Source of the DNA: Fructobacillus parabroussonetiae
GTDB lineage: Bacteria; Bacillota; Bacilli; Lactobacillales; Lactobacillaceae
DNA length: 64,000 nt
Reading direction: 5' to 3'
Assembly: GCF_018437265.1 (NCBI RefSeq)
Contig: NZ_JAAMFL010000002.1
Location: forward strand, 1 to 64,000
In this document: positions 1 through 64,000 of the stretch, one piece after another
How the letters are laid out: every line of letters starts with the position of its first letter
How positions within the stretch are numbered: position 1 is the stretch's first letter
Translations under genes and position numbers: made by a program
The notes under the pieces: generated by a model
The model's input: only the letters and a program-made list of their open reading frames with translations
The model's database searches: none
Told to the model about the DNA's origin: nothing

Positions 1-22
1 GGTTCGAATCCAGGATGGCCCA
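1..22 (+). tRNA. tRNA, 3' end only (isotype not determinable)
   Basis: The window opens inside a tRNA. The T-loop TTCGAAT, the 3' T-stem strand CCAGG, the 3' acceptor strand ATGGCCC and discriminator A are visible. No CCA is encoded; TTG follows. The anticodon lies outside the window, so the amino acid cannot be assigned. Confidence 0.8.
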
Positions 23-28
23 TTGATC

Positions 29-52
29 AGTCGACTTCGGTCGGCTTTTTTT
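29..52 (+). terminator. Rho-independent terminator after the tRNA
   Basis: Seven-bp stem AGTCGAC/GTCGGCT closed by a TTCG loop and followed by a T-run. It ends the tRNA transcript. Confidence 0.85.
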
Positions 53-69
53 GTGCCCTTTTTCCGGTG

Positions 70-75
70 TATACT
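70..75 (+). promoter_or_regulatory. -10 box for the DUF2075 gene, probably leaderless
   Basis: TATACT lies six bases before the ATG at 82, so transcription would start at or next to the start codon. No good -35 is visible. The stretch AAGGG just before the ATG is too close to act as a normal ribosome site. Confidence 0.5.
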
Positions 76-81
76 AAGGGT

Positions 82-1293
82 ATGAAAACAAGTATTGATG
101 AAAATTTAAATGCCTATGATCGTGATGATTTATCACAAGAACAGGAACGAGTCATTGACCAGTTAAAGGATTATATCAAGCATTCCCTTCAGTCTGACCA
201 GCACCATGTTGCCGTCATTAAGGGGGCGGCCGGTACCGGGAAATCCGTTGTTTTAACAAAGTTGTTTAAGGAACTTCGTGATGGCCAAAAGGATTCGAAT
301 AGTCCCTACTATGGACTAAAAACTGCCTTTACAGTTAATCATCCAGAGCTGTTAAAAGTTTATCAAGATATGGGTGCTAAGTACCAAAACATCTATAAGA
401 AAGATTATCAACGACCAACTTCGATCATTAACGGTTTAGATAAAAAGCATGAAAACTTGGATGTCCTTTTTATTGATGAAGGCCACTTGTTACTTACAAA
501 GCCGGAACCCTATGTGAAATTTCGCCAACAGAACCAGTTATCGGAGCTAATTCGTTTAGCCAAAGTCGTCGTGGTGGTTTTTGACTTTTCACAAGTGATT
601 CAGAGTAAGATGTTTTGGGACCAGGCGCTTCTTGATCAGGTGCTTGAAAAAATCCCACACCAATATTTCCACCTCGATTTTCAATACCGGATGCAAGCTA
701 GTCCAGCAGTCAATCATTGGATCGACGACTTTTCAAAGGGCATTCTCTCTCCCTTACCAAAAAAGGCGGAGCGAAATGGCTACGACCTTGAAATCTTTGG
801 GAGTGCTGCCGATCTATTTGAAAAGCTGAAGGAAGTTGATGCCAAGATGGGTATGGCACGGGTTGTCTCGACAACTGGTTTTCATCATGATGAGGGTGGT
901 AAGCATCACGTCGTAATGGACGATTTCGATCAGCCCTGGGATGAATATGATCCGCAGGAATTGACTTGGGCCAAACGACCCGAATCGATTAATGAAGTGG
1001 GGTCGATTTATACGGTTCAAGGATTTGACTTGAACTTAGTCGGCTTATTGTTGAGCCCGGCTTTTGAATATGATCCGGTTCATGATCGCATTTGGGTTAA
1101 TCCAAAAAAGGTCATTCACCGAGAAATTTATAAAAAGTCGCCACATCTAACCAACCAGCAGGCAATTGCAAAAGCCAAGCAGGACTTTATGCTGAATGCC
1201 TTAAACATCTTAGCAAAACGCGGCCGTTACGGTCTTTACATTGCGGCTGCTGATCCGGCATTAAGCAAACGCTTATGTGAATTAGCAAAATAA
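82..1293 (+). CDS. DUF2075 / Schlafen group 3-like DNA/RNA helicase-domain ATPase
   Basis: About 403 residues. A Walker A motif GAAGTGKS lies at about residues 48-55 and a Walker B-like segment DVLFIDEGH near residue 130. The C-terminal part contains SIYTVQGFDLN, typical of the DUF2075 family of P-loop NTPases related to superfamily 1 helicases. The exact role is unknown. A GTG at 67 is in frame, but it overlaps the -10 box TATACT, so I take the ATG at 82. A bidirectional terminator separates it from the convergent phosphatase gene. Such proteins are sometimes linked to mobile elements or defence, but nothing else here supports that. Confidence 0.85.
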   Translation: MKTSIDENLNAYDRDDLSQEQERVIDQLKDYIKHSLQSDQHHVAVIKGAAGTGKSVVLTKLFKELRDGQKDSNSPYYGLKTAFTVNHPELLKVYQDMGAKYQNIYKKDYQRPTSIINGLDKKHENLDVLFIDEGHLLLTKPEPYVKFRQQNQLSELIRLAKVVVVVFDFSQVIQSKMFWDQALLDQVLEKIPHQYFHLDFQYRMQASPAVNHWIDDFSKGILSPLPKKAERNGYDLEIFGSAADLFEKLKEVDAKMGMARVVSTTGFHHDEGGKHHVVMDDFDQPWDEYDPQELTWAKRPESINEVGSIYTVQGFDLNLVGLLLSPAFEYDPVHDRIWVNPKKVIHREIYKKSPHLTNQQAIAKAKQDFMLNALNILAKRGRYGLYIAAADPALSKRLCELAK

Positions 1294-1326
1294 AAGACAT
1301 CGAGTCCAACGATTCGATGTCTTTTT
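1292..1326. terminator. Bidirectional terminator
   Basis: Twelve-bp arms starting AAAAGACATCGA around a 10-nt loop, with A and T runs on both flanks. It sits between two convergent genes and can serve both. Confidence 0.85.
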
Positions 1327-1328
1327 AG

Positions 1329-2105
1329 TTAAAATGACCACTGATCGAAGTTATCGATGCTGTGAGTTGGTTGAATTTCTTTTTTGGCGACCTGTTCTTT
1401 TGTTGAAACACCCGTGTAAACCAAAAGGGTTGATAAGCCGTTTTGAATGCCGGCCAGAATGTCGGTTTGGTAGTTATCCCCGACCATAATTGGATTATTT
1501 GGCATTTTTAAGCGCTTTAAGGCCCCTTCCATGATGGGTGCCTCTGGCTTTGCGATAATCGTAGCAGAGACGCCAGAGGCCGTTTCAATGGCCGCAACTA
1601 AGGAACCGGCTCCAGGGAGCATGCCCTTTTCGGATGGTAGGTTGGTATCCGCATTGGTGGCGATAAATTTGGCGCCGCCCTGGATGGCAAAAGTCGCTTC
1701 CATCAGCTTCTGATAAGAGAACCGCCGGTCTAGTCCCATGACGACGTAGTCCGCCTGCTCGTCATCAACAATTTGAATGTCTGGTCGGTCAAAGGCTTCT
1801 TTTAGACCGGCCTCACCAATCAGATAGACTTTTTTAATCGTCTTTCCTGATGGATCCCCAGCCACAAAATCAGCGGTTGCCATCGCCGACGTATAAACCT
1901 GTTCGGGTGTTGTTTGGATGTCATGAATTTTTGTCAAATCGTCCGCGAAAGCTTCCGCTGTTTTTGTGGAGTTGTTCGTGACAAAAAGGTAGGGAATGCC
2001 CGCTTTTTTCAAGCCATCCACAAAACGTTTTGCTTCTGGAATTCGGTTTTTTCCGTGATAAATGGTGCCGTCAAGATCGATTAAGTAAGCATCGTATTTT
2101 GCCAT
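1329..2105 (-). CDS. HAD-IIA family sugar phosphatase, NagD-like (TIGR01457 type)
   Basis: 258 residues. The HAD nucleophile motif DLDGTIYHG is at the N-terminus, motif II is FVTNNST and motif III/IV is IMVGDNYQTDILAG. This arrangement is the NagD/p-nitrophenyl phosphatase subgroup with a C2 cap, which dephosphorylates small sugar or nucleotide phosphates in the cytosol. A good AAAGGAG ribosome site precedes the ATG. It is a single gene, convergent with the DUF2075 gene and divergent from the lipoteichoic acid synthase-like gene. The physiological substrate cannot be read from sequence. Confidence 0.9.
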   Translation of the reverse strand: MAKYDAYLIDLDGTIYHGKNRIPEAKRFVDGLKKAGIPYLFVTNNSTKTAEAFADDLTKIHDIQTTPEQVYTSAMATADFVAGDPSGKTIKKVYLIGEAGLKEAFDRPDIQIVDDEQADYVVMGLDRRFSYQKLMEATFAIQGGAKFIATNADTNLPSEKGMLPGAGSLVAAIETASGVSATIIAKPEAPIMEGALKRLKMPNNPIMVGDNYQTDILAGIQNGLSTLLVYTGVSTKEQVAKKEIQPTHSIDNFDQWSF

Positions 2106-2215
2106 GTTGATTCTCCTTTAAAGAACACTTGTCACCATTGTCTACTATCTCAGGACGCCTTTCAAGTAAATTGTTTTCAGCACCTTGTTTTTCTGAAACT
2201 TTCCTTGTTTAACGG

Positions 2216-2221
2216 TATAAT
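2216..2221 (+). promoter_or_regulatory. -10 box of the LTA-synthase-family gene, near-leaderless
   Basis: Consensus TATAAT nine bases before the ATG at 2231. The predicted transcript has only a few leader bases, and no Shine-Dalgarno sequence can be seen. Confidence 0.6.
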
Positions 2222-2230
2222 AGAGCTATT

Positions 2231-4387
2231 ATGGAATGGTTAAAAAAACAAAGAAAACGTGTGAAAAAGGGGCTCGTCTGGTCCGGAGAAAAGGCGCAAA
2301 CGCGACTTGGCTTTTATTTCTGGATGGTCTTTTTGCTTTGGGCAAAAACAATCTTAGCTTATGGCGTTGATTTCCATTGGATGCACGCCAGCAATCCCTA
2401 TCAATTCTTCTTGGTTTTGATTAACCCACTGGGCTTTACTTTTTTTGTGATGGCCTTGCCACTCTTCTTTAAAAAGCGGCCGCTTGTTTATGGGGGTATG
2501 ATTGTTCTGGATGCCCTGCTCACCACTTTCCTTTATTTGAACGTGGTTTATTATCGTGAATTTACGGATTTCATGTCGGTCAACACCATTTTGACCTACT
2601 CTTCTGTTAATCAAGGTGGCAAAGCCGCGGGCGCTGTTTCCTTTAGCTACGGTGATGTGTTCTTTTGGCTGGACCTTGTAGTGCTTTTGTACCTGTTATT
2701 CCGGAAACGAATTCGAATGGATCAATCCTGGATTAAGAAAAGTCGCGTTGCGCTATTCATGATGTCTGCCTTTACCTTAATGATGGCCAACTTAGTGCTG
2801 GCTGACATCGACCGCCCACAGCTATTAACCCGCCAATTTGACCGTGTGTACTTGGTTAAATACCTTGGCATTGGGCCCTTTATGGGCTTAGATGCCTACA
2901 ATACCTTTAATACCTCTCAGGTTCGAAAGGCGGCCAAGCCCGAGGAATTGAAGACGGTGCAAAAATATGTCCAGCAGCATTATGCAGGGATGAATACGAC
3001 CTATGCTGGTAAGGCAAAGGGAAAGAACGTGATTGTGATTCACCTGGAGTCCTTCCAACAATTTTCGATTGATCAAAAAGTCAATGGACAAGAAGTCACC
3101 CCTTTCTTGAATTCGCTCTACCACAGCAAAGATTCCCTTTCCTTTGATAACTTTTTCCACGAAGTCGGTCAGGGAAAAACTTCGGATGCCGAAAACATGT
3201 TGGAGACCTCAACCTTTGGTCTGCCACAGGGCTCGCTCTTTGCCAAATTGGGGAACGATCAGACTTTCCAAGCCATGCCAGCGATTTTGAATCAACGGGC
3301 GGGCTACTCTTCTGCGGTTTTCCACGGCAATAATGGCTCCTTCTGGAATCGAACAAATGTCTACAAAAACATGGGTTACCAGAATTGGGTTTCTGGGGAA
3401 TACTTCGATACATCAGGGAAGCGCTCAACTGCGTGGGGACTGAAAGATAAGTTGCTTTTCAAGGATTCAATTCCCTACCTGGAACAATTGCAACAGCCTT
3501 TCTACGCGAAATATTTGACGGTCACTAATCACACGCCGTTTGAATTGGATAAGGAAGATCAAGATCCGAACTTCCAAACCAGTAATTCTGGCTCGAAGTA
3601 CATCGATAATTACTTCGTCACGAATCACTATCTCGACCAGTCAATCCAGGAATTCTTTAACTACCTGAAAAAGTCCGGTTTGTACGATAACACAATGGTG
3701 GTGCTTTACGGGGACCACTACGGGATTAATAATTCCGAAGATAAGCAACTGGCACCATTGCTTGGAAAAGATCCGAACCAGTGGACGGATCTTGATACGG
3801 AAAATCTGCAACGAACACCTTTGATTATTCACATTCCTGGTTTGAATAATGGAGGAGTCCAGCATACTTACGGTGGTGAGATCGACGTAGCACCAACCAT
3901 TGAGCATTTGCTTGGTCTTTCAAGTAAGCGTTATATTCAACTTGGACAGGACTTGTTGTCAAAGAACCGAACGCAGCTTGTCGTGATGCGAAATAAGGAT
4001 TGGATAACGCCTGATTACGCCTCCATTTCTGGAACCATTTGGGATTGCAAGACCAATACAGTGGTGGAAAAACCAACGGCTGCACAACAAAAGCTCTTTA
4101 AAAAGTTGCAAGATGAAGCAAACGAGAAGCTCAGTGTGTCCGATTCGGTGAACCAAAAGAATCTGCTCCGTTTTTATCATCCAGAAGACTTTAAAGCCAT
4201 TAATGCGGCCAGTTACGATTATTCGAAGAAGGATACCTTAGCGCGGTTAAAGAAGGCTTCTGCGAATACGAACTCGACGTCGGTCTTTAGTAAGAACGGT
4301 GATCAGACTACGACTGGACTTTACCAAACGAATGCCGCTGAAGACAATCAGACGACGGGAACTCAAACGATTCAGCATACGAAATAA
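2231..4387 (+). CDS. LTA synthase family protein (membrane-anchored sulfatase-fold enzyme)
   Basis: 718 residues. About five hydrophobic segments fill the first 200 residues, followed by an extracellular alkaline phosphatase/sulfatase-fold domain. Expected LtaS residues are present: a metal-binding Glu in HLESFQQF (about residue 273), the nucleophile Thr in GQGKTSDAE (about 317) and the YGDHYG motif. The family polymerises glycerol phosphate from phosphatidylglycerol onto glycolipid at the outer membrane face. The last ~70 residues are Ser/Thr/Asn/Gln-rich and low in complexity. It stands alone, ended by a strong terminator. Whether it is the main LtaS or a primase-type paralogue cannot be decided here. 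Confidence 0.88.
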   Translation: MEWLKKQRKRVKKGLVWSGEKAQTRLGFYFWMVFLLWAKTILAYGVDFHWMHASNPYQFFLVLINPLGFTFFVMALPLFFKKRPLVYGGMIVLDALLTTFLYLNVVYYREFTDFMSVNTILTYSSVNQGGKAAGAVSFSYGDVFFWLDLVVLLYLLFRKRIRMDQSWIKKSRVALFMMSAFTLMMANLVLADIDRPQLLTRQFDRVYLVKYLGIGPFMGLDAYNTFNTSQVRKAAKPEELKTVQKYVQQHYAGMNTTYAGKAKGKNVIVIHLESFQQFSIDQKVNGQEVTPFLNSLYHSKDSLSFDNFFHEVGQGKTSDAENMLETSTFGLPQGSLFAKLGNDQTFQAMPAILNQRAGYSSAVFHGNNGSFWNRTNVYKNMGYQNWVSGEYFDTSGKRSTAWGLKDKLLFKDSIPYLEQLQQPFYAKYLTVTNHTPFELDKEDQDPNFQTSNSGSKYIDNYFVTNHYLDQSIQEFFNYLKKSGLYDNTMVVLYGDHYGINNSEDKQLAPLLGKDPNQWTDLDTENLQRTPLIIHIPGLNNGGVQHTYGGEIDVAPTIEHLLGLSSKRYIQLGQDLLSKNRTQLVVMRNKDWITPDYASISGTIWDCKTNTVVEKPTAAQQKLFKKLQDEANEKLSVSDSVNQKNLLRFYHPEDFKAINAASYDYSKKDTLARLKKASANTNSTSVFSKNGDQTTTGLYQTNAAEDNQTTGTQTIQHTK

Positions 4388-4403
4388 AGGGACGTTAAGC
4401 AGT

Positions 4404-4434
4404 AAAAAAGCAGGAATTTTCCTGCTTTTTCTTT
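4404..4434 (+). terminator. Rho-independent terminator
   Basis: Stem AAAAGCAGGA / TCCTGCTTTT with a short T-rich loop and T tail, directly after the LTA-synthase-family gene. It ends only a few bases before the next start codon. Confidence 0.85.
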
Positions 4435-4440
4435 TGAAAG

Positions 4441-5343
4441 ATGATTGAACAATACGTTAAAACAATTCAGATAAATCAAGCGGCTGCAGGCCTAAGCGTG
4501 AAGGCTTATTTGACGAACTGCTTTCTTTCCAAGCAGATGCGTGGAAAGATCCGTCAGCAAAGAGGGATTCGTGTCAATGGGCAGCGGCAGTCAACGGCCT
4601 ACACATTGAGGGCTGGCGATTACCTGACTTTGACGGTCGCCTTAGACAGTGAGAATGGGCAAGGACCCTACCCGGCAAATCCCGATATAGTCGTTGCCGT
4701 TGTTTTTGAAAACGAGGATTTTTTGCTAGTGAACAAGGCTGCCGGCATGAAAATGCACCCCCATTCGCCAAGGGAAACGGACACGTTATTAAACGGCGCC
4801 CAGGCTTATTTGGATCAACATCAGAGTCAATCCTTAGGCCGTGCAGCAAAGGCCTATATGACCCACCGATTGGACAGGGGGACGTCTGGTTTAGTCTTAG
4901 TTGGAAAGAATCCCTTAGTCGTTTCCATCCTTAATCGACAAATTAAAGAAAAAATAGTGGTTAAACAATATTTGGCTAGGGTTTCCGGTTTTTTTAAAGA
5001 AAGGAAGGGGGCCTTTACGCAGGCAATCGGCCCATCAAAAGAGAACCCCTACCGGCAAAGGGTCTGTTCGATTGAAGCCGGTGGCTTGCCCGCCAGGACG
5101 CAGTATGAGGTCTTAGCAGAGAATGAAGAAAAAGGGGAAAGTCTTGTCCAGCTCGACCTTTTGACAGGGCGGATGCACCAACTCCGAGTTCATTTAGCCC
5201 ATGCCGGTCACCCCATTCTCGGTGATGATTGGTATGGGGGCAAAAAAGCATCTCGACTCTTCCTGCAGTCAACGAAATTATGCTTAAAAATGCCATGGAC
5301 AATGGAAGAACGAAGTTTTCAGCTCAATGAAAATTGGCAATAA
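4441..5343 (+). CDS. RluA-family rRNA pseudouridine synthase
   Basis: 300 residues. The catalytic motif HRLDRGTSGLVL is present with the essential Asp at about residue 145, and the late motif GRMHQLRVHL is typical of the RluA/RluD branch. The N-terminal ~80 residues resemble an S4-like RNA-binding segment (QQRGIRVNGQ). It isomerises specific uridines in rRNA. The start is not well supported: GAAAG abuts the ATG and the upstream terminator lies just before it, so a leaderless or read-through transcript is possible. The next in-frame Met would cut into the S4-like part, so I keep 4441. Confidence 0.88.
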   Translation: MIEQYVKTIQINQAAAGLSVKAYLTNCFLSKQMRGKIRQQRGIRVNGQRQSTAYTLRAGDYLTLTVALDSENGQGPYPANPDIVVAVVFENEDFLLVNKAAGMKMHPHSPRETDTLLNGAQAYLDQHQSQSLGRAAKAYMTHRLDRGTSGLVLVGKNPLVVSILNRQIKEKIVVKQYLARVSGFFKERKGAFTQAIGPSKENPYRQRVCSIEAGGLPARTQYEVLAENEEKGESLVQLDLLTGRMHQLRVHLAHAGHPILGDDWYGGKKASRLFLQSTKLCLKMPWTMEERSFQLNENWQ

Positions 5344-5370
5344 AAAAAACACCCACACGGGTGTTTTTTT
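5342..5370. terminator. Bidirectional terminator
   Basis: Short GC stem CACCC/GGGTG with ACAC loop, flanked by an A-run and a T-run. It serves the pseudouridine synthase gene and the convergent aquaporin gene. Confidence 0.85.
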
Positions 5371-5379
5371 GTGAAGCGC

Positions 5380-6099
5380 TTAAGCAGCTGCTTCGTCGTC
5401 CTTTGCGTAGTACTTAACAGCCAAACCAGCCAATGCAGCAGCCAGAATTTCAATCAAGAGGAAGAACCAAAGGTGTGCAGAGCCACCCAAGCCGTTCATG
5501 ATGGCTGGTGCCAATACACGGGCAGGGTTAAGCAACCCACCAGTCAATGGGTAGGCAACGAAGGTTGAGACAGTCAAGCCCAAACCAGCGATAACTGGTG
5601 CTTGCTTTGGCATCTTTTGGAAAGCCAAAACCGTGACAAAGACAAGGAAGAACGTGAAGACGGCTTCGATTGTCAAAGCAACGGGTAGTGAAGTGGCGGA
5701 AGTTGCTGGTTGCAAGGTTTCATAGATCTTTGAAGCTGAAACAGATGAGGTTGATCCCGTTGAAGAAGCAGACATCTGTGAGTTAATAACAGGAATCATA
5801 GTTGAAACGGCGAGGAAGAGACCAACAACGGCACCGATTACCTGTGACAACAGGTAGAAGCCGAAAGTCTTCCAAGTGATTTGCTTGTTCAAAGCAGCTG
5901 CTAATGAAACAGCTGGGTTGAAGTGGCCGCCGTCAGCAAATGGTCCGAAGACAAACATCATCAAGACGAGGCTAAGGCCCAAGATGGCGATTTGGTCAAA
6001 CATTTGGCCAACTTGGAAAGTCGAAACGTAAACCAAGGCCACCGTTGAAAAAATGACCAAGAAAGCCGTTCCGAATGATTCTGAGAAATACTTGCGCAT
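5380..6099 (-). CDS. MIP-family aquaporin / glycerol facilitator
   Basis: 239 residues with six hydrophobic segments and both signature half-helix boxes: HFNPAVSLA and LLNPARVLAP. These form the pore of aquaporins. The residue after the second NPAR is Val, not the Asp usual in GlpF, which argues for a water-type (or lactate-permeable) channel over a glycerol channel, but selectivity is not certain. A Ser/Thr-rich loop lies at about residues 110-130. The AAAGGAG ribosome site is buried in a long inverted repeat (see 6107-6159), suggesting translational or read-through control. It lies downstream of copB on the same strand. Confidence 0.9.
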   Translation of the reverse strand: MRKYFSESFGTAFLVIFSTVALVYVSTFQVGQMFDQIAILGLSLVLMMFVFGPFADGGHFNPAVSLAAALNKQITWKTFGFYLLSQVIGAVVGLFLAVSTMIPVINSQMSASSTGSTSSVSASKIYETLQPATSATSLPVALTIEAVFTFFLVFVTVLAFQKMPKQAPVIAGLGLTVSTFVAYPLTGGLLNPARVLAPAIMNGLGGSAHLWFFLLIEILAAALAGLAVKYYAKDDEAAA

Positions 6100-6106
6100 A
6101 AAAAAA

Positions 6107-6159
6107 GCTCCTTTATTCTTCTGTACAATACTCTATTGTACCCTTCTTAGAATAAAGGA
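6107..6159 (-). promoter_or_regulatory. Nested inverted repeat over the aquaporin ribosome site
   Basis: Outer arms of 11 bp (6109-6119 and 6149-6159) and inner arms of 8 bp (6123-6130 and 6134-6141, GTACAATA with its complement) are both perfect. In the aquaporin mRNA the 3' outer arm contains AAAGGA, the Shine-Dalgarno core, so the folded form hides it. A seven-base U-run follows the stem, so the same structure could also end transcripts arriving from copB. The inner palindrome could alternatively be a protein operator. Confidence 0.6.
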
Positions 6160-6194
6160 ACTTTAAAATGTTTGCTCTTAAGAAAATTTTTACT

Positions 6195-8495
6195 TTATTT
6201 GTGTAAGAGCATGGCGTTTCCAGCAACAATTAAGGTTGAAAGCGACATGACAATGGCACCAATCATAGGGTTTAAGACAATGCCAGCAAAGGCAAAGATA
6301 CCAGCCGCTGTTGGAATGGCCAAAATGTTATAGCCAGCACCCCACCAAAGATTTTGCAATTCTTTGCTGTTGGCGTTGTGAGCCAAGGTAATCAAATCGA
6401 TAATCTTTGGTAGTGATGTTGAAATCAAGACGGCATCGGCAGAAGCTTGCGCAACATCAGTACCGGCACCGATCGCAACGGAAAGATCAGCCTGTGCCAA
6501 TGCGGGCGCATCGTTGATTCCATCACCAATCATCAGGGTCTTACCCTTTTGCTGGTATTGCTTGACTAAGTCAATTTTGTCTTCAGGCGAAACCTGTGAC
6601 TTGATTTCCTTAATACCAAGTTCTTCTGCGACTTTGTTAGCGGTTTGCTCACCATCACCGGTGACCATTACAGGGGTAATGCCAAGGTCGAGCAAGGACT
6701 TAACGAAGTCCTTAGCAGATGGCTTCAACGAATCACCCAATGAAATGGCGGCAAGCACTTGTTTATCTTGCACTAAGTATGAGACAGAACCATCGGAATT
6801 CATTGGGGTAAAGTCGATCTTTTCCTGATTCAAGTAACGGCTGTTGACGACTTGGTAGTGACTGCCATCGATATCACCTTGGATACCAGCCCCTTTGATG
6901 GTTTGAACGTTTTTGGCTTCCTTAGGAGAAAGCTTCTCGTTTTCTGCCTTTTCGACAATCGCCTTTGCTAATGGGTGAGAAGAAGAGCTTTCTAGTCCGG
7001 CCATAATTGCTAAGGCGTCTTTTTCATCGATTTTATCGGCCGCTAATTTCTGAACGGCAAAGTGACCGTTGGTCAAGGTACCGGTCTTATCCATCAAGGC
7101 GTAATCGAGGTGCTTAGCTTGCAAGACAGCGCCGTGTTTTTTGATCAAAATACCATCTTTGGCTGCAATTGCCTTGGTCCGTTGGATAACCAAAGGAATC
7201 GCCAGGCCCAATGCATGAGGGCAGGCAATGATCAAAGTCGTGACCGCCGTGTTGAAGGCTTCGGCCGGTCCAGAAATGAAGGTCCAGACAATCAAGGCCA
7301 GAAGCGCTGCCGTCAAACCAACCCAGAAGAGCCAGCCGGCGACTTTGTTGGCCAATGATTCAGCCTTTGAAGAGGATTGTTCCGTTTGGTTCAAGGTGTC
7401 TTTCAAGTGACCGATGAAGGAATCGTTTCCAACCGCTTGGACTTTAACGAGTAAGGTTCCATCATCGTTGATTGTTCCACCGATGACTTTGGCATCCTTT
7501 TCCTTCTTAACTGGCTTTGACTCACCAGTCATCAACGATTCATCGACACGGGAAGAACCTTCCAAAACGACACCATCGGCAGGGAATGATTCACCCGCCT
7601 GTACTTGCACTTCCATGTCGGGCTTCAAAGAAGCGACGGGCATATCCATAAAGGAATCGCCATGTTTAACGTGTGCGGTCTGAGGAGTCAACTTTGACAA
7701 CTCGGACGTTGCGTTACCGGCTTTCATCGTTGCTTCCATTTCGATGACGTGGCCAAGTAGCATAATGACAACCAGGCTCGCAAATTCAAAGAAGTAATCC
7801 ATCGTCTTTTGACCAAAGAAGGTGTTGGCGATGAATGAGTAAATTGAAACCCAGAAGGTCACAATCAAGCCCATTGAAATCAAGGACATCATGGCGGGCT
7901 TTTTACTCTTTAATTCAGATTTTGCACCATCAAAGAAGGGCTTGGTTCCAATGACGTACATGGCAGCCGCCAAAATAACGGTCAACCAATTTGAACCAGG
8001 GAATGTCAACGTAAAGGGCAAGTCAACACCCATGAAGGGTGTGATGAAGATGATTGGCACTAAGAGGACAAGTGTCCACCAGAAGCGTTTCTTCATATCC
8101 CCATGGTTCATACCCATGTGCATACCGCCCATGCCAGCCATGTTCATACCAGACATATCGTGGCCCATGTTCATGTGATCCATACCCGACATGTTCATGT
8201 GATCCATCTTCGAATGGTCCATTTTGTTGTGATCCATGCCCGACATGTCCATGTGGTCCATCTTCGAATGGTCCATTTTGTCATGATCCGTGCCCGACAT
8301 GTCCATATGGTCCATCTTTGAATGATCCATTTTATCGTGATTCATGCCACTGTCACACTTGTCGCAGTGCTTCATCTTCGAGTGATCCATGTCACCCATC
8401 TTGTCATGGTCCATGTCATCATGGTTCATCTTGCTGTGATCCATGTGCGACATATCCATGTTGCCCATGGATTGCTTCTCTTTATCCTCAGCCAT
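6195..8495 (-). CDS. copB: CopB-type copper-translocating P1B ATPase with Met/His/Asp-rich N-terminus
   Basis: 766 residues. Motif CPH in ACPHALGLAIP (about residue 425) marks the CopB (P1B-3) subgroup. The phosphorylation motif DKTGTLT is near residue 468, TGES marks the actuator domain and GDGINDAPALA the hinge. Eight membrane segments are expected. It exports copper (or silver) using ATP. The first ~135 residues are a metal-binding tail made of M-D-H-S-K type units, including three 18-residue tandem repeats (residues 54-107) and one CxxC (residues 44-47). A strong AAAGGAG site precedes the ATG. No CopY or CopZ gene is adjacent, and I found no clear CopY box. Confidence 0.93.
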   Translation of the reverse strand: MAEDKEKQSMGNMDMSHMDHSKMNHDDMDHDKMGDMDHSKMKHCDKCDSGMNHDKMDHSKMDHMDMSGTDHDKMDHSKMDHMDMSGMDHNKMDHSKMDHMNMSGMDHMNMGHDMSGMNMAGMGGMHMGMNHGDMKKRFWWTLVLLVPIIFITPFMGVDLPFTLTFPGSNWLTVILAAAMYVIGTKPFFDGAKSELKSKKPAMMSLISMGLIVTFWVSIYSFIANTFFGQKTMDYFFEFASLVVIMLLGHVIEMEATMKAGNATSELSKLTPQTAHVKHGDSFMDMPVASLKPDMEVQVQAGESFPADGVVLEGSSRVDESLMTGESKPVKKEKDAKVIGGTINDDGTLLVKVQAVGNDSFIGHLKDTLNQTEQSSSKAESLANKVAGWLFWVGLTAALLALIVWTFISGPAEAFNTAVTTLIIACPHALGLAIPLVIQRTKAIAAKDGILIKKHGAVLQAKHLDYALMDKTGTLTNGHFAVQKLAADKIDEKDALAIMAGLESSSSHPLAKAIVEKAENEKLSPKEAKNVQTIKGAGIQGDIDGSHYQVVNSRYLNQEKIDFTPMNSDGSVSYLVQDKQVLAAISLGDSLKPSAKDFVKSLLDLGITPVMVTGDGEQTANKVAEELGIKEIKSQVSPEDKIDLVKQYQQKGKTLMIGDGINDAPALAQADLSVAIGAGTDVAQASADAVLISTSLPKIIDLITLAHNANSKELQNLWWGAGYNILAIPTAAGIFAFAGIVLNPMIGAIVMSLSTLIVAGNAMLLHK
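8175..8336 (-). repeat. Three 54-bp tandem repeats inside copB
   Basis: The three units encode residues 54-71, 72-89 and 90-107, each of the form DKMDHSKMDHMDMSGxDH with single substitutions. Near identity at the base level suggests recent duplication and likely copy-number variation between strains. Confidence 0.85.
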
Positions 8496-8789
8496 TTGCA
8501 GCTCCTTTCGAACATAATGTTTCTACTGGTCTAGTTTAAATCAAGTATAAAAAAGTCGCAAGTGTTTTGAATTACTCTAAGAACATTTTTGCTTTAACTG
8601 TCTAATATTAAAGCATGACGTTCTTGTTGATTGGAAATAGGAAGGAAGTAAAAGAAAAATAAAAACAATTGGTCTATCTATTAGATGACCCATTTTCTTG
8701 CAATTTAGAGGGGACTTTTGTACATTAAATAGCGTAAGAAAGCAGGTTTTTCTGCTTTTCGACTTTTAAAGAAATCAGGTAAAAGGTGA
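8496..8789. other. Intergenic region between copB and clc
   Basis: About 290 AT-rich bases hold the divergent control regions of copB and the ClC gene. A hairpin AAAGCAG/CTGCTTT (8739-8758) lies in the likely clc leader. TACATT near 8721 could be a -10 box. No gene, copper box or fluoride riboswitch is recognisable. Confidence 0.5.
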
Positions 8790-10088
8790 ATGGATAACCC
8801 ACAAACCCAGGAAAAAGAAGCCGTCGTTGATTGGCGGCACGTTTTTTCATTATTGTTGACGAGCCTCTTTTTGGCTATTGTTATCGGCTTTTCAGCGATG
8901 CTGTTGTCTTACTTCTTAGACATCGTGGCCGACAGCTTTATGCACTTTCATGAATCCTACCACGAAGCGAGTCCAGCGGCCGTTCCCGCATGGCGCCGTC
9001 TTGTCTCCGTGACGATTGGTGGTCTGATTGCGGGCCTTGTTTGGTACGCCATCCGTCGTAAGGAACCCAAAATTGTTGGGATTAACGGGGCACTCAAGGG
9101 GCAGAAAATGCCGGCCTGGAAAACGGTCTTGAACGTCCTCGCGCAGATCTTTTACGTTGGGACTGGTGGTTCTGTTGGTCGTGAATTGGCCCCCCGTCAG
9201 TTGGGTGTCATGATTTCACAACAAGTGCAAGACTTTGGCCAGAAAAAAGGCTTTTTGAAATTAACGGAGGAAGATCGACAGTTGCTCTTAGCAGCAGCGG
9301 CGGGGGCCGGCTTTGCCGGTGTTTATATCGCACCGATTACGGGGATGCTTTTCTCTGTTGAACTTCTATTAAAGAAGAATTCGATCAAAAACATCGCCAT
9401 TTCACTGATGATGTCGACCATTGCCTGTCTGATTGGTTCCTTGGCAAAGGGTTTTACTCCTTATTACTGGGTGGCCTCAGCGGACTTTTCCCGCTGGTTG
9501 CTCTTGGCGGCGCTGGTTATCGGCCCCTTGGCTGGAATTGCTGGTGCATGGGCTAAACAGGGCTTTGCTTGGGCACAAAAAAAGCAGGCCTCTGGCAAAG
9601 TCCTGCTTGTCACCATGCCCTTGGTTGGTCTGTTGACTGGTATGATTGCCTGGTTCATGCCTGAGGTGATGGGAAATGGACGGGCGGTTGCCCAACTAGC
9701 CTTCCACCAAGTGAATGAAGAGCTTTTGTTCTTCTTCATTGTGCTGGGCTTAGTGAAGTTTGCTCTGACCTTCCTCACCTTGTACGGAGGAGGAACCGGT
9801 GGAACGTTGACGCCTTCGATCGCCTTGGGGGCGGTTTTGGGGCTCGTTGTTTCAGCTGTTTTTGCGGGGGTTCTACCTGGTATTGAACCCTGGCATTTTG
9901 CTTTGATTGGGGCCGTTGCCTTGTTGGCAGCCTCTCAGCAAGCACCACTGATGGCCATGTTCATGGTCTTTGAAATTGCCCACCTGCACTCTTCAGCCCT
10001 GATTATTTTTGCCGTTGCCGTGGCCTTGTCATCGGCCACTTCTAAATTTTATCTGCAGGTACAAGAACGCCGTTCGGCAGCTAAATAA
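8790..10088 (+). CDS. ClC-family chloride channel / exchanger
   Basis: 432 residues with 10-12 hydrophobic stretches. The ClC signature appears as GTGGSVGRELAPRQ, with the gating Glu in GRE retained, plus GGGTGGTLTPSIALG later in the protein. This branch is common in lactic acid bacteria and moves chloride, probably coupled to protons. The selectivity motif differs from the fluoride-specific CLC-F group as I know it. The ribosome site AAAGGTG lies four or five bases upstream of the ATG. It is a single gene followed by its own terminator. Confidence 0.88.
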   Translation: MDNPQTQEKEAVVDWRHVFSLLLTSLFLAIVIGFSAMLLSYFLDIVADSFMHFHESYHEASPAAVPAWRRLVSVTIGGLIAGLVWYAIRRKEPKIVGINGALKGQKMPAWKTVLNVLAQIFYVGTGGSVGRELAPRQLGVMISQQVQDFGQKKGFLKLTEEDRQLLLAAAAGAGFAGVYIAPITGMLFSVELLLKKNSIKNIAISLMMSTIACLIGSLAKGFTPYYWVASADFSRWLLLAALVIGPLAGIAGAWAKQGFAWAQKKQASGKVLLVTMPLVGLLTGMIAWFMPEVMGNGRAVAQLAFHQVNEELLFFFIVLGLVKFALTFLTLYGGGTGGTLTPSIALGAVLGLVVSAVFAGVLPGIEPWHFALIGAVALLAASQQAPLMAMFMVFEIAHLHSSALIIFAVAVALSSATSKFYLQVQERRSAAK

Positions 10089-10097
10089 AAAAATGAC

Positions 10098-10125
10098 AAG
10101 TGATCGCTTCTGATCGCTTTTTTAT
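10098..10125 (+). terminator. Terminator after clc
   Basis: Stem AAGTGATCG / TGATCGCTT with CTTC loop and a T-run. Confidence 0.75.
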
Positions 10126-10144
10126 TTTGCAGTGGAAAATCAGG

Positions 10145-10150
10145 TATACT
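10145..10150 (+). promoter_or_regulatory. -10 box of fhs
   Basis: TATACT at 10145-10150, about 17 bases before the GGAGG ribosome site. No good -35 at standard spacing is seen. Confidence 0.55.
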
Positions 10151-10181
10151 AATGAGTAAGAAACACGGAGGAACGTTGCCC

Positions 10182-11843
10182 ATGAAAAAAGATATCGAGA
10201 TTGCACAAGAAGCCGAAGTGTTACCAATCGCAGAAATTGCTCAAAAGGCCGGCTTGACACCGTCTGAAATCGAGCCGTACGGCTATGATAAGGCAAAGAT
10301 TAACTTGGATCCGACGATTCAGCGGAATCACGAGGGAAAACTGATTTTGGTGACATCCATTAACCCAACGCCTGCCGGAGAGGGAAAGTCCACGGTGACC
10401 GTTGGCTTGGCCGATGCGTTGCAAGCAGCCGGTAAGAAAACGATGATTGCCCTCCGTGAACCCTCTCTCGGTCCGGTCATGGGCTTGAAGGGCGGTGCCA
10501 CTGGTGGCGGGTATGCCCAAGTCGTTCCAATGGCTGATATTAACCTGCACTTCACCGGGGACTTTCATGCCTTGACGGCCGCTCACAACATGCTCTCGGC
10601 TGCCTTGGACAACAGTATTTATCAGGGCAACCCGCTAAAGATTGATCAACGCCGAGTCATTTGGAAGCGAGTGCTCGATATTAATGACCGGGCACTGCGA
10701 CACACCACGATTGGGCTGGGTGGCCCAACCTCTGGTGTTCCCCGTGAAGACGGCTTTGACATCACGGTGGCGTCTGAAATGATGGCCATTTTGACTTTGT
10801 CCACGGACTTGATGGATCTGAAGCGACGGATCGAAAAGATTGTGCTGGCCTATGACTTTGATAAAAAACCGATCACGGTGAAAGAATTGGGCGTGGCAGG
10901 CGCACTGACCGTCTTGTTAAAAGATGCTATTAAGCCGAACTTAGTCCAGACACTGGCTCACACGCCCGCCATCGTTCATGGTGGTCCCTTCGCAAACATT
11001 GCTCAGGGGACAAACTCCATTCAGGCTACCCGCGCGGCGTTGACTTTGGCCGATTATGCGGTTACGGAAGCCGGCTTCGGGGCTGATCTTGGTGGTGAAA
11101 AGTTTATGGACATCAAGGTGCCAAAGCTTGGCAAAACACCGGATGTTGTGGTCGTTGTTGCTACCGTAAGAGCCTTAAAGCACCATGGCGGCCAGGCCTT
11201 GGCCGATTTGAATCAGGAAGATTTGACGGCCTTAGAAGCCGGGGTGGGCAACCTCGGACAAAACATCAAAGCGATGAAACGCTATGGAAAGCCGGTTGTG
11301 GTTGCCATTAATCGCTTTACTTCGGACACCGATGCCGAATTGGCCCTGGTCCAACAAGCAGCAAAAGCAGCCGGTGCACAAGCGGTAACGGCTGACGTGT
11401 GGGCACAAGGTGGCGCTGGAGCAAAGGACTTGGCCACCTTAGTTGTCGAAAAGGCGGGAGAAGTGCATGACTTTTCCCCACTATACAAAGAAGATGATTC
11501 GGCGCTAGAAAAAATGACCAAGATTGTCCAGAATGTTTACGGCGGTTCTGCTGTCGAATTATCAGATAAGGCCAAAAAGCAATTGTCCAGCTTTGCGGAA
11601 CATGGTTGGGACAAGTTGCCAATTGTCATGGCCAAAACCCAGTATTCGCTTTCAGACGATGCGAAGAAACTTGGGGCTCCCAAGGACTTTACAGTGCACG
11701 TTCGCGAATTTGTTCCGAAGTTGGGCGCTGGCTTCTTGGTTGCGCTAACCGGGAATGTGTTAACAATGCCTGGATTACCAAAACACCCGGCAGCCTTGGA
11801 TATTGATATTGATGAAAAGGGCCAGATTACTGGACTCTTCTAA
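10182..11843 (+). CDS. fhs: Formate--tetrahydrofolate ligase
   Basis: 553 residues from the ATG at 10182, which has CGGAGGA nine bases upstream. An in-frame ATG at 10152 would sit at the likely transcription start and is rejected. The ATP-binding motif [14 protein letters not shown] and the conserved [10 protein letters not shown] and [10 protein letters not shown] segments identify the enzyme. It makes 10-formyl-THF from formate, THF and ATP, feeding purine and formyl-methionine synthesis. It is monocistronic with its own terminator. Confidence 0.95.
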
Positions 11844-11846
11844 AGG

Positions 11847-11873
11847 AAAGTTGGCGAAAGCCAACTTTTTTTA
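11847..11873 (+). terminator. Terminator after fhs
   Basis: Perfect stem AAAGTTGGC / GCCAACTTT with GAAA tetraloop and a T-run. Confidence 0.92.
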
Positions 11874-11882
11874 TTTTTAGGG

Positions 11883-11910
11883 TTGTTTAATCAACATCTC
11901 ATGTTATAAT
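11883..11910 (+). promoter_or_regulatory. Promoter of the leader-peptide / pfoR-type operon
   Basis: -35 TTGTTT (11883-11888) and extended -10 TGTTATAAT (hexamer 11905-11910) with a 16-bp spacer. The transcript would start near 11917, giving a ~240-base leader before the structural gene. Confidence 0.7.
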
Positions 11911-11948
11911 AAATTTATCATAAAACATCGGGAAAGGACGATGACACT

Positions 11949-12032
11949 ATGTTTATCTCTCAATCAAAGAATACCGCATCATCTAAGTCATCTGAATTTG
12001 CCTTGTTGTTGAGCTTGCTATGGACATCCTAG
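11949..12032 (+). CDS. Leader peptide (27 aa) of an attenuator
   Basis: A 27-codon frame from ATG 11949 to TAG 12030-12032 follows GGAAAGGA with a 10-base spacing. Its C-terminus is ALLLSLLWTS: five Leu codons and one Trp codon just before the stop. It sits between a strong promoter and a set of mutually exclusive hairpins, the position of a classical attenuation leader peptide. A second ATG at 11941 in another frame (23 codons) is only two bases from the ribosome site and is less likely. The effector (Leu, Trp or stalling at the stop) is inferred, not shown. Confidence 0.6.
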   Translation: MFISQSKNTASSKSSEFALLLSLLWTS

Positions 12033-12137
12033 TGAGTTGATTTTTGTATGAATCAGTTACTAGGGTGTCGACACCTAGTAACTGCTCACCAAGTTCGGTC
12101 CCGGTAGTTACGTTTACGTGCTACCGGGACTTTTTTG
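12032..12137 (+). promoter_or_regulatory. Transcription attenuator with competing hairpins
   Basis: Hairpin 1:2 spans 12054-12084 (CAGTTACTAG with its complement, one bulge, about 15 bp). The terminator hairpin 3:4 has perfect 10-bp arms GTCCCGGTAG/CTACCGGGAC (12098-12107 and 12121-12130) plus a T-run. Strand 2 (12078-12086) can instead pair with 12103-12111 over nine positions, destroying both hairpins and acting as antiterminator. A further GTGAG (12032-12036), overlapping the leader stop codon, pairs with CTCAC (12085-12089). Confidence 0.75.
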
Positions 12138-12158
12138 TTTGATTTGAAAGGAAAAAAG

Positions 12159-13337
12159 ATGGATATGTCAGGAAACCAAGCGGGGATGGCCGCTAATGGA
12201 AAAAAAGAAGAGAGCATTAAGGACTTTGAACAGGCCGAACAGGCCATTGAAAAGCAGCCGGAAGGGCAATCCACGGTAAAAGAATACGTCTACAACGTTT
12301 CCGCGGCCGTGTCGAACGCCATCCTGGTGACGCTGGGAATGGGACTTTTACTGCAAACGATTGCTGGTTTCATTCACTGGGGACCGATGGTTCAGATGGG
12401 CGCGGTGACGAAGGTTATCCTGCCCGCTGCCTTTGGTGCTGCCATTGCCTCCCAAATGAAGACCAACACGATGGTGATGTTTTCAGCCATGGCCGCTTCG
12501 ACAGTTGGGGCAAATGCCGTGTTCTTCACGACGACTCCAATGGTGTTAAAGACGATGACAGGCTTTTCATCCGCCCAAGTCGCCGGATCAGCGGTCATGA
12601 CAACCGGTCAGCCTATCTCAGCCGTTCTGGCGGGACTTGCTGCCGTTCTCTTTGGAAAGTGGCTGTCGGGTAAGACACCGCTCGATATGATTATTGTGCC
12701 TGCTGCCACAACCATTGTTGGGACAATTGTCGGCTACTACCTGGCCATTGTCACGACGCCTTTCCTGGTTTGGCTTGGCCACAGTATTGCATCGATGGTT
12801 GCAATCAACCCGGTGATTGGAACGGCAGTTGTGGCCATGGCCTTTGGTGCCATGACGATGACGCCGGCTTCTGCTGCCGCTCTGGCCGTTGCTATTGGTG
12901 CAACGGGAATTACTTCGGCTGATGCAGCCGGCGCCATCCTGGTTGGGACAACGGCAGTCTTTGTCTCCTATCCCGCCATGTCATGGCATGAAAATAAGAT
13001 TGGCGCAACGATTGCACAAGGTATCGTGACCCCAAAGATTCAATTCCCCAATGTGATTAAGAATCCGATGATTCTGATTCCACCAATGATTGGTGCCGCT
13101 GTTGCCGCGCCAATTGCTACCATGGTCTTCCATATCACGGTGCCGTTTACGATGGCTGGGATTGGTTTCAACTCCTTCATTGTGCCACTGGCACTCTTTG
13201 GTAAGGGCGTTGGAATCTTTGCAGCCTATATGGCGGTTGCCGTTGCCATTCCGGTTGTTATTTCATTCTTTACTTACTGGGGGATGCGAAAGATGGGCTG
13301 GATCAAGGCGAACCAAACGTATCTGGACATGATTTAA
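12159..13337 (+). CDS. PfoR / PTS_EIIC_2-type integral membrane protein (COG3641-like)
   Basis: 392 residues from ATG 12159, with GAAAGGA six bases upstream; a TTG at 12135 inside the terminator tail is rejected. A hydrophilic, charged N-terminus of ~40 residues precedes 9-10 hydrophobic Ala/Gly/Met-rich segments. The pattern matches PfoR-like membrane proteins, annotated as putative regulators or PTS IIC-like permeases. No PTS phosphorylation site is visible, so transport of a small solute is a guess. Its expression appears to be set by the upstream leader-peptide attenuator, which suggests a link to an amino acid. The next unit downstream is an amino acid ABC transporter under T-box control. 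Confidence 0.75.
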   Translation: MDMSGNQAGMAANGKKEESIKDFEQAEQAIEKQPEGQSTVKEYVYNVSAAVSNAILVTLGMGLLLQTIAGFIHWGPMVQMGAVTKVILPAAFGAAIASQMKTNTMVMFSAMAASTVGANAVFFTTTPMVLKTMTGFSSAQVAGSAVMTTGQPISAVLAGLAAVLFGKWLSGKTPLDMIIVPAATTIVGTIVGYYLAIVTTPFLVWLGHSIASMVAINPVIGTAVVAMAFGAMTMTPASAAALAVAIGATGITSADAAGAILVGTTAVFVSYPAMSWHENKIGATIAQGIVTPKIQFPNVIKNPMILIPPMIGAAVAAPIATMVFHITVPFTMAGIGFNSFIVPLALFGKGVGIFAAYMAVAVAIPVVISFFTYWGMRKMGWIKANQTYLDMI

Positions 13338-13379
13338 TGAGTTTTTTGTAAGTAAATTAAATTTTCTCTCATAAAAGTC

Positions 13380-13407
13380 TTGCATTATGAAAAAGTCATG
13401 CTATAGT
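13380..13407 (+). promoter_or_regulatory. Promoter of the T-box-controlled transporter
   Basis: -35 TTGCAT (13380-13385) and -10 TATAGT (13402-13407), 16-bp spacer. Transcription should start near 13414. Confidence 0.7.
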
Positions 13408-13413
13408 TAAGGA

Positions 13414-13679
13414 CAAGTTAATAATAAAAAACGTTGTTGAGGAAGTAGTAGTCTTCTTTTTACCGGTCAGTGAAGTGTTGGTTAGTGTGAAACACAGGGT
13501 AAGATTAGACGAACGTCGCCTCATGGTGCATGCGATGAAAACCATGCTGGGTGCTCCCATTAAAGAGCTGACGATTAGTAGTTTTGATCGAATAATGAGA
13601 GGTGTTCTTTTTGAGCACAATCAAGGTGGTACCGCGTGCAAACGTCCTTTAGTCAAATAGACTAAAGGGCGTTTTTTTA
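13414..13679 (+). promoter_or_regulatory. T-box riboswitch
   Basis: The T-box sequence AAGGTGGTACCGCG (13623-13636) is followed by an intrinsic terminator with 13-bp arms (ACGTCCTTTAGTC type, 13642-13672) and a T-run. Upstream lies a Stem I region with GAGGAAGTAGTAG on the 5' side and GAACGTCGCC on the 3' side. GAGG (13439-13442) pairs with CCTC (13519-13522), leaving GAAC-GTC-G in the specifier loop. GTC (valine) followed by a purine is my best specifier; CGT (arginine) is the alternative. Uncharged tRNA would favour antitermination and transporter expression. Confidence 0.9.
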
Positions 13680-13714
13680 TTGTTTACGCCCAATCAAAAA
13701 AGAGGAGAAGAAAG

Positions 13715-15175
13715 ATGGGAAAGAATAAAATGGGAAGTTTACTAGCGACTTTGTTGGTGTTCTTCACGATGGCTTTCGGTATGACGGGAAAAGCCTCAGC
13801 CGATGACAATAGCTTGCAGAAAATTAAAGAAGCCGGGGTGTTGAAGGTGGCCACGTCACCAGATTACCCACCCTTTGAATCGCAAACGACAATCAACGGT
13901 CAGTCGCAAGACGTTGGCTTGGATATCGAAGTGGCTAAGCAAATTGCAAAAGATTTGGGCGTCAAGCTCAAAATCATGAATATGGACTTTGGCTCTGTCT
14001 TGGTTGCGATTCAAACGGGGAAGGCCGACATGGCGATTGCTGGATTGACCCCGACAGATGAGCGGCGGCAGTCAGTCGACTTTTCAAAGGTATACTACAC
14101 CGGCGGACAGACCTTTTTGATTAACAAAAAGGATGTCAAGAAGTTCAAGACGGCTAAGAATCTGCATGGACAAAAGATTGCAACACAGACCGGATCACTG
14201 CAAAACAGCTTAGCGAAGAAGTATTTTGACGACAGTACCCTTTCTAGTATGGACAAAACGCCCGATCTGATTTTCTCGCTTGAGAATCAAAAAGTCGATG
14301 CAGTCGGCATTGAAAAACCAGTCGCGCAGGCGTATGTGGCACATAATAAGAATTTGGCCATGATTGACGCTGGCTACCCAAATGATGCTGCTGAAAGTGG
14401 CAAGGCCATTGCCGTGTCCAAAGGATCAACTGCTCTTGTCAACGCCATGAATCAAAGCATTGACAAAATCGAGCAGCATCACTGGACCAACAAGTACCTG
14501 AAAGAGGCTGGTAAATACGTTGATGACAATGCAGCAGACACGTCGATGATGCGTTACTGGCATTACTTCTACAATGGTTTCTTGAATACCACCTTGATTG
14601 CGGTCATTGCCGTTGTCTTTGGTATTCTACTCGGGGTCTTGCTCGTTTTGATGAAGCTTTCGGCTTGGAAGTTATTGGCATGGCCAGCAACCGCCTATAT
14701 CGAAATTGTTCGTGGTACACCGATGATGGTTCAGGTGCTGCTGGTTTACTTTGGACTGGGCGCTTTGATTAATATGCCGGCACTGGTTGCTGGGATAATC
14801 GCCGTCGCCTTAAATTCCGGGGCCTATGTCGCTGAGATTATTCGTGGCGGAATTAATAGCCTGGACAAAGGGCAAAAAGAAGCGGCACAAAGCTTAGGAT
14901 TTTCAAAAGTCGACACCATGCGCTTTGTTATTTTGCCGCAAGCATTTAAAAATATTTGGCCATCGCTGGGTAATGAATTTGTTTCCGTCATTAAGGAAAG
15001 CTCAATTGTTTCGATCATTGGCGTGACCGACTTGATTTACCAACTAAACGTTGTCCGGGCTGATACCTATCGTGGTGTGGCACCAATCGTCGTGGTCATG
15101 GTGATTTACTTCTTGATGACCTTCTCGTTAACCCGTTTGTTGAACCATTTTGAAAGGAAGATGAACCATGAGTAA
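13715..15175 (+). CDS. Polar amino acid ABC transporter, fused substrate-binding protein and permease
   Basis: 486 residues. An N-terminal signal segment (to about residue 28, ending GKASA) leads into an SBP_bac_3 domain (about 30-270; VATSPDYPPFE, GKADMAIAGLTPT). A permease domain of the HisM/GlnP type follows (about 285-480; EIVRGTPMMVQ, EAAQSLGFS). Such fusions are common in lactic acid bacteria and anchor the receptor without a lipid. The ribosome site AGAGGAG is seven bases upstream of the ATG. It overlaps the ATPase gene by eight bases and is preceded by a T-box. Substrate class is polar amino acids; the T-box hints at Val or Arg but does not prove it. Confidence 0.92.
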   Translation: MGKNKMGSLLATLLVFFTMAFGMTGKASADDNSLQKIKEAGVLKVATSPDYPPFESQTTINGQSQDVGLDIEVAKQIAKDLGVKLKIMNMDFGSVLVAIQTGKADMAIAGLTPTDERRQSVDFSKVYYTGGQTFLINKKDVKKFKTAKNLHGQKIATQTGSLQNSLAKKYFDDSTLSSMDKTPDLIFSLENQKVDAVGIEKPVAQAYVAHNKNLAMIDAGYPNDAAESGKAIAVSKGSTALVNAMNQSIDKIEQHHWTNKYLKEAGKYVDDNAADTSMMRYWHYFYNGFLNTTLIAVIAVVFGILLGVLLVLMKLSAWKLLAWPATAYIEIVRGTPMMVQVLLVYFGLGALINMPALVAGIIAVALNSGAYVAEIIRGGINSLDKGQKEAAQSLGFSKVDTMRFVILPQAFKNIWPSLGNEFVSVIKESSIVSIIGVTDLIYQLNVVRADTYRGVAPIVVVMVIYFLMTFSLTRLLNHFERKMNHE

Positions 15176-15911
15176 AGTAGCGATTGAATTAAAAGATGTG
15201 ACCAAGTCATTTGATGGAAACCAGATACTCAAAGGAATCAGTGGGGAAATTGATGAGGGTCAGGTACTGGCCATCATTGGGCCATCAGGTTCTGGAAAGT
15301 CCACGCTTCTTCGTGCCGTTAACCAGTTAGCGGGGCCAACTTCCGGGTCTGTCGTTTTTGAAGGACAAGACCTGACGAAGGTGGGGAAGCAGTCCCTCAA
15401 TCACCTCGGTGAAAAAATTGGAATGGTCTTTCAGAGTTTTAACCTTTTTCCAAACCACACGGTTCTGGAAAACGTGACGCTCGGCCCACGTCGGGTTAAA
15501 AAGTTGTCAGAAGAGCAGGCAAACCAAGAGGCCATGCACTACCTGAAGCAGGTTGGGATGGCCGAAAAGGCCAATGCGTATCCCGAATCCCTGTCGGGCG
15601 GACAAAAGCAGCGGGTGGCCATTGCCCGTGCCTTGGCCATGAAACCAAAGGTGCTTTTCTTTGATGAGCCAACATCCGCTTTGGATCCTGAAAACGTTGG
15701 CGAGGTGCTCAAGGTTATCCAACAATTGGCCGAAGAAAAACGAACCATGGTGATTGTGACCCATGAAATGAACTTCGCCCGGCAAGTGGCTGATAAAGTC
15801 TGGTTGATGGCCGACGGACAAATTGTTGAAGAAAATGATTCAAAGACGCTATTCACCGCGCCAAAGGAAGCCATTACGAAACGTTTTATTGAACAAGTTT
15901 CCTTGGTTTAA
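15168..15911 (+). CDS. Polar amino acid ABC transporter ATP-binding protein
   Basis: 247 residues. Walker A GPSGSGKST, signature LSGGQKQR, Walker B VLFFDEPTSALD and the H-loop VTHEM are all present. It is of the GlnQ/HisP type and energises uptake through the fused receptor-permease encoded just upstream, with which it overlaps by eight bases (translational coupling). A weak terminator-like stem (AAAGGGA/TCTCTTT, near 15951-15975) follows before the next promoter. Confidence 0.94.
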   Translation: MSKVAIELKDVTKSFDGNQILKGISGEIDEGQVLAIIGPSGSGKSTLLRAVNQLAGPTSGSVVFEGQDLTKVGKQSLNHLGEKIGMVFQSFNLFPNHTVLENVTLGPRRVKKLSEEQANQEAMHYLKQVGMAEKANAYPESLSGGQKQRVAIARALAMKPKVLFFDEPTSALDPENVGEVLKVIQQLAEEKRTMVIVTHEMNFARQVADKVWLMADGQIVEENDSKTLFTAPKEAITKRFIEQVSLV

Positions 15912-15986
15912 AGAAAAGAAATACTAGCAAGAAAAGAATATTGGCTTAAAAAGGGACAGAAAGGTTCTCTTTTTTATTCAAAAAGG

Positions 15987-16037
15987 TTGACACTGTGTCA
16001 AAATGAAGTATACTAGTCCCAGTTGACACGATGTCAA
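15987..16037 (+). promoter_or_regulatory. hrt promoter with two 15-bp HrtR-type operators
   Basis: Two palindromes with TTGACAC/TGTCAA halves lie at 15987-16001 and 16023-16037, centres 36 bp apart. The first contains the -35 TTGACA; the -10 TATACT is at 16009-16014 (16-bp spacer). The second covers the start of the transcript. The core TGACAC-N2-GTCA closely resembles the L. lactis HrtR operator as I recall it, supporting autorepression lifted by haem. Confidence 0.85.
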
Positions 16038-16050
16038 AAAGGAGAAACAA

Positions 16051-16548
16051 ATGCCAAAAGCAATGTTTGATCATTTGAAAGAAGAAAAAAAGCAGCAGAT
16101 TGTCCAGGCTTTATTCGAAGTCTTTAAGAATAATAACTTGCTAACGGTTTCTGTCAAAGAAATTGTGGAGGCTGCCCAGATTCCGCGAGGGTCCTTTTAC
16201 ACCTACTTCGAAAACCAGGCGGATGCCTATGACTACGTGCTTGAAATCGTTTTAAAACGCGTGCATGAATCGATGCGTGCTAAAAATCCCTTTCAAGCAA
16301 CAAAGGTCTTTATCGAAACGATCCAGGAAAATACGGACCGCGAATTTTTACGACACTACTATGTCATTAATGAAGCGATTTTAGAGGCAAGTAAAGAGGA
16401 AGTGCCCCAACAACAAACAGCGGAATTGACAGATAAAGAGTGGCTAGCTTCGGTTGCGGTGCATCATTTGATCCGAGAATTTTTCCTAAATCCTGCAGAT
16501 AAACCAGAAATATTAGCGCGTTTGTCTGCTCTTGAAGACTTTTTGTAA
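16051..16548 (+). CDS. hrtR: TetR-family haem-responsive repressor, HrtR-like
   Basis: 165 residues. The N-terminal helix-turn-helix includes IVEAAQIPRGSFYTYFENQ. His72 sits at the position of one haem-ligating His reported for L. lactis HrtR, and His138/His139 are candidates for the second ligand. It heads a three-gene operon with an FtsX-type permease and an ABC ATPase, exactly the hrtRBA order, and two matching operators lie in its promoter. Haem should release it from DNA and switch on the exporter. Spacing to the permease gene is 11 bases. The name rests on gene order, operator and His72, not on a database match. Confidence 0.82.
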   Translation: MPKAMFDHLKEEKKQQIVQALFEVFKNNNLLTVSVKEIVEAAQIPRGSFYTYFENQADAYDYVLEIVLKRVHESMRAKNPFQATKVFIETIQENTDREFLRHYYVINEAILEASKEEVPQQQTAELTDKEWLASVAVHHLIREFFLNPADKPEILARLSALEDFL

Positions 16549-16559
16549 AGGAGTAACAC

Positions 16560-17612
16560 ATGTTTTTAGCTTGGCATGAAATTAAAAAAGAAAAATTACG
16601 TTATGGTTTGGTGATTGGCGTCATTTTACTGATCGCCTACCTGATTTTTATTCTATCCGCTCTTGCCCAAGGATTGGCAAGTCAAAACACGGCTGGCGTT
16701 AACAGCTGGCAAAGTCAGAGCGTTTTACTATCAAAAGATGCCAATGGCAATTTAGCGCAGTCCATGCTGACAAAGGCTGATTTGCCAAACGACTTGCCAG
16801 CAAAAACAGATCGAATTGGTTTGGCACAAGGAATTTTGAAAGCCGGGGACACCCGGCAGTCAGCCACTTACGTCGGATTAGAAAATCAAGCGGCCATTCG
16901 AAAAACGATTAAGCTAACAGAAGGGCGCTTCAATCAAAATAATCAAGAAGTCGTTCTAGGCGATAGTTTGAAGCAGTCAGGCTTTCAGTTGAACGAGAAA
17001 GTCCAGATGGGACTTTCACAAGACCAGTATACAGTGGTTGGTTTTGCAAAAGACGGACTCTATAACATGGCGCCGGTTGTCTATGGATCGATGGATGATT
17101 GGGCAGCGATTAAGGGAGTGAACAGCGACTTTGTTGGGTCCGGTTTGATTAGTCAAAAGAAGTTGACCAAGAAAACGAAAAATACGCAAATTTTGACAAA
17201 GTCAGCCCTCTTTAATAAGATGCCGGGGTATTCGGCTCAAAATCAAACCTTCCTCTTCATGATTGCCTTCTTAGTTGTGATTTCAATCGTCATTGTTGCT
17301 ATTTTCCTCTATATTTTGACGATGCAAAAATTCGAAAACTTGGCGGTTTTGAAAGCTCAAGGAATTCCAACCAGTTATCTGGTGATGAATACTTTAGCGC
17401 AGACGGTAGTGATTTTGGTCTTTTCCGTCGGTCTTGGAACGGCATTGGCCGCCTTGACTGGTTTGGCTATCCCAAAGGCAGTACCAATGACTTTTGATCC
17501 AGTCTTGATGACTGGAACAGCCATATTGCTGGTGTTGACGGGAATCATCGGCGCCATCATTCCAATGCGTATTATTTCAAAAATCGACCCAGTTTCGGTC
17601 ATTGGAGGTTAA
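16560..17612 (+). CDS. hrtB: HrtB-like ABC transporter permease (haem efflux)
   Basis: 350 residues with one N-terminal membrane helix, a ~190-residue extracellular domain and three C-terminal helices, the MacB/FtsX-type arrangement. Length and layout match HrtB. With HrtA it forms a MacAB-like pump that removes excess haem from the membrane, important in bacteria that respire or tolerate haem without making it. The ribosome site AAAGGAG lies six bases before the ATG. It is directly downstream of the TetR gene and two bases before the ATPase gene. Confidence 0.82.
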   Translation: MFLAWHEIKKEKLRYGLVIGVILLIAYLIFILSALAQGLASQNTAGVNSWQSQSVLLSKDANGNLAQSMLTKADLPNDLPAKTDRIGLAQGILKAGDTRQSATYVGLENQAAIRKTIKLTEGRFNQNNQEVVLGDSLKQSGFQLNEKVQMGLSQDQYTVVGFAKDGLYNMAPVVYGSMDDWAAIKGVNSDFVGSGLISQKKLTKKTKNTQILTKSALFNKMPGYSAQNQTFLFMIAFLVVISIVIVAIFLYILTMQKFENLAVLKAQGIPTSYLVMNTLAQTVVILVFSVGLGTALAALTGLAIPKAVPMTFDPVLMTGTAILLVLTGIIGAIIPMRIISKIDPVSVIGG

Positions 17613-17614
17613 TC

Positions 17615-18295
17615 ATGGAGAAGCTTGAATTAAAGGCGGTAAACAAAGTCTTTGGCTCGGGAAGTAACCGTGTCCAGGCGCTTTCTGACGTTAATTTTGA
17701 AGCAAAGGCTGGCGAACTAACCTTAATTTTAGGGCCTTCTGGGTCCGGAAAGTCGACGCTGTTAACCATTTTAGGTGGTTTGCAACAGCCAAGCGAAGGC
17801 CAAGTGCTCGTGAATGGGCAGCGATTTGATAATCAAAGGGGGAAAGCGGCTGATGCCTTCCGCTTAAACCACATCGGCTTTGTCTTACAGTCTTACAGCC
17901 TCGTCCCTTACCTGACGGTTGCCGACCAATTCCGTCTGGTTGATAAGGTGAAAAAATCGGGTAATTTGGACAAGTCGACTTTTCAGGGATATATGAACCG
18001 ATTGGGAATTGAACCGCTTTTGCAGAAGTTTCCAGGCGAACTATCCGGTGGACAAAGTCAGCGTGTTGCCATTGCCCGAGCGCTTTACGGCAACCCAGAC
18101 TTTCTGTTAGCAGACGAGCCAACGGCGGCCTTGGACTCAGAGCGTGTTCAAGAAGTCGGACAGCTTTTTAAAGATATCGCCGAAAAGGCGAACAAGGCGG
18201 TGGTCGTGGTGACACACGATCTGCGTTTGAAGGAAAAGGCGGATCGTATTTATCAATTAGTCGATGGAAAAATTTCTCTTGAAAAGGGTGAATAA
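17615..18295 (+). CDS. hrtA: HrtA-like ABC transporter ATP-binding protein (haem efflux)
   Basis: 226 residues. Walker A GPSGSGKST, Q-loop LQSYSLVPYL, signature LSGGQSQR and Walker B LLADEPTAALDSE are present, as in the LolD/MacB/HrtA ATPase branch. It powers the permease encoded immediately upstream. The end of the permease gene supplies its ribosome site (GGAGG at 17605-17609), so the two are translationally linked. A strong terminator closes the operon. Confidence 0.85.
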   Translation: MEKLELKAVNKVFGSGSNRVQALSDVNFEAKAGELTLILGPSGSGKSTLLTILGGLQQPSEGQVLVNGQRFDNQRGKAADAFRLNHIGFVLQSYSLVPYLTVADQFRLVDKVKKSGNLDKSTFQGYMNRLGIEPLLQKFPGELSGGQSQRVAIARALYGNPDFLLADEPTAALDSERVQEVGQLFKDIAEKANKAVVVVTHDLRLKEKADRIYQLVDGKISLEKGE

Positions 18296-18327
18296 AAAAA
18301 GCTCGTCTCAAAGAGGCGGGCTTTTTG
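18295..18327 (+). terminator. Terminator of the hrt operon
   Basis: Stem AAAAAGCTCGTCTC / GAGGCGGGCTTTTT with an AAA loop. Confidence 0.9.
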
Positions 18328-18399
18328 CTATTTTAGCCTGAAAACGACGCTTTATGCTATACTGCCACAGGGATATTGCATAAGAAAAGGAGAAAGAAA

Positions 18400-19164
18400 A
18401 TGACCGAACAAACGACTTTTAAAAAGCTGATTACGTTGACCATCAGCTTTATTGTGCTCGACCTTGTTGTTCAGCACATCATGGTCTATCAAGCCGTCAA
18501 CTGGGCGTTCTACCAATTTAATCTGGATCAATTCACCGCACAGTTCATTTCAAAAATGACCGAGTTGATCGTGGTACTTGGCATTAACGCCTTTGTCACA
18601 AAGCAAAAAATCTATTTGAAGCCGCGCTTTACCTGGCTAGAAGCCCTTTATTGGCTCTTTATGGTGGCCGTTGTCATCCCGTTTTTGTCGGCTGACAACC
18701 TGCTGGAGGCATTGGGCACGGGATTGATGGGTGGTTTCCCGGAAGAGTTCCTGGCCCGGGCCGTTTTGATGGGGATGTTTTTAACTTACCTGCTGAAGGG
18801 CGGCTATCATCGCCATCAACTAGTAAAAGGGATTTTGTACGCGGACTTGGCTTTTGCCTTGATGCACTTTACCAATCTGACCCATGCACCCTTTTCTTAT
18901 GTGCTGGTTCAGTCCGTTCTCGCCTTCATTGCCGGGCTGGCCTATGCGGCCATCTATGTGCAAACGGGCAACATTTGGTCGGCCGTGGCCCTGCATTTTG
19001 TCGATGACTTTGTCTTGACGGCCAATGCCGCAACGGGTGACCTGGCGATGTATGCCAACGCCGCCTTTTCATACTTTAAGATTGTCCTGGTAATTGCCCT
19101 CTTCCTCTATTGGAAGAAGCACGAACCAGAATTGTCCCGTCGAATTCGTCATATCAATGATTAA
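18400..19164 (+). CDS. CPBP-family intramembrane metalloprotease (Abi/Rce1 type)
   Basis: 254 residues from ATG 18400, with AAAAGGAG just upstream; a TTG at 18376 is rejected because it lies before that ribosome site. Seven or so membrane segments. The three CPBP motifs are seen: EEFLAR (EExxxR), FALMHF (FxxxH) and ALHFVDDF (HxxxD-like). The family includes Rce1-like proteases and bacteriocin self-immunity proteins in lactobacilli; no bacteriocin gene is nearby. An extended -10 TGCTATACT (hexamer 18358-18363) lies upstream. Confidence 0.88.
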   Translation: MTEQTTFKKLITLTISFIVLDLVVQHIMVYQAVNWAFYQFNLDQFTAQFISKMTELIVVLGINAFVTKQKIYLKPRFTWLEALYWLFMVAVVIPFLSADNLLEALGTGLMGGFPEEFLARAVLMGMFLTYLLKGGYHRHQLVKGILYADLAFALMHFTNLTHAPFSYVLVQSVLAFIAGLAYAAIYVQTGNIWSAVALHFVDDFVLTANAATGDLAMYANAAFSYFKIVLVIALFLYWKKHEPELSRRIRHIND

Positions 19165-19166
19165 TG

Positions 19167-19203
19167 AAAAAGTCGCTTGCCAAGATTGGCAAGCGACTTT
19201 TTT
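19167..19203. terminator. Bidirectional terminator, AAAAAGTCG type
   Basis: Perfect 17-bp arms starting AAAAAGTCGCTTGCCAA. It lies between convergent genes. Confidence 0.93.
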
Positions 19204-19212
19204 GATGCTGTT

Positions 19213-20103
19213 TTAGGACAGTGCCTTTTCAATTTGATTGAGCTCGGAAAGCTTCCAGTCGACATAGGAGGTCTTGTCGGGCGAAGTTTCGGTGACGTTC
19301 ACAACGGGAATGTTTTCTGCCTTGGCCAGCTTGACTAATTTCGCTACGTCGCCACCAGTTGTTTGTGTGTTTTGGAGAACAAAATCAACTTGATGGTTCT
19401 GGATGCTGCTTTGGATTTTCTTCATGACGGCTGGGGATGGATCCGTATCCTCAGCAATCGCATCGGCAAAGTCCGTTCCCGTCAACTGAATGCCAATGTC
19501 TTTTAGCATGTATTCGTAGACGGACTCTGTTTCAAAGGCTGTTTTGCCCTTAGCTTTTTCTTTCAGTTCCGCCACTTTGTCAGTCACTGGCTGGAGCTTT
19601 TCTTTGTAAGCCTTGGCGTTTTGCTGATATTCGGCCTTGTGAGCGGGATCCTTTTTACTCAAGGTGTCAGCCAGTCCCTGTGCCGCATTCACCATATTAT
19701 CTGGATCGTTCCAGAGATGGGGGTTGGCACTTTTATCCTTTTTTAACAGGTCTGACACTAAGACGAGCTGTGTTTGCTTGGAGGTCTTGGCTAGTTTGTT
19801 TAACCAAGCATCATAACCAAGCCCGTTTCCAAAGGCAATGTCGGCCTGGGAAACTTTTTTGGCGACATCGTTGGTTGGCTCATAGTCTTCTGGTGAGACC
19901 GATTGCTTTTCAATCACGGCCGAAACGTTTGCCTGATCGCCGGCAACGGTCTTCGCCAGTTCGGCGTAGACGTTTGTCGAGGCAACGATGGTTAGTTTGC
20001 CATTGGAAGAGGAGTCGTCGGATGACTTTGGCCATAAAGCGATGCCCAGAATGACGGCGAGTAAAACCGTCATGGACGAAATTAAGATGACTGTCTTTTT
20101 CAT
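19213..20103 (-). CDS. ZnuA-like metal ABC transporter substrate-binding protein, atypical ligands
   Basis: 296 residues from the ATG at 20103, seven bases after AAAGGA; an ATG at 20109 is too close. A hydrophobic N-terminal segment lacks a lipobox Cys, so anchoring is by an uncleaved helix or not at all. The fold is cluster-9 (Zn/Mn): TIVASTNVYAELA and NPHLWNDPDNM are clear. However, the first usual metal His is missing (SPEDYEPT where DPHxYEPT is expected), and the third position reads FETES, leaving one obvious His ligand. No ATPase or permease is adjacent, so it is an orphan. It may serve a transporter elsewhere or have changed function. Confidence 0.8.
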   Translation of the reverse strand: MKKTVILISSMTVLLAVILGIALWPKSSDDSSSNGKLTIVASTNVYAELAKTVAGDQANVSAVIEKQSVSPEDYEPTNDVAKKVSQADIAFGNGLGYDAWLNKLAKTSKQTQLVLVSDLLKKDKSANPHLWNDPDNMVNAAQGLADTLSKKDPAHKAEYQQNAKAYKEKLQPVTDKVAELKEKAKGKTAFETESVYEYMLKDIGIQLTGTDFADAIAEDTDPSPAVMKKIQSSIQNHQVDFVLQNTQTTGGDVAKLVKLAKAENIPVVNVTETSPDKTSYVDWKLSELNQIEKALS

Positions 20104-20183
20104 TTTCATTTCCTTTACAAAAGCAGTAACAAGAACATCTTTAGCTTATAGGGGGGAGTGGCTTATAGTCAAACCTTGGCCAG

Positions 20184-20837
20184 CTAATGACTTTTGCTTA
20201 TAAGGGTAAAGTCGACGGCCGCCGCTGAATCAATGCCAGCCCGCAATTCATCGAGAATTCGGCTAAGGTCTGTGTTTTGTAGGCGCTCCTTGCGGTAGAC
20301 AAAGGTTAGTGGGAAGGCCGGCAGGACCTTGTCTGCAGAGAGTTGCAAAGGAGGATGGGGAATGTCGATGGCCGTGAACTTTTCTTCTATTGTAACGGGA
20401 CTTGTTAAAAATGCCGCGTCCGCTTGACCGGAGGCCAAGGCTTGAAGCGCTTCGTTTGTGCCGGCCGTCTGTTTTTGAAGGTGGGTGAAAAAATGATCGG
20501 AAAGATGTTCTTCAACTGCCGGAAAGTAGGCGAGGTTGGCTAATTCGGATAGAACGAGGACCAATTTTTGCTCGGCTTCTTTTTGGATTTCTTCCTCGGC
20601 TAATTGGTATTGCGTGATGATTTGTTGGGCGTGTTGCTGGAGAATTCGGCCGGGGTGTGTCAGCGCAAATTTTTGATGACCGGGATCTCGCCAAATCAAT
20701 TCGGTGGAAAGTTCCTTTTCGAGTCGTTGCATCGCCAGGGAAATGGTTGGTTGTGAAACGTTAAATTGTTTGGAAACTTTAGAAAAGGAACCGAGATCAG
20801 CCAAGGCCAAATAATATTGTAAATCTTGAATTCGCAT
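20184..20837 (-). CDS. Short LysR-family regulator next to mleA (MleR candidate)
   Basis: 217 residues, well below the ~290-300 usual for LysR proteins. The winged HTH is intact (LQYYLALADLGSFSKVSKQFNVSQPTISLAMQRLEKEL), followed by the linker helix. The effector domain starts (VLVLSELANLAYFPAVEEHL) but stops after roughly the first subdomain and a short tail. It is transcribed divergently from the malolactic enzyme gene, the normal place of mleR, so it probably senses L-malate or has lost sensing. No frameshifted remainder is evident in the 75 bases before the next gene. Confidence 0.8.
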   Translation of the reverse strand: MRIQDLQYYLALADLGSFSKVSKQFNVSQPTISLAMQRLEKELSTELIWRDPGHQKFALTHPGRILQQHAQQIITQYQLAEEEIQKEAEQKLVLVLSELANLAYFPAVEEHLSDHFFTHLQKQTAGTNEALQALASGQADAAFLTSPVTIEEKFTAIDIPHPPLQLSADKVLPAFPLTFVYRKERLQNTDLSRILDELRAGIDSAAAVDFTLISKSH

Positions 20838-20955
20838 CGATTTTTCCTTCCAAAGTCGTTTTCGTGAACAAGTGAAAAAAGTACTTAAAGTATATCAGAA
20901 AAAAAGCCTCAATAAGGGACATATCAAGGAAATTGTCCGGTAAAACAGAGCGGTT

Positions 20956-20988
20956 CTCATTGACTGGAGACCGATATGAGCGTAAACT
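20956..20988 (+). promoter_or_regulatory. mleA promoter with LysR-type dyad
   Basis: -35 TTGACT (20960-20965) and -10 TAAACT (20983-20988) with a 17-bp spacer. The dyad CTCAT-N15-ATGAG (20956-20980) overlaps it and fits a LysR T-N11-A type site. The leader also carries a hairpin GCACC/GGTGC at 21014-21027. Confidence 0.6.
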
Positions 20989-21064
20989 TTAATGTAACTT
21001 AGGTAGGAAGATTGCACCGAATGGTGCGGCCTAAAGTAGATAGAAAAAAAGGAGTTCATCTCAA

Positions 21065-22690
21065 ATGACAACACCAATCGAGATTTTGAACAACCCCTTC
21101 TTGAACAAGGGGACTGGTTTCACGATGGAAGAACGTAAGGAACTCGGCGTAGCCGGTTTGTTGCCTCCACGCGTGCAAACTTTGGAAGAACAAGAAGCAC
21201 AAACATACGCACAATTCCAGTCAAAGCCATCTGACTTGGAAAAGCGCTTGTTCTTGATGGAAATCTTTAACACGAACCACACATTGTTCTACTACATGTT
21301 CTCACAACACGTGGTTGAATTTATGCCAATCGTTTACGATCCAGTTATCGCTGACACGATCGAAAACTACTCAGATTTGTTCGTTGACCCACAAAACGCC
21401 GTTTACTTCTCAATTGACAACGACGAAGACTTCGAAACAAGCTTGAAGAACGCTGCTAACGGCCGCGACATCAAGTTGATTGTTGTAACGGATGCCGAAG
21501 GTATCTTGGGTATCGGTGATTGGGGTGTTAACGGTGTTGACATCGCTGTTGGTAAGTTGATGGTTTATACGGCCGCTGCTGGTGTTAACCCAGCCGACGT
21601 TTTGCCAGTTGTTTTGGATAACGGAACAAACAACAAGGAATTGTTGGAAAACCCTAACTACTTGGGTAACCGTCACGAACGTGTTCGCGGCGAAAAGTAC
21701 GACAAGTTTGTTGACAACTTTGTACAAGCTGCTGAAAAGGCATTCCCTAACCTTTACTTGCACTGGGAAGACTTTGCCCGCCAAAACGGCGCTAAGATCT
21801 TGAACAAGTACAAGAACGACATCACAACGTTCAACGATGACATCCAGGGAACTGGTATCATCACGTTGGCCGCTGCTTTGGGTGCCATGAACATCACGGG
21901 TGAAAAGTTGTCTGAACAGACTTACTTGTCATTCGGTGCCGGATCTGCCGGAAGTGGTATCGCTGCTCGTATCTACGACGAAATGTTGCAAGAAGGTTTG
22001 TCAGAAGAAGAAGCTAAGTCACACATCTACTTGGTTGACAAGCAAGGTTTGCTCTTCGACGACATGGACGACTTGACACCAGAACAAGCACCATTTGCTC
22101 GCAAGCGTTCAGAATTTGCTAACGCTGACCAGTTGAAGGACTTGATGTCAGTTGTTAAGGAAATCCACCCAACAATCTTGGTTGGTACTTCAACTGTTCC
22201 TGGTGCATTTACTAAGGAAATCGTTCAAGAAATGGCTTCTCACGTAGAACGCCCAATCATCTTCCCATTGTCTAACCCAACGAAGTTGGTTGAAGCAACG
22301 GCCAAGGACTTGCTTGAATGGACTGATGGTAAGGCATTGGTTGCCAACGGTATTCCTGTTGACCCAATCGAATACAAGGGTGTTACTTACAACATCGGAC
22401 AAGCCAACAACGCGCTTGTTTACCCTGGTCTTGGACTTGGAACGATCGCTTCAACGGCTACTGTCTTGAACGATGAAATGATTTCAGCTGCTGCTCACTC
22501 ATTGGGTGGCCTTGTTGACGGAACGAAGCCAGGAGCCGCTGTTTTGCCTCCAGTTTCACAGTTGACGAAGTTCTCTGAAGATGTTGCGATTGCGGTTGCT
22601 CAATCAGCCGTTGACCAAGGCATCACGAAGGAAAAGATCTCAGACGTTAAGGCTGCGATCGAAGCCTTGAAGTGGGAACCAAAGTACTAA
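21065..22690 (+). CDS. mleA: Malolactic enzyme
   Basis: 541 residues, the usual length. It is malic-enzyme-like: catalytic segment [16 protein letters not shown], metal-binding [11 protein letters not shown] and the NAD-binding site [11 protein letters not shown]. The enzyme converts L-malate to L-lactate and CO2 in the cytosol with NAD and Mn, helping pH homeostasis and proton motive force. Codon use is strongly biased (TTG for Leu, AAC, AAG), as in other highly expressed genes here such as xfp. AAGGAG lies upstream of the ATG. A terminator follows directly and no malate permease gene (mleP) is next to it. Confidence 0.95.
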
Positions 22691-22710
22691 ACCTTTGGTT
22701 TCGCTTTGTA

Positions 22711-22742
22711 AAAGGAATCGCCGAAAGGCGGTTCTTTTTTTT
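22711..22742 (+). terminator. Terminator after mleA
   Basis: Twelve-bp stem AAAGGAATCGCC / GGCGGTTCTTTT with GAAA loop and T-run. Confidence 0.92.
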
Positions 22743-22747
22743 ATACT

Positions 22748-22793
22748 AAAAAGTCGTCTGCGTACAGTTGAACTGTTGCAGGCGACTTTTTAA
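22748..22793. terminator. Second terminator, AAAAAGTCG type, facing the exporter gene
   Basis: Stem AAAAAGTCG-TCTGC with GCAGGCGACTTTTT and an inner ACAGTT/AACTGT stem. It ends the minus-strand threonine exporter transcript. Confidence 0.85.
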
Positions 22794-22804
22794 ATGGTAG
22801 TTGT

Positions 22805-24166
22805 TTAATCAACCTTCCGCCAATCTTTATCAAAAAGGAAGCGGGCGACGTAAAGGCCGAATGGTAAAAAGACCATGATGAGGGCGGCGCGGGTTAACCA
22901 GGTGGCCCCATCGCCAATATTGTTGAGCCCGAGATTATAGACCCCGCAATAAATATAAAGGCCAGGCACCATAATCACGATGGCAGGCACCGTTAGCGAA
23001 ATACGGGGGAAATTCGTATAACGATTAATCAAAGAGGCGGCCACCCCAGCAATTAAGGCCCCAATAAAGGCGGCGGCAGCGGGTGGTAACTGAGATAAGT
23101 CAACGAGCTCCAGTCGGGTGGTGTTGGCAAGAGAACCAATCAAGCCGGCCGTAATGGCCATCTTTGGTTGCGAATTAAACATCATGGAGAAGCCAAACAC
23201 ACCAGCAAAGGACGCCACTAATCGACAAGCGATGAGCGGATAAAGGGCTAGGCCCTGGGGTAAGAAGTTTTGTGGATGTAAGTGAAAGGCCAGCGCTAAG
23301 AGCCAACCAACGAGGGTGGCGGAGAAAATAATCATTAATGCGAAGGCCAGACGTTCGAGACCGGACCGCATGTCGTTTTTCGAAAGGTCGAGAATCGAGG
23401 TAATGAAAGGAAAGCCGGGAATGACAAAGAGCATGGCGCCGATGTAGCCGGCCTCGTGGGCGGCTGACAAATGAGTCGTCAGTCCCAGCAAAAACAGGGT
23501 GGCGACATAGGTCAAACAGGCGGCAGCCACACCAAGGACCGTTGTCGCCACAGCGTTCCAGCGACGCCCACCCAGCTTCTTACGCGTGTAGTTACCAGCA
23601 AAGGCGCCAGTAAAACAGCCCAGCATCTCAATCAGTCCACCACCAAGCAAAAAGATAAAGCCAGCACAGGCAATGGCGGCCGCAAGGCCAGCCATGATGG
23701 CTGAGTAATTACCGGGGCGCTTTTGAATGGCGTCCAATTCCTTGTGGGCAACCTGCGGTTTTTGATCCGCATAGACGGTGGCAAAGTCGGCCACGTACTT
23801 TTCAATTAACGTCATCTTGTGCGTATTCACGCCCGTTGCGGCTAATGATAGCGATTCTGTATACGATTCAGTACCATCAAAACAGGTCAGGGTAATGGCG
23901 GTAAAACCAATGTCGGCTGAAATGGTTAGCTGTAGGGCGCGGGCCACGGTATTCATCGCTGAACGAACGCGCCAGGCACCGGTGCCACAGGAAAGCAGTA
24001 GAATGCCGACACGTCCGACAATGGAGGCACGAACTGGTAAGGAAGCTAAGCGGGCTGGTTGTTGTTCATTTTCAATGACTTTTTCCCAGCGAACCGCCAT
24101 GTGTTGGTGCAGCCGTTCGGGATGTTCGGTGTCATTAATGGCGGATTGTGTGGTGGTCGAATTCAT
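22805..24166 (-). CDS. Threonine/serine exporter family protein (ThrE, N and C domains fused)
   Basis: 453 residues. A soluble part (about 40-145; GRVGILLLSCGTGAWRVR) belongs to the ThrE/DUF1212 type and is followed by about ten membrane segments in two groups (DUF1212 and DUF3815 parts). In many Firmicutes these are two proteins; here they form one chain. The family exports threonine, serine or related small molecules. The start has CTGGAG nine bases upstream. A small palindrome GCCTA-ATGA-TAGGC (24212-24225) lies by its -10 TATATT (24206-24211, minus strand) and may be an operator. Confidence 0.85.
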   Translation of the reverse strand: MNSTTTQSAINDTEHPERLHQHMAVRWEKVIENEQQPARLASLPVRASIVGRVGILLLSCGTGAWRVRSAMNTVARALQLTISADIGFTAITLTCFDGTESYTESLSLAATGVNTHKMTLIEKYVADFATVYADQKPQVAHKELDAIQKRPGNYSAIMAGLAAAIACAGFIFLLGGGLIEMLGCFTGAFAGNYTRKKLGGRRWNAVATTVLGVAAACLTYVATLFLLGLTTHLSAAHEAGYIGAMLFVIPGFPFITSILDLSKNDMRSGLERLAFALMIIFSATLVGWLLALAFHLHPQNFLPQGLALYPLIACRLVASFAGVFGFSMMFNSQPKMAITAGLIGSLANTTRLELVDLSQLPPAAAAFIGALIAGVAASLINRYTNFPRISLTVPAIVIMVPGLYIYCGVYNLGLNNIGDGATWLTRAALIMVFLPFGLYVARFLFDKDWRKVD

Positions 24167-24337
24167 GTCTGCATGCTCCAGTGACTAACTTTTCTAAATA
24201 AGGTTAATATAGCCTAATGATAGGCGTTTGCCGCTTTTTTTTCAAGGGAAAGTGAGGGGCTTTTCTTGGAACAAACGGAATAAAACACAGGAAAAAACCA
24301 ACTGTTGATTGAAGCATTCCGGTGAATGCGATGCGAA

Positions 24338-24371
24338 ACAAAAAAACCACCGCTTGTTGACGGTGGTTTCA
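24338..24371 (-). terminator. Terminator after rpiA
   Basis: Stem AAACCACCG / CGGTGGTTT with the T-run on the minus strand. Confidence 0.88.
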
Positions 24372-24385
24372 AAGATAGGGGGACA

Positions 24386-25060
24386 TTACCCTTTTCGGTA
24401 AATGGCTTCACCCGTATTACCGACGAGCAAGACATCACAAACTTGAATGAAGAGACCGTGCTCCACAACGCCGGTTAAGGCTTTGAGTTCATTGGCGAGC
24501 TTGGGTAGGTCATCGACTTGTGAAATATCGATGTCGATGATGTAGTTGCCAGAATCGGTGGTCAGGTAGTTGCCGTCTTCTTGCTGACGGTAAACGGGCT
24601 TTAAGTCCTGTTCTTTTAGGTAGTTATAGACGTGGTGAACGCCAAATTTAACGACCTCAACGGGTAATTTGTAGGAGCCCAATCGAGGGTGTCGTTTGGA
24701 AGAATCAACGACCCAAATGTTTTTCTGCGAGTTCATGGCCACGATCTTTTCGAAGAGCAAAGCGGCGCCGCCACCCTTAATTCCGTTCAAATCGGGGTCA
24801 ACTTCATCAGCACCGTCAACGGTCACATCGATCCGGTCGACGGCATCGATGTCGACGACTTTTAGGCCGAAGCCAAGAGCCAGTTGCTGCGTCTGGCCAG
24901 AGGTGGCCACGCAGGTGATATCCATGGCCTCTTCGTGTGCTTTTTTAGCCAGCAAATCGATAAAAATGGAAGCGGTCGAACCCGATCCCAACCCGACAAT
25001 TGCTTGGTTGGGAATCAGGTCAACGGCCATTTGAGCAGCTTTTACTTTATGGTCATTCAC
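24386..25060 (-). CDS. rpiA: Ribose-5-phosphate isomerase A
   Basis: 224 residues from a GTG start at 25060, five bases after GGAGGA; this gives the normal RpiA N-terminus (NDHKVKAAQMAVDLI). The open frame runs on to 25387 but that part has no RpiA homology and overlaps the rbsK promoter. Signature segments: VGLGSGSTAS, TVDGADEVDP and IKGGGAALLFEKI. It interconverts ribose-5-P and ribulose-5-P, feeding the phosphoketolase pathway. It is divergent from rbsK, consistent with joint control of ribose use. Confidence 0.95.
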   Translation of the reverse strand: MNDHKVKAAQMAVDLIPNQAIVGLGSGSTASIFIDLLAKKAHEEAMDITCVATSGQTQQLALGFGLKVVDIDAVDRIDVTVDGADEVDPDLNGIKGGGAALLFEKIVAMNSQKNIWVVDSSKRHPRLGSYKLPVEVVKFGVHHVYNYLKEQDLKPVYRQQEDGNYLTTDSGNYIIDIDISQVDDLPKLANELKALTGVVEHGLFIQVCDVLLVGNTGEAIYRKG

Positions 25061-25097
25061 GGCAAATCCTCCATCAAAGTGATAACATCTACCTTCT

Positions 25098-25181
25098 ATT
25101 ATAGCAGACAGGGCAGCCGGCCTTCGATGACTTTGCGCATTTTTACTGCCAAAGTCGCGACTTTCTAGTAAAATAGAAAGT
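25098..25181. promoter_or_regulatory. Divergent rpiA/rbsK control region
   Basis: On the minus strand an extended -10 TGCTATAAT (hexamer 25098-25103) drives rpiA. On the plus strand TAAAAT (25169-25174) is the likely -10 of rbsK. It sits in the centre of a perfect inverted repeat with arms ACTTTCTA/TAGAAAGT (25160-25181), a good candidate repressor site. Confidence 0.55.
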
Positions 25182-25214
25182 GAAAACAACGCGTTTCGAT
25201 GAAAAGGGTTGACT

Positions 25215-26150
25215 ATGAAAAAGCAAGTAACGATTGTCGGTTCGACGAATTTGGACCGCGTTACCCGAGTGCCACGTTTGGCACAGTCGGGTGAGACATT
25301 ATCGATTGGCCAGCACCAAGAAGAGGTGATGGGTGGAAAGGGCTTGAACCAAGCGGTTGCGATCGCCCGTTCAGGTGCTAAAGCCAACTTTATTAGTAAA
25401 GTGGGTAAGGAATTTGACCTTGGCTCGAAGGTCCAAGAAGAAAACTTAAATTTGGCCTATTTGCTCCATTCAGACAAGTTTCAAACTGGGCAGGCCTATA
25501 TCACCGTTTCAAAGGCCACGGGCGATAACATTATCTACGTTTACGAAGGTGCAAACGGCGACCTTTCGGCAAAAGATATTTGGGACCAACAAGCGGCCTT
25601 AAAGGGATCGGGCTTTTGCTTAACGCAGCTGGAGATTCCGTTGGAGACGGCGTTGACGGCTTTTAAAGAAGCGAAAAAGGCGGGGGTGACGACGGTTTTG
25701 AATCCCGCTCCCGTTCCTGACCAGGAAGACTTACCAAAGGCCTTGTTGGCGCAGACGGATTTGATTATTCCAAACGAGCACGAGGCAGCCCTGATCACTA
25801 ACATTCCAGTGACGGACCGGGCCTCTTTAATTGCTAACGCTGAGTTTTTTTTTGATTTAGGCTTGGAACACGTGTTGATCACGCTGGGTGATAAAGGCGC
25901 CTTTTACAAGGCTAAATCCGGCAAGGAAGTCATGATTCCAGCCATTAAGACAACGGCGATTGACACAACGGCTGCCGGCGATACCTTTATTGGTGCGCTG
26001 CTTTCTCGCTTGGCTCCTTCCTTTGATAACATCGAAGGCGCCATCCGATACGCGGTTGCAGCCTCATCGATTACGGTGGCCGCTGCTGGTGCGCTACCTT
26101 CCATTCCTTACGAAGAAGCGGTGCTGTCGGAATTACCAAAGACCAATTGA
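25215..26150 (+). CDS. rbsK: Ribokinase (PfkB family)
   Basis: 311 residues from ATG 25215, six bases after AAAGGG; a TTG at 25209 is rejected. PfkB motifs: the N-terminal GGKGLNQAVAIARSGA and the C-terminal ATP/anion-hole motif DTTAAGDTFIGAL with catalytic Asp. It phosphorylates ribose (possibly other sugars) to ribose-5-P, which the divergent rpiA product isomerises. No ribose permease is adjacent. It may be co-transcribed with the 113-aa gene 12 bases downstream. Confidence 0.88.
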   Translation: MKKQVTIVGSTNLDRVTRVPRLAQSGETLSIGQHQEEVMGGKGLNQAVAIARSGAKANFISKVGKEFDLGSKVQEENLNLAYLLHSDKFQTGQAYITVSKATGDNIIYVYEGANGDLSAKDIWDQQAALKGSGFCLTQLEIPLETALTAFKEAKKAGVTTVLNPAPVPDQEDLPKALLAQTDLIIPNEHEAALITNIPVTDRASLIANAEFFFDLGLEHVLITLGDKGAFYKAKSGKEVMIPAIKTTAIDTTAAGDTFIGALLSRLAPSFDNIEGAIRYAVAASSITVAAAGALPSIPYEEAVLSELPKTN

Positions 26151-26162
26151 ACGGAACGGATC

Positions 26163-26504
26163 ATGAAAACAACAATCAAGGATTTACAGCTTAAAAGGCG
26201 TGAGTATTGGGTTTCACTTCAACTGGTGCATTCGCCCAATTCACCACTGCCGATTTTAACGGCGGAAGGTGAAGAGAATCCGGTTTTAGACTATCGGGTG
26301 CTCTGTTTTTCATTCGGTGATTACCTGGTGATTGACTGGCTCAAATCCTTTCCTGGACCAAATCCCTTAAATCTTGTGATGTCGCACTTTCAAGAAGGCG
26401 ACTTAACGAAACTGGACAAGTCCCACGGTCTCATTTCCTTTGAAACAACAGGAATTGGTGATCAAGCAACTTACCGGATTGTGATTAATACTTTGCGTTC
26501 TTAA
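26163..26504 (+). CDS. Hypothetical protein, 113 aa
   Basis: I do not recognise this protein. It is a soluble-looking 113-residue chain of mixed composition with no signal peptide, membrane segment or known motif; a stretch YRVLCFSFGDYLVIDWL is the most hydrophobic. It starts 12 bases after rbsK with only a weak purine stretch (GAACGGA) as ribosome site, so it is probably translated from the rbsK mRNA. Codon use is like that of its neighbours, arguing that it is real. Confidence 0.6.
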   Translation: MKTTIKDLQLKRREYWVSLQLVHSPNSPLPILTAEGEENPVLDYRVLCFSFGDYLVIDWLKSFPGPNPLNLVMSHFQEGDLTKLDKSHGLISFETTGIGDQATYRIVINTLRS

Positions 26505-26599
26505 AGAATTGGTTAAAAAGCCGGCAGGGCATGGAAATCCCCCTGTGCAACCTTGCACCAGCTAGAAAAGACGAGTAAGCTTAGACTGAGGTTATGATT
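26505..26599 (+). other. Structured leader upstream of lepB
   Basis: Ninety-five bases before signal peptidase I can form consecutive stems: CAGGG/CCCTG (near 26526-26546), GTGCA/TGCAC (near 26545-26560) and AGCT/AGCT. No good promoter hexamers and no T-run terminator are seen. I cannot match it to a riboswitch class I know. Confidence 0.35.
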
Positions 26600-27223
26600 A
26601 TGAAGAAATTACTAGCATTTATCTGGAACTGGGTAGTGCCAATCGCCATTGGGATTTTGGCCTACGTAGCTATTACGACTTTTTGGGTTAACATTGTGAC
26701 AATCAACGGAGACTCGATGGATCCAAACTTGCTGGATCAGCAAAAGGTCGTTGTACAAAAAACACAGAATCTAAAGCGTGGTGACGTCGTGGTCTTTGAT
26801 GCACGTAAGGAAGACCCACGCATCAAAGCCGGTAACAAGGATTACGTCAAGCGTGTGATTGCCGTTGCGGGTGACACGGTTGAATACAAGGACGGGTTGC
26901 TTTACGTAAATGGTAAGAAGGTTAACGAATCTTACATTAGTAGCGAAGAGCAAAACGCCGGCACAGCTTCGTCCTTTGGTTCTTCATGGTCGCTAAAGAC
27001 TTTGTCATCGACTGGCCCTTGGGAGAAGAGTGACCAAAACAAAACGGTTGTGCCAAAGGATAGCTACTTCGTCCTTGGTGATCACCGTTCGGTATCAAAT
27101 GATTCTCGTTATTTTGGTTTTGTTTCGAAGAAACACGTTATTGGAAAGATTCACGTACCATTCTGGTATTCAACGACGGTCAAAGATAACATCGCCAAAC
27201 AAGATCAACATTACTTCGCCTAA
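26600..27223 (+). CDS. lepB: Signal peptidase I
   Basis: 207 residues from ATG 26600; GAGG is eight bases upstream, while an ATG at 26594 is only two bases away. One N-terminal membrane anchor (about residues 6-33). The catalytic Ser39 is in GDSMDP and the general-base Lys84 in YVKRVIA; the GDHRSVSNDSR box is near the end. It cleaves signal peptides on the outer face of the membrane. An insertion of ~40 residues rich in Ser lies between the Lys motif and the last box. A strong terminator follows. Confidence 0.94.
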   Translation: MKKLLAFIWNWVVPIAIGILAYVAITTFWVNIVTINGDSMDPNLLDQQKVVVQKTQNLKRGDVVVFDARKEDPRIKAGNKDYVKRVIAVAGDTVEYKDGLLYVNGKKVNESYISSEEQNAGTASSFGSSWSLKTLSSTGPWEKSDQNKTVVPKDSYFVLGDHRSVSNDSRYFGFVSKKHVIGKIHVPFWYSTTVKDNIAKQDQHYFA

Positions 27224-27236
27224 TTTAATTTAGATA

Positions 27237-27273
27237 AGAAAAAACAGCCGCTCGATAGGAGCGGCTGTTTTTA
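27237..27273. terminator. Terminator after lepB
   Basis: Stem AAAAACAGCCGCTC / GAGCGGCTGTTTTT with a five-base loop, symmetrical A and T runs. Confidence 0.92.
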
Positions 27274-27350
27274 TCTTTATTTAAGTCTATAGAAACGACT
27301 TGGGGATGTTGGTGTTTATTTGATATTTACTCGTTGGTTAAATATTTGTC

Positions 27351-27896
27351 TTAGCCCTGAGTGATTTCGGTCGTGTAAAAAACATTGTTGATATTGTATC
27401 GAATATAGTTTCGGGCAAAACCGTATAGTAAATTGCTGATGTTTTTGAGGGGCTTTACAATACTTAAGCCAATGGCAAAGAACAAGATGCATAACAATGT
27501 TTGTAGAATAGCTAAGTGTTGTATGCCCAATAGAACAACAGTTAAAAGCATTACTGGACTTAAAATAAAGGCTGCTGCGATTAACCAAGAGGAAAGCCAT
27601 ACTGTGAGTAATGTAAGGCCTAAGGTTAAGAATGTAAAAAAGTTAAAAACTACTGATCCTAATAAAGCGAATGGATTAATTTTTTTATTCATGTGTGTCT
27701 TATTTTCTCCTAACAGTTCAGAAAGTGGAACATCATATAATGTTGATAAATCAGTCAACGCTGCAAGTGGCGGTAAAACAGAGTCGTTTTCCCATCTTGA
27801 AACAGTTTGTCTGGTGATAAATAATTGATGTGCAACTAATTCTTGTGTCATGCCTTTTCGTTGGCGTATTTTTTGTAATTGATTACCTAAAGTCAT
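27351..27896 (-). CDS. HTH (XRE/Cro-CI) protein with C-terminal membrane segments
   Basis: 181 residues. The first ~60 form a Cro/CI helix-turn-helix (IRQRKGMTQELVAHQLFITRQT). Three hydrophobic helices follow (about residues 75-155), then a short tail. HTH-plus-membrane proteins of this type are common in Firmicutes as membrane-tethered regulators of unknown input. A strong GGAGG site and a well-spaced promoter precede it. The gene is visibly AT-rich compared with its neighbours and opens an AT-rich islet that runs to about 28,980, suggesting acquisition. Confidence 0.8.
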   Translation of the reverse strand: MTLGNQLQKIRQRKGMTQELVAHQLFITRQTVSRWENDSVLPPLAALTDLSTLYDVPLSELLGENKTHMNKKINPFALLGSVVFNFFTFLTLGLTLLTVWLSSWLIAAAFILSPVMLLTVVLLGIQHLAILQTLLCILFFAIGLSIVKPLKNISNLLYGFARNYIRYNINNVFYTTEITQG

Positions 27897-27916
27897 CTGA
27901 CACCTCCTTGTTTTTG

Positions 27917-27945
27917 ATTATCATTCTTTCTGTCCGAAATTCCAA
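27917..27945 (-). promoter_or_regulatory. Promoter of the HTH-membrane gene
   Basis: On the minus strand, -35 TTGGAA (27940-27945) and -10 GATAAT (27917-27922) with a 17-bp spacer. Confidence 0.65.
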
Positions 27946-28118
27946 GCACGTAATATGTTACATCCTTAAGGTAGCGTTTTTTGTCAGTGCTTCCATTTCA
28001 TATTCTTATAAATCGTATTCATAATGTACTGTTGATAATAAAATGAATTCAATGGGATTATTTATAAAAAAATATTTTATTGTAAATAGGGAGCATCGAT
28101 GATAACCGTATAAAAAAA

Positions 28119-28249
28119 CCGAAATTTGGATTTTCCAAATTTCGGGGGCCATATGAAATGGGAAATAGTGGCTGTTTTCTACTGGGCTTAAGGCCCGAAA
28201 CAGTGACGATCATCTGCTTCACTTTTACCCAGAGGTGTTGATGATCGGG
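28119..28249. other. Non-coding region with three strong inverted repeats
   Basis: Arms CCGAAATTTGGA and complement (28119-28145), loop 3, with a T-run on the minus strand: a terminator for minus-strand transcripts. Next, CTGTTT...AAACAG enclosing GGGC-TTAAG-GCCC (about 28172-28205), then CGATCATC/GATGATCG (about 28207-28247) with a 23-base loop. No gene lies in 27,950-28,250, so this could be a small RNA or the 3' region of the 54-aa gene. Confidence 0.45.
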
Positions 28250-28252
28250 ATT

Positions 28253-28417
28253 TTATTCGTAGGTAATCATGCCGATATAATAAAACCAAAAGGAAGAAGA
28301 TAATTTAATATCGATAATTTTATAACCATTATCTTGTAAGTCCTTTAAATTTCGGTTCATTTTATCGTCAAAAGTGGCTGCGGACGTAATACTGGAAACG
28401 GTTTTTGTTTGAAGCAT
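28253..28417 (-). CDS. Small protein, 54 aa, Cse60-like
   Basis: A 54-codon frame from ATG 28417 (AAGGAG six bases upstream) to TAA 28253. The layout, an N-terminal stretch then NRNLKDLQDNGYKIIDIKLS and a final hydrophobic, aromatic strand, resembles the small sporulation-protein Cse60 family found in many non-sporulating Firmicutes; that assignment is from memory of the family pattern. Function is unknown. It lies in the AT-rich islet, with a strong inverted-repeat terminator downstream. Confidence 0.6.
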   Translation of the reverse strand: MLQTKTVSSITSAATFDDKMNRNLKDLQDNGYKIIDIKLSSSFWFYYIGMITYE

Positions 28418-28469
28418 TGTTTTCTCCTTGTTTCTATTCTCCCGGTTATATTAACTATGAATAATGATT

Positions 28470-28832
28470 TCACTCAATATTTTGAGAAATCGTATAAGCG
28501 ATAGGAGAAACATTTAGTCCAATCCACTTTAAAACATAAGTAATTATATACGAATTACCTGTTTCGAACAGTTCAGATATAGTTTTAAACTCATTGGTAA
28601 AATCTTGTTTTGTTAAACTTAAGGGGTCCTTTGAATTTAATATTAGTTTTAATGTTGATTGAATAATTTTCTCTTTTGCTTGAGGATCATCTATTCCCAT
28701 CTTCCAAAGGTAAAAAGATAATGAAACAGGATTGTCAATATCATCGTTTAAGTGATTGGTAATTTCCTCTATAGAGTTGAAAATGATTCTTTCATTTTCA
28801 GTTAGTTCGGTATATCTTTTTTCGTTATTCAT
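28470..28832 (-). CDS. Hypothetical protein, about 120 aa
   Basis: I do not recognise it. From ATG 28832 it is a 120-residue, mostly helical, acidic protein (LTENERIIFNSIEEITNHL) with a more hydrophobic C-terminus. The frame is open upstream to 28973, but that part looks non-coding and has no good start. No Shine-Dalgarno sequence is near 28832, so the start is uncertain. Base composition is strongly AT-biased, as in the rest of the islet. Size and helicity would allow an immunity-type protein, but I see no specific support. Confidence 0.5.
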   Translation of the reverse strand: MNNEKRYTELTENERIIFNSIEEITNHLNDDIDNPVSLSFYLWKMGIDDPQAKEKIIQSTLKLILNSKDPLSLTKQDFTNEFKTISELFETGNSYIITYVLKWIGLNVSPIAYTISQNIE

Positions 28833-28981
28833 TAAAATATAGGTTCCAGAATTAATTACACGACAACAACTACTAAAGTTCGATAGATTCCGATAGTAAC
28901 TACTTGACCAAAATGTCAGGACCCTGTTCTTATGGTCAGCATGTCGAAAAACGACGACTAATAGCTTAAGCAAAGAATGCG

Positions 28982-29473
28982 TTACTTATTCTTTTTACGT
29001 GACCACCAGTGCTTCTTTTGCTCATCTTCCATTTCGATTCGCTGAACACGTGACGTGACTTTGTCTAATTGAGAAAGGGTCGCCATTTGAAGGTGCTGTT
29101 GCTGATCGACTGTCGTTTGCGTCTTCTCGAGGTTTTGTTCAGCCTTTTGAAGTGTCGCCTTTAGCGTGTCGATGTGTTCTTTCCGATCTTCTAATTGTTG
29201 GTCCTTGTAACCAAGTTGTGATTCCAACAATTGAAGTTTCATCTTTAAGACTTCGACCTCGGCTTCGGTCTCAGCGTTCAGTGAGCCAAGGTAGGCGTTC
29301 TTTTCAGGTTTTAGGGCAGCCAGGTCTTCTTCTGTATAGGTGCCGTTCAAATCAATTCCACGCAACTTGGCGCGGTGAAAGAGCGTTTCCCGCTCGATAC
29401 CGAGGTAAAGAAGGAGTTCGGCGGTCGAACCGAATGTGTAGTAATCGATCATGTTTTCGCGTTTGACTTTCAA
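28982..29473 (-). CDS. DUF536-domain coiled-coil protein
   Basis: 163 residues from a TTG at 29473, eight bases after GGAGG; upstream in-frame ATG 29515 precedes that ribosome site. The N-terminal ~45 residues (YTFGSTAELLLYLGIERETLFHRA) look like a small HTH/MerR-like fold and residues ~60-140 form a coiled coil, ending in a basic tail. DUF536 proteins are often encoded beside replication genes of lactic acid bacterial plasmids; here it is chromosomal. A palindrome GCAACG/CGTTGC (29494-29513) lies just upstream and may be its own operator. Confidence 0.7.
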   Translation of the reverse strand: MKVKRENMIDYYTFGSTAELLLYLGIERETLFHRAKLRGIDLNGTYTEEDLAALKPEKNAYLGSLNAETEAEVEVLKMKLQLLESQLGYKDQQLEDRKEHIDTLKATLQKAEQNLEKTQTTVDQQQHLQMATLSQLDKVTSRVQRIEMEDEQKKHWWSRKKNK

Positions 29474-29674
29474 CAGAAAAACCTCCGTGATGGGCAACGT
29501 TTCAAATCGTTGCAATCCGTGTTTTTTAATCGGTAAAGGCGTTCTAAATTGCTCGTTTAAAAGGGCCTTTCAATGCCCTATTATAACAAAAAAATCTGGT
29601 GCTTGTCCCAGAAGCATGCTAGGACTAGCCTTTTGGAAGAAAGGCCCTTCTTTTTCTTCTACTAGGAAAAGTGC

Positions 29675-29680
29675 TATGAT
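29675..29680 (+). promoter_or_regulatory. Extended -10 box
   Basis: TGCTATGAT (hexamer 29675-29680), 16 bases before the AAAGGAG ribosome site of the next gene. Confidence 0.5.
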
Positions 29681-29709
29681 TAGAAAAGTGAAGAAAAGGA
29701 GAACGATGC

Positions 29710-30144
29710 ATGCTTGGGACGATTATTTTCAATGCCCTTTGGGTTGGCTTTTTGGGAGGCATTTTAGCTTCGCTCGTACGGATTGGTTGGGAACAACTCT
29801 TCCGCACGGAAGAAGATAAGAAAACTGAGGCCCTTTCAATTGGCGGCGGGGTCTTCATCGACTTTAGCCGTGGAATTTTCGTCTTGTCATCGATTGTGTT
29901 GAGCATTGTTTTCATCATTTGGGCCAATTACGACTCCTCCATTACCCAAGGATCTGGGACATTGTTTGGCCTGATTGTCTGGATCATCATTGATCAGATT
30001 TACCGGGTGCTGAAAAAGGAAAAGCAATTCTTCTGGCACCTGCCATGGCAGCAGACAGTGGCTGAAATTGTCGGTTTCTTGCTCTGGGGCTGGGCAATTT
30101 ACTTGGTGGCCATTGGGCTACCAATCTCGGGCGTTTATTTTTAA
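29710..30144 (+). CDS. Hypothetical membrane protein, 144 aa
   Basis: 144 residues with four hydrophobic segments (about 3-25, 54-73, 82-100 and 117-138) and a charged loop (RTEEDKKTEAL) after the first. No family is recognised with certainty. The ATG at 29710 is seven bases after AAAGGAG; an overlapping ATG at 29706 is in another frame. It is a single gene with its own promoter and terminator. Confidence 0.75.
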   Translation: MLGTIIFNALWVGFLGGILASLVRIGWEQLFRTEEDKKTEALSIGGGVFIDFSRGIFVLSSIVLSIVFIIWANYDSSITQGSGTLFGLIVWIIIDQIYRVLKKEKQFFWHLPWQQTVAEIVGFLLWGWAIYLVAIGLPISGVYF

Positions 30145-30159
30145 TGAAACGAAGCAAAC

Positions 30160-30183
30160 AGTCGGCTGATGGCCGACTTTTTT
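30160..30183 (+). terminator. Terminator, AGTCGGC type
   Basis: Stem AGTCGGC / GCCGACT around TGATG with a T-run. Confidence 0.88.
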
Positions 30184-30232
30184 AATACGAAAAATACGGA
30201 TTTGTCTATAGTTATGAATCTTTTGAATAAAA

Positions 30233-30246
30233 CGAACAAATGTTCG
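30233..30246. promoter_or_regulatory. Perfect Gram-positive SOS (LexA) box
   Basis: CGAACAAATGTTCG matches the consensus CGAAC-N4-GTTCG exactly. It lies 10 bp upstream of a -35 element for the small HTH gene at 30344 and is the only such box I found in the window. Confidence 0.7.
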
Positions 30247-30255
30247 TCTTTTTCC

Positions 30256-30285
30256 TTGTGGTTCAGTCCCATGACTGGTTATAAT
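30256..30285 (+). promoter_or_regulatory. Promoter of the SOS-box HTH gene
   Basis: -35 TTGTGG (30256-30261) and -10 TATAAT (30280-30285), 18-bp spacer. Confidence 0.65.
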
Positions 30286-30343
30286 AGGGCCAAGACAGAG
30301 AGTAGGAAGGGAATCAAACAAGTACCATGATAGGAGGAGCGCA

Positions 30344-30664
30344 ATGGTTCTTGTACATCCCGCAACAATTGAACAATTTGATCATAAATGGATGGAGCTT
30401 TCCTTCCGGCAAGAGATCCAAGAGGAGGTGGCGAACCGCTTGCGTAAAGCCCGCTTGATGCGCGGGTACTCGCAGACGGCCGTTGCCAATCGCTTGCACT
30501 TGTCCCAATCCGCGATTTCGAAATACGAATCGGGGCAGGTGATGCCGGATCTTTTGATCCTATTAACCTTTTGCCATTTATACGGAAACGAATTGGCCGC
30601 ATTCTTTGATTGCCCGTTCTTTCGGGCTTACTTAGAAGATTTGCCACCCACGGAGTTGCCATAA
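30344..30664 (+). CDS. Small XRE-family HTH protein
   Basis: 106 residues. A Cro/CI HTH occupies about residues 27-90 (RLRKARLMRGYSQTAVANRL, then LSQSAISKYESGQ), with a short N-terminal arm and C-terminal tail. AGGAGG is seven bases before the ATG. The perfect SOS box and a consensus-like promoter upstream suggest damage-linked control. It stands alone between terminators. It could be a domesticated phage-type regulator, but no phage genes are near. Confidence 0.82.
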   Translation: MVLVHPATIEQFDHKWMELSFRQEIQEEVANRLRKARLMRGYSQTAVANRLHLSQSAISKYESGQVMPDLLILLTFCHLYGNELAAFFDCPFFRAYLEDLPPTELP

Positions 30665-30665
30665 T

Positions 30666-30704
30666 AAAAAGTCGCCACCAATTTCAATTGGTGACGACTT
30701 TTTA
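30666..30704. terminator. Bidirectional terminator, AAAAAGTCG type
   Basis: Arms AAAAAGTCG-C-CACCAATT and complement. It lies between the HTH gene and the convergent ABC gene. Confidence 0.92.
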
Positions 30705-30722
30705 AGTGAGCAAAACCAGCCA

Positions 30723-32693
30723 TTATTCAGCTGATAAGGCATCGATTGGGTTGAGCTTTGCTGCGCGACGAGCAGGTAAGAGCGCAGCCAGCAAGGAGAT
30801 AATCAAGGCTAAGATGAAGGCGCTGAAGACGTTTGCCCCTGTGATTTGGACAAAGGCGTAATCCGCTGTTCCCTTCAAGAGGGCATTGACACCAGTTTGT
30901 GCGAGATAAGCAATGGCCGTTGCCAGTGAGGCGGACAACAAACCAGTAATGAGTGATTCTGAGATGAACAACCAGCGAATATCACGCTTTGATTCACCAA
31001 GGGCTCGTAAGATACCAATTTCCTTGGTACGAGCGGCCACTGACATGAACATCGTGACGATGATCATCAAGGCCGACACGATCAAGGAGATACCAGCGAT
31101 CGTTGAAAGGATTGACGTTGCCAGGTTGACGTAAGTTTGAATCTGGCTAATCAAGCTTTGGATGGTTGACGTCTTGTAAAGACGAGTCTGGCCATCCTTG
31201 ATTTTGTCGATGGCCTTGGCGGTATCTTCGACGTTGTCTAAGTCATCGACCTTAACCGAGATATCTGTTGGATCGGCGCTCAGGCCGGCAGCCTGCATGG
31301 CCTTTTGCAAAGTCGTCGTGTTCACGGCGTTGACCTGTGCACCCTTACCGTCGGAGTGGCCGATACCGGAAACAGTAGCTGTGAAGTTCACGGTCACGGC
31401 TGATCCTTGGGCGTTTTGTGATTGGTAAGAAAGCGTTACTTGCTTACCAATCAAGTCCTTATAGTTGTTCTTGTTAAACTTTTCTGCGACCGCTGACTGA
31501 TCAAGCAAAACTTCGCCTTCCTTGGTTGGGGCGTGGCCGGCTTTGACTGAATCGGTCGTGTTTGATGACGTCCAGTTCGTCAATGAACGCATCTTCACGT
31601 TTTGATTATTGTAGGCAACGTTCACGTTCGTTGCGGTGAAGGAGGCTTCGACCGCCTTCACGTGCTTTTGAGTCTTCAGCTGGTTCAGCTGTGCTGTTGT
31701 GAAGGCTGGCGTTTCCTGATCCGTTGTAAAGGCGGACATGGAATCGTCGTCATCGTCGGATTTGACGTAACGCGAAACCGACATGACCTGGGGGTTGGCC
31801 AACTTCGTGATTTGACTGGACATGTAGCCAGAAATCCCATTACCTAAGCCGGAGAAAAGGATAACGGCAAAAAGTCCGATGGACGTTCCAAGAATGATCA
31901 AGGAATTGGTGCCAAGGTTGTGTCGGAAGTGCTTAAAGGCGGTTTTAATCGAAGCACGACGTGGCAGCGAACGGGAAGGAATCATTTCCTTGTCTTGTTC
32001 AGGATAGGCCGGCTTGATTCGTTCGTCGGATTCGATTTGACCATCGGCCAAGCGCACGATTCGTGTACCGGCTTCGGCAACGGCTTCTGAGTGGGTCACG
32101 GTAATGACCAAACGGCCTTCTGCCGCAATCTCGTTCAACAGGGCCAGGACTTCTTTTGTGTTTTGGGCGTCCAGTGCACCAGTCGGCTCGTCAGCGATGA
32201 TGACTTTTGGATCAGAGGCCAGGGCACGGGCAATGGCAACACGTTGCTTTTGACCACCGGATAACTGGTTGGGGTACTTCTTGATTTGACCATCCAGGCC
32301 AACCTTTGACAAGAGGTTCTTGGCACGTTGTTCCCGTTCTTTCTTTGACAAAGTCGTCATGTCCAATGAAACTAAGACGTTGTCGAGGACAGAAAGGTGG
32401 GAAATCAGGTTATAGGACTGGTAGATGTACCCAATCGTCTCGCGACGGTACTTGTCCAGTGCTTTTTCCTGCTTGTGGTCAAGCTTCTTGCCGTTGACCA
32501 AGACTTCACCGTTGAAGTTTCGATCCAGGCCGCCGATGATGTTCATCAACGTTGACTTACCACCACCGGATTCACCAAGGATGGAAACAAAGTCACCCAG
32601 GTCAAAGTCAAGGTTAATCCCCTTTAAAACGGGAAACTCTTGTGAGCCCAGGAAGTAAGACTTATGAATGTTTTTCAATTCTAAAAATGACAT
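30723..32693 (-). CDS. ABC transporter, fused ATPase and MacB/FtsX-type permease
   Basis: 656 residues. The N-terminal ATPase (about 1-220) has Walker A GESGGGKST, signature LSGGQKQR and Walker B IIADEPTGALDAQ. A membrane helix near 265-285 leads to a ~230-residue extracellular MacB_PCD-like domain, then three helices of an FtsX permease (about 520-650). Such one-chain exporters handle peptides, antibiotics or lipids in lactic acid bacteria; there is no regulator or membrane-fusion partner next to it to narrow this down. AGGA lies six bases before the ATG. Confidence 0.9.
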   Translation of the reverse strand: MSFLELKNIHKSYFLGSQEFPVLKGINLDFDLGDFVSILGESGGGKSTLMNIIGGLDRNFNGEVLVNGKKLDHKQEKALDKYRRETIGYIYQSYNLISHLSVLDNVLVSLDMTTLSKKEREQRAKNLLSKVGLDGQIKKYPNQLSGGQKQRVAIARALASDPKVIIADEPTGALDAQNTKEVLALLNEIAAEGRLVITVTHSEAVAEAGTRIVRLADGQIESDERIKPAYPEQDKEMIPSRSLPRRASIKTAFKHFRHNLGTNSLIILGTSIGLFAVILFSGLGNGISGYMSSQITKLANPQVMSVSRYVKSDDDDDSMSAFTTDQETPAFTTAQLNQLKTQKHVKAVEASFTATNVNVAYNNQNVKMRSLTNWTSSNTTDSVKAGHAPTKEGEVLLDQSAVAEKFNKNNYKDLIGKQVTLSYQSQNAQGSAVTVNFTATVSGIGHSDGKGAQVNAVNTTTLQKAMQAAGLSADPTDISVKVDDLDNVEDTAKAIDKIKDGQTRLYKTSTIQSLISQIQTYVNLATSILSTIAGISLIVSALMIIVTMFMSVAARTKEIGILRALGESKRDIRWLFISESLITGLLSASLATAIAYLAQTGVNALLKGTADYAFVQITGANVFSAFILALIISLLAALLPARRAAKLNPIDALSAE

Positions 32694-32825
32694 ATAATTT
32701 CCTATTCTTTATTTTTTTGAATACCCCCATAGTGTAACAAATTTTACAAAATGGCGACACTTGAATCGGTTTTTAATCCATAATAGAATAAGTAAACTAG
32801 CGCATGCTGAAAGGGCGGAGGCTAA

Positions 32826-33512
32826 ATGGCTGATTTGAAAAAGATTCATGAGTTTGCTCTGGCGACTTTGGAAGGGGATGCTTCTGGCCACGATTTTTAC
32901 CACGCGCAGCGAGTGGCGGACTGGGGTGTTGCTTTCTTCATGAACGATCATGAGGCAATGACCGCAGATGACGAGGCAGTGATTCGAGCGGCTGGTCTCT
33001 TGCACGATACGATTGATGACAAAGTCGTCGATGATGTACCAAAACAGCTCGTCAAGGTGGAAAAACTGCTGAATGACAGCGGGTTTTCACCAGCGGCTGT
33101 GGCGGATGTGCTCGACACAATCCAACACTTGTCCTATTCGGCCAATTTGGCCCAGCACCATGACTTGTCAGCCCTTGGCCAATACGTTCAGGATGCAGAT
33201 CGAATTGAGGCGCTGGGTGCCATTGGGATTGCCCGCGTCTTTGCCTATGGTGGTGCCAAAGGCCGGCCTTTGGCTGATCCGACGGTTCTGCCAGTTCAAG
33301 AAATCAAGGATAAGGCGACCTACCGAAAGAACCAAAACCCCTCGGTCAATCATTTCTATGAAAAATTATTTCTATTGCCCGAGCAGCTAAATACGGCGGC
33401 AGGCAAGGCGGAAGGCGAAAAACGAAAGGCTTACATGAAGGATTTTCTAAGAACCTTTCAGGCAGAAACGGGTCTTTTGGATAACCCCGTCTTTGATTTG
33501 GAGGATGTTTAA
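32826..33512 (+). CDS. HD-domain phosphohydrolase (YpgQ/YedJ-like)
   Basis: 228 residues. The HD motif set is visible: His in GHDFYH, the LLHDTIDD core and a late Asp in QDADRIEALG. In the YpgQ/YedJ group these bind a divalent metal and hydrolyse nucleotides (YpgQ has been reported to act on dNTPs/ITP). GCGGAGG precedes the ATG. The TAA overlaps the ATG of the acetyltransferase gene by one base, so the two are translationally coupled. Confidence 0.87.
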   Translation: MADLKKIHEFALATLEGDASGHDFYHAQRVADWGVAFFMNDHEAMTADDEAVIRAAGLLHDTIDDKVVDDVPKQLVKVEKLLNDSGFSPAAVADVLDTIQHLSYSANLAQHHDLSALGQYVQDADRIEALGAIGIARVFAYGGAKGRPLADPTVLPVQEIKDKATYRKNQNPSVNHFYEKLFLLPEQLNTAAGKAEGEKRKAYMKDFLRTFQAETGLLDNPVFDLEDV

Positions 33513-34030
33513 TGGAAAACGTGCGCATTGAAAAAGTGACGGAGAAGGATTTAACGCAACTGGTGGCCATCAGCCGGCAGACTTTTACCGAGACTTTTGC
33601 CGCTGATAATACTGAGGAAGATCTCCTGGCTTTTTTGGATGAAGCCTACGCGCCAAAACAGCTTGAAAAGGAATTGAAAACGGCTGGCTCGTCTTTTTAT
33701 TTTTGCCTGGTTGGTGAGAAAATTGCCGGCTACTTAAAAGTGAATCGCGATGCGGCGCAAAGTGAGGACCAGGGAGACGATGCGTTCGAAATTGAGCGGA
33801 TTTATTTTTTGTCCGACTTTCAAGGCAAAGGGCTTGGTTCGCGCTTTTTTAACTACGCCGAAACACTGGCCCGAGCAGCTGGTAAAAGTCGCCTCTGGCT
33901 CGGTGTTTGGGAACACAATGAACGGGCGCTTGCCGTCTATAAAAAGAAGGGCTTTCGACCTTTTTCGGATCATGTTTTCCAAGTTGGCGATGACAAGCAA
34001 CGGGATCTGTTGATGGAAAAGAATTTATAA
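33512..34030 (+). CDS. GNAT-family N-acetyltransferase
   Basis: 172 residues. The acetyl-CoA-binding motif A is EIERIYFLSDFQGKGLGSR and the C-terminal beta strand/helix (RALAVYKKKGFRPFSDHVF) is typical of GNAT enzymes. It resembles the spermidine/spermine or RimI-like branch; the substrate is unknown. Its ATG overlaps the stop of the HD-domain gene. Confidence 0.9.
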   Translation: MENVRIEKVTEKDLTQLVAISRQTFTETFAADNTEEDLLAFLDEAYAPKQLEKELKTAGSSFYFCLVGEKIAGYLKVNRDAAQSEDQGDDAFEIERIYFLSDFQGKGLGSRFFNYAETLARAAGKSRLWLGVWEHNERALAVYKKKGFRPFSDHVFQVGDDKQRDLLMEKNL

Positions 34031-34044
34031 AAAGTGATTGTATG

Positions 34045-34075
34045 AAAAGGGCGTCTAGGTTGACGGCCTTTTTTA
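34045..34075 (+). terminator. Terminator after the GNAT gene
   Basis: Stem AAAAGGGCGTC / GACGGCCTTTT with one G-G mismatch, then T-run. Confidence 0.7.
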
Positions 34076-34100
34076 GTTAACAGACGCAGCCAATAAAAAA

Positions 34101-34143
34101 TATGATAAACTATTCATACCTTATAAATGAATCATTTATCATA
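34101..34143. promoter_or_regulatory. 43-bp symmetrical operator region before the CadD-like gene
   Basis: TATGATAAA (34101-34109) and its complement (34135-34143), and ATTCAT/ATGAAT (34112-34132), share one centre at 34122. A second, perfect 17-bp palindrome with arms ATAAATGA/TCATTTAT lies at 34123-34139. The arrangement looks like a metal-sensor operator over the promoter, with possible -10 TATAAA inside. Confidence 0.6.
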
Positions 34144-34160
34144 TATTTAGAAAGGCCCTT

Positions 34161-34736
34161 ATGAATTTTTATCTTTTAATGCTGACTTTTTTGGCGGTCA
34201 ACCTCGACTTTTTCCTGATGATGCTTTTCTTACTGAAGAAGTATCCCTTTCGGTCGGTGCTCTTGGCCTACCTTTTTGGTACGCTCTTGTTAATGGTGCT
34301 CAGTTTTCTGGCGGGGGAAATCCTCGAAAGGTTCTTGCCGGAATGGTTGCTGGGGATTTTAGGCTTTCTGCCCATTTACTTAGCCTTTCGCGATGACGAT
34401 GAGGAAGCGGGTGAAAAGACGCGACGGTCACCCTTTTGGCTTGTGTTGACCACCTATTTATCAGTCTGTGCGGGCTGTAATTTGGCACTCTTTCTACCAG
34501 CGTTACTCGGCGTTGATTGGCTAACCTTTACTTGGGAACTACTAGTCATTGCTTTGTTGACGGTCATCATTGTTTTTGTTCTTCGTTTCTTAGCCGAAAA
34601 CAAAGTTCTGGCGATCTTGATTGACCGCTTCGGCGAAAAACTAATGAAAGTTTGCTACATTTTAATTGGCTTATACGTCTTAGTTGATTCGGGCTTTCTC
34701 CTTCATGTCCTTGGGTTAGTCAAAAGTATGTTATAA
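34161..34736 (+). CDS. CadD-like cadmium/cation resistance transporter
   Basis: 191 residues with about six hydrophobic segments. The start (FLAVNLDFFLMMLFLL) and the end (GEKLMKVCYILIGLYVLVDSG) match the CadD pattern of small LysE-superfamily exporters, although the usual Asn-hydrophobic-Asp-Asp reads Asn-Leu-Asp-Phe here. CadD proteins confer cadmium tolerance in staphylococci; the true substrate here is unknown. It is preceded by a large palindrome, but no ArsR/CadC gene is adjacent. Confidence 0.8.
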   Translation: MNFYLLMLTFLAVNLDFFLMMLFLLKKYPFRSVLLAYLFGTLLLMVLSFLAGEILERFLPEWLLGILGFLPIYLAFRDDDEEAGEKTRRSPFWLVLTTYLSVCAGCNLALFLPALLGVDWLTFTWELLVIALLTVIIVFVLRFLAENKVLAILIDRFGEKLMKVCYILIGLYVLVDSGFLLHVLGLVKSML

Positions 34737-34743
34737 GGCAGTA

Positions 34744-34777
34744 AAAAAGCGGCACACAGAAGTGAACCGCCTTTTTT
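34744..34777. terminator. Terminator between convergent genes
   Basis: Stem AAAAAGCGG-CAC with GTG-AA-CCGCCTTTTT and T-run. Confidence 0.85.
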
Positions 34778-34787
34778 TAATGGGTGA

Positions 34788-36248
34788 TTAACCCTTGAAA
34801 AACCATGAGTCACCGTTCTTAGCCAGCAATTCATCGGCTTCCTTAGGACCCATCGTGTCAGAAGCATATTTGTAAAGTGGGGCCTTGTTATCAGCATAGG
34901 CCGCTGAAAGTGCGTCAACAAACTTCCAAGCAGTGGCCACACCGTGCCAGTCAGCGAAGTTTGAGCCGTTGCCGTCCATGGCGTCGTGAAGCAAACGCTC
35001 ATAAGGAGCAGGCGTTTCGGCCTTTTGTTGATCGGTTGGTGCCCAGTTCAAGTTGATTAACTGCGTTGAGAAGTTATCGGAAACTTCCTTGGCGTTCATC
35101 GACATGGTGATGTGAGCATCCGGTGAGACAACGATTGAAAGAACCGTTTCTTGTGGTTCTTGCTGGCCACCAAACTTGAAGGCGCCAGCCTTGAAGACAA
35201 CGTCAATCCGAGTCGTCTTAGCCGCCATGCGCTTACCAGAACGGATGTAGAAAGGCACACCTTCCCAACGTGGCGTGTTGAAGTGCAACTCACCGGCAAT
35301 GTAAGTGTTGGTCTGTGAATCCTTTGGCACATCTGGCTCATCGGTGTAGGCCACGTGGCCGTCAACCGTTTGGCTGGCATCGTATTGACCACGCACGAAG
35401 TAACGGTCAGCACCCTTGGCATCGTAGATCTCAAGAGCGGAGAAAGCGGCGTTCTTGGCGTTACGAATGGCAACGTCAGAGAAGTCCTTTGGTTCTTCCA
35501 TGGCTAACCAACCGATGATTTGCATCGTGTGGTTTTGGATCATGTCCAAAAGGGCACCGGCAGTATCGTAGTAGCCTGCACGTTCTTCAACGCCGAGTGT
35601 TTCGGCCAAGGTAACTTGGACGTTTTTGATGTAGTCCTTGTTCCAGGCCGTGTTCAGCATTGGGTTACCGAAACGAAGTGGGGCAATGCCCATGACTTGT
35701 TCCTTACCCATGAAGTGGTCGATTCGATAGACCTGGTCTTCGTCGAAGGCCTGCGTCAATTCGTTTTGCAATTGTTCGGCCGTTTCGTATGATGTACCGA
35801 AAGGCTTCTCAATCATAATGCGGTTGTAGCCCTTATCAGACATGAGGCCTTCGGACTTCAAGTATTGGGCAATGGTTCCAAAGAAACGAGGGGCAACGGC
35901 TAAGTAAAAGATACGGTTACCAACCACGTTGAACTTGGCGGAGGCTTCTTCGATTTGAGCTTTCAAGCCGGCATAACCAGCAGCTTCGGTTACATCAGAG
36001 GCGATGTAAGAGAAATGCTTCAAGAAGCTTTCAACTTGGTCCTTGTCCTGTCCCTTTGAGACTGACGTGCGAACCATGTCTTGGTATTCGGCGTCCGTTA
36101 ACTCTTGACGAGACGTACCCACGATGGCAAAGTCGTCGACCAGGTAGCCTTTCTTGTACAAGTTGAAAACGGATGGGTACAGCAGGCGCTTGGCAAGATC
36201 ACCAGTTGCACCGAAGAACGTTACTAAGGTTTGTAATTCTTTCACCAT
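34788..36248 (-). CDS. zwf: Glucose-6-phosphate 1-dehydrogenase
   Basis: 486 residues from ATG 36248 (GGGGA about six bases upstream), the normal length; an ATG 33 bases further upstream lies in the likely leader. The NAD(P)-binding motif FGATGDLAKR and the substrate-site motif RIDHFMGKEQV are intact. It oxidises glucose-6-P to 6-phosphogluconolactone, the entry to the phosphoketolase pathway that replaces glycolysis in these bacteria. The -10 is TATAAT on the minus strand (36285-36290). The 6-phosphogluconate dehydrogenase gene is not in the window. Confidence 0.95.
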   Translation of the reverse strand: MVKELQTLVTFFGATGDLAKRLLYPSVFNLYKKGYLVDDFAIVGTSRQELTDAEYQDMVRTSVSKGQDKDQVESFLKHFSYIASDVTEAAGYAGLKAQIEEASAKFNVVGNRIFYLAVAPRFFGTIAQYLKSEGLMSDKGYNRIMIEKPFGTSYETAEQLQNELTQAFDEDQVYRIDHFMGKEQVMGIAPLRFGNPMLNTAWNKDYIKNVQVTLAETLGVEERAGYYDTAGALLDMIQNHTMQIIGWLAMEEPKDFSDVAIRNAKNAAFSALEIYDAKGADRYFVRGQYDASQTVDGHVAYTDEPDVPKDSQTNTYIAGELHFNTPRWEGVPFYIRSGKRMAAKTTRIDVVFKAGAFKFGGQQEPQETVLSIVVSPDAHITMSMNAKEVSDNFSTQLINLNWAPTDQQKAETPAPYERLLHDAMDGNGSNFADWHGVATAWKFVDALSAAYADNKAPLYKYASDTMGPKEADELLAKNGDSWFFKG

Positions 36249-36340
36249 AAGATTCCCCTTTTTCTCTTTTTTTCTATCCACTACATTATAAACGATACGA
36301 AAGTAAAAATCAGGAGATATTCGTAAAAAGGCAAAAAAAT

Positions 36341-36354
36341 GAAACCGGTTACTT
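36341..36354. promoter_or_regulatory. Candidate cre (CcpA) site between zwf and the MFS gene
   Basis: TGAAACCGGTTACT matches the cre consensus TGWAANCGNTNWCA at 13 of 14 positions. It lies ~50 bp upstream of the zwf -10 and ~150 bp before the MFS gene, so it could act on either. The rest of the 240-base gap shows only a TAGAAT (36412-36417) as possible -10 for the MFS gene. Confidence 0.45.
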
Positions 36355-36492
36355 TATGATAAGAAAGCTGTTATTGAAAAAGTCTCACCAATTGGTACGG
36401 CTCCCTGGTAGAATAGAAGTTAAAAGGTTTTAAGCAAGTGCTTTTTTGCAAAAAACAAGCGATACGAATGAAGAACGGCTAGGAGGCGTGCA

Positions 36493-37731
36493 ATGACAAT
36501 GAATTCAAGCAAAAAATTGAATGAAAAATGGCTGCTCTTAGCCAACCTGGCCGCCAATACGGGGCACGCGATGATTTGGCCAGTCACAACGTTGCACATG
36601 ACGCTGTCACTGGGTCAGACCTTGACCATGTCGGGCTTAGTTCTTTTGGTCGCGGCATTAATGAACGTTTTGGGTTCCTTCATTGCCGGGCAACTCTTCG
36701 ACCGATGGCGCCCTTATCCCGCTCTGCTGATTGCTTCGGCGATTGCTTTTTGTTCCGTTGGGACGCTCTTCTTTTATAATGGTTGGCCGATTTTTGCCAT
36801 TCTAATTTGGACCGCTTCGCTCGGTTTGGGTGCTATCACGACCTTGCTCAACGCTTTTGCCACGACGGTGACCGGCAAAAACACGCGCGTGATATTCAAC
36901 AACATGTACATCGTCTTGAATGTCGGCGTCGTGCTGGGTACTTTAGTCGTTGGCTACCTCTTCGACTACGGTTTTTCTTGGTTAATGTTGATCGCTTCCA
37001 TTCTGTACCTGACCTTGGGCCTTGTCGTTTTGCTGTTCTTTAACGTAGACACAGAAGTGGCACCGGTTTCAACAGCTGTACAAGAGGTCGAAAACCAAAC
37101 GGTTTTGTCCGATTCGCCGGAAGTCAAAGAAACCGTTGAAGCTGGTCGGCCAAAGCTCAAAATGACGGTTTTACTTGGTTGGATTGCCGCCTTTCTTCTA
37201 TTAATGTATCTTTCTTACATGCTTTGGGAAACGGTCATGGCGACCTATCTTCATCGCATTGGGATTTCGACGGCACACTATGCCAATCTTTGGGTTCTGA
37301 ATGGGCTGACCATCATTATTTTCCAAAAGATGATTTCCAATTGGGCCAACAAGCGAAACTACGCGATTTCCGTCATTGCGGGTGGCTTGATTTTTGCCAG
37401 CTCCTTCTTCCTGATGCTTTTTGTTAATCAGTTTTGGCAGATTGTCCTGGTCTTTGAGCTGTTGACGGTTGGTGAGATGCTGGCGTCACCACAGGTTCCG
37501 GCCTGGGTCGCACAAGTAACACCTAAAAAAGTCTCTGGGCAAGCCCAGGGCTTTGTCGGCATGATGATTTCGCTTGGCCGAATGTTAGGGCCGGTGTATG
37601 GTGGTCTGATGCTTGATCATGGCTGGTTTGCCGGGCTCTTCTTTTCGGTTTTTGCGGCCATGGTGCTGGTCAATATTGGCCTGTATTGGGCATCGATGAA
37701 AACGAAGAAAACGAACGAATTAAAGGGGTAA
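36493..37731 (+). CDS. Major facilitator superfamily transporter
   Basis: 412 residues with 12 predicted membrane helices, a charged central loop of ~35 residues (about 190-225) and the MFS motif QLFDRWRPYP after helix 2. The pattern is that of drug/proton antiporters of lactic acid bacteria; substrate unknown. AGGAGG lies six bases before the ATG. It is followed 29 bases later by the NhaC gene, probably in the same transcript. Confidence 0.88.
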   Translation: MTMNSSKKLNEKWLLLANLAANTGHAMIWPVTTLHMTLSLGQTLTMSGLVLLVAALMNVLGSFIAGQLFDRWRPYPALLIASAIAFCSVGTLFFYNGWPIFAILIWTASLGLGAITTLLNAFATTVTGKNTRVIFNNMYIVLNVGVVLGTLVVGYLFDYGFSWLMLIASILYLTLGLVVLLFFNVDTEVAPVSTAVQEVENQTVLSDSPEVKETVEAGRPKLKMTVLLGWIAAFLLLMYLSYMLWETVMATYLHRIGISTAHYANLWVLNGLTIIIFQKMISNWANKRNYAISVIAGGLIFASSFFLMLFVNQFWQIVLVFELLTVGEMLASPQVPAWVAQVTPKKVSGQAQGFVGMMISLGRMLGPVYGGLMLDHGWFAGLFFSVFAAMVLVNIGLYWASMKTKKTNELKG

Positions 37732-37760
37732 TCGCTTGATTACCAGATAGTGGAATTAAA

Positions 37761-39134
37761 ATGAAAACATTAAATCGAACATTCTCAACCCTTCTTCTTT
37801 TAGGAGTAGTGGTGATTTTAGCTGGGGGCATTATTGGCCTTGGCCTGGCCCCAATCGCTCCTTTGCTTGTAGCGATTGCCTGGGTTGTCTTATTGATGCG
37901 CCTCATTGGTGTTTCCTTTAAAGACGCGCAAGCTGCCTTGATCAAGGGAATTGAGGCGGGAATTGCGCCACTCTTTCTTTTCCTTTTGATTGGTGCCATG
38001 ATTGCGCTGTGGCTTGGTACCGGTGTCATCCCAACGATGATTTGGGCGGGCTTTAAGCTCATTAACCCCCAGTGGTTTTTGCCAACGGCACTTTTGACCT
38101 GTGCCCTGGTTGGCATGATGATCGGTTCTGCCTTTACCACCATGTCTACGGTTGGTGTAGCGCTCATGGGGATTGGAACAACCATTGGCTTCCATCCAGC
38201 CATGGTCGCCGGCTTTATCATTTCAGGAGCCATTTTTGGGGATAAGAGTTCCCCCTTGTCCGATTCAACGAACCTTGCGGCAGCCGTTGCGGAAGTTGAT
38301 CTTTTTGCCCATTTGAAAAACCTGATGTGGACGACCATTCCGGCACTCCTGGTCAGCTTGATTTTGGCCTTTGCCTTTGGAATGACCGGTGGCCATGGTG
38401 GGAACCTCGCGGCCGAAGGGTCGAGCTTAACAAGCTTGATTCAGCCAACTTGGTGGGCGATTGTGCCGATTGTCCTCATTTTCGTGACGGCTTTGAAAAA
38501 AATCCCGGCCATTCCTTCCTTGTTATTGAACGTTGTGACCTGTTCTGCCTTTTACTTGCTTTCCGGCCACTCACTAACGACTTGGTCGAATTTGGTGGTG
38601 AATGGTTTCAAGACGAGTTCCCACAATGCAACCCTGATTGCTTTGCTGAACCGTGGGGGGATGGTCGCCATGATGGACACCATCATGCTGATCATGTTGG
38701 CCCTTGGCCTTGGTGGCCTGTTGTCCAACTTAGGCATTTTGCGAGCGGTGATGAACCCCTTGGTTTCAAAGCTCAAGTCCCAACGATCGCTTGTCTTTGC
38801 TACCCTGGTGACTGGTATTGCCACCAACTTCTTGGTGGGCGAACAGTACCTGTCAACCATGCTCCCTGGTCAGTTATTTAAGGAAGACTACAAGCGCTTT
38901 GGCCTGTCGCCTTTGGCCTTGTCCCGGGCGATGGAAGATTCCGGTGCAATTGCTAACTACTTGGTCCCATGGGGTGTTGCGGGGGCTTTTGCCAGCCAAA
39001 CCTTACACGTTTCCGTCCTGGCTTTCGTTCCCTTTACCTTCTTGGCCCTGCTTTCGCCGGTCTTTTCCCTGCTTTCTGCTTTGACAGGAATTGGCTTGCG
39101 CCAAGCAAAGGAAACCGTTGCCGAAAAAGAATAA
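37761..39134 (+). CDS. nhaC: NhaC-family Na+/H+ antiporter
   Basis: 457 residues with ten or more membrane helices. The segment IFGDKSSPLSDSTNLAAA, a hallmark of NhaC-type antiporters, is intact. Members exchange sodium for protons (some exchange malate or lactate with Na+/H+, the MleN branch). GTGGA is a weak ribosome site six bases before the ATG. Because malate permease is missing beside mleA, the MleN alternative is worth keeping in mind. Confidence 0.88.
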   Translation: MKTLNRTFSTLLLLGVVVILAGGIIGLGLAPIAPLLVAIAWVVLLMRLIGVSFKDAQAALIKGIEAGIAPLFLFLLIGAMIALWLGTGVIPTMIWAGFKLINPQWFLPTALLTCALVGMMIGSAFTTMSTVGVALMGIGTTIGFHPAMVAGFIISGAIFGDKSSPLSDSTNLAAAVAEVDLFAHLKNLMWTTIPALLVSLILAFAFGMTGGHGGNLAAEGSSLTSLIQPTWWAIVPIVLIFVTALKKIPAIPSLLLNVVTCSAFYLLSGHSLTTWSNLVVNGFKTSSHNATLIALLNRGGMVAMMDTIMLIMLALGLGGLLSNLGILRAVMNPLVSKLKSQRSLVFATLVTGIATNFLVGEQYLSTMLPGQLFKEDYKRFGLSPLALSRAMEDSGAIANYLVPWGVAGAFASQTLHVSVLAFVPFTFLALLSPVFSLLSALTGIGLRQAKETVAEKE

Positions 39135-39143
39135 AAAATCGTG

Positions 39144-39173
39144 AAAAAGTCGGTGTATTTCACCGACTTTTTT
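39144..39173 (+). terminator. Terminator, AAAAAGTCG type
   Basis: Perfect arms AAAAAGTCGGTG and complement around TATTT. Confidence 0.93.
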
Positions 39174-39224
39174 CGTATGATTAGGTGTAGGGGAGAAGAG
39201 CTCTGGTGGAGGTTCTGATTCCCC

Positions 39225-39253
39225 TTGCGAAAAGTCGCGAAATTTAGTATATT
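39225..39253 (+). promoter_or_regulatory. rpsF operon promoter
   Basis: -35 TTGCGA (39225-39230) and -10 TATATT (39248-39253), 17-bp spacer. Confidence 0.75.
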
Positions 39254-39263
39254 AAATAGACGT

Positions 39264-39305
39264 GAGTGCAGACATTGCACGCACTCCTTGCAACCAGCCG
39301 GTTGC
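39264..39305 (+). promoter_or_regulatory. Structured rpsF leader, possible S6:S18-binding site
   Basis: Two hairpins: GAGTGC/GCACTC (39264-39286) and GCAACC-AGCC-GGTTGC (39290-39305), the latter with CCG in its loop region. Autoregulatory S6:S18 leaders with a conserved CCG are known upstream of rpsF in many bacteria. Confidence 0.5.
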
Positions 39306-39330
39306 CAGAGACCAAAAGGAGGAAAAATCG

Positions 39331-39630
39331 ATGACCACAGCATACGAATTAACTTATATCATTCGCCCCGACATGGAAGCCGATGCCAAGAAGGCGCTCG
39401 TAGAACGCTTTGACGGTATCTTGTCTGACAACGGTGCGAACGTTACCAAGTCAGCTGACTGGGCCGCTAACCGCCGTTTCGCTTACGAAATCGCTGGTTA
39501 CCGCGAAGGTACTTACCACGTAATCGAATTCACTGCTGATTCTAACGAAGCAGCAAACGAATTCGACCGTTTGGCAAAGATCTCAGCCGACATCTTGCGT
39601 CACATGATCGTTAAAGCAGACGAAAAGTAA
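39331..39630 (+). CDS. rpsF: 30S ribosomal protein S6
   Basis: 99 residues from ATG 39331, seven bases after AAAGGAGG; an in-frame upstream ATG at 39262 falls in the structured leader. Characteristic S6 start ([19 protein letters not shown]) and [12 protein letters not shown]. It binds 16S rRNA as a pair with S18, encoded two genes downstream. First gene of the conserved rpsF-ssb-rpsR operon. Confidence 0.96.
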
Positions 39631-39660
39631 ACCGAAATTCCACCGGGAGGAACCTAAAAG

Positions 39661-40191
39661 ATGATTAATCGAGTAGTTTTAATTGGACGGTTAACCCGTG
39701 ATGTGGAATTGCGCTATACCCAGTCTGGGGTGGCGGTAGGTTCCTTTACGATTGCCGTAAACCGGAACTTCACCAACGCCAATGGTGACCGTGAAGCTGA
39801 CTTTATTAACGCCGTTATCTGGCGGAAGGCAGCGGAAAACTTTGCCAACTTTACTGGCAAGGGCGCCATGGTTGCGATCGAAGGTCGCTTGCAAACGCGT
39901 AACTACGAAAACAACGCAGGCCAACGTGTTTACGTGACGGAAGTTTCAGTCGACAACTTCTCATTGTTGGAGTCAAAGGCTGATTCAGAACGTCGTCGTG
40001 CACAAAACGGCTCCTCTGACCAGAGTCAGAGCGGTTCTTTTGCAGGAAACAACAACTACGGCTCTGCCGCAGCTGATCCATTTGCAAGTAACAGTCAAAA
40101 TAACAATCAAGCTGGCAGCCAAAGTGCTAACCCATTTGCCGCCAACTCAAATTCGGAAATCGACATCTCAGATGACGATTTGCCATTCTAA
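39661..40191 (+). CDS. ssb: Single-stranded DNA-binding protein
   Basis: 176 residues. OB-fold (MINRVVLIGRLTRDVELRYT) over about 105 residues, a Gln/Asn/Ser-rich flexible linker, and the acidic partner-binding tip DISDDDLPF. It coats single-stranded DNA and recruits repair and replication proteins. Middle gene of rpsF-ssb-rpsR, with GGGAGG upstream. Confidence 0.96.
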   Translation: MINRVVLIGRLTRDVELRYTQSGVAVGSFTIAVNRNFTNANGDREADFINAVIWRKAAENFANFTGKGAMVAIEGRLQTRNYENNAGQRVYVTEVSVDNFSLLESKADSERRRAQNGSSDQSQSGSFAGNNNYGSAAADPFASNSQNNNQAGSQSANPFAANSNSEIDISDDDLPF

Positions 40192-40218
40192 AAATTCTTT
40201 TCAGAAAGGAGCATACTC

Positions 40219-40482
40219 ATGTCAGAACAAAACGCACGTCCACAACGTCGTCGCCCACAAGGCGGCCCACGTCGTCGCCGTAAGGTTGACTACATTGCAG
40301 CCAACCACATCGAATACGTTGACTACAAGGACACGGAATTGTTGGAACGCTTCATCTCAGAACGTGGTAAGATCTTGCCACGTCGTGTGACTGGAACGTC
40401 AGCAAAGAACCAACGTAAGGTAACGGCCGCTATTAAGCGCGCCCGCATCATGGCGTTGTTGCCATTCGTCACTGAAGATTAA
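40219..40482 (+). CDS. rpsR: 30S ribosomal protein S18
   Basis: 87 residues, longer at the basic N-terminus ([20 protein letters not shown]) than the ~78 of many bacteria, with the conserved core [23 protein letters not shown] precedes the ATG. Last gene of the operon, closed by a strong terminator. Confidence 0.96.
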
Positions 40483-40487
40483 TGGTT

Positions 40488-40518
40488 AAAAAAGCAGGAC
40501 TGCGGTCCTGCTTTTTTT
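40488..40518 (+). terminator. Terminator of the rpsF operon
   Basis: Stem AAAAAAGCAGGAC / GTCCTGCTTTTTT with TGCG loop. Confidence 0.93.
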
Positions 40519-40609
40519 ATTTCACTCATGCTCGCTTTTTGCGGCGTCAATTTCAGCTAGCAAATTATGGTAAAATAAGTCCTAGGATATAAAGATTGTT
40601 GAGGAAAAC

Positions 40610-42634
40610 ATGAAGACGTTTTTAAATATCGGGGCCTTATCCCGTTACCAACAAAATAAGACTTTTGTGATGTCAGCGGCCATGGCCACTGTTGTGACAG
40701 TGCTGTCATTGGGACTGGCCATTTTTGTTAATTGGATTTTTGGCCTTGTCTGGCTTTTGTTGTTGGTGTTAATGGCAGCTGCCCTTGTTCGCCAGCTGAT
40801 TTTGGCTAGCCAGGACTCCGAATCCTATTTGGAGGAGCTGACTTATCGAGTGAAGACTGGTCAGCAAGAAGCTGTTTTGCAAATGCCGGTCGGTATTATT
40901 TTGTTTGGCGACCAGCGTGTTGTATGGGTAAACCCATACATACAAGAATTGCTTGGTGACCGTGACATCATCGGAAGTAACTTGCTTGACGATGAAGAGG
41001 GAATCAAATCAGCGATTGAAAACGATGGCGAATCAACCATTCACTGGTTGGACCGCTCCTTTACGATTGACTATCAAAAAGACCTGGGTGCTTTGTACCT
41101 GTTGGATACAACCGAAAACGTCGCCCTTGAAAAGAACTTAGCCGACCACCGGTTAGTGACGGGAATTGTTTCGGTTGATAACTACGAAGAAGTGACGGAA
41201 GGAATGCCGGATTCCGAGACGTCGAAGTTGCGAACCGAAGTGACTGAGCAGCTGACGAATTGGGCAAAAAAGTATGATTTGTACGTCCGCCGTTTATCAC
41301 CGGTTTCTTATCTGCTGATGGGTTATCAGTTGGATTTGCAGCGGGCGGAAGACGACAAGTTTTCCGTCGTCAAAGCCATTCGTGAAGCCACGGCTCAGCA
41401 GAATTCGCCTCTGACTTTGTCAATGGGGATTGCCTATGGTGAAAAAGACATTAACTCCCTGGTTCAGTTGGCTCAGACGAACCTTGACCTGGCCCTTGGC
41501 CGTGGTGGTGATCAGGTTGTGGTGAAAGCCGAAGATGCACCGGCTCGTTTCTACGGTGGAACGACGAATCCGATGGAAAAGCGGACCCGTGTCCGGGCTC
41601 GTGTGATTTCGCAGACGATTGCCGAATTAATGGACCAGGCGGACCAAATTTTCGTGGTTGGCCACAAAATGCCTGACTTGGATGCCGTCGGTTCAGCGAT
41701 GGGCCTTTGGCGTTTTGCACAAACGCGTGAAAAGAAAGCCTTTGTCGTTGTCGATGAAGAACACATCTTCTCCGATATCCAATCGCTTCTTCGGGCCGTT
41801 CGAAACACGGATCCAGAAGATGCGCAACCGGGTGTTAACCTGGGCGCTTCGGTTATTTCTGAAAAAGATGCGCTCGAACGCGCAACGGATCAATCGCTCT
41901 TGATTTTGGTTGACCACGCCAAGGAACAATTGACCGGAGCACCAGAACTTTTGCATGATCTTTCAAACCGTTTGGTGGTCATTGACCATCACCGATTAGC
42001 AGAAGACGGCTTGTCAGAAAAGCCAATGCTAACTTATATCGAGCCTTATGCTTCATCAACTTCTGAATTAGTGACGGAATTGTTGCAGTATCAAAACCAA
42101 AAGGGTGCGCCAATTACTCGTTTGGAAGCCACAGCCATGTTGGGTGGTATCCAGGTCGATACAAAGAACTTTGTTCTTCGTACGGGATCTCGAACCTTTG
42201 ATGCGGCTTCCTACCTACGTGCCAATGGGGCCGATAACGAATTGATTCAATCCTTCTTGAAGGAGAAGTTTGCCGACTTTAAGGCCCGTGCCGAATTGAT
42301 TTCACAAGCTGAAATCCGGGAGGACGCGGCTATTTCGGTTGGGGATAATGAGACGATTTATCCTGGTGTTATTACGGCTCAGGCCGCTGATGAATTGCTT
42401 CAAATTGAAGGCGTCAAAGCCTCCTTTGTTTTGACAAAGCGCCAAGATGGACGTGTTGGCATTTCGGCCCGTTCCAATGGTGACTTTAACGTGCAGACGG
42501 TCATGGAAGACTTGGGCGGTGGCGGTCACTTGTCCAATGCGGCCACTCAAATGACGGACACGACGACAAAGGAAGCCTACGATCAGTTGATTCAAGCAAT
42601 TGAAGGACAAGAAGCCGAAGAAGCGTCGATTTAA
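40610..42634 (+). CDS. gdpP: Cyclic-di-AMP phosphodiesterase GdpP
   Basis: 674 residues. Two N-terminal membrane helices, a PAS-like segment (to about 180), a degenerate GGDEF domain ([11 protein letters not shown]) and a C-terminal DHH/DHHA1 module with [13 protein letters not shown] and DHH at about residues 459-461. GdpP hydrolyses c-di-AMP and tunes osmotic and cell-wall homeostasis. A -10 TAAAAT (near 40570) and GAGGAAA upstream support the start. The order rpsR-gdpP-rplI-dnaB is conserved in Firmicutes. Confidence 0.94.
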
Positions 42635-42684
42635 GTTATAATAGAAGAAAGGACTCGGGACCTCGTCCCCAAAAGGAGGCAGAA

Positions 42685-43137
42685 ATGAAAGTTGTATTTT
42701 TGGAAGATGTAAAGGGTCGCGGTAAGAAGGGCGAAGTCAAGGAAGTACCCGATGGCTACGCCAATAACTTCTTAATTAAAAACAAGAAGGCGGAACCTGC
42801 AACGGGCAAGAATCTCGGTGCGGTGAAGGGTCGCCAAAAGGCCGAGGAAAAGCAGGCTGCCGCTGAGTTAGCAGCTGCTGAAGAACTGAAGGCCCTGCTT
42901 GAAAACGAAAAAACCATCGTCACCATTCCTGGAAAAGCCGGAACGGACGGTCGTCTTTTCGGTGCCGTTTCGTCAAAGCAAATCGTGGCGGCTTTGGAAA
43001 AGCAGTACCAAGTAAAGTTGGATAAGCGGAAGTTGTTGATGAACCAACCCATTCATGCAATGGGCTTTACAACCATCCCGGTTAAATTGCACAAGAAGGT
43101 ACAAGCCGATCTGCGTGTCCACGTACAAGAGGGGTAA
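42685..43137 (+). CDS. rplI: 50S ribosomal protein L9
   Basis: 150 residues. The N-terminal domain starts [18 protein letters not shown], with the long connecting helix and a C-terminal domain ([13 protein letters not shown]). AAAGGAGG precedes the ATG. A TATAAT at 42637-42642 just after gdpP may give it an extra promoter. It is two bases from dnaB, so the two are co-translated. Confidence 0.96.
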
Positions 43138-43139
43138 TC

Positions 43140-44627
43140 ATGGCTGATGTTTCATTAATGGCCAACGAATACCGGCAGGCGCCCCAAGACATTGAAGCTG
43201 AAAAAGCCGTCTTTGGGGCGATTTTCTTTGATGTCAAGTCAGATGCTGCCATGGTATCGGCACAAGCCATCTTGGAGCCAAAGGACTTTTATCGGACGGC
43301 TCACCAAGAAATTTTTAAGGCCATGCAGTCATTGGTGAATGATGATCGACCAATCGATGTGCTGACCCTGCAAGATAAACTAAACGCGAACCAGCAATTG
43401 GAAAACGTCGGTGGCATTGCTTACCTGGCTGAACTGGCGGAGTCGACGGCTTCGGCAGCGAACTTAAAGCACTACGCCAACATTGTTCATGAAAAAGCCG
43501 TGCTTCGCCGCTTGATTGAAACGCTGACGAAAAACATGTCTTTGGCCTACGATGGCGGGACAGATTCGACCGAATTGCTGGAAGAAGTTTCCCGTGAAGT
43601 GGACCAATTGGCGCAAAACCGTGGCGATGATGATCTTCGACGGATCCAAGACGTGATTAAAGAGTTCCAGGAGAACTTGGATGCAGCGGCGGAAAACGAT
43701 TCGGATATTGTCGGCTTAGCGACCGGTTATCCGGAACTCGATAAGTTAACCCACGGCTTTCGTGAAGATCAAATGATTGTGATTGGTGCCCGTCCGGCCG
43801 TTGGTAAAACGGCCTTTGTCTTGAACGTGGCGAAGAATGCGGCCAAGTCCGAAAAGGTGCCGGTTGTGATTTTCTCCCTTGAAATGGGAGCGGTCGACCT
43901 GGTGACGCGTTTGGTGGCGGCAGAAGGATCCATTGATTCGAACCACTTAACGACTGGTCAAATGGAACAAGACGACTGGGCTTCTATGACTGTGGCGCTT
44001 CAGTCACTTTCGAACATGAAGATCTACATGGATGATACACCGGGGATTCGAATCACCCAGATAGCGGCGAAATTACGTCAGCTTGAAAAGGATTTGTTGG
44101 CAAACATGTCCGAGGAAGAACGTGATGAAAACCCACATCCTTTGGGGATGGTCATGATTGATTACCTGGGCCTGATTGAATCTGGTAATACCGAAAGCCG
44201 TCAGCAGGCGGTTTCGGAGGTTTCTCGTTCCATTAAGAAATTGGCCAAGGAATTGCATACGCCAATTATCGCGCTGGCACAGCTTTCCCGTGGTGTTGAA
44301 CAACGAACGGACAAGCGTCCTGTGTTGTCAGATTTGCGTGAATCTGGTTCGATTGAACAGGATGCCGACATCGTTGCCTTCCTTTATCGTGATGATTACT
44401 ATCGCAATGAAGATGGCGAAGACGGACCGGCAGGTGCGCCGGAACCAGAACAGGATTCGGTTCCAATCGATGTGATTTTGGAAAAAAACCGTGCCGGAGC
44501 ACGAGGGACCGCAACCCTCATGTTTAACAAACCGACCTTTAAGTTTGCCGACCGGGCGCCAGAATACCGTGCGGGGGGTCCTGAAAATGGTCCAATTCCA
44601 CCTGCCAATCTGAATAATTCTTGGTAA
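43140..44627 (+). CDS. dnaB: Replicative DNA helicase DnaB
   Basis: 495 residues (called dnaC in B. subtilis nomenclature). N-terminal helical domain from PQDIEAEKAVFGAIF, linker, then a RecA-like motor with Walker A GARPAVGKT, FSLEMGA, the DYLGLI Walker B and the SDLRESGSIEQDAD motif. No intein interrupts it. It unwinds DNA at the replication fork. The ribosome site AGGGG is provided by the end of rplI. Confidence 0.96.
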   Translation: MADVSLMANEYRQAPQDIEAEKAVFGAIFFDVKSDAAMVSAQAILEPKDFYRTAHQEIFKAMQSLVNDDRPIDVLTLQDKLNANQQLENVGGIAYLAELAESTASAANLKHYANIVHEKAVLRRLIETLTKNMSLAYDGGTDSTELLEEVSREVDQLAQNRGDDDLRRIQDVIKEFQENLDAAAENDSDIVGLATGYPELDKLTHGFREDQMIVIGARPAVGKTAFVLNVAKNAAKSEKVPVVIFSLEMGAVDLVTRLVAAEGSIDSNHLTTGQMEQDDWASMTVALQSLSNMKIYMDDTPGIRITQIAAKLRQLEKDLLANMSEEERDENPHPLGMVMIDYLGLIESGNTESRQQAVSEVSRSIKKLAKELHTPIIALAQLSRGVEQRTDKRPVLSDLRESGSIEQDADIVAFLYRDDYYRNEDGEDGPAGAPEPEQDSVPIDVILEKNRAGARGTATLMFNKPTFKFADRAPEYRAGGPENGPIPPANLNNSW

Positions 44628-44628
44628 T

Positions 44629-44668
44629 AAAAAGACGTGTTGATATACGTAATCAACACGTCTTTTTT
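44629..44668. terminator. Bidirectional terminator
   Basis: Sixteen-bp arms AAAAAGACGTGTTGAT and complement. The T-run overlaps the end of ybaK on the other strand. Confidence 0.93.
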
Positions 44669-45164
44669 ATTCTGTTAATTCTGCAAAAGAAGAACCAATC
44701 ATCTTCGCCAAATCGACTGGATTGACTTTGTCAGAGCGACCGAGCTCACCGGCTGAAACGAGGAAGTAGGCTGCGTCTTTAGCGGACTGATCGAAAAAGA
44801 TTGGAAAGTGTTTGTTTTGCCAAATGCCCACCGGGTTGTTGGCTCCGTGGACATAACCCGTTGTCTTTTCGAGTTCCTTCATGGGGAGCATGTGGACTTT
44901 TTTATTGCCGGAAACCGCGGCTAGCTTTTTCATGTCCAGCCGTTCGGTTAGGGGGACAACAGCCACAACTGGACCGGTTTTGTCCCCCTTTGCCGCAAGG
45001 GTCTTATAAATATCGGATTCTTGGATGCCGAGTTCTTGGAACTTGGCGGCCTTTTCTTCTTCCGTTAAGTCCAAGGCATTAATTGCCAAGGATTCATAGG
45101 GCACCTGGTGCTTGTCGAGCACTTGTTCAGGTAGTGTTTTTTTGTCTTTTTTCTTTTTTGCCAT
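44667..45164 (-). CDS. ybaK: YbaK/EbsC-family Cys-tRNA(Pro) deacylase
   Basis: 165 residues. The YbaK fold with the conserved Lys in YKTLAAKGDK and GYVHGANNPVGI is evident. It hydrolyses Cys wrongly attached to tRNA-Pro, a proofreading activity. No Shine-Dalgarno sequence is present: the extended -10 TGCTAAAAT (minus strand, hexamer 45171-45176) is six bases before the ATG, so the mRNA is probably leaderless. Divergent from the GntR gene, which shows the same feature. Confidence 0.9.
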   Translation of the reverse strand: MAKKKKDKKTLPEQVLDKHQVPYESLAINALDLTEEEKAAKFQELGIQESDIYKTLAAKGDKTGPVVAVVPLTERLDMKKLAAVSGNKKVHMLPMKELEKTTGYVHGANNPVGIWQNKHFPIFFDQSAKDAAYFLVSAGELGRSDKVNPVDLAKMIGSSFAELTE

Positions 45165-45170
45165 AGTGTT

Positions 45171-45240
45171 ATTTTAGCACAGCGGTCAAGGGGTGAAGGA
45201 GCCCAAAAGAATAACTGGTCGGACCAATCTATGGTAAAAT
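45171..45240. promoter_or_regulatory. Divergent leaderless promoters of ybaK and the GntR gene
   Basis: The ybaK -10 is at 45171-45176 (minus strand). The GntR-gene -10 TAAAAT is at 45235-45240, six bases before its ATG. A palindrome TGGTC-G-GACCA (45216-45226) covers the expected -35/spacer of the GntR gene and resembles sites of HutC-type GntR proteins, suggesting autoregulation. Confidence 0.55.
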
Positions 45241-45246
45241 CGACCC

Positions 45247-45975
45247 ATGGCAGAATCAAAATACGTAACGGTGCAAGCCGATATCAAATCAAAAATTTAC
45301 CAGGGTGCTTATCCGGATCTAAAGTTGCCCGATGAACGGTCGATGGCCGAAGACTATGGTGTTTCGCGTTCCTCCATTAAGCGGGCGCTTAGTGTCTTAG
45401 TTCAGCAGGGGATTATCTTTAAAAAGCGCGGATCGGGGACTTTTGTCAATCCGCTTTATTTGAAAAATCAGGCGATCTTTCAACACGAGGGCTCAAACCT
45501 TGGCGTGTCGGACTCCTTTCGAATTAACGGGCAGGCACCGTCCATTGAGTTGCTCGACTTTCGTGTGATTCAGGCGAATCCGGAACAGCAATCCGCGCTT
45601 TTTTTGAACGATGGGGATTTCGTTTATGAAATTAAGCGTTTGCGAAAACTTGGCGGCGTTCCTTTTATGATCGAGTATGGGTATGTGCCGATTTCTTTGC
45701 TACCTGGATTGAAAAAAGAAAACGTCACCCAATCGATTTATGGCTACGTTGAAAAGGAAAAACAAAAAAAGGTGACCCGCTCTTTCATGACCATTATGGC
45801 GGCGCCTTCCAATGAAGAGGAACAATCGCTACTGAAGCTGAAGGCGACGGAACCGGTTGGGATCATGGAGGGGATTTTCTTCATGGACGATGGTACGCCG
45901 CTGGAATATGCGAACATGCGCTTGCATTATCAATACCTCCGCTATAACGCCTTCGTCTCGATTAGTTCGGAATAA
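45247..45975 (+). CDS. GntR-family regulator, HutC subfamily (UTRA domain)
   Basis: 242 residues. The N-terminal winged HTH (LPDERSMAEDYGVSRSSIKR) is followed by a UTRA ligand-binding domain (about 80-240; VYEIKRLRKLGGVPFMIEYG). HutC-type regulators sense sugar phosphates or similar metabolites. It lies directly upstream of xfp, so control of phosphoketolase is plausible. Perfect palindromes lie in its own promoter and between it and xfp. It has no ribosome site and appears leaderless. Confidence 0.87.
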   Translation: MAESKYVTVQADIKSKIYQGAYPDLKLPDERSMAEDYGVSRSSIKRALSVLVQQGIIFKKRGSGTFVNPLYLKNQAIFQHEGSNLGVSDSFRINGQAPSIELLDFRVIQANPEQQSALFLNDGDFVYEIKRLRKLGGVPFMIEYGYVPISLLPGLKKENVTQSIYGYVEKEKQKKVTRSFMTIMAAPSNEEEQSLLKLKATEPVGIMEGIFFMDDGTPLEYANMRLHYQYLRYNAFVSISSE

Positions 45976-45986
45976 AGCTTTTGCCG

Positions 45987-46027
45987 GCAGGACTTTGTTA
46001 AGTGATTAGACAAAGTCCTGCTTTTTA
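45987..46027 (+). terminator. Terminator after the GntR gene
   Basis: Twelve-bp arms GCAGGACTTTGT and complement with a T-run. Confidence 0.9.
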
Positions 46028-46050
46028 TAATTGGAACGGTCCAATTATAA
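46025..46050. promoter_or_regulatory. 26-bp perfect palindrome upstream of xfp
   Basis: Arms TTATAATTGGA and complement flank the four bases ACGG. It overlaps the tail of the preceding terminator and lies 50 bp upstream of the xfp -35. It is a candidate operator for the neighbouring GntR regulator. Confidence 0.6.
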
Positions 46051-46100
46051 AAACAGGTGTAACCAAAATTAAGAAAGTTCGAGCCATCCGGCCATTTACC

Positions 46101-46129
46101 TTGAAACCCATTTAATCTGCAGATATAAT
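46101..46129 (+). promoter_or_regulatory. xfp promoter
   Basis: -35 TTGAAA (46101-46106) and -10 TATAAT (46124-46129) with the ideal 17-bp spacer. Confidence 0.8.
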
Positions 46130-46201
46130 AATACTTGTAAATATTTAAACCGGAGGTGTGCATCAGCACCCTTCGTGGAAAGAAAAAGGAGTACTATTTA
46201 C

Positions 46202-48655
46202 ATGGTTGATTACAACTCAAAAGAGTACTTGGAACTCGTTGACAAGTGGTGGCGTGCTACCAACTATCTGTCAGCTGGGATGATTTTTTTGAAGTCAAAC
46301 CCATTGTTCTCAGTAACTAAGACGCCAATTCAAGCTGAAGACGTGAAGGTTAAGCCTATCGGGCACTGGGGAACGATCTCTGGTCAAACTTTCTTGTACG
46401 CTCACGCAAACCGTCTGATCAACAAGTATGATTTGAACATGTTCTACATCGGTGGACCAGGACACGGTGGCCAGGTAATGGTTACCAACGCCTACCTCGA
46501 TGGCGAATATACGGAAGACTACCCAGAAGTTACACAAGACTTGAAGGGTATGTCAACGTTGTTCAAGCGCTTCTCATTCCCAGGTGGAATTGGTTCGCAC
46601 ATGACGGCCCAAACGCCAGGTTCTTTGCACGAAGGTGGCGAATTGGGTTACTCATTGTCCCACGCCTTCGGTGCTGTTTTGGATAACCCAGACCAAATCG
46701 CTTTCGCGGTTGTTGGTGATGGTGAAGCCGAAACTGGTCCATCAATGACTTCATGGCACTCAATCAAGTTCTTGAATGCTAAGAACGATGGTGCTGTATT
46801 GCCTATCTTGGACTTGAACGGATTTAAGATTTCAAACCCAACGATCTTCTCACGTATGTCAGATGAAGAAATCACGAACTTCTTCAAGGGTCTTGGCTAC
46901 TCAGCTCGTTTCATCGAAAACGGCGATATCCACGACTACATGGCATATCACGAAAAGGCTGCGTCAATCTTTGACCAAGCCATCGAAGATATCCAAGCCA
47001 TCCAAAAGGATGCCCGTGAAAACGGAAAGTATGAAGATGGAACGATCCCTTCATGGCCAGTGATTATTGCTCGCTTGCCAAAGGGATGGGGTGGACCTAC
47101 GCACGACCAAAAGGGAATGCCAATCGAAGATTCATTCCGTGCCCACCAAGTGCCATTGCCTCTTGGCCAAAACAACTTGGAAACGTTGCCACAATTCGAA
47201 GAATGGATGAACTCATACAAGCCTGAAGAATTGTTCAACGCTGACGGTTCATTGAAGGATGAATTGAAGGCCATCGCTCCTAAGGGTGACAAGCGTATGT
47301 CTGCTAACCCTATTACGAACGGTGGACGTAAGCGCGGTGAAGATCTTAAGGATCTTGACTTGCCAGACTGGCACGAATACACGAACAACATCACTGCGGA
47401 CAACCGTGGAACGATGTTGCCAGATGCCAACCACAACATGGACATGTTCACTTTGTCAACTTACCTTGAAAAGGTAATGCAAATGAACCCTAAGTCATTC
47501 CGTTTCTTCGGACCTGATGAAACGATGTCTAACCGTTTGTGGAGCTTGTTCGACACGACTAACCGTCAGTGGATGGAAGAAGTGAAGAACCCTAACGACC
47601 AATTCGAAGCCCCAGAAGGCCGTATCTTGGATGCTCAATTGTCTGAACACCAAGCTGAAGGTTGGTTGGAAGGTTATACGTTGACTGGTCGTGTTGGAAT
47701 CTTCGCCTCATACGAATCATTCCTCCGCGTTGTCGACTCAATGATCACTCAGCACTTCAAGTGGTTGCGTCACGCTTCAGAACAAGCATGGCGTAATGAC
47801 TACCCATCATTGAACTTGATTTCAACTTCTACTGCTTTCCAGCAGGACCACAACGGTTACACTCACCAGGATCCTGGTATGTTGACTCACTTGGCCGAAA
47901 AGAAGTCTGACTTCATCCGTCAGTACTTGCCAGCCGATGGTAACGCTACTTTGGCTGTGATGGACCGTGCGTTCTCAGAACACTCAAAGGTTAACCACAT
48001 GGTTATCTCAAAGCAACCACGTCAGCAATGGTTCTCAGCTGCTGAAGCTGAAGTACTTGCTAACGAAGGTTTGGCTGTTATCGATTGGGCTTCTACTGCA
48101 CCTTCTGCAAAGGTTGACATTACCTTCGCATCTGCAGGTACTGAACCTACAATCGAAACGTTGGCTGCCCTTTGGTTGGTTAACCAAGAATTCCCAGACG
48201 TTAAGTTCCGTTACGTTAACGTTGTTGAATTGCTTCGCTTGCAGAAGAAGTCAGAAGCAGCCGGCAACGACGAACGCGAATTGTCTGCTGACGAATTCAA
48301 CAAGTTCTTCCAAGCTGATACACCAGTTATCTTCGGATTCCACGGATACGAAGACTTGGTTGAATCATTCTTCTTCGAACGTAAGTTCCGCGGTGATGTA
48401 TACGTTCACGGTTACCGTGAAGATGGTGACATTACGACGACTTATGACATGCGTGTTTACTCACACCTTGATCGCTTCCACCAAGCTAAGGAAGCTGTCG
48501 AAGTCCTTTCAGAACGTGGCGTAATCGATCAAGCTGCTGCTGACACATTCATCTCAAAGATGGATGACATCTTGGCAAAGCACATGAAGGTTACCCGTGA
48601 AGAAGGTCGAGACATCGAAGAATTCACGAAGTGGCAATGGTCAGCTTTGAAGTAA
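46202..48655 (+). CDS. xfp: Xylulose-5-phosphate/fructose-6-phosphate phosphoketolase
   Basis: 817 residues from ATG 46202, ten bases after AAGGAG; a GTG at 46175 overlaps that ribosome site. Thiamine-diphosphate enzyme: GPGHGG near the N-terminus and GDGEAETGP as cofactor-binding motif, with phosphoketolase segments such as [12 protein letters not shown]. It splits xylulose-5-P to acetyl-P and glyceraldehyde-3-P, the central step of heterofermentation. Codon use is extremely biased, as expected of one of the most abundant proteins. Consensus promoter and strong terminator make it monocistronic. Confidence 0.97.
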
Positions 48656-48670
48656 GCTGAACACCCTTCG

Positions 48671-48700
48671 AAAAGGACGAGCATTGCTCGTCCTTTTTTT
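48671..48700 (+). terminator. Terminator after xfp
   Basis: Perfect arms AAAAGGACGAGC and complement with ATT loop. Confidence 0.94.
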
Positions 48701-48779
48701 GTACAATCAAAGACTTTGACAAAAGGCTGCGCCTCTCTTTTGATTTTTGCTATAATAACCCTAATTGGAAAGGGACGCT

Positions 48780-49607
48780 ATGATGAACAAAATCAAATTG
48801 ATTTCAATCGATATTGACGGGACACTTTTAAACGATAACCGTGAAATTACGCCGGCCGTTAAGGCTGCCGTACAAGAGGCAAATGAACAAGGAATTTACG
48901 TCGTTATCACAACTGGACGACCAGCAACCGGCGTCAAAAATGTGATTGAGGAACTTGGCCTTGTATCAGACAATCAGTATGTGATCACACACAATGGTGG
49001 TATGGCACAATCGACTGACCATTCGAAGATGATTTATCATGAAACGCTACCTTGGTCATTGTTTAAAGAAGCAGAGGCCTTTGCACAACAACAGCAGGCT
49101 TACCTTCAAATTGAATCTGACGAATTTGCCTACACAATGGCTCGTGAACAAAATGTCTTTGTGTCTCAGGAAAACTTCGTGGTGCAATTGCCGCTCAAAG
49201 TCGTGGATTCCCTCGCCGATGTGCAGGATGTGCCCTTTGTAAAGGCCATGCTGATTGGCGAAAAGAACTTTATGGACCGCGTTCAAGAGCAAGTGCCAAC
49301 TGATTTAAAGGAACAAGCGAACGTGGTGCGTTCAACACCGAATAACTTGGAATTTATGAATAAGGATGCCTCTAAGGGAGCGGCAATGCTGGCCCTCGCT
49401 GCTAAGCTGGGCATTCAAGCCGAAGAAACGATGGCCATTGGTGACCAGGAAAACGATGTGACGATGATTCGCCAAGCGGGTATTGGTGTTGCAATGGGCA
49501 ATGCGGTGCCGATGATTCAAGAGGCAGCTGACGTACAAACGACAGATAACAACCATGATGGCGTGGCAAATGCGATCCGCCGTTACGCATTAAATTCGAC
49601 ATTTTAG
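48780..49607 (+). CDS. Cof-type HAD-IIB phosphatase
   Basis: 275 residues. HAD motif I is SIDIDGTLLND and motif IV GDQENDVTMI, with a C2B cap between, as in the Cof/YidA group that dephosphorylates sugar phosphates. ATGs at 48780 and 48783 are both compatible with GGAAAGGG; I use the first. The -10 is an extended TGCTATAAT (hexamer 48751-48756). A terminator (49613-49643) follows. Confidence 0.9.
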   Translation: MMNKIKLISIDIDGTLLNDNREITPAVKAAVQEANEQGIYVVITTGRPATGVKNVIEELGLVSDNQYVITHNGGMAQSTDHSKMIYHETLPWSLFKEAEAFAQQQQAYLQIESDEFAYTMAREQNVFVSQENFVVQLPLKVVDSLADVQDVPFVKAMLIGEKNFMDRVQEQVPTDLKEQANVVRSTPNNLEFMNKDASKGAAMLALAAKLGIQAEETMAIGDQENDVTMIRQAGIGVAMGNAVPMIQEAADVQTTDNNHDGVANAIRRYALNSTF

Positions 49608-49612
49608 ATTTC

Positions 49613-49643
49613 AGAGGGCGCAGTGAAAAGCGTCCTCTTTTTT
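49613..49643 (+). terminator. Terminator after the Cof gene
   Basis: Stem AGAGG-G-CGC with GCG-T-CCTCT, followed by a T-run. Confidence 0.8.
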
Positions 49644-49656
49644 AATGCATTTTTGT

Positions 49657-49662
49657 TATAAT
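49657..49662 (+). promoter_or_regulatory. prs -10 box
   Basis: Extended -10 TGTTATAAT (hexamer 49657-49662). Confidence 0.6.
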
Positions 49663-49704
49663 AGAGTGGTAATCTTGCAAATGATGCTTGGAGTAAATGA
49701 ATCT

Positions 49705-50685
49705 ATGTCACAGTCAAATATTAAGCTCTTTTCGCTCTCATCCAACCACCCCTTAGCTGAAAAAGTTGCTGCTGAAGTCGGCGTGCCGCTTTCTGATATT
49801 TCAGTAAAGCGCTTTGCTGATGGTGAAGTGCAGATCAACATTGAAGAATCTGTTCGTGGTGCGAATGTCTTTGTTATCCAATCAACGTCACAACCTGTTA
49901 ATGATAACTTGATGGAATTGTTGATTATGATTGACGCCTTGAAGCGTGCTTCGGCCGAACAAATCAATGTGGTTTTGCCATATTATGGTTATGCTCGCCA
50001 GGACCGTAAGGCACGTTCTCGCGAACCAATTACGGCAAAGCTTGTGGCAAACATGATTGAACGAGCAGGTGCTACTCGAGTGATGGCACTCGACCTCCAC
50101 GCTGCACAAATCCAAGGGTTCTTCGATTTGCCAATGGATCACTTGCAGGGCGCACCACTTTTGGCCGATTACCTGATTGAAACAGGCATCGCCGACAAGG
50201 AAAACGCTGTTGTCGTTTCACCCGACCATGGTGGGATGACGCGTGCGCGCAATTTGAATAACATGCTTGGACTTGAAGCACCGGTTGCCGTGATCGATAA
50301 GCGCCGGCCCAAGCCAAACGTAGCCGAAGTTGGCTCGATTGTTGGTGACGTTGCTGGTAAGACGGCCATTATGGTTGATGACATGATTGATACAGCTGGA
50401 ACCATTACCCAGGGCGCACAGCTTGTGCTCGAACATGGTGCCAAGGAAGTTTATGTGGCTGCTTCGCACGCCGTCTTCTCAGGTCCAGCTTTGGAACGTT
50501 TGCAAAACTCCGTTTTCACAAAAGTTATCGTGACGGATTCAATCAATTTGCCTGACTCAAAGAAGTTTGACAAGTTGGAAATAGTTTCCGTTGGCGAACT
50601 GATTGGAGAGGCCATCCGTCGAGTTTCAATGAATGAGGCGATTAGTCCATTGTTCAAGCACCGTTTCCGTCGTCGCAATCAATAA
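49705..50685 (+). CDS. prs: Ribose-phosphate pyrophosphokinase (PRPP synthase)
   Basis: 326 residues from ATG 49705, which gives the standard N-terminus ([19 protein letters not shown]); GGAG lies eleven bases upstream, rather far. Motifs: [31 protein letters not shown] and the PRPP-binding loop [12 protein letters not shown]. It makes PRPP from ribose-5-P and ATP for nucleotide, His and Trp synthesis, linking to the rpiA/rbsK pentose pool. Earlier in-frame Met codons at 49681/49684 have no ribosome site. Confidence 0.95.
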
Positions 50686-50735
50686 ATTTAAAAAAGAACT
50701 GTCTTTTGAAATGAAAAGCAAAGGACAGGCTTACG

Positions 50736-50766
50736 AAAAATGTCATTTTTAAGATGGCATTTTTTT
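50736..50766 (+). terminator. Terminator after prs
   Basis: Stem AAATGTCAT / ATGGCATTT with T-run. Confidence 0.82.
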
Positions 50767-50856
50767 GTGAAGTTTTTCAGTAAATAAAGCAACCTTAGTC
50801 GCTAGTATGTTAGAATAACTCATGTATATTAATTTTTTTATATGGAGATGGGGTTT

Positions 50857-51567
50857 ATGTATAAAATCTTAGTCGTCGATGACGAAAAACCAATTTCAGA
50901 TATCATTAAATTCAACTTGGTTAAGGAAGGCTACGAAGTTGTAACAGCGAGTGATGGCCAGGAAGCTTTGGATATGTATCGTTCCGAAAACCCCGACCTG
51001 GTACTGCTCGATCAAATGTTGCCTGAAATTGAAGGAATCGAAGTGCTCCGTCAAATCCGTGCCAAGGATAAGACGCCGGTCATTATGGTGACGGCTAAGG
51101 ATTCCGAAATTGATAAGGTCATTGGACTTGAAATGGGTGCGGATGACTATATCACAAAACCATTCTCCAATCGCGAGATGGTTGCCCGTGTAAAGGCAAA
51201 CTTGCGTAACCGCCACACTTCTGGTCAAAATGATGATAGTTCACTGAACCAAGATGATATTCAACTTGGTAACTTGGTCATTCACACCAAGACTTACATG
51301 GTGACTAAGGACGGTGTTGATGTCGAATTGACACACCGTGAATTCGAATTGTTGGCCTATATGGCCCAACACATTGGCCAGGTGATGAACCGTGAAAACC
51401 TACTCCGTCAGGTTTGGGGATATGATTACTTCGGCGACGTTCGTGCTGTTGATGTAACGGTTCGACGTTTGCGTGAAAAGATTGAAGATGTGCCATCACA
51501 TCCCGTTTGGTTGGGAACTCGCCGTGGTGTGGGTTACTTCCTTTCATCAGGTAAACAAGGTCAATAA
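50857..51567 (+). CDS. walR: WalR (VicR/YycF) response regulator
   Basis: 236 residues from ATG 50857 (GGAG upstream). Receiver domain with phosphorylatable Asp at about residue 52 (LVLLDQMLP), conserved Thr in VTAKD and Lys in TKPFSNRE; OmpR-type winged helix at the C-terminus ([14 protein letters not shown]). The WalKR system controls cell-wall hydrolases and is usually essential in Firmicutes. First gene of walR-walK-htrA. Confidence 0.94.
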
Positions 51568-51607
51568 TTACAATTGAGGAGGACAAGGCAAAAGCCAGTC
51601 TGCGAAT

Positions 51608-53449
51608 ATGAATTTTTTTGCTAAAACTTTACAATCGATTCGCTTCCGACTGTCGCTCGTCTTTGTTCTCTTTTTTGTTGTCTTATTTGAGTCGGTTGGG
51701 ATTTTCTTCGTTCACCAAATTGAGTCTTCCGATCTGGTAACTTCAGCTGACCGTCTGACAATGCCAACCTATATTCAAGGTAAAATTGTCCGTGGTTTGA
51801 CGAATCCGACCGATTCGTCGGCAAAAAATGCCATGGATACTTCGGTGCGCGAATTTGACGATAAGATGATTGATAATGTTGTCGTCTTTGATATGAAGGG
51901 CAACATCGTTAGTGATCAAAACGGGTTGACGAAAACGAGTAATCGAAGTCGCCATCTGGATACGAATACACAATTAGCGTTGAAGAGTAGCTCAGCTTAT
52001 CGGCGTGTTCGGACAAACGACGGCTCCAATGGTCAAGAAGTGATTGTGACGACACCTTTGAAGAACGGTAAACAAACTGTGGGTGCCGTCGTGGTCTACG
52101 GAAGCCTTCATGAGATTTATACGAATGCTCGGCGGGTGATGTGGCTCTTTATCTTAGCTGGTATTCTAACCGTCTTGGCTGCCATTTATCTTGGTTTCAT
52201 TCTGTCGCGAACCGTGACGAAGCCAATTGAGCAAATCGCCAAACAGACGGCCAGAATCACGGCTGGTGACTATGCCATGGTGAACAAAATCGCAGGTTCA
52301 AATGAAATCGCGACTTTGGCACAATCCGTCAATGTCATGTCGCAAAAGATTGCCTCATCAACGGAAATGATTTCTAATGAAAAGAATCGTTTGTATTCGG
52401 TTTTGCATCACATGACGGATGGCGTTTTGTTGACGGATGCGAGAGGTCGATTAACCATCATTAACCAGGCTGCTTCGGACTATCTAAAAGTCAATGAGTA
52501 CGAAGCCCTTGGGCAACCAGTCTTTGATGTCTTGGACATGCCGGAATACCAAAACATTCGTGATCTAATCAAGTCGAAGGAACCGTTTACCATGGATCTA
52601 GGGGAACGGATTATTGAAGTCCGTATTTCCATGATTAAAGACCCTTCTGGGATGATTAACGCCTTAATTTTGATTTTGCACGATGTTACCCTGCAATTGA
52701 AGACCGAAGCAGATCGGAAGAATTTCGTTTCGAATGTTTCTCACGAGCTTCGGACTCCCCTGACTTCTGTCACTTCATATGTCGAAGCCTTGGCTGACGG
52801 GGCAAAGGATAATCCAGAAACCTTGGACGCCTTTTTGTCGGTAATTCAAAACGAAACCGATCGCATGACGCGGATGGTCAGCGACCTTCTTGAGTTATCG
52901 CGTATTGATCAAGGCACGATGGAACTCAAAACGGAATTGGTGAACCTGCATGCCATGGTGAACTTCGTTTTGAACCGTTTTGACATGATTTTGAAAACAG
53001 ATAACACTAAGCAAACAAAGCATCCCTTACACATTGTGCGTCACATTCTTGACGAAGAGCTTTGGGCCGATGTTGATCACGATAAGATTATGCAAGTGCT
53101 GGATAATCTATTAAACAATGCCTTTAAGTACTCACCCGATGGTGGAACAATCACGGTCGGCCTTGATAAAGTCGGTGATAAGGCCCGTGTTAGTGTCTCG
53201 GATCAGGGACTTGGTATTCCGCTTGAGGATCAAAAGCAAGTCTTTAATCGTTTCTTCCGTGTTGATAAGTCCCGTTCTCGGGCCATGGGCGGCACTGGTC
53301 TAGGCCTTGCAATTTCCAAGGAAGTGATTGAGACACTTGGTGGTAAAATATGGGTAGAATCGAAGGAGGGCGTCGGTTCGACTTTCTACTTTGAATTAGA
53401 TAACGTGGATGACGACCTGCTCTCAGAAGATACTCAGTGGGACGAATAA
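51608..53449 (+). CDS. walK: WalK (VicK/YycG) sensor histidine kinase
   Basis: 613 residues. Two membrane helices (about 15-35 and 178-200) flank an extracellular sensor domain; HAMP, PAS, HisKA (His379 in SNVSHELRTPLTS) and an HATPase domain (GTGLGLAISKE) follow. It phosphorylates WalR. The ribosome site GAGGAGG (51576-51582) is 25 bases from the ATG, but a GAC..GGC/GCC..GTC hairpin between them could bring them close. No other start codon is available in frame. Confidence 0.94.
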   Translation: MNFFAKTLQSIRFRLSLVFVLFFVVLFESVGIFFVHQIESSDLVTSADRLTMPTYIQGKIVRGLTNPTDSSAKNAMDTSVREFDDKMIDNVVVFDMKGNIVSDQNGLTKTSNRSRHLDTNTQLALKSSSAYRRVRTNDGSNGQEVIVTTPLKNGKQTVGAVVVYGSLHEIYTNARRVMWLFILAGILTVLAAIYLGFILSRTVTKPIEQIAKQTARITAGDYAMVNKIAGSNEIATLAQSVNVMSQKIASSTEMISNEKNRLYSVLHHMTDGVLLTDARGRLTIINQAASDYLKVNEYEALGQPVFDVLDMPEYQNIRDLIKSKEPFTMDLGERIIEVRISMIKDPSGMINALILILHDVTLQLKTEADRKNFVSNVSHELRTPLTSVTSYVEALADGAKDNPETLDAFLSVIQNETDRMTRMVSDLLELSRIDQGTMELKTELVNLHAMVNFVLNRFDMILKTDNTKQTKHPLHIVRHILDEELWADVDHDKIMQVLDNLLNNAFKYSPDGGTITVGLDKVGDKARVSVSDQGLGIPLEDQKQVFNRFFRVDKSRSRAMGGTGLGLAISKEVIETLGGKIWVESKEGVGSTFYFELDNVDDDLLSEDTQWDE

Positions 53450-53516
53450 GAATAGTATTAATTTTTGATTAATGCGAATCGGCTAAGCTTAATAGAGCAA
53501 AAAACTGGAGTGCATG

Positions 53517-54650
53517 ATGGAAAGTAAGCTCACAAAATTAATTTTGGCTGGTGCCTTTGCCGGTCTGATCGGTGGTTCAGCTGTTTTGGCTGGTCAGGAA
53601 ATCTACCAAAACTATCAGGTAACCCATTCAAAAGTATTGACGGAAGCCAACACAACCAAACAATTGACGTCATCGGATACGGCATCAACGGCCTATTCAA
53701 AAGTTGCCAACGCGGTTGTCTCGGTCGTGAACTTTAAAAAGTCCGGCTCCAACTACGAAGAATCCTCCGAAGGATCGGGTGTTGTTTATAAGAAGGCCGA
53801 TGGTTCGGCTTTTATTGTGACGAACAACCACGTGATTGACGGCGCGGCGAAGATTCAGATTATCACGAATGACAACCGAACGATCGTCGCTGATTTGGTT
53901 GGTAAGGATTCGCTAACGGATTTGGCAGTATTAAAAGTCACTGATGGGGATGACCTGTCAGCTGCCTCTTTTGGCGATTCTGAAAAGATTGCGGTTGGAC
54001 AAAAGGTACTCGCTATCGGATCACCATTAGGATCGGAATATGCTTCTTCTGTAACAGAAGGAATTATTTCCGCCACGAAGCGCCTGGTGAACTCGGATGA
54101 TACCTCCAACACGAATTACGGTGGTTCAACAGTCATCCAAACGGATGCGGCCATTAATCCAGGTAACTCGGGTGGACCATTGATTAACTTTGCGGGGCAG
54201 ATTGTTGGCATTAACTCAATGAAGTTGTCGTCATCATCTTCTGGAACCGCAGTTGAGGGGATTGGCTTTGCCATTCCGTCGGATCAGGTTGTTGACATCG
54301 TCAATAAGCTGGTAAAGTTTGGTAAAGTCACCCGTCCAGCGCTTGGTATTTCGATGATTAACCTGTCCCAGGTACCAGCCGATGAACAGAAGTCTACTTT
54401 GAAACTGCCAACGGAAGTCTCAGGTGGGGTCGTTGTCTATAAGGTGAACGCTAGCTCACCAGCCGCAAAGGCCGGCTTGAAGAAATACGATCTGATTGTG
54501 GCCATCGACGGTAAGAGCGTTTCAACGCAGGCTGACTTGCGTGAAAAGCTCTATAAGTATAAGGTTGGCGATAAGATCAAGTTAACCTACTACCGTGGTA
54601 GTGAGAAGAAGACCGTAACGGTGAAGTTGAACCAGACTTTGCAATCGTAA
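53517..54650 (+). CDS. htrA: HtrA/DegP-like serine protease
   Basis: 377 residues from ATG 53517 (CTGGAG six bases upstream; ATG 53514 is closer and less likely). An N-terminal membrane anchor (about 8-27), a trypsin-like domain with catalytic His105, Asp135 and Ser218 (GNSGGP), and one C-terminal PDZ domain. It degrades misfolded exported proteins at the cell surface. In related bacteria it ends the wal operon after yycHI and vicX; here those genes are absent and htrA directly follows walK. Confidence 0.93.
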   Translation: MESKLTKLILAGAFAGLIGGSAVLAGQEIYQNYQVTHSKVLTEANTTKQLTSSDTASTAYSKVANAVVSVVNFKKSGSNYEESSEGSGVVYKKADGSAFIVTNNHVIDGAAKIQIITNDNRTIVADLVGKDSLTDLAVLKVTDGDDLSAASFGDSEKIAVGQKVLAIGSPLGSEYASSVTEGIISATKRLVNSDDTSNTNYGGSTVIQTDAAINPGNSGGPLINFAGQIVGINSMKLSSSSSGTAVEGIGFAIPSDQVVDIVNKLVKFGKVTRPALGISMINLSQVPADEQKSTLKLPTEVSGGVVVYKVNASSPAAKAGLKKYDLIVAIDGKSVSTQADLREKLYKYKVGDKIKLTYYRGSEKKTVTVKLNQTLQS

Positions 54651-54666
54651 AGAAACGGTAATATCA

Positions 54667-54705
54667 AATGAAAACATCCTCAGCATGCTGCTGGGGCTGT
54701 TTTTA
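54667..54705 (+). terminator. Terminator of the wal operon
   Basis: Stem CTCAGCA / TGCTGGG extended by flanking ACA/TGT pairs, then T-run. Confidence 0.82.
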
Positions 54706-54797
54706 ATTTGGTTCGCCCAGACTTTTCAAAAGTCAAGACTACTGGTTATGAATGAATTTTGCTATACTAAAAAAAGCGAAAGTTTAGGAGAAAAATC

Positions 54798-55439
54798 ATG
54801 ATTGTAATGGCAGGAACAATTGGCGCAGGCAAGACGTCCTTGACGGACCTTTTGGCTGATCACTTGGGGGCGAAGGCCTTCTATGAAAGTGTTGATAACA
54901 ACCCAATTCTGCCACTTTTTTACAAGGACCCAAAGAAGTATGCCTTTCTTCTTCAGGTTTACTTTTTAAATAGTCGTTTGGACCAAATCATGGCGGCTCA
55001 AAAAGAAGAACAATCGATCATTGATCGTTCAATCTTTGAAGACGCCCTCCTTTTTAAGTTAAATGCTGATTTGGGCCGGGCCACGCATACCGAAGTGGCC
55101 ATCTATAAGGACTTGGTCGATAACGTCTTAGAAGAAGTGGACGAAGAAAATCAGCTGAAGACACCGGACCTATTAATCCATGTCCGTGTCTCACTCGAGA
55201 CCATGTTGAAGCGCATTGCAAAGCGTGGCCGTCCTTACGAACAGGTTGAACAAGACCCTGATCTATACCAGTACTACAAGGATTTGAACGAACGCTATGA
55301 GGAGTGGATTGGACAGTACGACCGCTCACCAAAGCTCATTATTAACGGGGACGAATTGAACTTTGTCGAAGACGCTGCCGCCCGTGAGCAGGTCTTGAAG
55401 ATGATTGATGAAAAGCTGGCTGAAGTGAAAGCGAGCTAA
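54798..55439 (+). CDS. Deoxynucleoside kinase (dAK/dGK type)
   Basis: 213 residues. P-loop MAGTIGAGKTSL, the DRS motif in SIIDRSIFEDALLF and the LID-like segment KRIAKRGRPYEQ mark the deoxyadenosine/deoxyguanosine kinase family. It salvages deoxynucleosides, fitting with a nucleoside hydrolase gene next door. A -10 TATACT (near 54762) and AGGAG upstream. Lactobacilli often carry two fused kinases; only one is here. Confidence 0.9.
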   Translation: MIVMAGTIGAGKTSLTDLLADHLGAKAFYESVDNNPILPLFYKDPKKYAFLLQVYFLNSRLDQIMAAQKEEQSIIDRSIFEDALLFKLNADLGRATHTEVAIYKDLVDNVLEEVDEENQLKTPDLLIHVRVSLETMLKRIAKRGRPYEQVEQDPDLYQYYKDLNERYEEWIGQYDRSPKLIINGDELNFVEDAAAREQVLKMIDEKLAEVKAS

Positions 55440-55442
55440 TAA

Positions 55443-55485
55443 AAAATGCTTAACATCTGTCAAAACAGATTGTTAAACATTTTTC
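55443..55485. terminator. Terminator between convergent genes
   Basis: Imperfect stem of TTAACA and CTGT blocks with their complements, flanked by A and T runs. Confidence 0.8.
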
Positions 55486-55498
55486 TTTGAAGAGTGAA

Positions 55499-56455
55499 TT
55501 AAGCTAGAACAGCTAACATCATCCTTTGGAAGTCATGGACGAAGCGGTCTTGGTCAACAAGAATCGCGGCCTTTGACGTTGTTTCATCCAGTAATTTCTC
55601 TGTATCACCGATGGTCCGGCCGTAATCACCGGTCACCTTGTCTGTTGTGACCTTCATGTTGAGAGGCAGGGTGTCAATATAATCGGGTTGCACAGCCACA
55701 GCAACAGCAAGCGGATCGTGCAAAGCGGCGCCACGTTTGTCAATGTCGAGGTTATAGTAGGCATCGATGTAATAATCCATGATGTCGGCGTATAGTTGCC
55801 CCTTTTGGTTACCAAGAGCACGCCATTCGGCCGTTTCCTTCTTCGTCAAGAGCGTTCGAAGGGTGACGTCCAAACCGACCATTGTTAGTTTTTCTTGTTG
55901 CTGGAAAACGGTGTTGGCTGCTTCCGGGTCTTGATTAATGTTGGCTTCTGTAAAAGGGGTCACGTTACCAGGAACCGTCAAGGCACCACCCATTAAGGTT
56001 GTCTGGCCAATCAAATGGGCGATGGCCGGATCCTTTTCAAGGGCCAGGGCCAAGTTGGTTAGAGGACCAGTTGGCAAGTAAATGAGTTCGTCTTGATATT
56101 GATGGGCCGCTTCGATCAAAAAGTCGATGCCGGATTGCGCGTCAACCTGTCGTGATGATTTGGGAACAGCTACGTCACCGACCCCGTTTTTGCCGTGAAT
56201 CGTTTTTGAGACGGGCATGACGGAAAAGTCGTCAGTAGTTGTCGAGTGACGAGCACCATAGAAGACGGGAACGTCAGAAGCGCCTAAAAGGTCCAATAGA
56301 TCGAGCGAGTTTTGCGCAGTGACGTCTGTCAGATTATTGCCATATGAAGCGATAATCCCGATTAGGTCAATGTCTTGGTGGCCAACTGCATAGGCCAGGG
56401 CCAAGGCATCATCGATTCCGGTATCGAGATCTAAAATCATTTTATAACGTGGCAT
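55499..56455 (-). CDS. Inosine-uridine nucleoside hydrolase family protein
   Basis: 318 residues from ATG 56455, seven bases after AAAGGAG. The calcium-binding N-terminal motif ILDLDTGIDDALAL is characteristic of IunH-type N-ribohydrolases, which split nucleosides into base and ribose. Released ribose can enter via rbsK. The -10 is an extended TGCTATACT on the minus strand (near 56484-56489). Divergent from the flavoenzyme gene with overlapping control regions. Confidence 0.91.
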   Translation of the reverse strand: MPRYKMILDLDTGIDDALALAYAVGHQDIDLIGIIASYGNNLTDVTAQNSLDLLDLLGASDVPVFYGARHSTTTDDFSVMPVSKTIHGKNGVGDVAVPKSSRQVDAQSGIDFLIEAAHQYQDELIYLPTGPLTNLALALEKDPAIAHLIGQTTLMGGALTVPGNVTPFTEANINQDPEAANTVFQQQEKLTMVGLDVTLRTLLTKKETAEWRALGNQKGQLYADIMDYYIDAYYNLDIDKRGAALHDPLAVAVAVQPDYIDTLPLNMKVTTDKVTGDYGRTIGDTEKLLDETTSKAAILVDQDRFVHDFQRMMLAVLA

Positions 56456-56544
56456 TGAAAGTCTCCTTTGTTTCGGTACAATAAGTATAGCAAAAAAAGC
56501 GAGCGAAAAGAGCGCCTTTTTAAGAAAGTTTTGGTAAAATCCGA

Positions 56545-57561
56545 ATGAACGATACAAACTACGAAGAAATGTACGATATTATTATCGTTGGTGCTGGGCC
56601 AGTCGGCCTTTTTGCCGGTTATTACGCCTCATTACGCGATGTTAAGGTCTTGATTGTCGAAGCGCAAGAGACATTGGGGGGGCAAGTGACGACGCTTTAC
56701 CCGGATAAAAAAATCTGGGATGTTGCTGGCTTAGCCGGTGTCAGTGGTCGCCAGCTGATTGATGGTCTGGTCAAGCAGGTGCAACGCTTTAAGGTCCCTG
56801 TTTTGACGAATACGCGTGTAACGGATTTGGTAAAAAAAGACGATATCTTTACCTTGGCGTTGAACGACGGGACAGAGCACTTGCAGGCCAAAAGCGTGAT
56901 TTTGGCAACGGGGAAGGGGGCCTTTGAACCAAGGCGCCTCCAAGTTGCTAACGAGAAAGCCTTGCAGTCAAAAGGGCTGGCATACATGGCGACTGATCTG
57001 TCGGTTTATGCCGGCAAGCGGGTGGCCGTTTTGGGCGGCGGCGATTCGGCTGTTGATTTAGCCAATGAACTGGCCTCCTATGCAGAAACGACCTATCTAA
57101 TACACCGACGTGAAGCTTTTCGCGCAATGGAACAGTCGGTAAAAGAACTCGAGGCATCGTCTGTTATTAAAGAAACGCCTTACAAAGTCCAAGCGGTTGA
57201 CGAAAACGCGGGAAAAGGTCTAACAGTCAAGCTAGTCGATCCAAAAAACGAGGCGCTTTCAAAGGACTTGGTGGTTGACGAACTGATTGTGCAATACGGC
57301 TTTAAAACGGCGGGGCAGGCCGAGCGGCATTGGACGATTGCCCTTGATTGGGATAAGGCGGGTCTTCAGGTTAAAGACCAAGTCAAAACAAAGCAGGCCG
57401 GCCTTTTTGCAATCGGTGATCTCAGCTCCTATGCTGATCATGTTGATTTGATCGCGACTGGTTTTGGGCAAGCCCCAGCAGCGGTTAATGCGGCCATTGC
57501 CTTGATTGCACCAGAAAAGGGTGGCCCCGGTCACTCCTCTTCATTACCAATTGATGATTAA
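56545..57561 (+). CDS. Ferredoxin/flavodoxin--NADP reductase type 2 (TrxB-like fold)
   Basis: 338 residues. FAD motif YDIIIVGAGPVG, NADPH motif VLGGGDSAVDLA and the C-terminal GLFAIGDLSSY are present, and no CxxC redox pair is seen, which excludes thioredoxin reductase. The family reduces ferredoxin or flavodoxin with NADPH. -10 TAAAAT (56535-56540) is only four bases before ATG 56545, so translation may be leaderless; an internal ATG at 56569 (start MYDIIIVG) is an alternative. Confidence 0.88.
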   Translation: MNDTNYEEMYDIIIVGAGPVGLFAGYYASLRDVKVLIVEAQETLGGQVTTLYPDKKIWDVAGLAGVSGRQLIDGLVKQVQRFKVPVLTNTRVTDLVKKDDIFTLALNDGTEHLQAKSVILATGKGAFEPRRLQVANEKALQSKGLAYMATDLSVYAGKRVAVLGGGDSAVDLANELASYAETTYLIHRREAFRAMEQSVKELEASSVIKETPYKVQAVDENAGKGLTVKLVDPKNEALSKDLVVDELIVQYGFKTAGQAERHWTIALDWDKAGLQVKDQVKTKQAGLFAIGDLSSYADHVDLIATGFGQAPAAVNAAIALIAPEKGGPGHSSSLPIDD

Positions 57562-57567
57562 CTGTTA

Positions 57568-57592
57568 ACAGCCGAAAGGGCTGTTTTTTTAT
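57568..57592 (+). terminator. Terminator
   Basis: Stem AACAGCC / GGGCTGTT with GAAA loop and T-run. Confidence 0.9.
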
Positions 57593-57640
57593 TGTATTGT
57601 AAATCGCCCTAATCTGGACCTTTTGATTTTTCAAAGATGC

Positions 57641-57704
57641 TTAAGCAAAGGTTAAGCTTGCTTAATTAAGCGCTCCCTCTGTTCTTTCTCTGCTAATCTA
57701 TAGT
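57641..57704 (+). promoter_or_regulatory. Promoter of the peptidoglycan hydrolase gene with TTAAGC repeats
   Basis: TTAAGC occurs at 57641, 57652 and 57666. The first two are hexamers separated by five bases, the geometry of OmpR-type (for example WalR) direct-repeat sites. TATAGT (57699-57704) is a likely -10. Confidence 0.45.
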
Positions 57705-57738
57705 GGAGAAGCGCTAGATTGAAATGGAGGTTATTGTT

Positions 57739-59142
57739 ATGGAAAATAACAAAATGAAGCAACTCAGCAAGCGCCTGATGGTCACTGCCGGAGCCACAAC
57801 TTTGGCAGCCACAGGCGCTGTCCTGGGGGCAAACGTTATTGGAAACGCGCAAACGGTTTCCGCAAATGATGTTTCTGGTCAAGCGACGCAAAGTGATCAG
57901 CAAAATCATTGGTCAGCTAATTCGACTGATCATGTTCGGGCGGCCGTTAAGAGCCAAGGGGCTAAGAATTTATCCGATTACCAAGTCCAATGGGGTGATA
58001 CATTGTCTGCCATTGCGGCAGCTTTTGGTACCTCAACGGATGATGCAGCCAACCAGCTTGGTTTGACTGATCACGGACTCTTGGTTGCTGGACAAAAGAT
58101 GGCACAGCAAGCACCAATTATCCAAGGGTTGAAGGATGCTGGTTACTTGCAAGATGGTCAGCAAACCACGCAGGCAGATCTTGGTAATGGCGATCAAAAC
58201 TTGATTGTCCTTCAGCAGGGAACACCAACGTTGGACAATGGTCAAAATGACCAGTCGACTGAACAGTCGGCGACAGTCAACAATCAGGCAGGTTCGCAAT
58301 CTGGTTCAGAGGCGGCTTACCAACAAGCCTCACAGGCTGCAGCTGATAGTCAGGCCGCTTCGCAAGCAAGTTCGCAAGCTGCCTCACAGGCTGCTTCAAA
58401 GCAACAAGCCCAGTCACAGTCACAAGTGAACCAAGGACAGAGTCAAACGGCACAATCAAGTACCGCTGCTTCAACAAATGATGCAGCGACTGCTACCAAC
58501 GCGGGACAAAGTGGAACGGATAACGAAGAAGGTCTGTCAACACGAATGGGGGATGACGATCAGTCAGCCAACGATTCGGTTGATACGCAAGGTTCTGTAA
58601 CGCCAACCGCCTATGTTCCTGCCGCAAGCAACAATGCGAACACGAATAGCCAAAGCACGGATGCAGCGGCAACGCAAACGAACCGTGTTGATTCAAACGC
58701 TGTGATTAACTGGTTCTACAACCACATGGGTCAATTGACTTATGATATGGCTGGTTCACGTAACGGGGCGGATGGTACGGCCGATTGTTCTGGTTCAATG
58801 GTGGAAGCCATGTATGAGGCGGGTGCTTCAAAACCAGCTTACTTGTACAACACGGATTCCATGCACAGTTACTTGCAGGCGAACGGCTATCATTTGATTT
58901 CGACCAATACGCCTTGGAATGCTGAACGTGGTGACATTGTCATTTGGGGACAGCAAGGAGCCTCTGGTGGGTCAGCCGGTCACGTGCAAATTATGACGGA
59001 TGCAAACAACGCCATTTCCGTTAACTATGCCCATGGTGATCAGGCTGGTGCCGCAGTTTCCGTATGGAATTACGATAACGCCTATTATTACAACCAAAAA
59101 GCAAATGGTGGAAGCTTGGCTTATTACGTCTACCGACAGTAA
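57739..59142 (+). CDS. Secreted LysM peptidoglycan hydrolase (Amidase_5 / NlpC-P60-like)
   Basis: 467 residues from ATG 57739, eight bases after GGAGG. A signal peptide ends near residue 42 (TVSA). A LysM domain follows (about 80-125; YQVQWGDTLSAIAAAFG), then ~190 residues of Gln/Ser/Ala-rich linker, then a cysteine-peptidase domain (about 317-467) with Cys350 (DCSGSM) and His415 (GHVQIM). The last part resembles phage Amidase_5 endolysins, so it cuts wall peptides during growth or division. The wal operon is nearby and may control it. Confidence 0.87.
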   Translation: MENNKMKQLSKRLMVTAGATTLAATGAVLGANVIGNAQTVSANDVSGQATQSDQQNHWSANSTDHVRAAVKSQGAKNLSDYQVQWGDTLSAIAAAFGTSTDDAANQLGLTDHGLLVAGQKMAQQAPIIQGLKDAGYLQDGQQTTQADLGNGDQNLIVLQQGTPTLDNGQNDQSTEQSATVNNQAGSQSGSEAAYQQASQAAADSQAASQASSQAASQAASKQQAQSQSQVNQGQSQTAQSSTAASTNDAATATNAGQSGTDNEEGLSTRMGDDDQSANDSVDTQGSVTPTAYVPAASNNANTNSQSTDAAATQTNRVDSNAVINWFYNHMGQLTYDMAGSRNGADGTADCSGSMVEAMYEAGASKPAYLYNTDSMHSYLQANGYHLISTNTPWNAERGDIVIWGQQGASGGSAGHVQIMTDANNAISVNYAHGDQAGAAVSVWNYDNAYYYNQKANGGSLAYYVYRQ

Positions 59143-59157
59143 GAGCCCATTTCATCT

Positions 59158-59197
59158 AAAAGCAGTTCGAAGCAGTTGTACTTCGACTGCTTTTTTT
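59158..59197 (+). terminator. Terminator after the hydrolase gene
   Basis: Stem AAAAGCAGT-CGAAG and complement with T-run. Confidence 0.88.
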
Positions 59198-59384
59198 ATG
59201 TGCTTGAAAAAGTCGCTGTTGATGCAGATGTTAATTATCTTTCCTATGCATTGATGGCCTTTTTTCCGGATGATAATGGCTGCGGTTAATGACTCGAGTG
59301 TCACAGCGTTTAATCGATTTATTAAAATGAGTGCTGTTTACTTTATCCCGCAGCTACCAGTTCTTTTCTATAGAAAAAACGCGT
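59198..59384. other. Gene-free stretch
   Basis: Short open frames in two registers (about 27 and 35 codons) follow one another with no ribosome site. They could be a decayed gene fragment, but I cannot name it. Nothing else is recognised. Confidence 0.3.
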
Positions 59385-59419
59385 AAAAAAAGATCCGCAC
59401 TTCGGTGCGGATCTTTTTA
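59385..59419 (-). terminator. Terminator after tRNA-Lys
   Basis: Stem AAAGATCCGCAC / GTGCGGATCTTT with TTCG loop; T-run on both strands. Confidence 0.92.
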
Positions 59420-59424
59420 TTTGA

Positions 59425-59497
59425 TGGTCAGTCAGGGGCTCGAACCCTGGACCCACGGATTAAGAGTCCGTTGCTCTACCAACTGAGCTAACTGACC
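59425..59497 (-). tRNA. tRNA-Lys (anticodon CUU)
   Basis: A 73-base cloverleaf: acceptor GGTCAGT/ACTGACC, D-arm GCTC/GAGC, anticodon arm ACGGA-CTCTTAA-TCCGT with anticodon CUU, variable loop GGGTC, T-arm CAGGG-TTCGAGC-CCCTG, discriminator A. No CCA is encoded. Confidence 0.96.
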
Positions 59498-59576
59498 AGT
59501 TTGTTTTAAACAACAGATATTATTGTAGCATGGGACCCTTGCCCAGGCAAGGTTTTTAGAGAAAAAACTCGAAAAA

Positions 59577-59909
59577 TTAATCCAAATTTCCTTCAATGAC
59601 CACGAGGTTTCCCTCAGAATCCTGAACGGTCAAGGCCACCTTGTGACCAAAGCGTTCCTCACGATTTAAAATGGGAACAAAGTTATTCCTGAAATGCTGC
59701 TGAAGGGTGCTTTCGTGGTCGCGAACCAGGAGCTCAAAGTCGTTTTCAGCCGGTCCATCAATAAAAAAAAGTTCCTGATGGTCAACCGCTAAACGACGTT
59801 CGCTTTGCAGGCCGACTTGTGGCAGGTCAAAGACGTCGCGCCAGAAGCGGTAAGCGCGGTTTTTATCGCTGGCGGGGATGGTTTTGTGGTTTAGTTTACG
59901 GACTTTCAT
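59577..59909 (-). CDS. VOC-superfamily (glyoxalase-like) protein
   Basis: 110 residues, one short betaalphabetabetabeta-type unit (RAYRFWRDVFDLPQVG, then LFFIDGPAENDFELLV, ending GNLVVIEGNL). Members are metal-dependent lyases, dioxygenases or resistance proteins; the reaction here is unknown. AAGGAG lies seven bases before the ATG. Confidence 0.82.
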   Translation of the reverse strand: MKVRKLNHKTIPASDKNRAYRFWRDVFDLPQVGLQSERRLAVDHQELFFIDGPAENDFELLVRDHESTLQQHFRNNFVPILNREERFGHKVALTVQDSEGNLVVIEGNLD

Positions 59910-59986
59910 CAGTCACTCCTTCTTTATCTGTTTAATAGTATAGGCCATGCGACCCGGCTTTGCTATGGAAATGGGCAGAAATGTGC

Positions 59987-59992
59987 TAGAAT
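59987..59992 (+). promoter_or_regulatory. Extended -10 of the ABC-F gene, leaderless
   Basis: TGCTAGAAT (hexamer 59987-59992) is seven bases before ATG 60000, so the transcript should begin at the start codon. No ribosome site. Confidence 0.6.
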
Positions 59993-59999
59993 TAGGCTT

Positions 60000-61559
60000 A
60001 TGGCATTATTAGAAGTAAGTGGGCTGTCAATGGCCTACGCAGAAAAAACCTTATACGAAAACGCAAGCTTGGAACTGCAGGCTGGTGAGCACATGGGCAT
60101 TGTTGGTCAAAACGGGGCCGGCAAATCAACCTTGATCCGAATTTTAACGGGGCAAGTGCTCCCACTGTCTGGAAAAATCGAGTGGGCCAAGAACTTAAAG
60201 ATCGGGTACTTAGACCAGTATGCCGAGATTCCGGCGGGGATGACCCTGGTGGACTTTTTGCACACCGCTTATCAGGATCTCTATGATAAGCAGGACAAGA
60301 TGACGGCGCTCTACGAGAAGTACGCGGCTACTGCTGATGACAAGCTGCTGGAAAAGGCGGGCCGTTTCCAAGAAGAATTGGACGCCGCTGGCTTTTATGA
60401 CGTGGACACCGAAATCGAGCGCGTGATTTCGGGACTGGGTCTCGAAGCAATCGGTCGTGACCGTGAATTAGAGCATATGTCTGGTGGTCAACGTGCCAAA
60501 GTCATCCTGGCGAAATTGTTGCTTGAAAACGATGACGTAATTATTTTGGATGAGCCAACCAACTACTTGGATGTTTCCCACATCGAATGGTTGGAAGGAT
60601 TCTTGCAGAACTTCGAAGGCGCGGCGATGATTATTTCCCACGACTTTGACTTTTTGGACCAAGTAACCAACGCCATTGCCGACGTGTCCTTTGGAAAGAT
60701 TACGAAATACCGTGGTTCCTTCCAAAAGGCCATGCGCCAAAAAGAGGAACGGGCGGATCAGCAGATTCGTGAGTATGAAAAGCAGCAGGAAGAAATCGCC
60801 AAAGCTGAAAAGTTTATTGCGAAAAACAAGGCCCGTGCGTCAACCTCTAAGCAGGCTCGTTCCCGTGAAAAGATGCTGGCTCGAATGGACAAGGTCGAGC
60901 CACCACAAGAAAACTTGAGGGCCAAGTTCGACTTTCCATATGTGAATACACAGTCAGCTGCCGCTTTGACGGTTACCAATTTGTCCGTCGGATATGACCA
61001 GCCAATTTTGGAACCGGTTTCCTTCTCGATTACGACCGAAAAGAAATTGGTCTTTGCCGGCTTTAACGGTGCTGGTAAGTCAACTTTGATCAAATCAATC
61101 CTGGGTGACATTCCAAAACTTGGTGGTACCGTTGAATTTTCACCTTCGGCCAAAGTCAATTATTTTGACCAGGATTTGGACTGGGATGATGATCAGCAAA
61201 CGCCATTGCAGGCGATGCAAGATCTTTTCCCAACGATCATGCCAAAGGAACTACGCCAACGATTAGCTGGTGCAGGGATTAACGCTGAAAATGCGCAAAA
61301 ACCGCTCTTCCAGCTTTCTGGAGGGGAACAGACCAAGGTTAAGTTGGCGATAATGGAGATGAAACCATCGAACTTCTTGATTCTCGATGAGCCGACAAAC
61401 CATTTGGATGAAGAAACAAAGAACGCTTTGTACAAAGCCATCAAGGCCTTTCCTGGAAACGCCATCATCGTTTCCCACGAAACAGCCTTTACAAAAGACC
61501 TGGCCGATCAAACGTTGAACGTGGCCGCATTGTCTTATAAAGAAGATCCTGAAGCATAG
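60000..61559 (+). CDS. ABC-F family ATPase
   Basis: 519 residues with two ABC cassettes (Walker A VGQNGAGKST and FNGAGKST; signatures MSGGQ and LSGGE; Walker B ILDEPTNYLD and ILDEPTNHLD) joined by a charged P-site linker at about residues 245-300. No membrane segments. ABC-F proteins act on stalled ribosomes or give ribosome protection; this one resembles the YbiT/YkpA housekeeping branch more than antibiotic-resistance types, judged by its short linker. Apparently leaderless. Confidence 0.9.
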   Translation: MALLEVSGLSMAYAEKTLYENASLELQAGEHMGIVGQNGAGKSTLIRILTGQVLPLSGKIEWAKNLKIGYLDQYAEIPAGMTLVDFLHTAYQDLYDKQDKMTALYEKYAATADDKLLEKAGRFQEELDAAGFYDVDTEIERVISGLGLEAIGRDRELEHMSGGQRAKVILAKLLLENDDVIILDEPTNYLDVSHIEWLEGFLQNFEGAAMIISHDFDFLDQVTNAIADVSFGKITKYRGSFQKAMRQKEERADQQIREYEKQQEEIAKAEKFIAKNKARASTSKQARSREKMLARMDKVEPPQENLRAKFDFPYVNTQSAAALTVTNLSVGYDQPILEPVSFSITTEKKLVFAGFNGAGKSTLIKSILGDIPKLGGTVEFSPSAKVNYFDQDLDWDDDQQTPLQAMQDLFPTIMPKELRQRLAGAGINAENAQKPLFQLSGGEQTKVKLAIMEMKPSNFLILDEPTNHLDEETKNALYKAIKAFPGNAIIVSHETAFTKDLADQTLNVAALSYKEDPEA

Positions 61560-61579
61560 CGCAAGAAATTGTCAAAAGA

Positions 61580-61613
61580 GAAAGTCTCACTTAGCAAAAG
61601 TGAGACTTTTTTT
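61580..61613 (+). terminator. Terminator after the ABC-F gene
   Basis: Stem AAAGTCTCACTT and complement with AGCAA loop and T-run. Confidence 0.92.
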
Positions 61614-61742
61614 GTTTTCTTAAAATTATTTTTTCTTTAAAAACAAATGAAAAGAATGAGCAAAAACTCATTAACACCAGGGCATAAAAGCTAATATAAC
61701 AATAATGTTACAGTTTTTATTAGTTATTTATTAGAAAATTAT

Positions 61743-61771
61743 TTGAAAGTTAAAAAATTATCTGATACTAT
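61743..61771 (+). promoter_or_regulatory. oppA promoter
   Basis: -35 TTGAAA (61743-61748) and -10 TACTAT (61766-61771), 17-bp spacer, in a very AT-rich 190-base region. An inverted repeat TAACA/TGTTA (near 61696-61712) lies upstream. Confidence 0.65.
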
Positions 61772-61806
61772 TAATTCAACATTAAAAGCGCCGGGAGGTC
61801 TAGAAA

Positions 61807-63447
61807 ATGAAAAGATGGCAGAAGTGGACAGCAGCCGTTGTTGTTGTCGCTGCTGTGGCGGGTGGAACCAAAGCAGCCGGCTGGTGGGGGAAAAACCCTA
61901 GCTCCGATAAGAATACCTTGAACTATGCGATGCCAACGGATATCCAGACTTTGGATGTCTCAAAGGCAACGGATCAGTACTCAAACTTGATTTTGGGTAA
62001 CACGGAATCGAACTTGTTGCGTGTGAACGCAAAGGGTGATGCTGCACCGGATTTGGCTAAGTCCTATCAGGTCTCAGAAGATGGCTTAACTTACACCATT
62101 CAATTGCGTTCTGGTTTGAAGTGGTCGGATGGTTCAAAGTTGACGGCGCAAGATGTTGTCTACTCATGGCAGCGAATGGTTAACCCTAAGACTGGTTCAC
62201 AATACGCTTCATTGGCCTCCGGTGTGTTGAATGCTGATGATATTATGGCGGGTAAGAAGGATGTTTCTGAATTGGGCGTTTCGGCTTCTGGTAACACGGT
62301 TACCTTCAAGTTGGATCACGCAATGCCACAGTTCAAGTACCTCTTAGCTTTTGCAAACTTCGCACCGCAAAAGCAATCCTTTGTTGATAAGGAAGGCGAC
62401 AAGTACGGTACGACTGCTGACAAGCAAGTTTACTCAGGTGCTTACAAGTTTGAAGGTTGGAACGGAACCAACGGTAAGTTCAAGATGGTTAAAAACGATA
62501 ACTATTGGAACGCTAAGGACGTGAAGACGAAGACGGTTACTTGGCAGGTCGTGAAGAACCCCGATACGGCTTTGAAGCTTTACAAGCAAGGCAAGATCGA
62601 TAGTGTCTCCATTTCAAACTCACCTGAAATGTACTCAGCTAACAAGAATAACAAGGATGTGAAGTCCACGGCGGTTGCTGCCTCAACTTATCTTGAATAC
62701 AACCAAGCAACCAACGCCTTCTTGAAGAACCAAAAGATTCGTCAGGCTTTGAACTACGCGACAAACCGGACGGAATTGGCTTCACAAGCAACAGGTGGTT
62801 CTCGTGATGCCGCCCAATCACTTGTATCAAAGGGATTGACGAAGACAACCACTGGTCAAGATCTGTCAGCTTACGTCAAGCCAGGTTACACTTACGACAA
62901 GAAGAAGGCGCAAGAACTCTTCAAGGAAGGTTTGGCTGAGGTAAACCAAGGCAAGATGAAGATTACGCTTGAAACCGATGCGGAAAGCCCAATTGCTAAG
63001 AACACGGTTGATTACATCAAGCAGGCTTGGGAATCAACCTTTGGTTCAGACATTGAGGTAACGGAAAAGGTTGTGCCATTCAAGCAACGCTTGAAGGATT
63101 CACAAGCTGGTAACTTCGATGTTGTGGCAACCAACTGGAACGGGGATTACCAAGACGGTTCAACCTTCTACGACCTCTTTGCAAGCCAGGATGCCGGTTA
63201 TAACAGTGGTAAGTTTAGCAACCAAGCTTACTTCGCTGCTGTCAAGAAGGCTGACACGACGGATGCAAACAACGCTTCGGCTCGTCAAGATGACTTTAAG
63301 GATGCTGAAAAGGCCTTGATGGATGATGCCAACATTAACCCACTTTACTCATGGAAGAACAGTTCACTTGTTCGTTCAAACGTAACGGGTGTTGTGCAAA
63401 ACCCAGTTGGCTTAACACTTGATTTGACTTACGCACACCGTAAGTAA
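61807..63447 (+). CDS. oppA: Oligopeptide ABC transporter substrate-binding protein, no lipobox
   Basis: 546 residues, SBP_bac_5 family (QTLDVSKATDQYSN, then LKWSDGSKLTAQDVVYSWQRM, and WNGDYQDGS). It captures peptides for the permease encoded downstream. The N-terminus has a hydrophobic segment (VVVVAAVAGGTKAAGWW) but no Cys, so it cannot be a classical lipoprotein and is probably held by an uncleaved helix. CGGGAGG precedes the ATG. Codon bias suggests high expression. A hairpin after the gene may reduce read-through to oppB. Confidence 0.93.
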   Translation: MKRWQKWTAAVVVVAAVAGGTKAAGWWGKNPSSDKNTLNYAMPTDIQTLDVSKATDQYSNLILGNTESNLLRVNAKGDAAPDLAKSYQVSEDGLTYTIQLRSGLKWSDGSKLTAQDVVYSWQRMVNPKTGSQYASLASGVLNADDIMAGKKDVSELGVSASGNTVTFKLDHAMPQFKYLLAFANFAPQKQSFVDKEGDKYGTTADKQVYSGAYKFEGWNGTNGKFKMVKNDNYWNAKDVKTKTVTWQVVKNPDTALKLYKQGKIDSVSISNSPEMYSANKNNKDVKSTAVAASTYLEYNQATNAFLKNQKIRQALNYATNRTELASQATGGSRDAAQSLVSKGLTKTTTGQDLSAYVKPGYTYDKKKAQELFKEGLAEVNQGKMKITLETDAESPIAKNTVDYIKQAWESTFGSDIEVTEKVVPFKQRLKDSQAGNFDVVATNWNGDYQDGSTFYDLFASQDAGYNSGKFSNQAYFAAVKKADTTDANNASARQDDFKDAEKALMDDANINPLYSWKNSSLVRSNVTGVVQNPVGLTLDLTYAHRK

Positions 63448-63452
63448 GAAAG

Positions 63453-63478
63453 AAGAGAGTCGGCGAAAGCCGACTTTC
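63453..63478 (+). terminator. Intercistronic hairpin between oppA and oppB
   Basis: Stem AGTCGGC-GAAA-GCCGACT followed by only a short T-run, so a leaky terminator or mRNA 3'-end stabiliser. Confidence 0.65.
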
Positions 63479-63507
63479 GTACATATTTGAACTAAAGGAG
63501 AGACCTT

Positions 63508-64000
63508 ATGGCCCGCTATATATTGAAACGTGTATTGATCCTGGTTATCACTCTATGGATCGTGGTCACGGCCACCTTCTTCCTGATGCAGATCCTGCCA
63601 GGAACGCCATATAATAACCCAAAGTTGACGGCCTCGGCCATCGAACAACTGAACGCCACCTATGGATTGGATAAGCCAGTTCTTGTTCAGTACTGGGATT
63701 ACCTGATTAATCTCTTGCACGGTGACATGGGGACCTCCTTCCAGTACCAGAACCAATCGGTTTCGATGCTGATTGGCCAGCGTTTGCCAATCTCGGCTCA
63801 ACTGGGTGTACAGGCCTTGATTGTTGGTGTTTTGTTTGGCCTCTGGTTTGGCGCAATTTCGGCGCGACACCAAAACCAAAAGTTGGATGGCTTCTTGGGG
63901 GTTGTTTCAACTCTTGGAATTTCAACACCTTCCTTCATTTTGGCGATTGTCTTGCTCTTCGTCTTCGGTTACCAATTAAACTGGCTGCCGGTTTCTGGCT
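63508..64000 (+). CDS. oppB: Oligopeptide ABC transporter permease OppB (5' part, cut by the window end)
   Basis: The first ~164 residues are visible and the frame is still open at 64000. The N-terminal helix of a BPD_transp_1 permease (ARYILKRVLILVITLWIVVT), the loop YGLDKPVLVQYWDYL and two further helices identify OppB/DppB. AAAGGAG is seven bases before the ATG. With oppA and the expected oppC, oppD and oppF beyond the window it imports peptides. Confidence 0.92.
   Translation, partial: MARYILKRVLILVITLWIVVTATFFLMQILPGTPYNNPKLTASAIEQLNATYGLDKPVLVQYWDYLINLLHGDMGTSFQYQNQSVSMLIGQRLPISAQLGVQALIVGVLFGLWFGAISARHQNQKLDGFLGVVSTLGISTPSFILAIVLLFVFGYQLNWLPVSG

Follow-up and report, generated by a model that had tools for sequence, protein, structure and literature searches.

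A conserved hairpin between copB and an aquaporin gene of Fructobacillus: a candidate leaky terminator and translation block for read-through RNA

Mobile elements use an RNA fold-back trick: in the leaders of IS10-type transposases, transcripts that read in from elsewhere form a fold covering the ribosome site. The trick is also known from phage T4. The longer early transcripts of its lysozyme gene, gene e, fold over the Shine-Dalgarno (SD) sequence, and the late transcripts, which start near the ribosome site and are devoid of the 5′ portion, are translated, as set out in the accessible sections of PMC3014915; the I-TevI leader works similarly, according to the accessible part of PMC2988022. 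The accessible sections of PMC8450116 treat an antisense RNA and a leader that hides the ribosome-binding site, not read-through. Here we describe a hairpin in the gap between a copB-like gene and an aquaporin gene of Fructobacillus parabroussonetiae. By prediction its SD is hidden, as in gene e and I-TevI, in upstream-initiated transcripts; own-promoter transcripts, if the putative promoter in its loop is used, would lack the 5′ part. We propose, with a probability of about 0.62, that this hairpin joins a leaky copB terminator to a fold-back that occludes the SD and bears the aquaporin promoter in its loop, and that it insulates the aquaporin gene from copB transcription. From sequence, predicted folding, conservation and synteny, we infer promoter use, termination and translational silencing at the hairpin.

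The hairpin would work like the T4 gene e and I-TevI leaders, a functional likeness for which kinship is neither claimed nor expected. It differs from them in preceding a bacterial chromosomal gene, in having a sigma-70-like −10 element instead of a T4 late promoter, and in the U-tract directly after its 3′ arm, which makes it terminator-like too. Unlike the IS10-type leaders, it belongs to a channel gene, with no mobile element seen and with a putative promoter in its loop. If our proposal is true, this is a chromosomal, genus-wide case of the trick known from phage T4, in which a single hairpin of ∼70 bases ends transcription, blocks translation and carries a promoter, and a small genome could keep two unrelated neighbors apart in this way. 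It would also caution against taking every SD-covering hairpin for a switch of the mRNA from which the protein is made. A literature search, with most subscription papers outside its reach, returned none on this leader; Fructobacillus and aquaporin co-occurred in a review on selenium.

The window analyzed here is the whole 64,000-nucleotide stretch of F. parabroussonetiae DNA. The two genes lie in it as follows.

6195 to 8495, minus strand: gene for a copper-translocating P-type ATPase (copB-like), the upstream gene; TIGR01511 match of 550.2 bits against a cut-off of 397
5380 to 6099, minus strand: gene for an aquaporin (MIP-family channel) of 239 amino acids, the downstream gene; open reading frame with a PF00230 match

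An earlier note on this DNA had named the genes copB and aquaporin from the letters alone. The aquaporin product matched the MIP model PF00230 with an E value of 1.3e-22 and 81.1 bits (cut-off 25), and also matched the NCBIfam aquaporin Z and MIP models with scores below their cut-offs. The nearest named records of the aquaporin are those of Fructobacillus papyrifericola (94% identity), F. papyriferae (83%) and F. ficulneus (63%); a Bacteroides locus (29%) came fourth in the identity scan. The gap from copB to the aquaporin gene is 95 nt in the window. An aquaporin gene is present in all 13 Fructobacillus genomes examined, the window's own included; the order copB, gap, aquaporin is found in each of the 13 species, with gaps of 86 to 101 nt and, upstream of aquaporin, an open frame with a copB-like C terminus. 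The N terminus of the window's copB product (8090 to 8495) consists of ∼130 residues of Met/His/Asp-rich repeats (for example, DHSKMDHMDMSGM), which probably bind metal.

The gap and the adjoining start region hold these elements.

6149 to 6164, minus strand: 5′ (left) arm, AAAGTTCCTTTATTCT, from fold and conservation
6123 to 6141, no strand assigned: inner palindrome, GTACAATAGAGTATTGTAC, an 8-bp helix as RNA, from the sequence
6104 to 6119, minus strand: 3′ (right) arm, AGAATAAAGGAGCTTT, from fold and alignment counts
6108 to 6114, minus strand: SD of aquaporin, AAAGGAG, within the 3′ arm; present in 13/13 species
6100 to 6106, minus strand: U7 tract, the spacer between SD and start codon, terminator-like

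The earlier note had described a 51-nt structure with 19 perfect pairs, AAAGGA in its 3′ arm and seven U residues after it, a description that proved exact for 6109 to 6159 on the minus strand. An 11-bp part (TCCTTTATTCT/AGAATAAAGGA, 6149 to 6159 with 6109 to 6119) and an 8-bp inner helix (GTACAATA/TATTGTAC, 6134 to 6141 with 6123 to 6130) make up the 19 canonical pairs. The outer helix is extended by five basal pairs, AAAGT/GCTTT, one of them G·U and three of them A-U pairs that use the first three U residues of the U-tract, and the full hairpin (6104 to 6164) thus has an outer helix of 16 bp and an inner helix of 8 bp. The aquaporin start codon, ATG at 6097 to 6099, stands right after U7. 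The predicted RNA fold of 6095 to 6170 has an energy of −25.5 kcal/mol compared to a mean of −9.75 (SD 2.54) for shuffled sequences (z −6.2), and none of 200 shuffles folded as well; the hairpin on the minus strand is real and non-random. A plus-strand reading, in which AAAGGA would serve a 12-codon ORF from ATG 6168, was rejected: an opposite-strand SD-to-ATG arrangement is found in only two of the 13 genomes (G000 and G011), and only three have an opposite-strand ATG among the gap's first 60 nt.

Alignment A1 of the gap has 13 rows, of which 12 are distinct (the row of species L011 stands one column off in the left arm), and reveals four conserved blocks, the 5′ arm, GTAYAAT, the SD and the U-tract. 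Mean pairwise identities over 12 species, with L017, the deepest branch, left out, are 0.86 for the basal 11 nt of the left arm, 0.65 for its apical part and 0.50 just upstream of it, followed by 0.55 for the spacer, 0.92 for GTAYAAT, 0.45 for the inner loop, 0.68 for the inner right arm, 0.52 for the apical right arm, 1.0 for the SD and 0.96 for the C+U tract; for comparison, the final 90 bases of the copB coding region gave 0.75. The SD is kept in 13/13 species, and the U-tract and the outer helix in 12/13 each. L017 has lost the U-tract and the bulk of its left arm and keeps a short TCCTTT/AAAGGA helix; the outer helix of L011 has two mismatches. The sequence AAAGGAGCTTTTTT has 13 occurrences in 12 of the 13 genomes, 12 of them at aquaporin.

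The earlier note had named conservation of pairing among relatives as a check. Across A1, 89.1% of the cells of the whole structure are paired (86.8% in the outer helix, 94.0% in the inner helix), compared to 39.8 to 56.1% when the structure is slid along the alignment. Two adjacent pairs, at columns 21/61 and 22/60, are swapped (A-U for U-A and U-A for A-U, respectively) between the window's 7-species clade and its relatives, in 5 and 4 of the 13 rows. Nine cells are doubly changed, a number reached by 3 of 500 shuffles. The number of doubly changed pairs, at four, lies within the shuffle range (reached by 196/500), and further pair types showed no excess over shuffles either (268/500). Judged on the aquaporin gene tree, five of whose 12 inner forks are open, the two-pair swap may have happened just once.

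The GTAYAAT block lies in the hairpin loop and suggests a promoter there.

6135 to 6140, minus strand: TACAAT, a putative −10 element in the hairpin loop and part of the block GTAYAAT, which 13/13 species have
6128 (about ±2), minus strand: predicted transcription start, the 7th base after the −10 element, giving a 29-nt 5′ UTR without the left arm

The −10 element reads TATAAT in six species and TACAAT in seven. Because it has no recognizable −35 element and a consensus promoter scan of the window listed nothing at this place, we infer, rather than observe, that the aquaporin gene uses this promoter. The same rule of 7 nt from the −10 element predicts leaders of 28 to 32 nt in 13/13 species; in Streptococcus agalactiae, leaders of 15 to 35 nt precede roughly half the coding transcription units, according to the accessible part of PMC4448216. 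Since the predicted start lies within the inner palindrome, the 5′ arm would be absent from the mRNA made by the aquaporin promoter, and only copB read-through RNA would form the full hairpin. With read-through RNA modeled as 150 nt upstream plus 40 nt of coding sequence, the predicted pairing of the SD is 0.84 to 1.00 in 13/13 species, as in a T4 gene e-type arrangement, compared to 0.26 to 0.85 in own-promoter RNA from the central start guess. The corresponding values in the window are 1.0 and 0.35; the contrast is small in L011 (0.84 versus 0.76) and L012 (1.0 versus 0.85).

The earlier note had also taken the hairpin for a cis-acting RNA switch, perhaps a thermosensor or an osmotic device, and had stated that a transcription start inside the inner palindrome would tell against this. 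The −10-like block, present in 13/13 species, puts the predicted start there, at position 6128 of the window. ViennaRNA folding of the window RNA at 11 temperatures predicted the SD to be 1.0 paired from 15 to 55 °C, 0.99 paired at 60 to 65 °C and still 98% paired at 70 °C. An RNA thermometer is disfavored, as the SD helix is not predicted to melt in the physiological range. More broadly, a leader of a long aquaporin mRNA that responds to temperature, salt or a ligand would draw on the fact that a 24-bp structure covers the SD, and would have to be reconciled with a predicted start within the hairpin and with a loop in which only GTAYAAT and, to some extent, the inner right arm are constant, and which so offers no aptamer-like block. 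The covariance models of Rfam 15 gave no match in 5950 to 6300 up to an E value of 1. We regard such a condition-responsive switch as very unlikely. Elsewhere in the window, at 13425 to 13652 on the plus strand, lies a T-box leader (96.4 bits; cut-off 93).

The inner palindrome lends itself to another reading, which the earlier note had offered as an alternative, namely that its 19 bp are an operator over the −10 element and start of aquaporin, bound by a dimeric repressor. The palindrome does overlie the putative −10 element, and in the window's 7-species clade both 7-nt arms are invariant while the 5-nt loop between them varies. Against this, perfect DNA symmetry is confined to that clade; the other six species are without it, the RNA pairing persisting partly via G·U. 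We searched the genome for further copies and found none with fewer than three mismatches; three other sites have three mismatches each, and a control pattern also gave three. An operator regulon was rejected accordingly, the palindrome not being found at other promoters of the genome, and an operator at the aquaporin promoter itself appears very doubtful to us.

The position of the outer stem directly before the U-tract bears on termination. In the window, U7 follows a GC-closed stem, and a tract of U6 to U8 is found in 12/13 species. A stable stem followed by U6 to U8 is what the hairpin shares with intrinsic (Rho-independent) terminators, from which it differs in its AU-rich stem, in a 29-nt loop that carries both an inner helix and a putative promoter, and in the start codon immediately after the U-tract. 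With 4 G-C among 16 pairs and a loop of this length, it lacks the GC-rich stem and short loop of a classic terminator, and it was not listed by a terminator scan of the window that covered loops of 3 to 8 nt only. A terminator score of the d'Aubenton-Carafa/Lesnik type was positive in seven of the 13 species (up to 10.2) and lay between −0.3 and −6.4 in five; none was obtained for L017. Shuffling the window's gap 40 times never gave a score as high as zero (best −19.5), and a conventional-looking terminator between aquaporin and the converging gene (window 5330 to 5400) scored 20. The scores of the hairpin and U-tract fit a weak or leaky terminator. In addition, translation does not need a U-tract in the spacer before the start codon, and the conservation of one there speaks for a terminator. 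The earlier note's proposal that the structure blocks translation, ends transcription from copB, or both, thus finds support at the sequence level, in these scores and in the retention of SD, U-tract and outer helix across the genus.

These same data raise the question of whether the hairpin is a copB terminator and nothing else, its overlap with the SD a by-product of a compact gap and without meaningful effect on translation. The C+U tract conserved in the SD-to-ATG spacer and the terminator scores, more than half of them positive and, in 12/13 species, much higher than for shuffled versions of the window's gap, argue for this, whereas the GC-poor stem and the long loop argue against it. Moreover, L017, which has no U-tract, retains the TCCTTT/AAAGGA pairing, with its SD predicted to be 95% paired in read-through RNA, and the pairing itself entails that the SD is occluded, selected for or not. 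We consider a terminator alone unlikely.

Under the reading that we prefer, leaky terminator plus fold-back, RNA polymerase coming from copB would transcribe both arms, and the long AU-rich hairpin with U6 to U8 would serve copB as an intrinsic terminator, though a leaky one. In any RNA that reads past it, the hairpin would sequester the aquaporin SD, and this read-through mRNA would be poorly translated. Transcripts from the loop promoter, with its GTAYAAT −10 element, would start past the 5′ arm, could not form the outer helix and would be translatable. The left arm begins ∼22 to 37 nt after the copB stop codon in the 12 species that have the arm, beyond the usual cover of a terminating ribosome. 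Translational coupling to copB was rejected, given this distance and short gap ORFs that differ between species. A further step would be negative coupling, in which copper-induced copB expression sends escaping polymerases across the aquaporin promoter, yielding untranslatable mRNA and hence less channel under copper stress. We hold this to be a long shot; if true, it would be a bacterial counterpart, kept genus-wide, of what in yeast are termed long undecoded transcript isoforms.

Outside the genus, a draw of 251 family genomes gave 16 aquaporin matches at E 1e-40, 12 of them from Fructobacillus. The other four loci (L023 to L026, from two genera) have a P-type ATPase-like frame upstream, recognized by eye; the hairpin is absent from all four and their gap sequences differ. 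Two of them, L025 and L026, have TATAAT with a 28-nt leader. Because these loci keep the gene pair without the hairpin, and two of them keep a TATAAT, the P-type ATPase/aquaporin pair looks older than the hairpin, as perhaps does the place of the promoter. The SD is predicted to be partly hidden at these loci, with read-through pairing of 0.85, 0.68, 0.43 and 0.43 compared to 0.42, 0.61, 0.38 and 0.39 in the short RNA, hardly above the latter in three of the four, and the folds of the regions have z values of −2.0, −0.7, −1.9 and −3.1.

Within the genome, we sampled 464 kb out of 1,216 kb, made up of the window and 20 further stretches of 20 kb each, which gave 295 genes with an SD of at least five letters. 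Aquaporin ranked second of the 295 for a helix over the SD and first of the 54 genes in the window, and it alone among the 295 has a T-run of at least six between SD and start codon. A perfect 6-nt anti-SD 20 to 56 nt upstream was found in 2/295 genes versus 3.9 expected, and a general genome design is therefore rejected for this sample; the hairpin design is exceptional, not general, among the genes sampled. Across the 13 genomes, the pattern TCCTTT...AAAGGA...ATG had 126 matches compared to 47 for a permuted control, overlaps counted, and many of these, judged by eye, belong to a single multicopy leader or to divergent genes whose SDs are complementary.

The multicopy leader is an inverted repeat, TCCTTTA..TACTGGCA..TGCCTAGTAAATTGAAAGGAG, between diverging ATGs in 9 of the 13 Fructobacillus genomes (G001 C1:1389807-1389886; G006 C43:983-1062, C44:85549-85625 and C45:3672-3748; and others). 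Its SD can pair with the upstream arm, and it looks like a repeat or the leader of an insertion element. The leader of a pyrH-like gene, named by eye from its protein start (L055, G000 C10:44886-44927), has TCCTTT, TATAAT and AAAGGAG in the same order as aquaporin, with a 6-bp stem, a pattern that recurs with small changes in 6/13 genomes. Finally, a long helix over the SD at L073 16171-16280, with 11 on the SD-helix scale the third of the 295, is a candidate leader element; the gene downstream of it encodes a hydrophobic protein that by eye is transporter-like.
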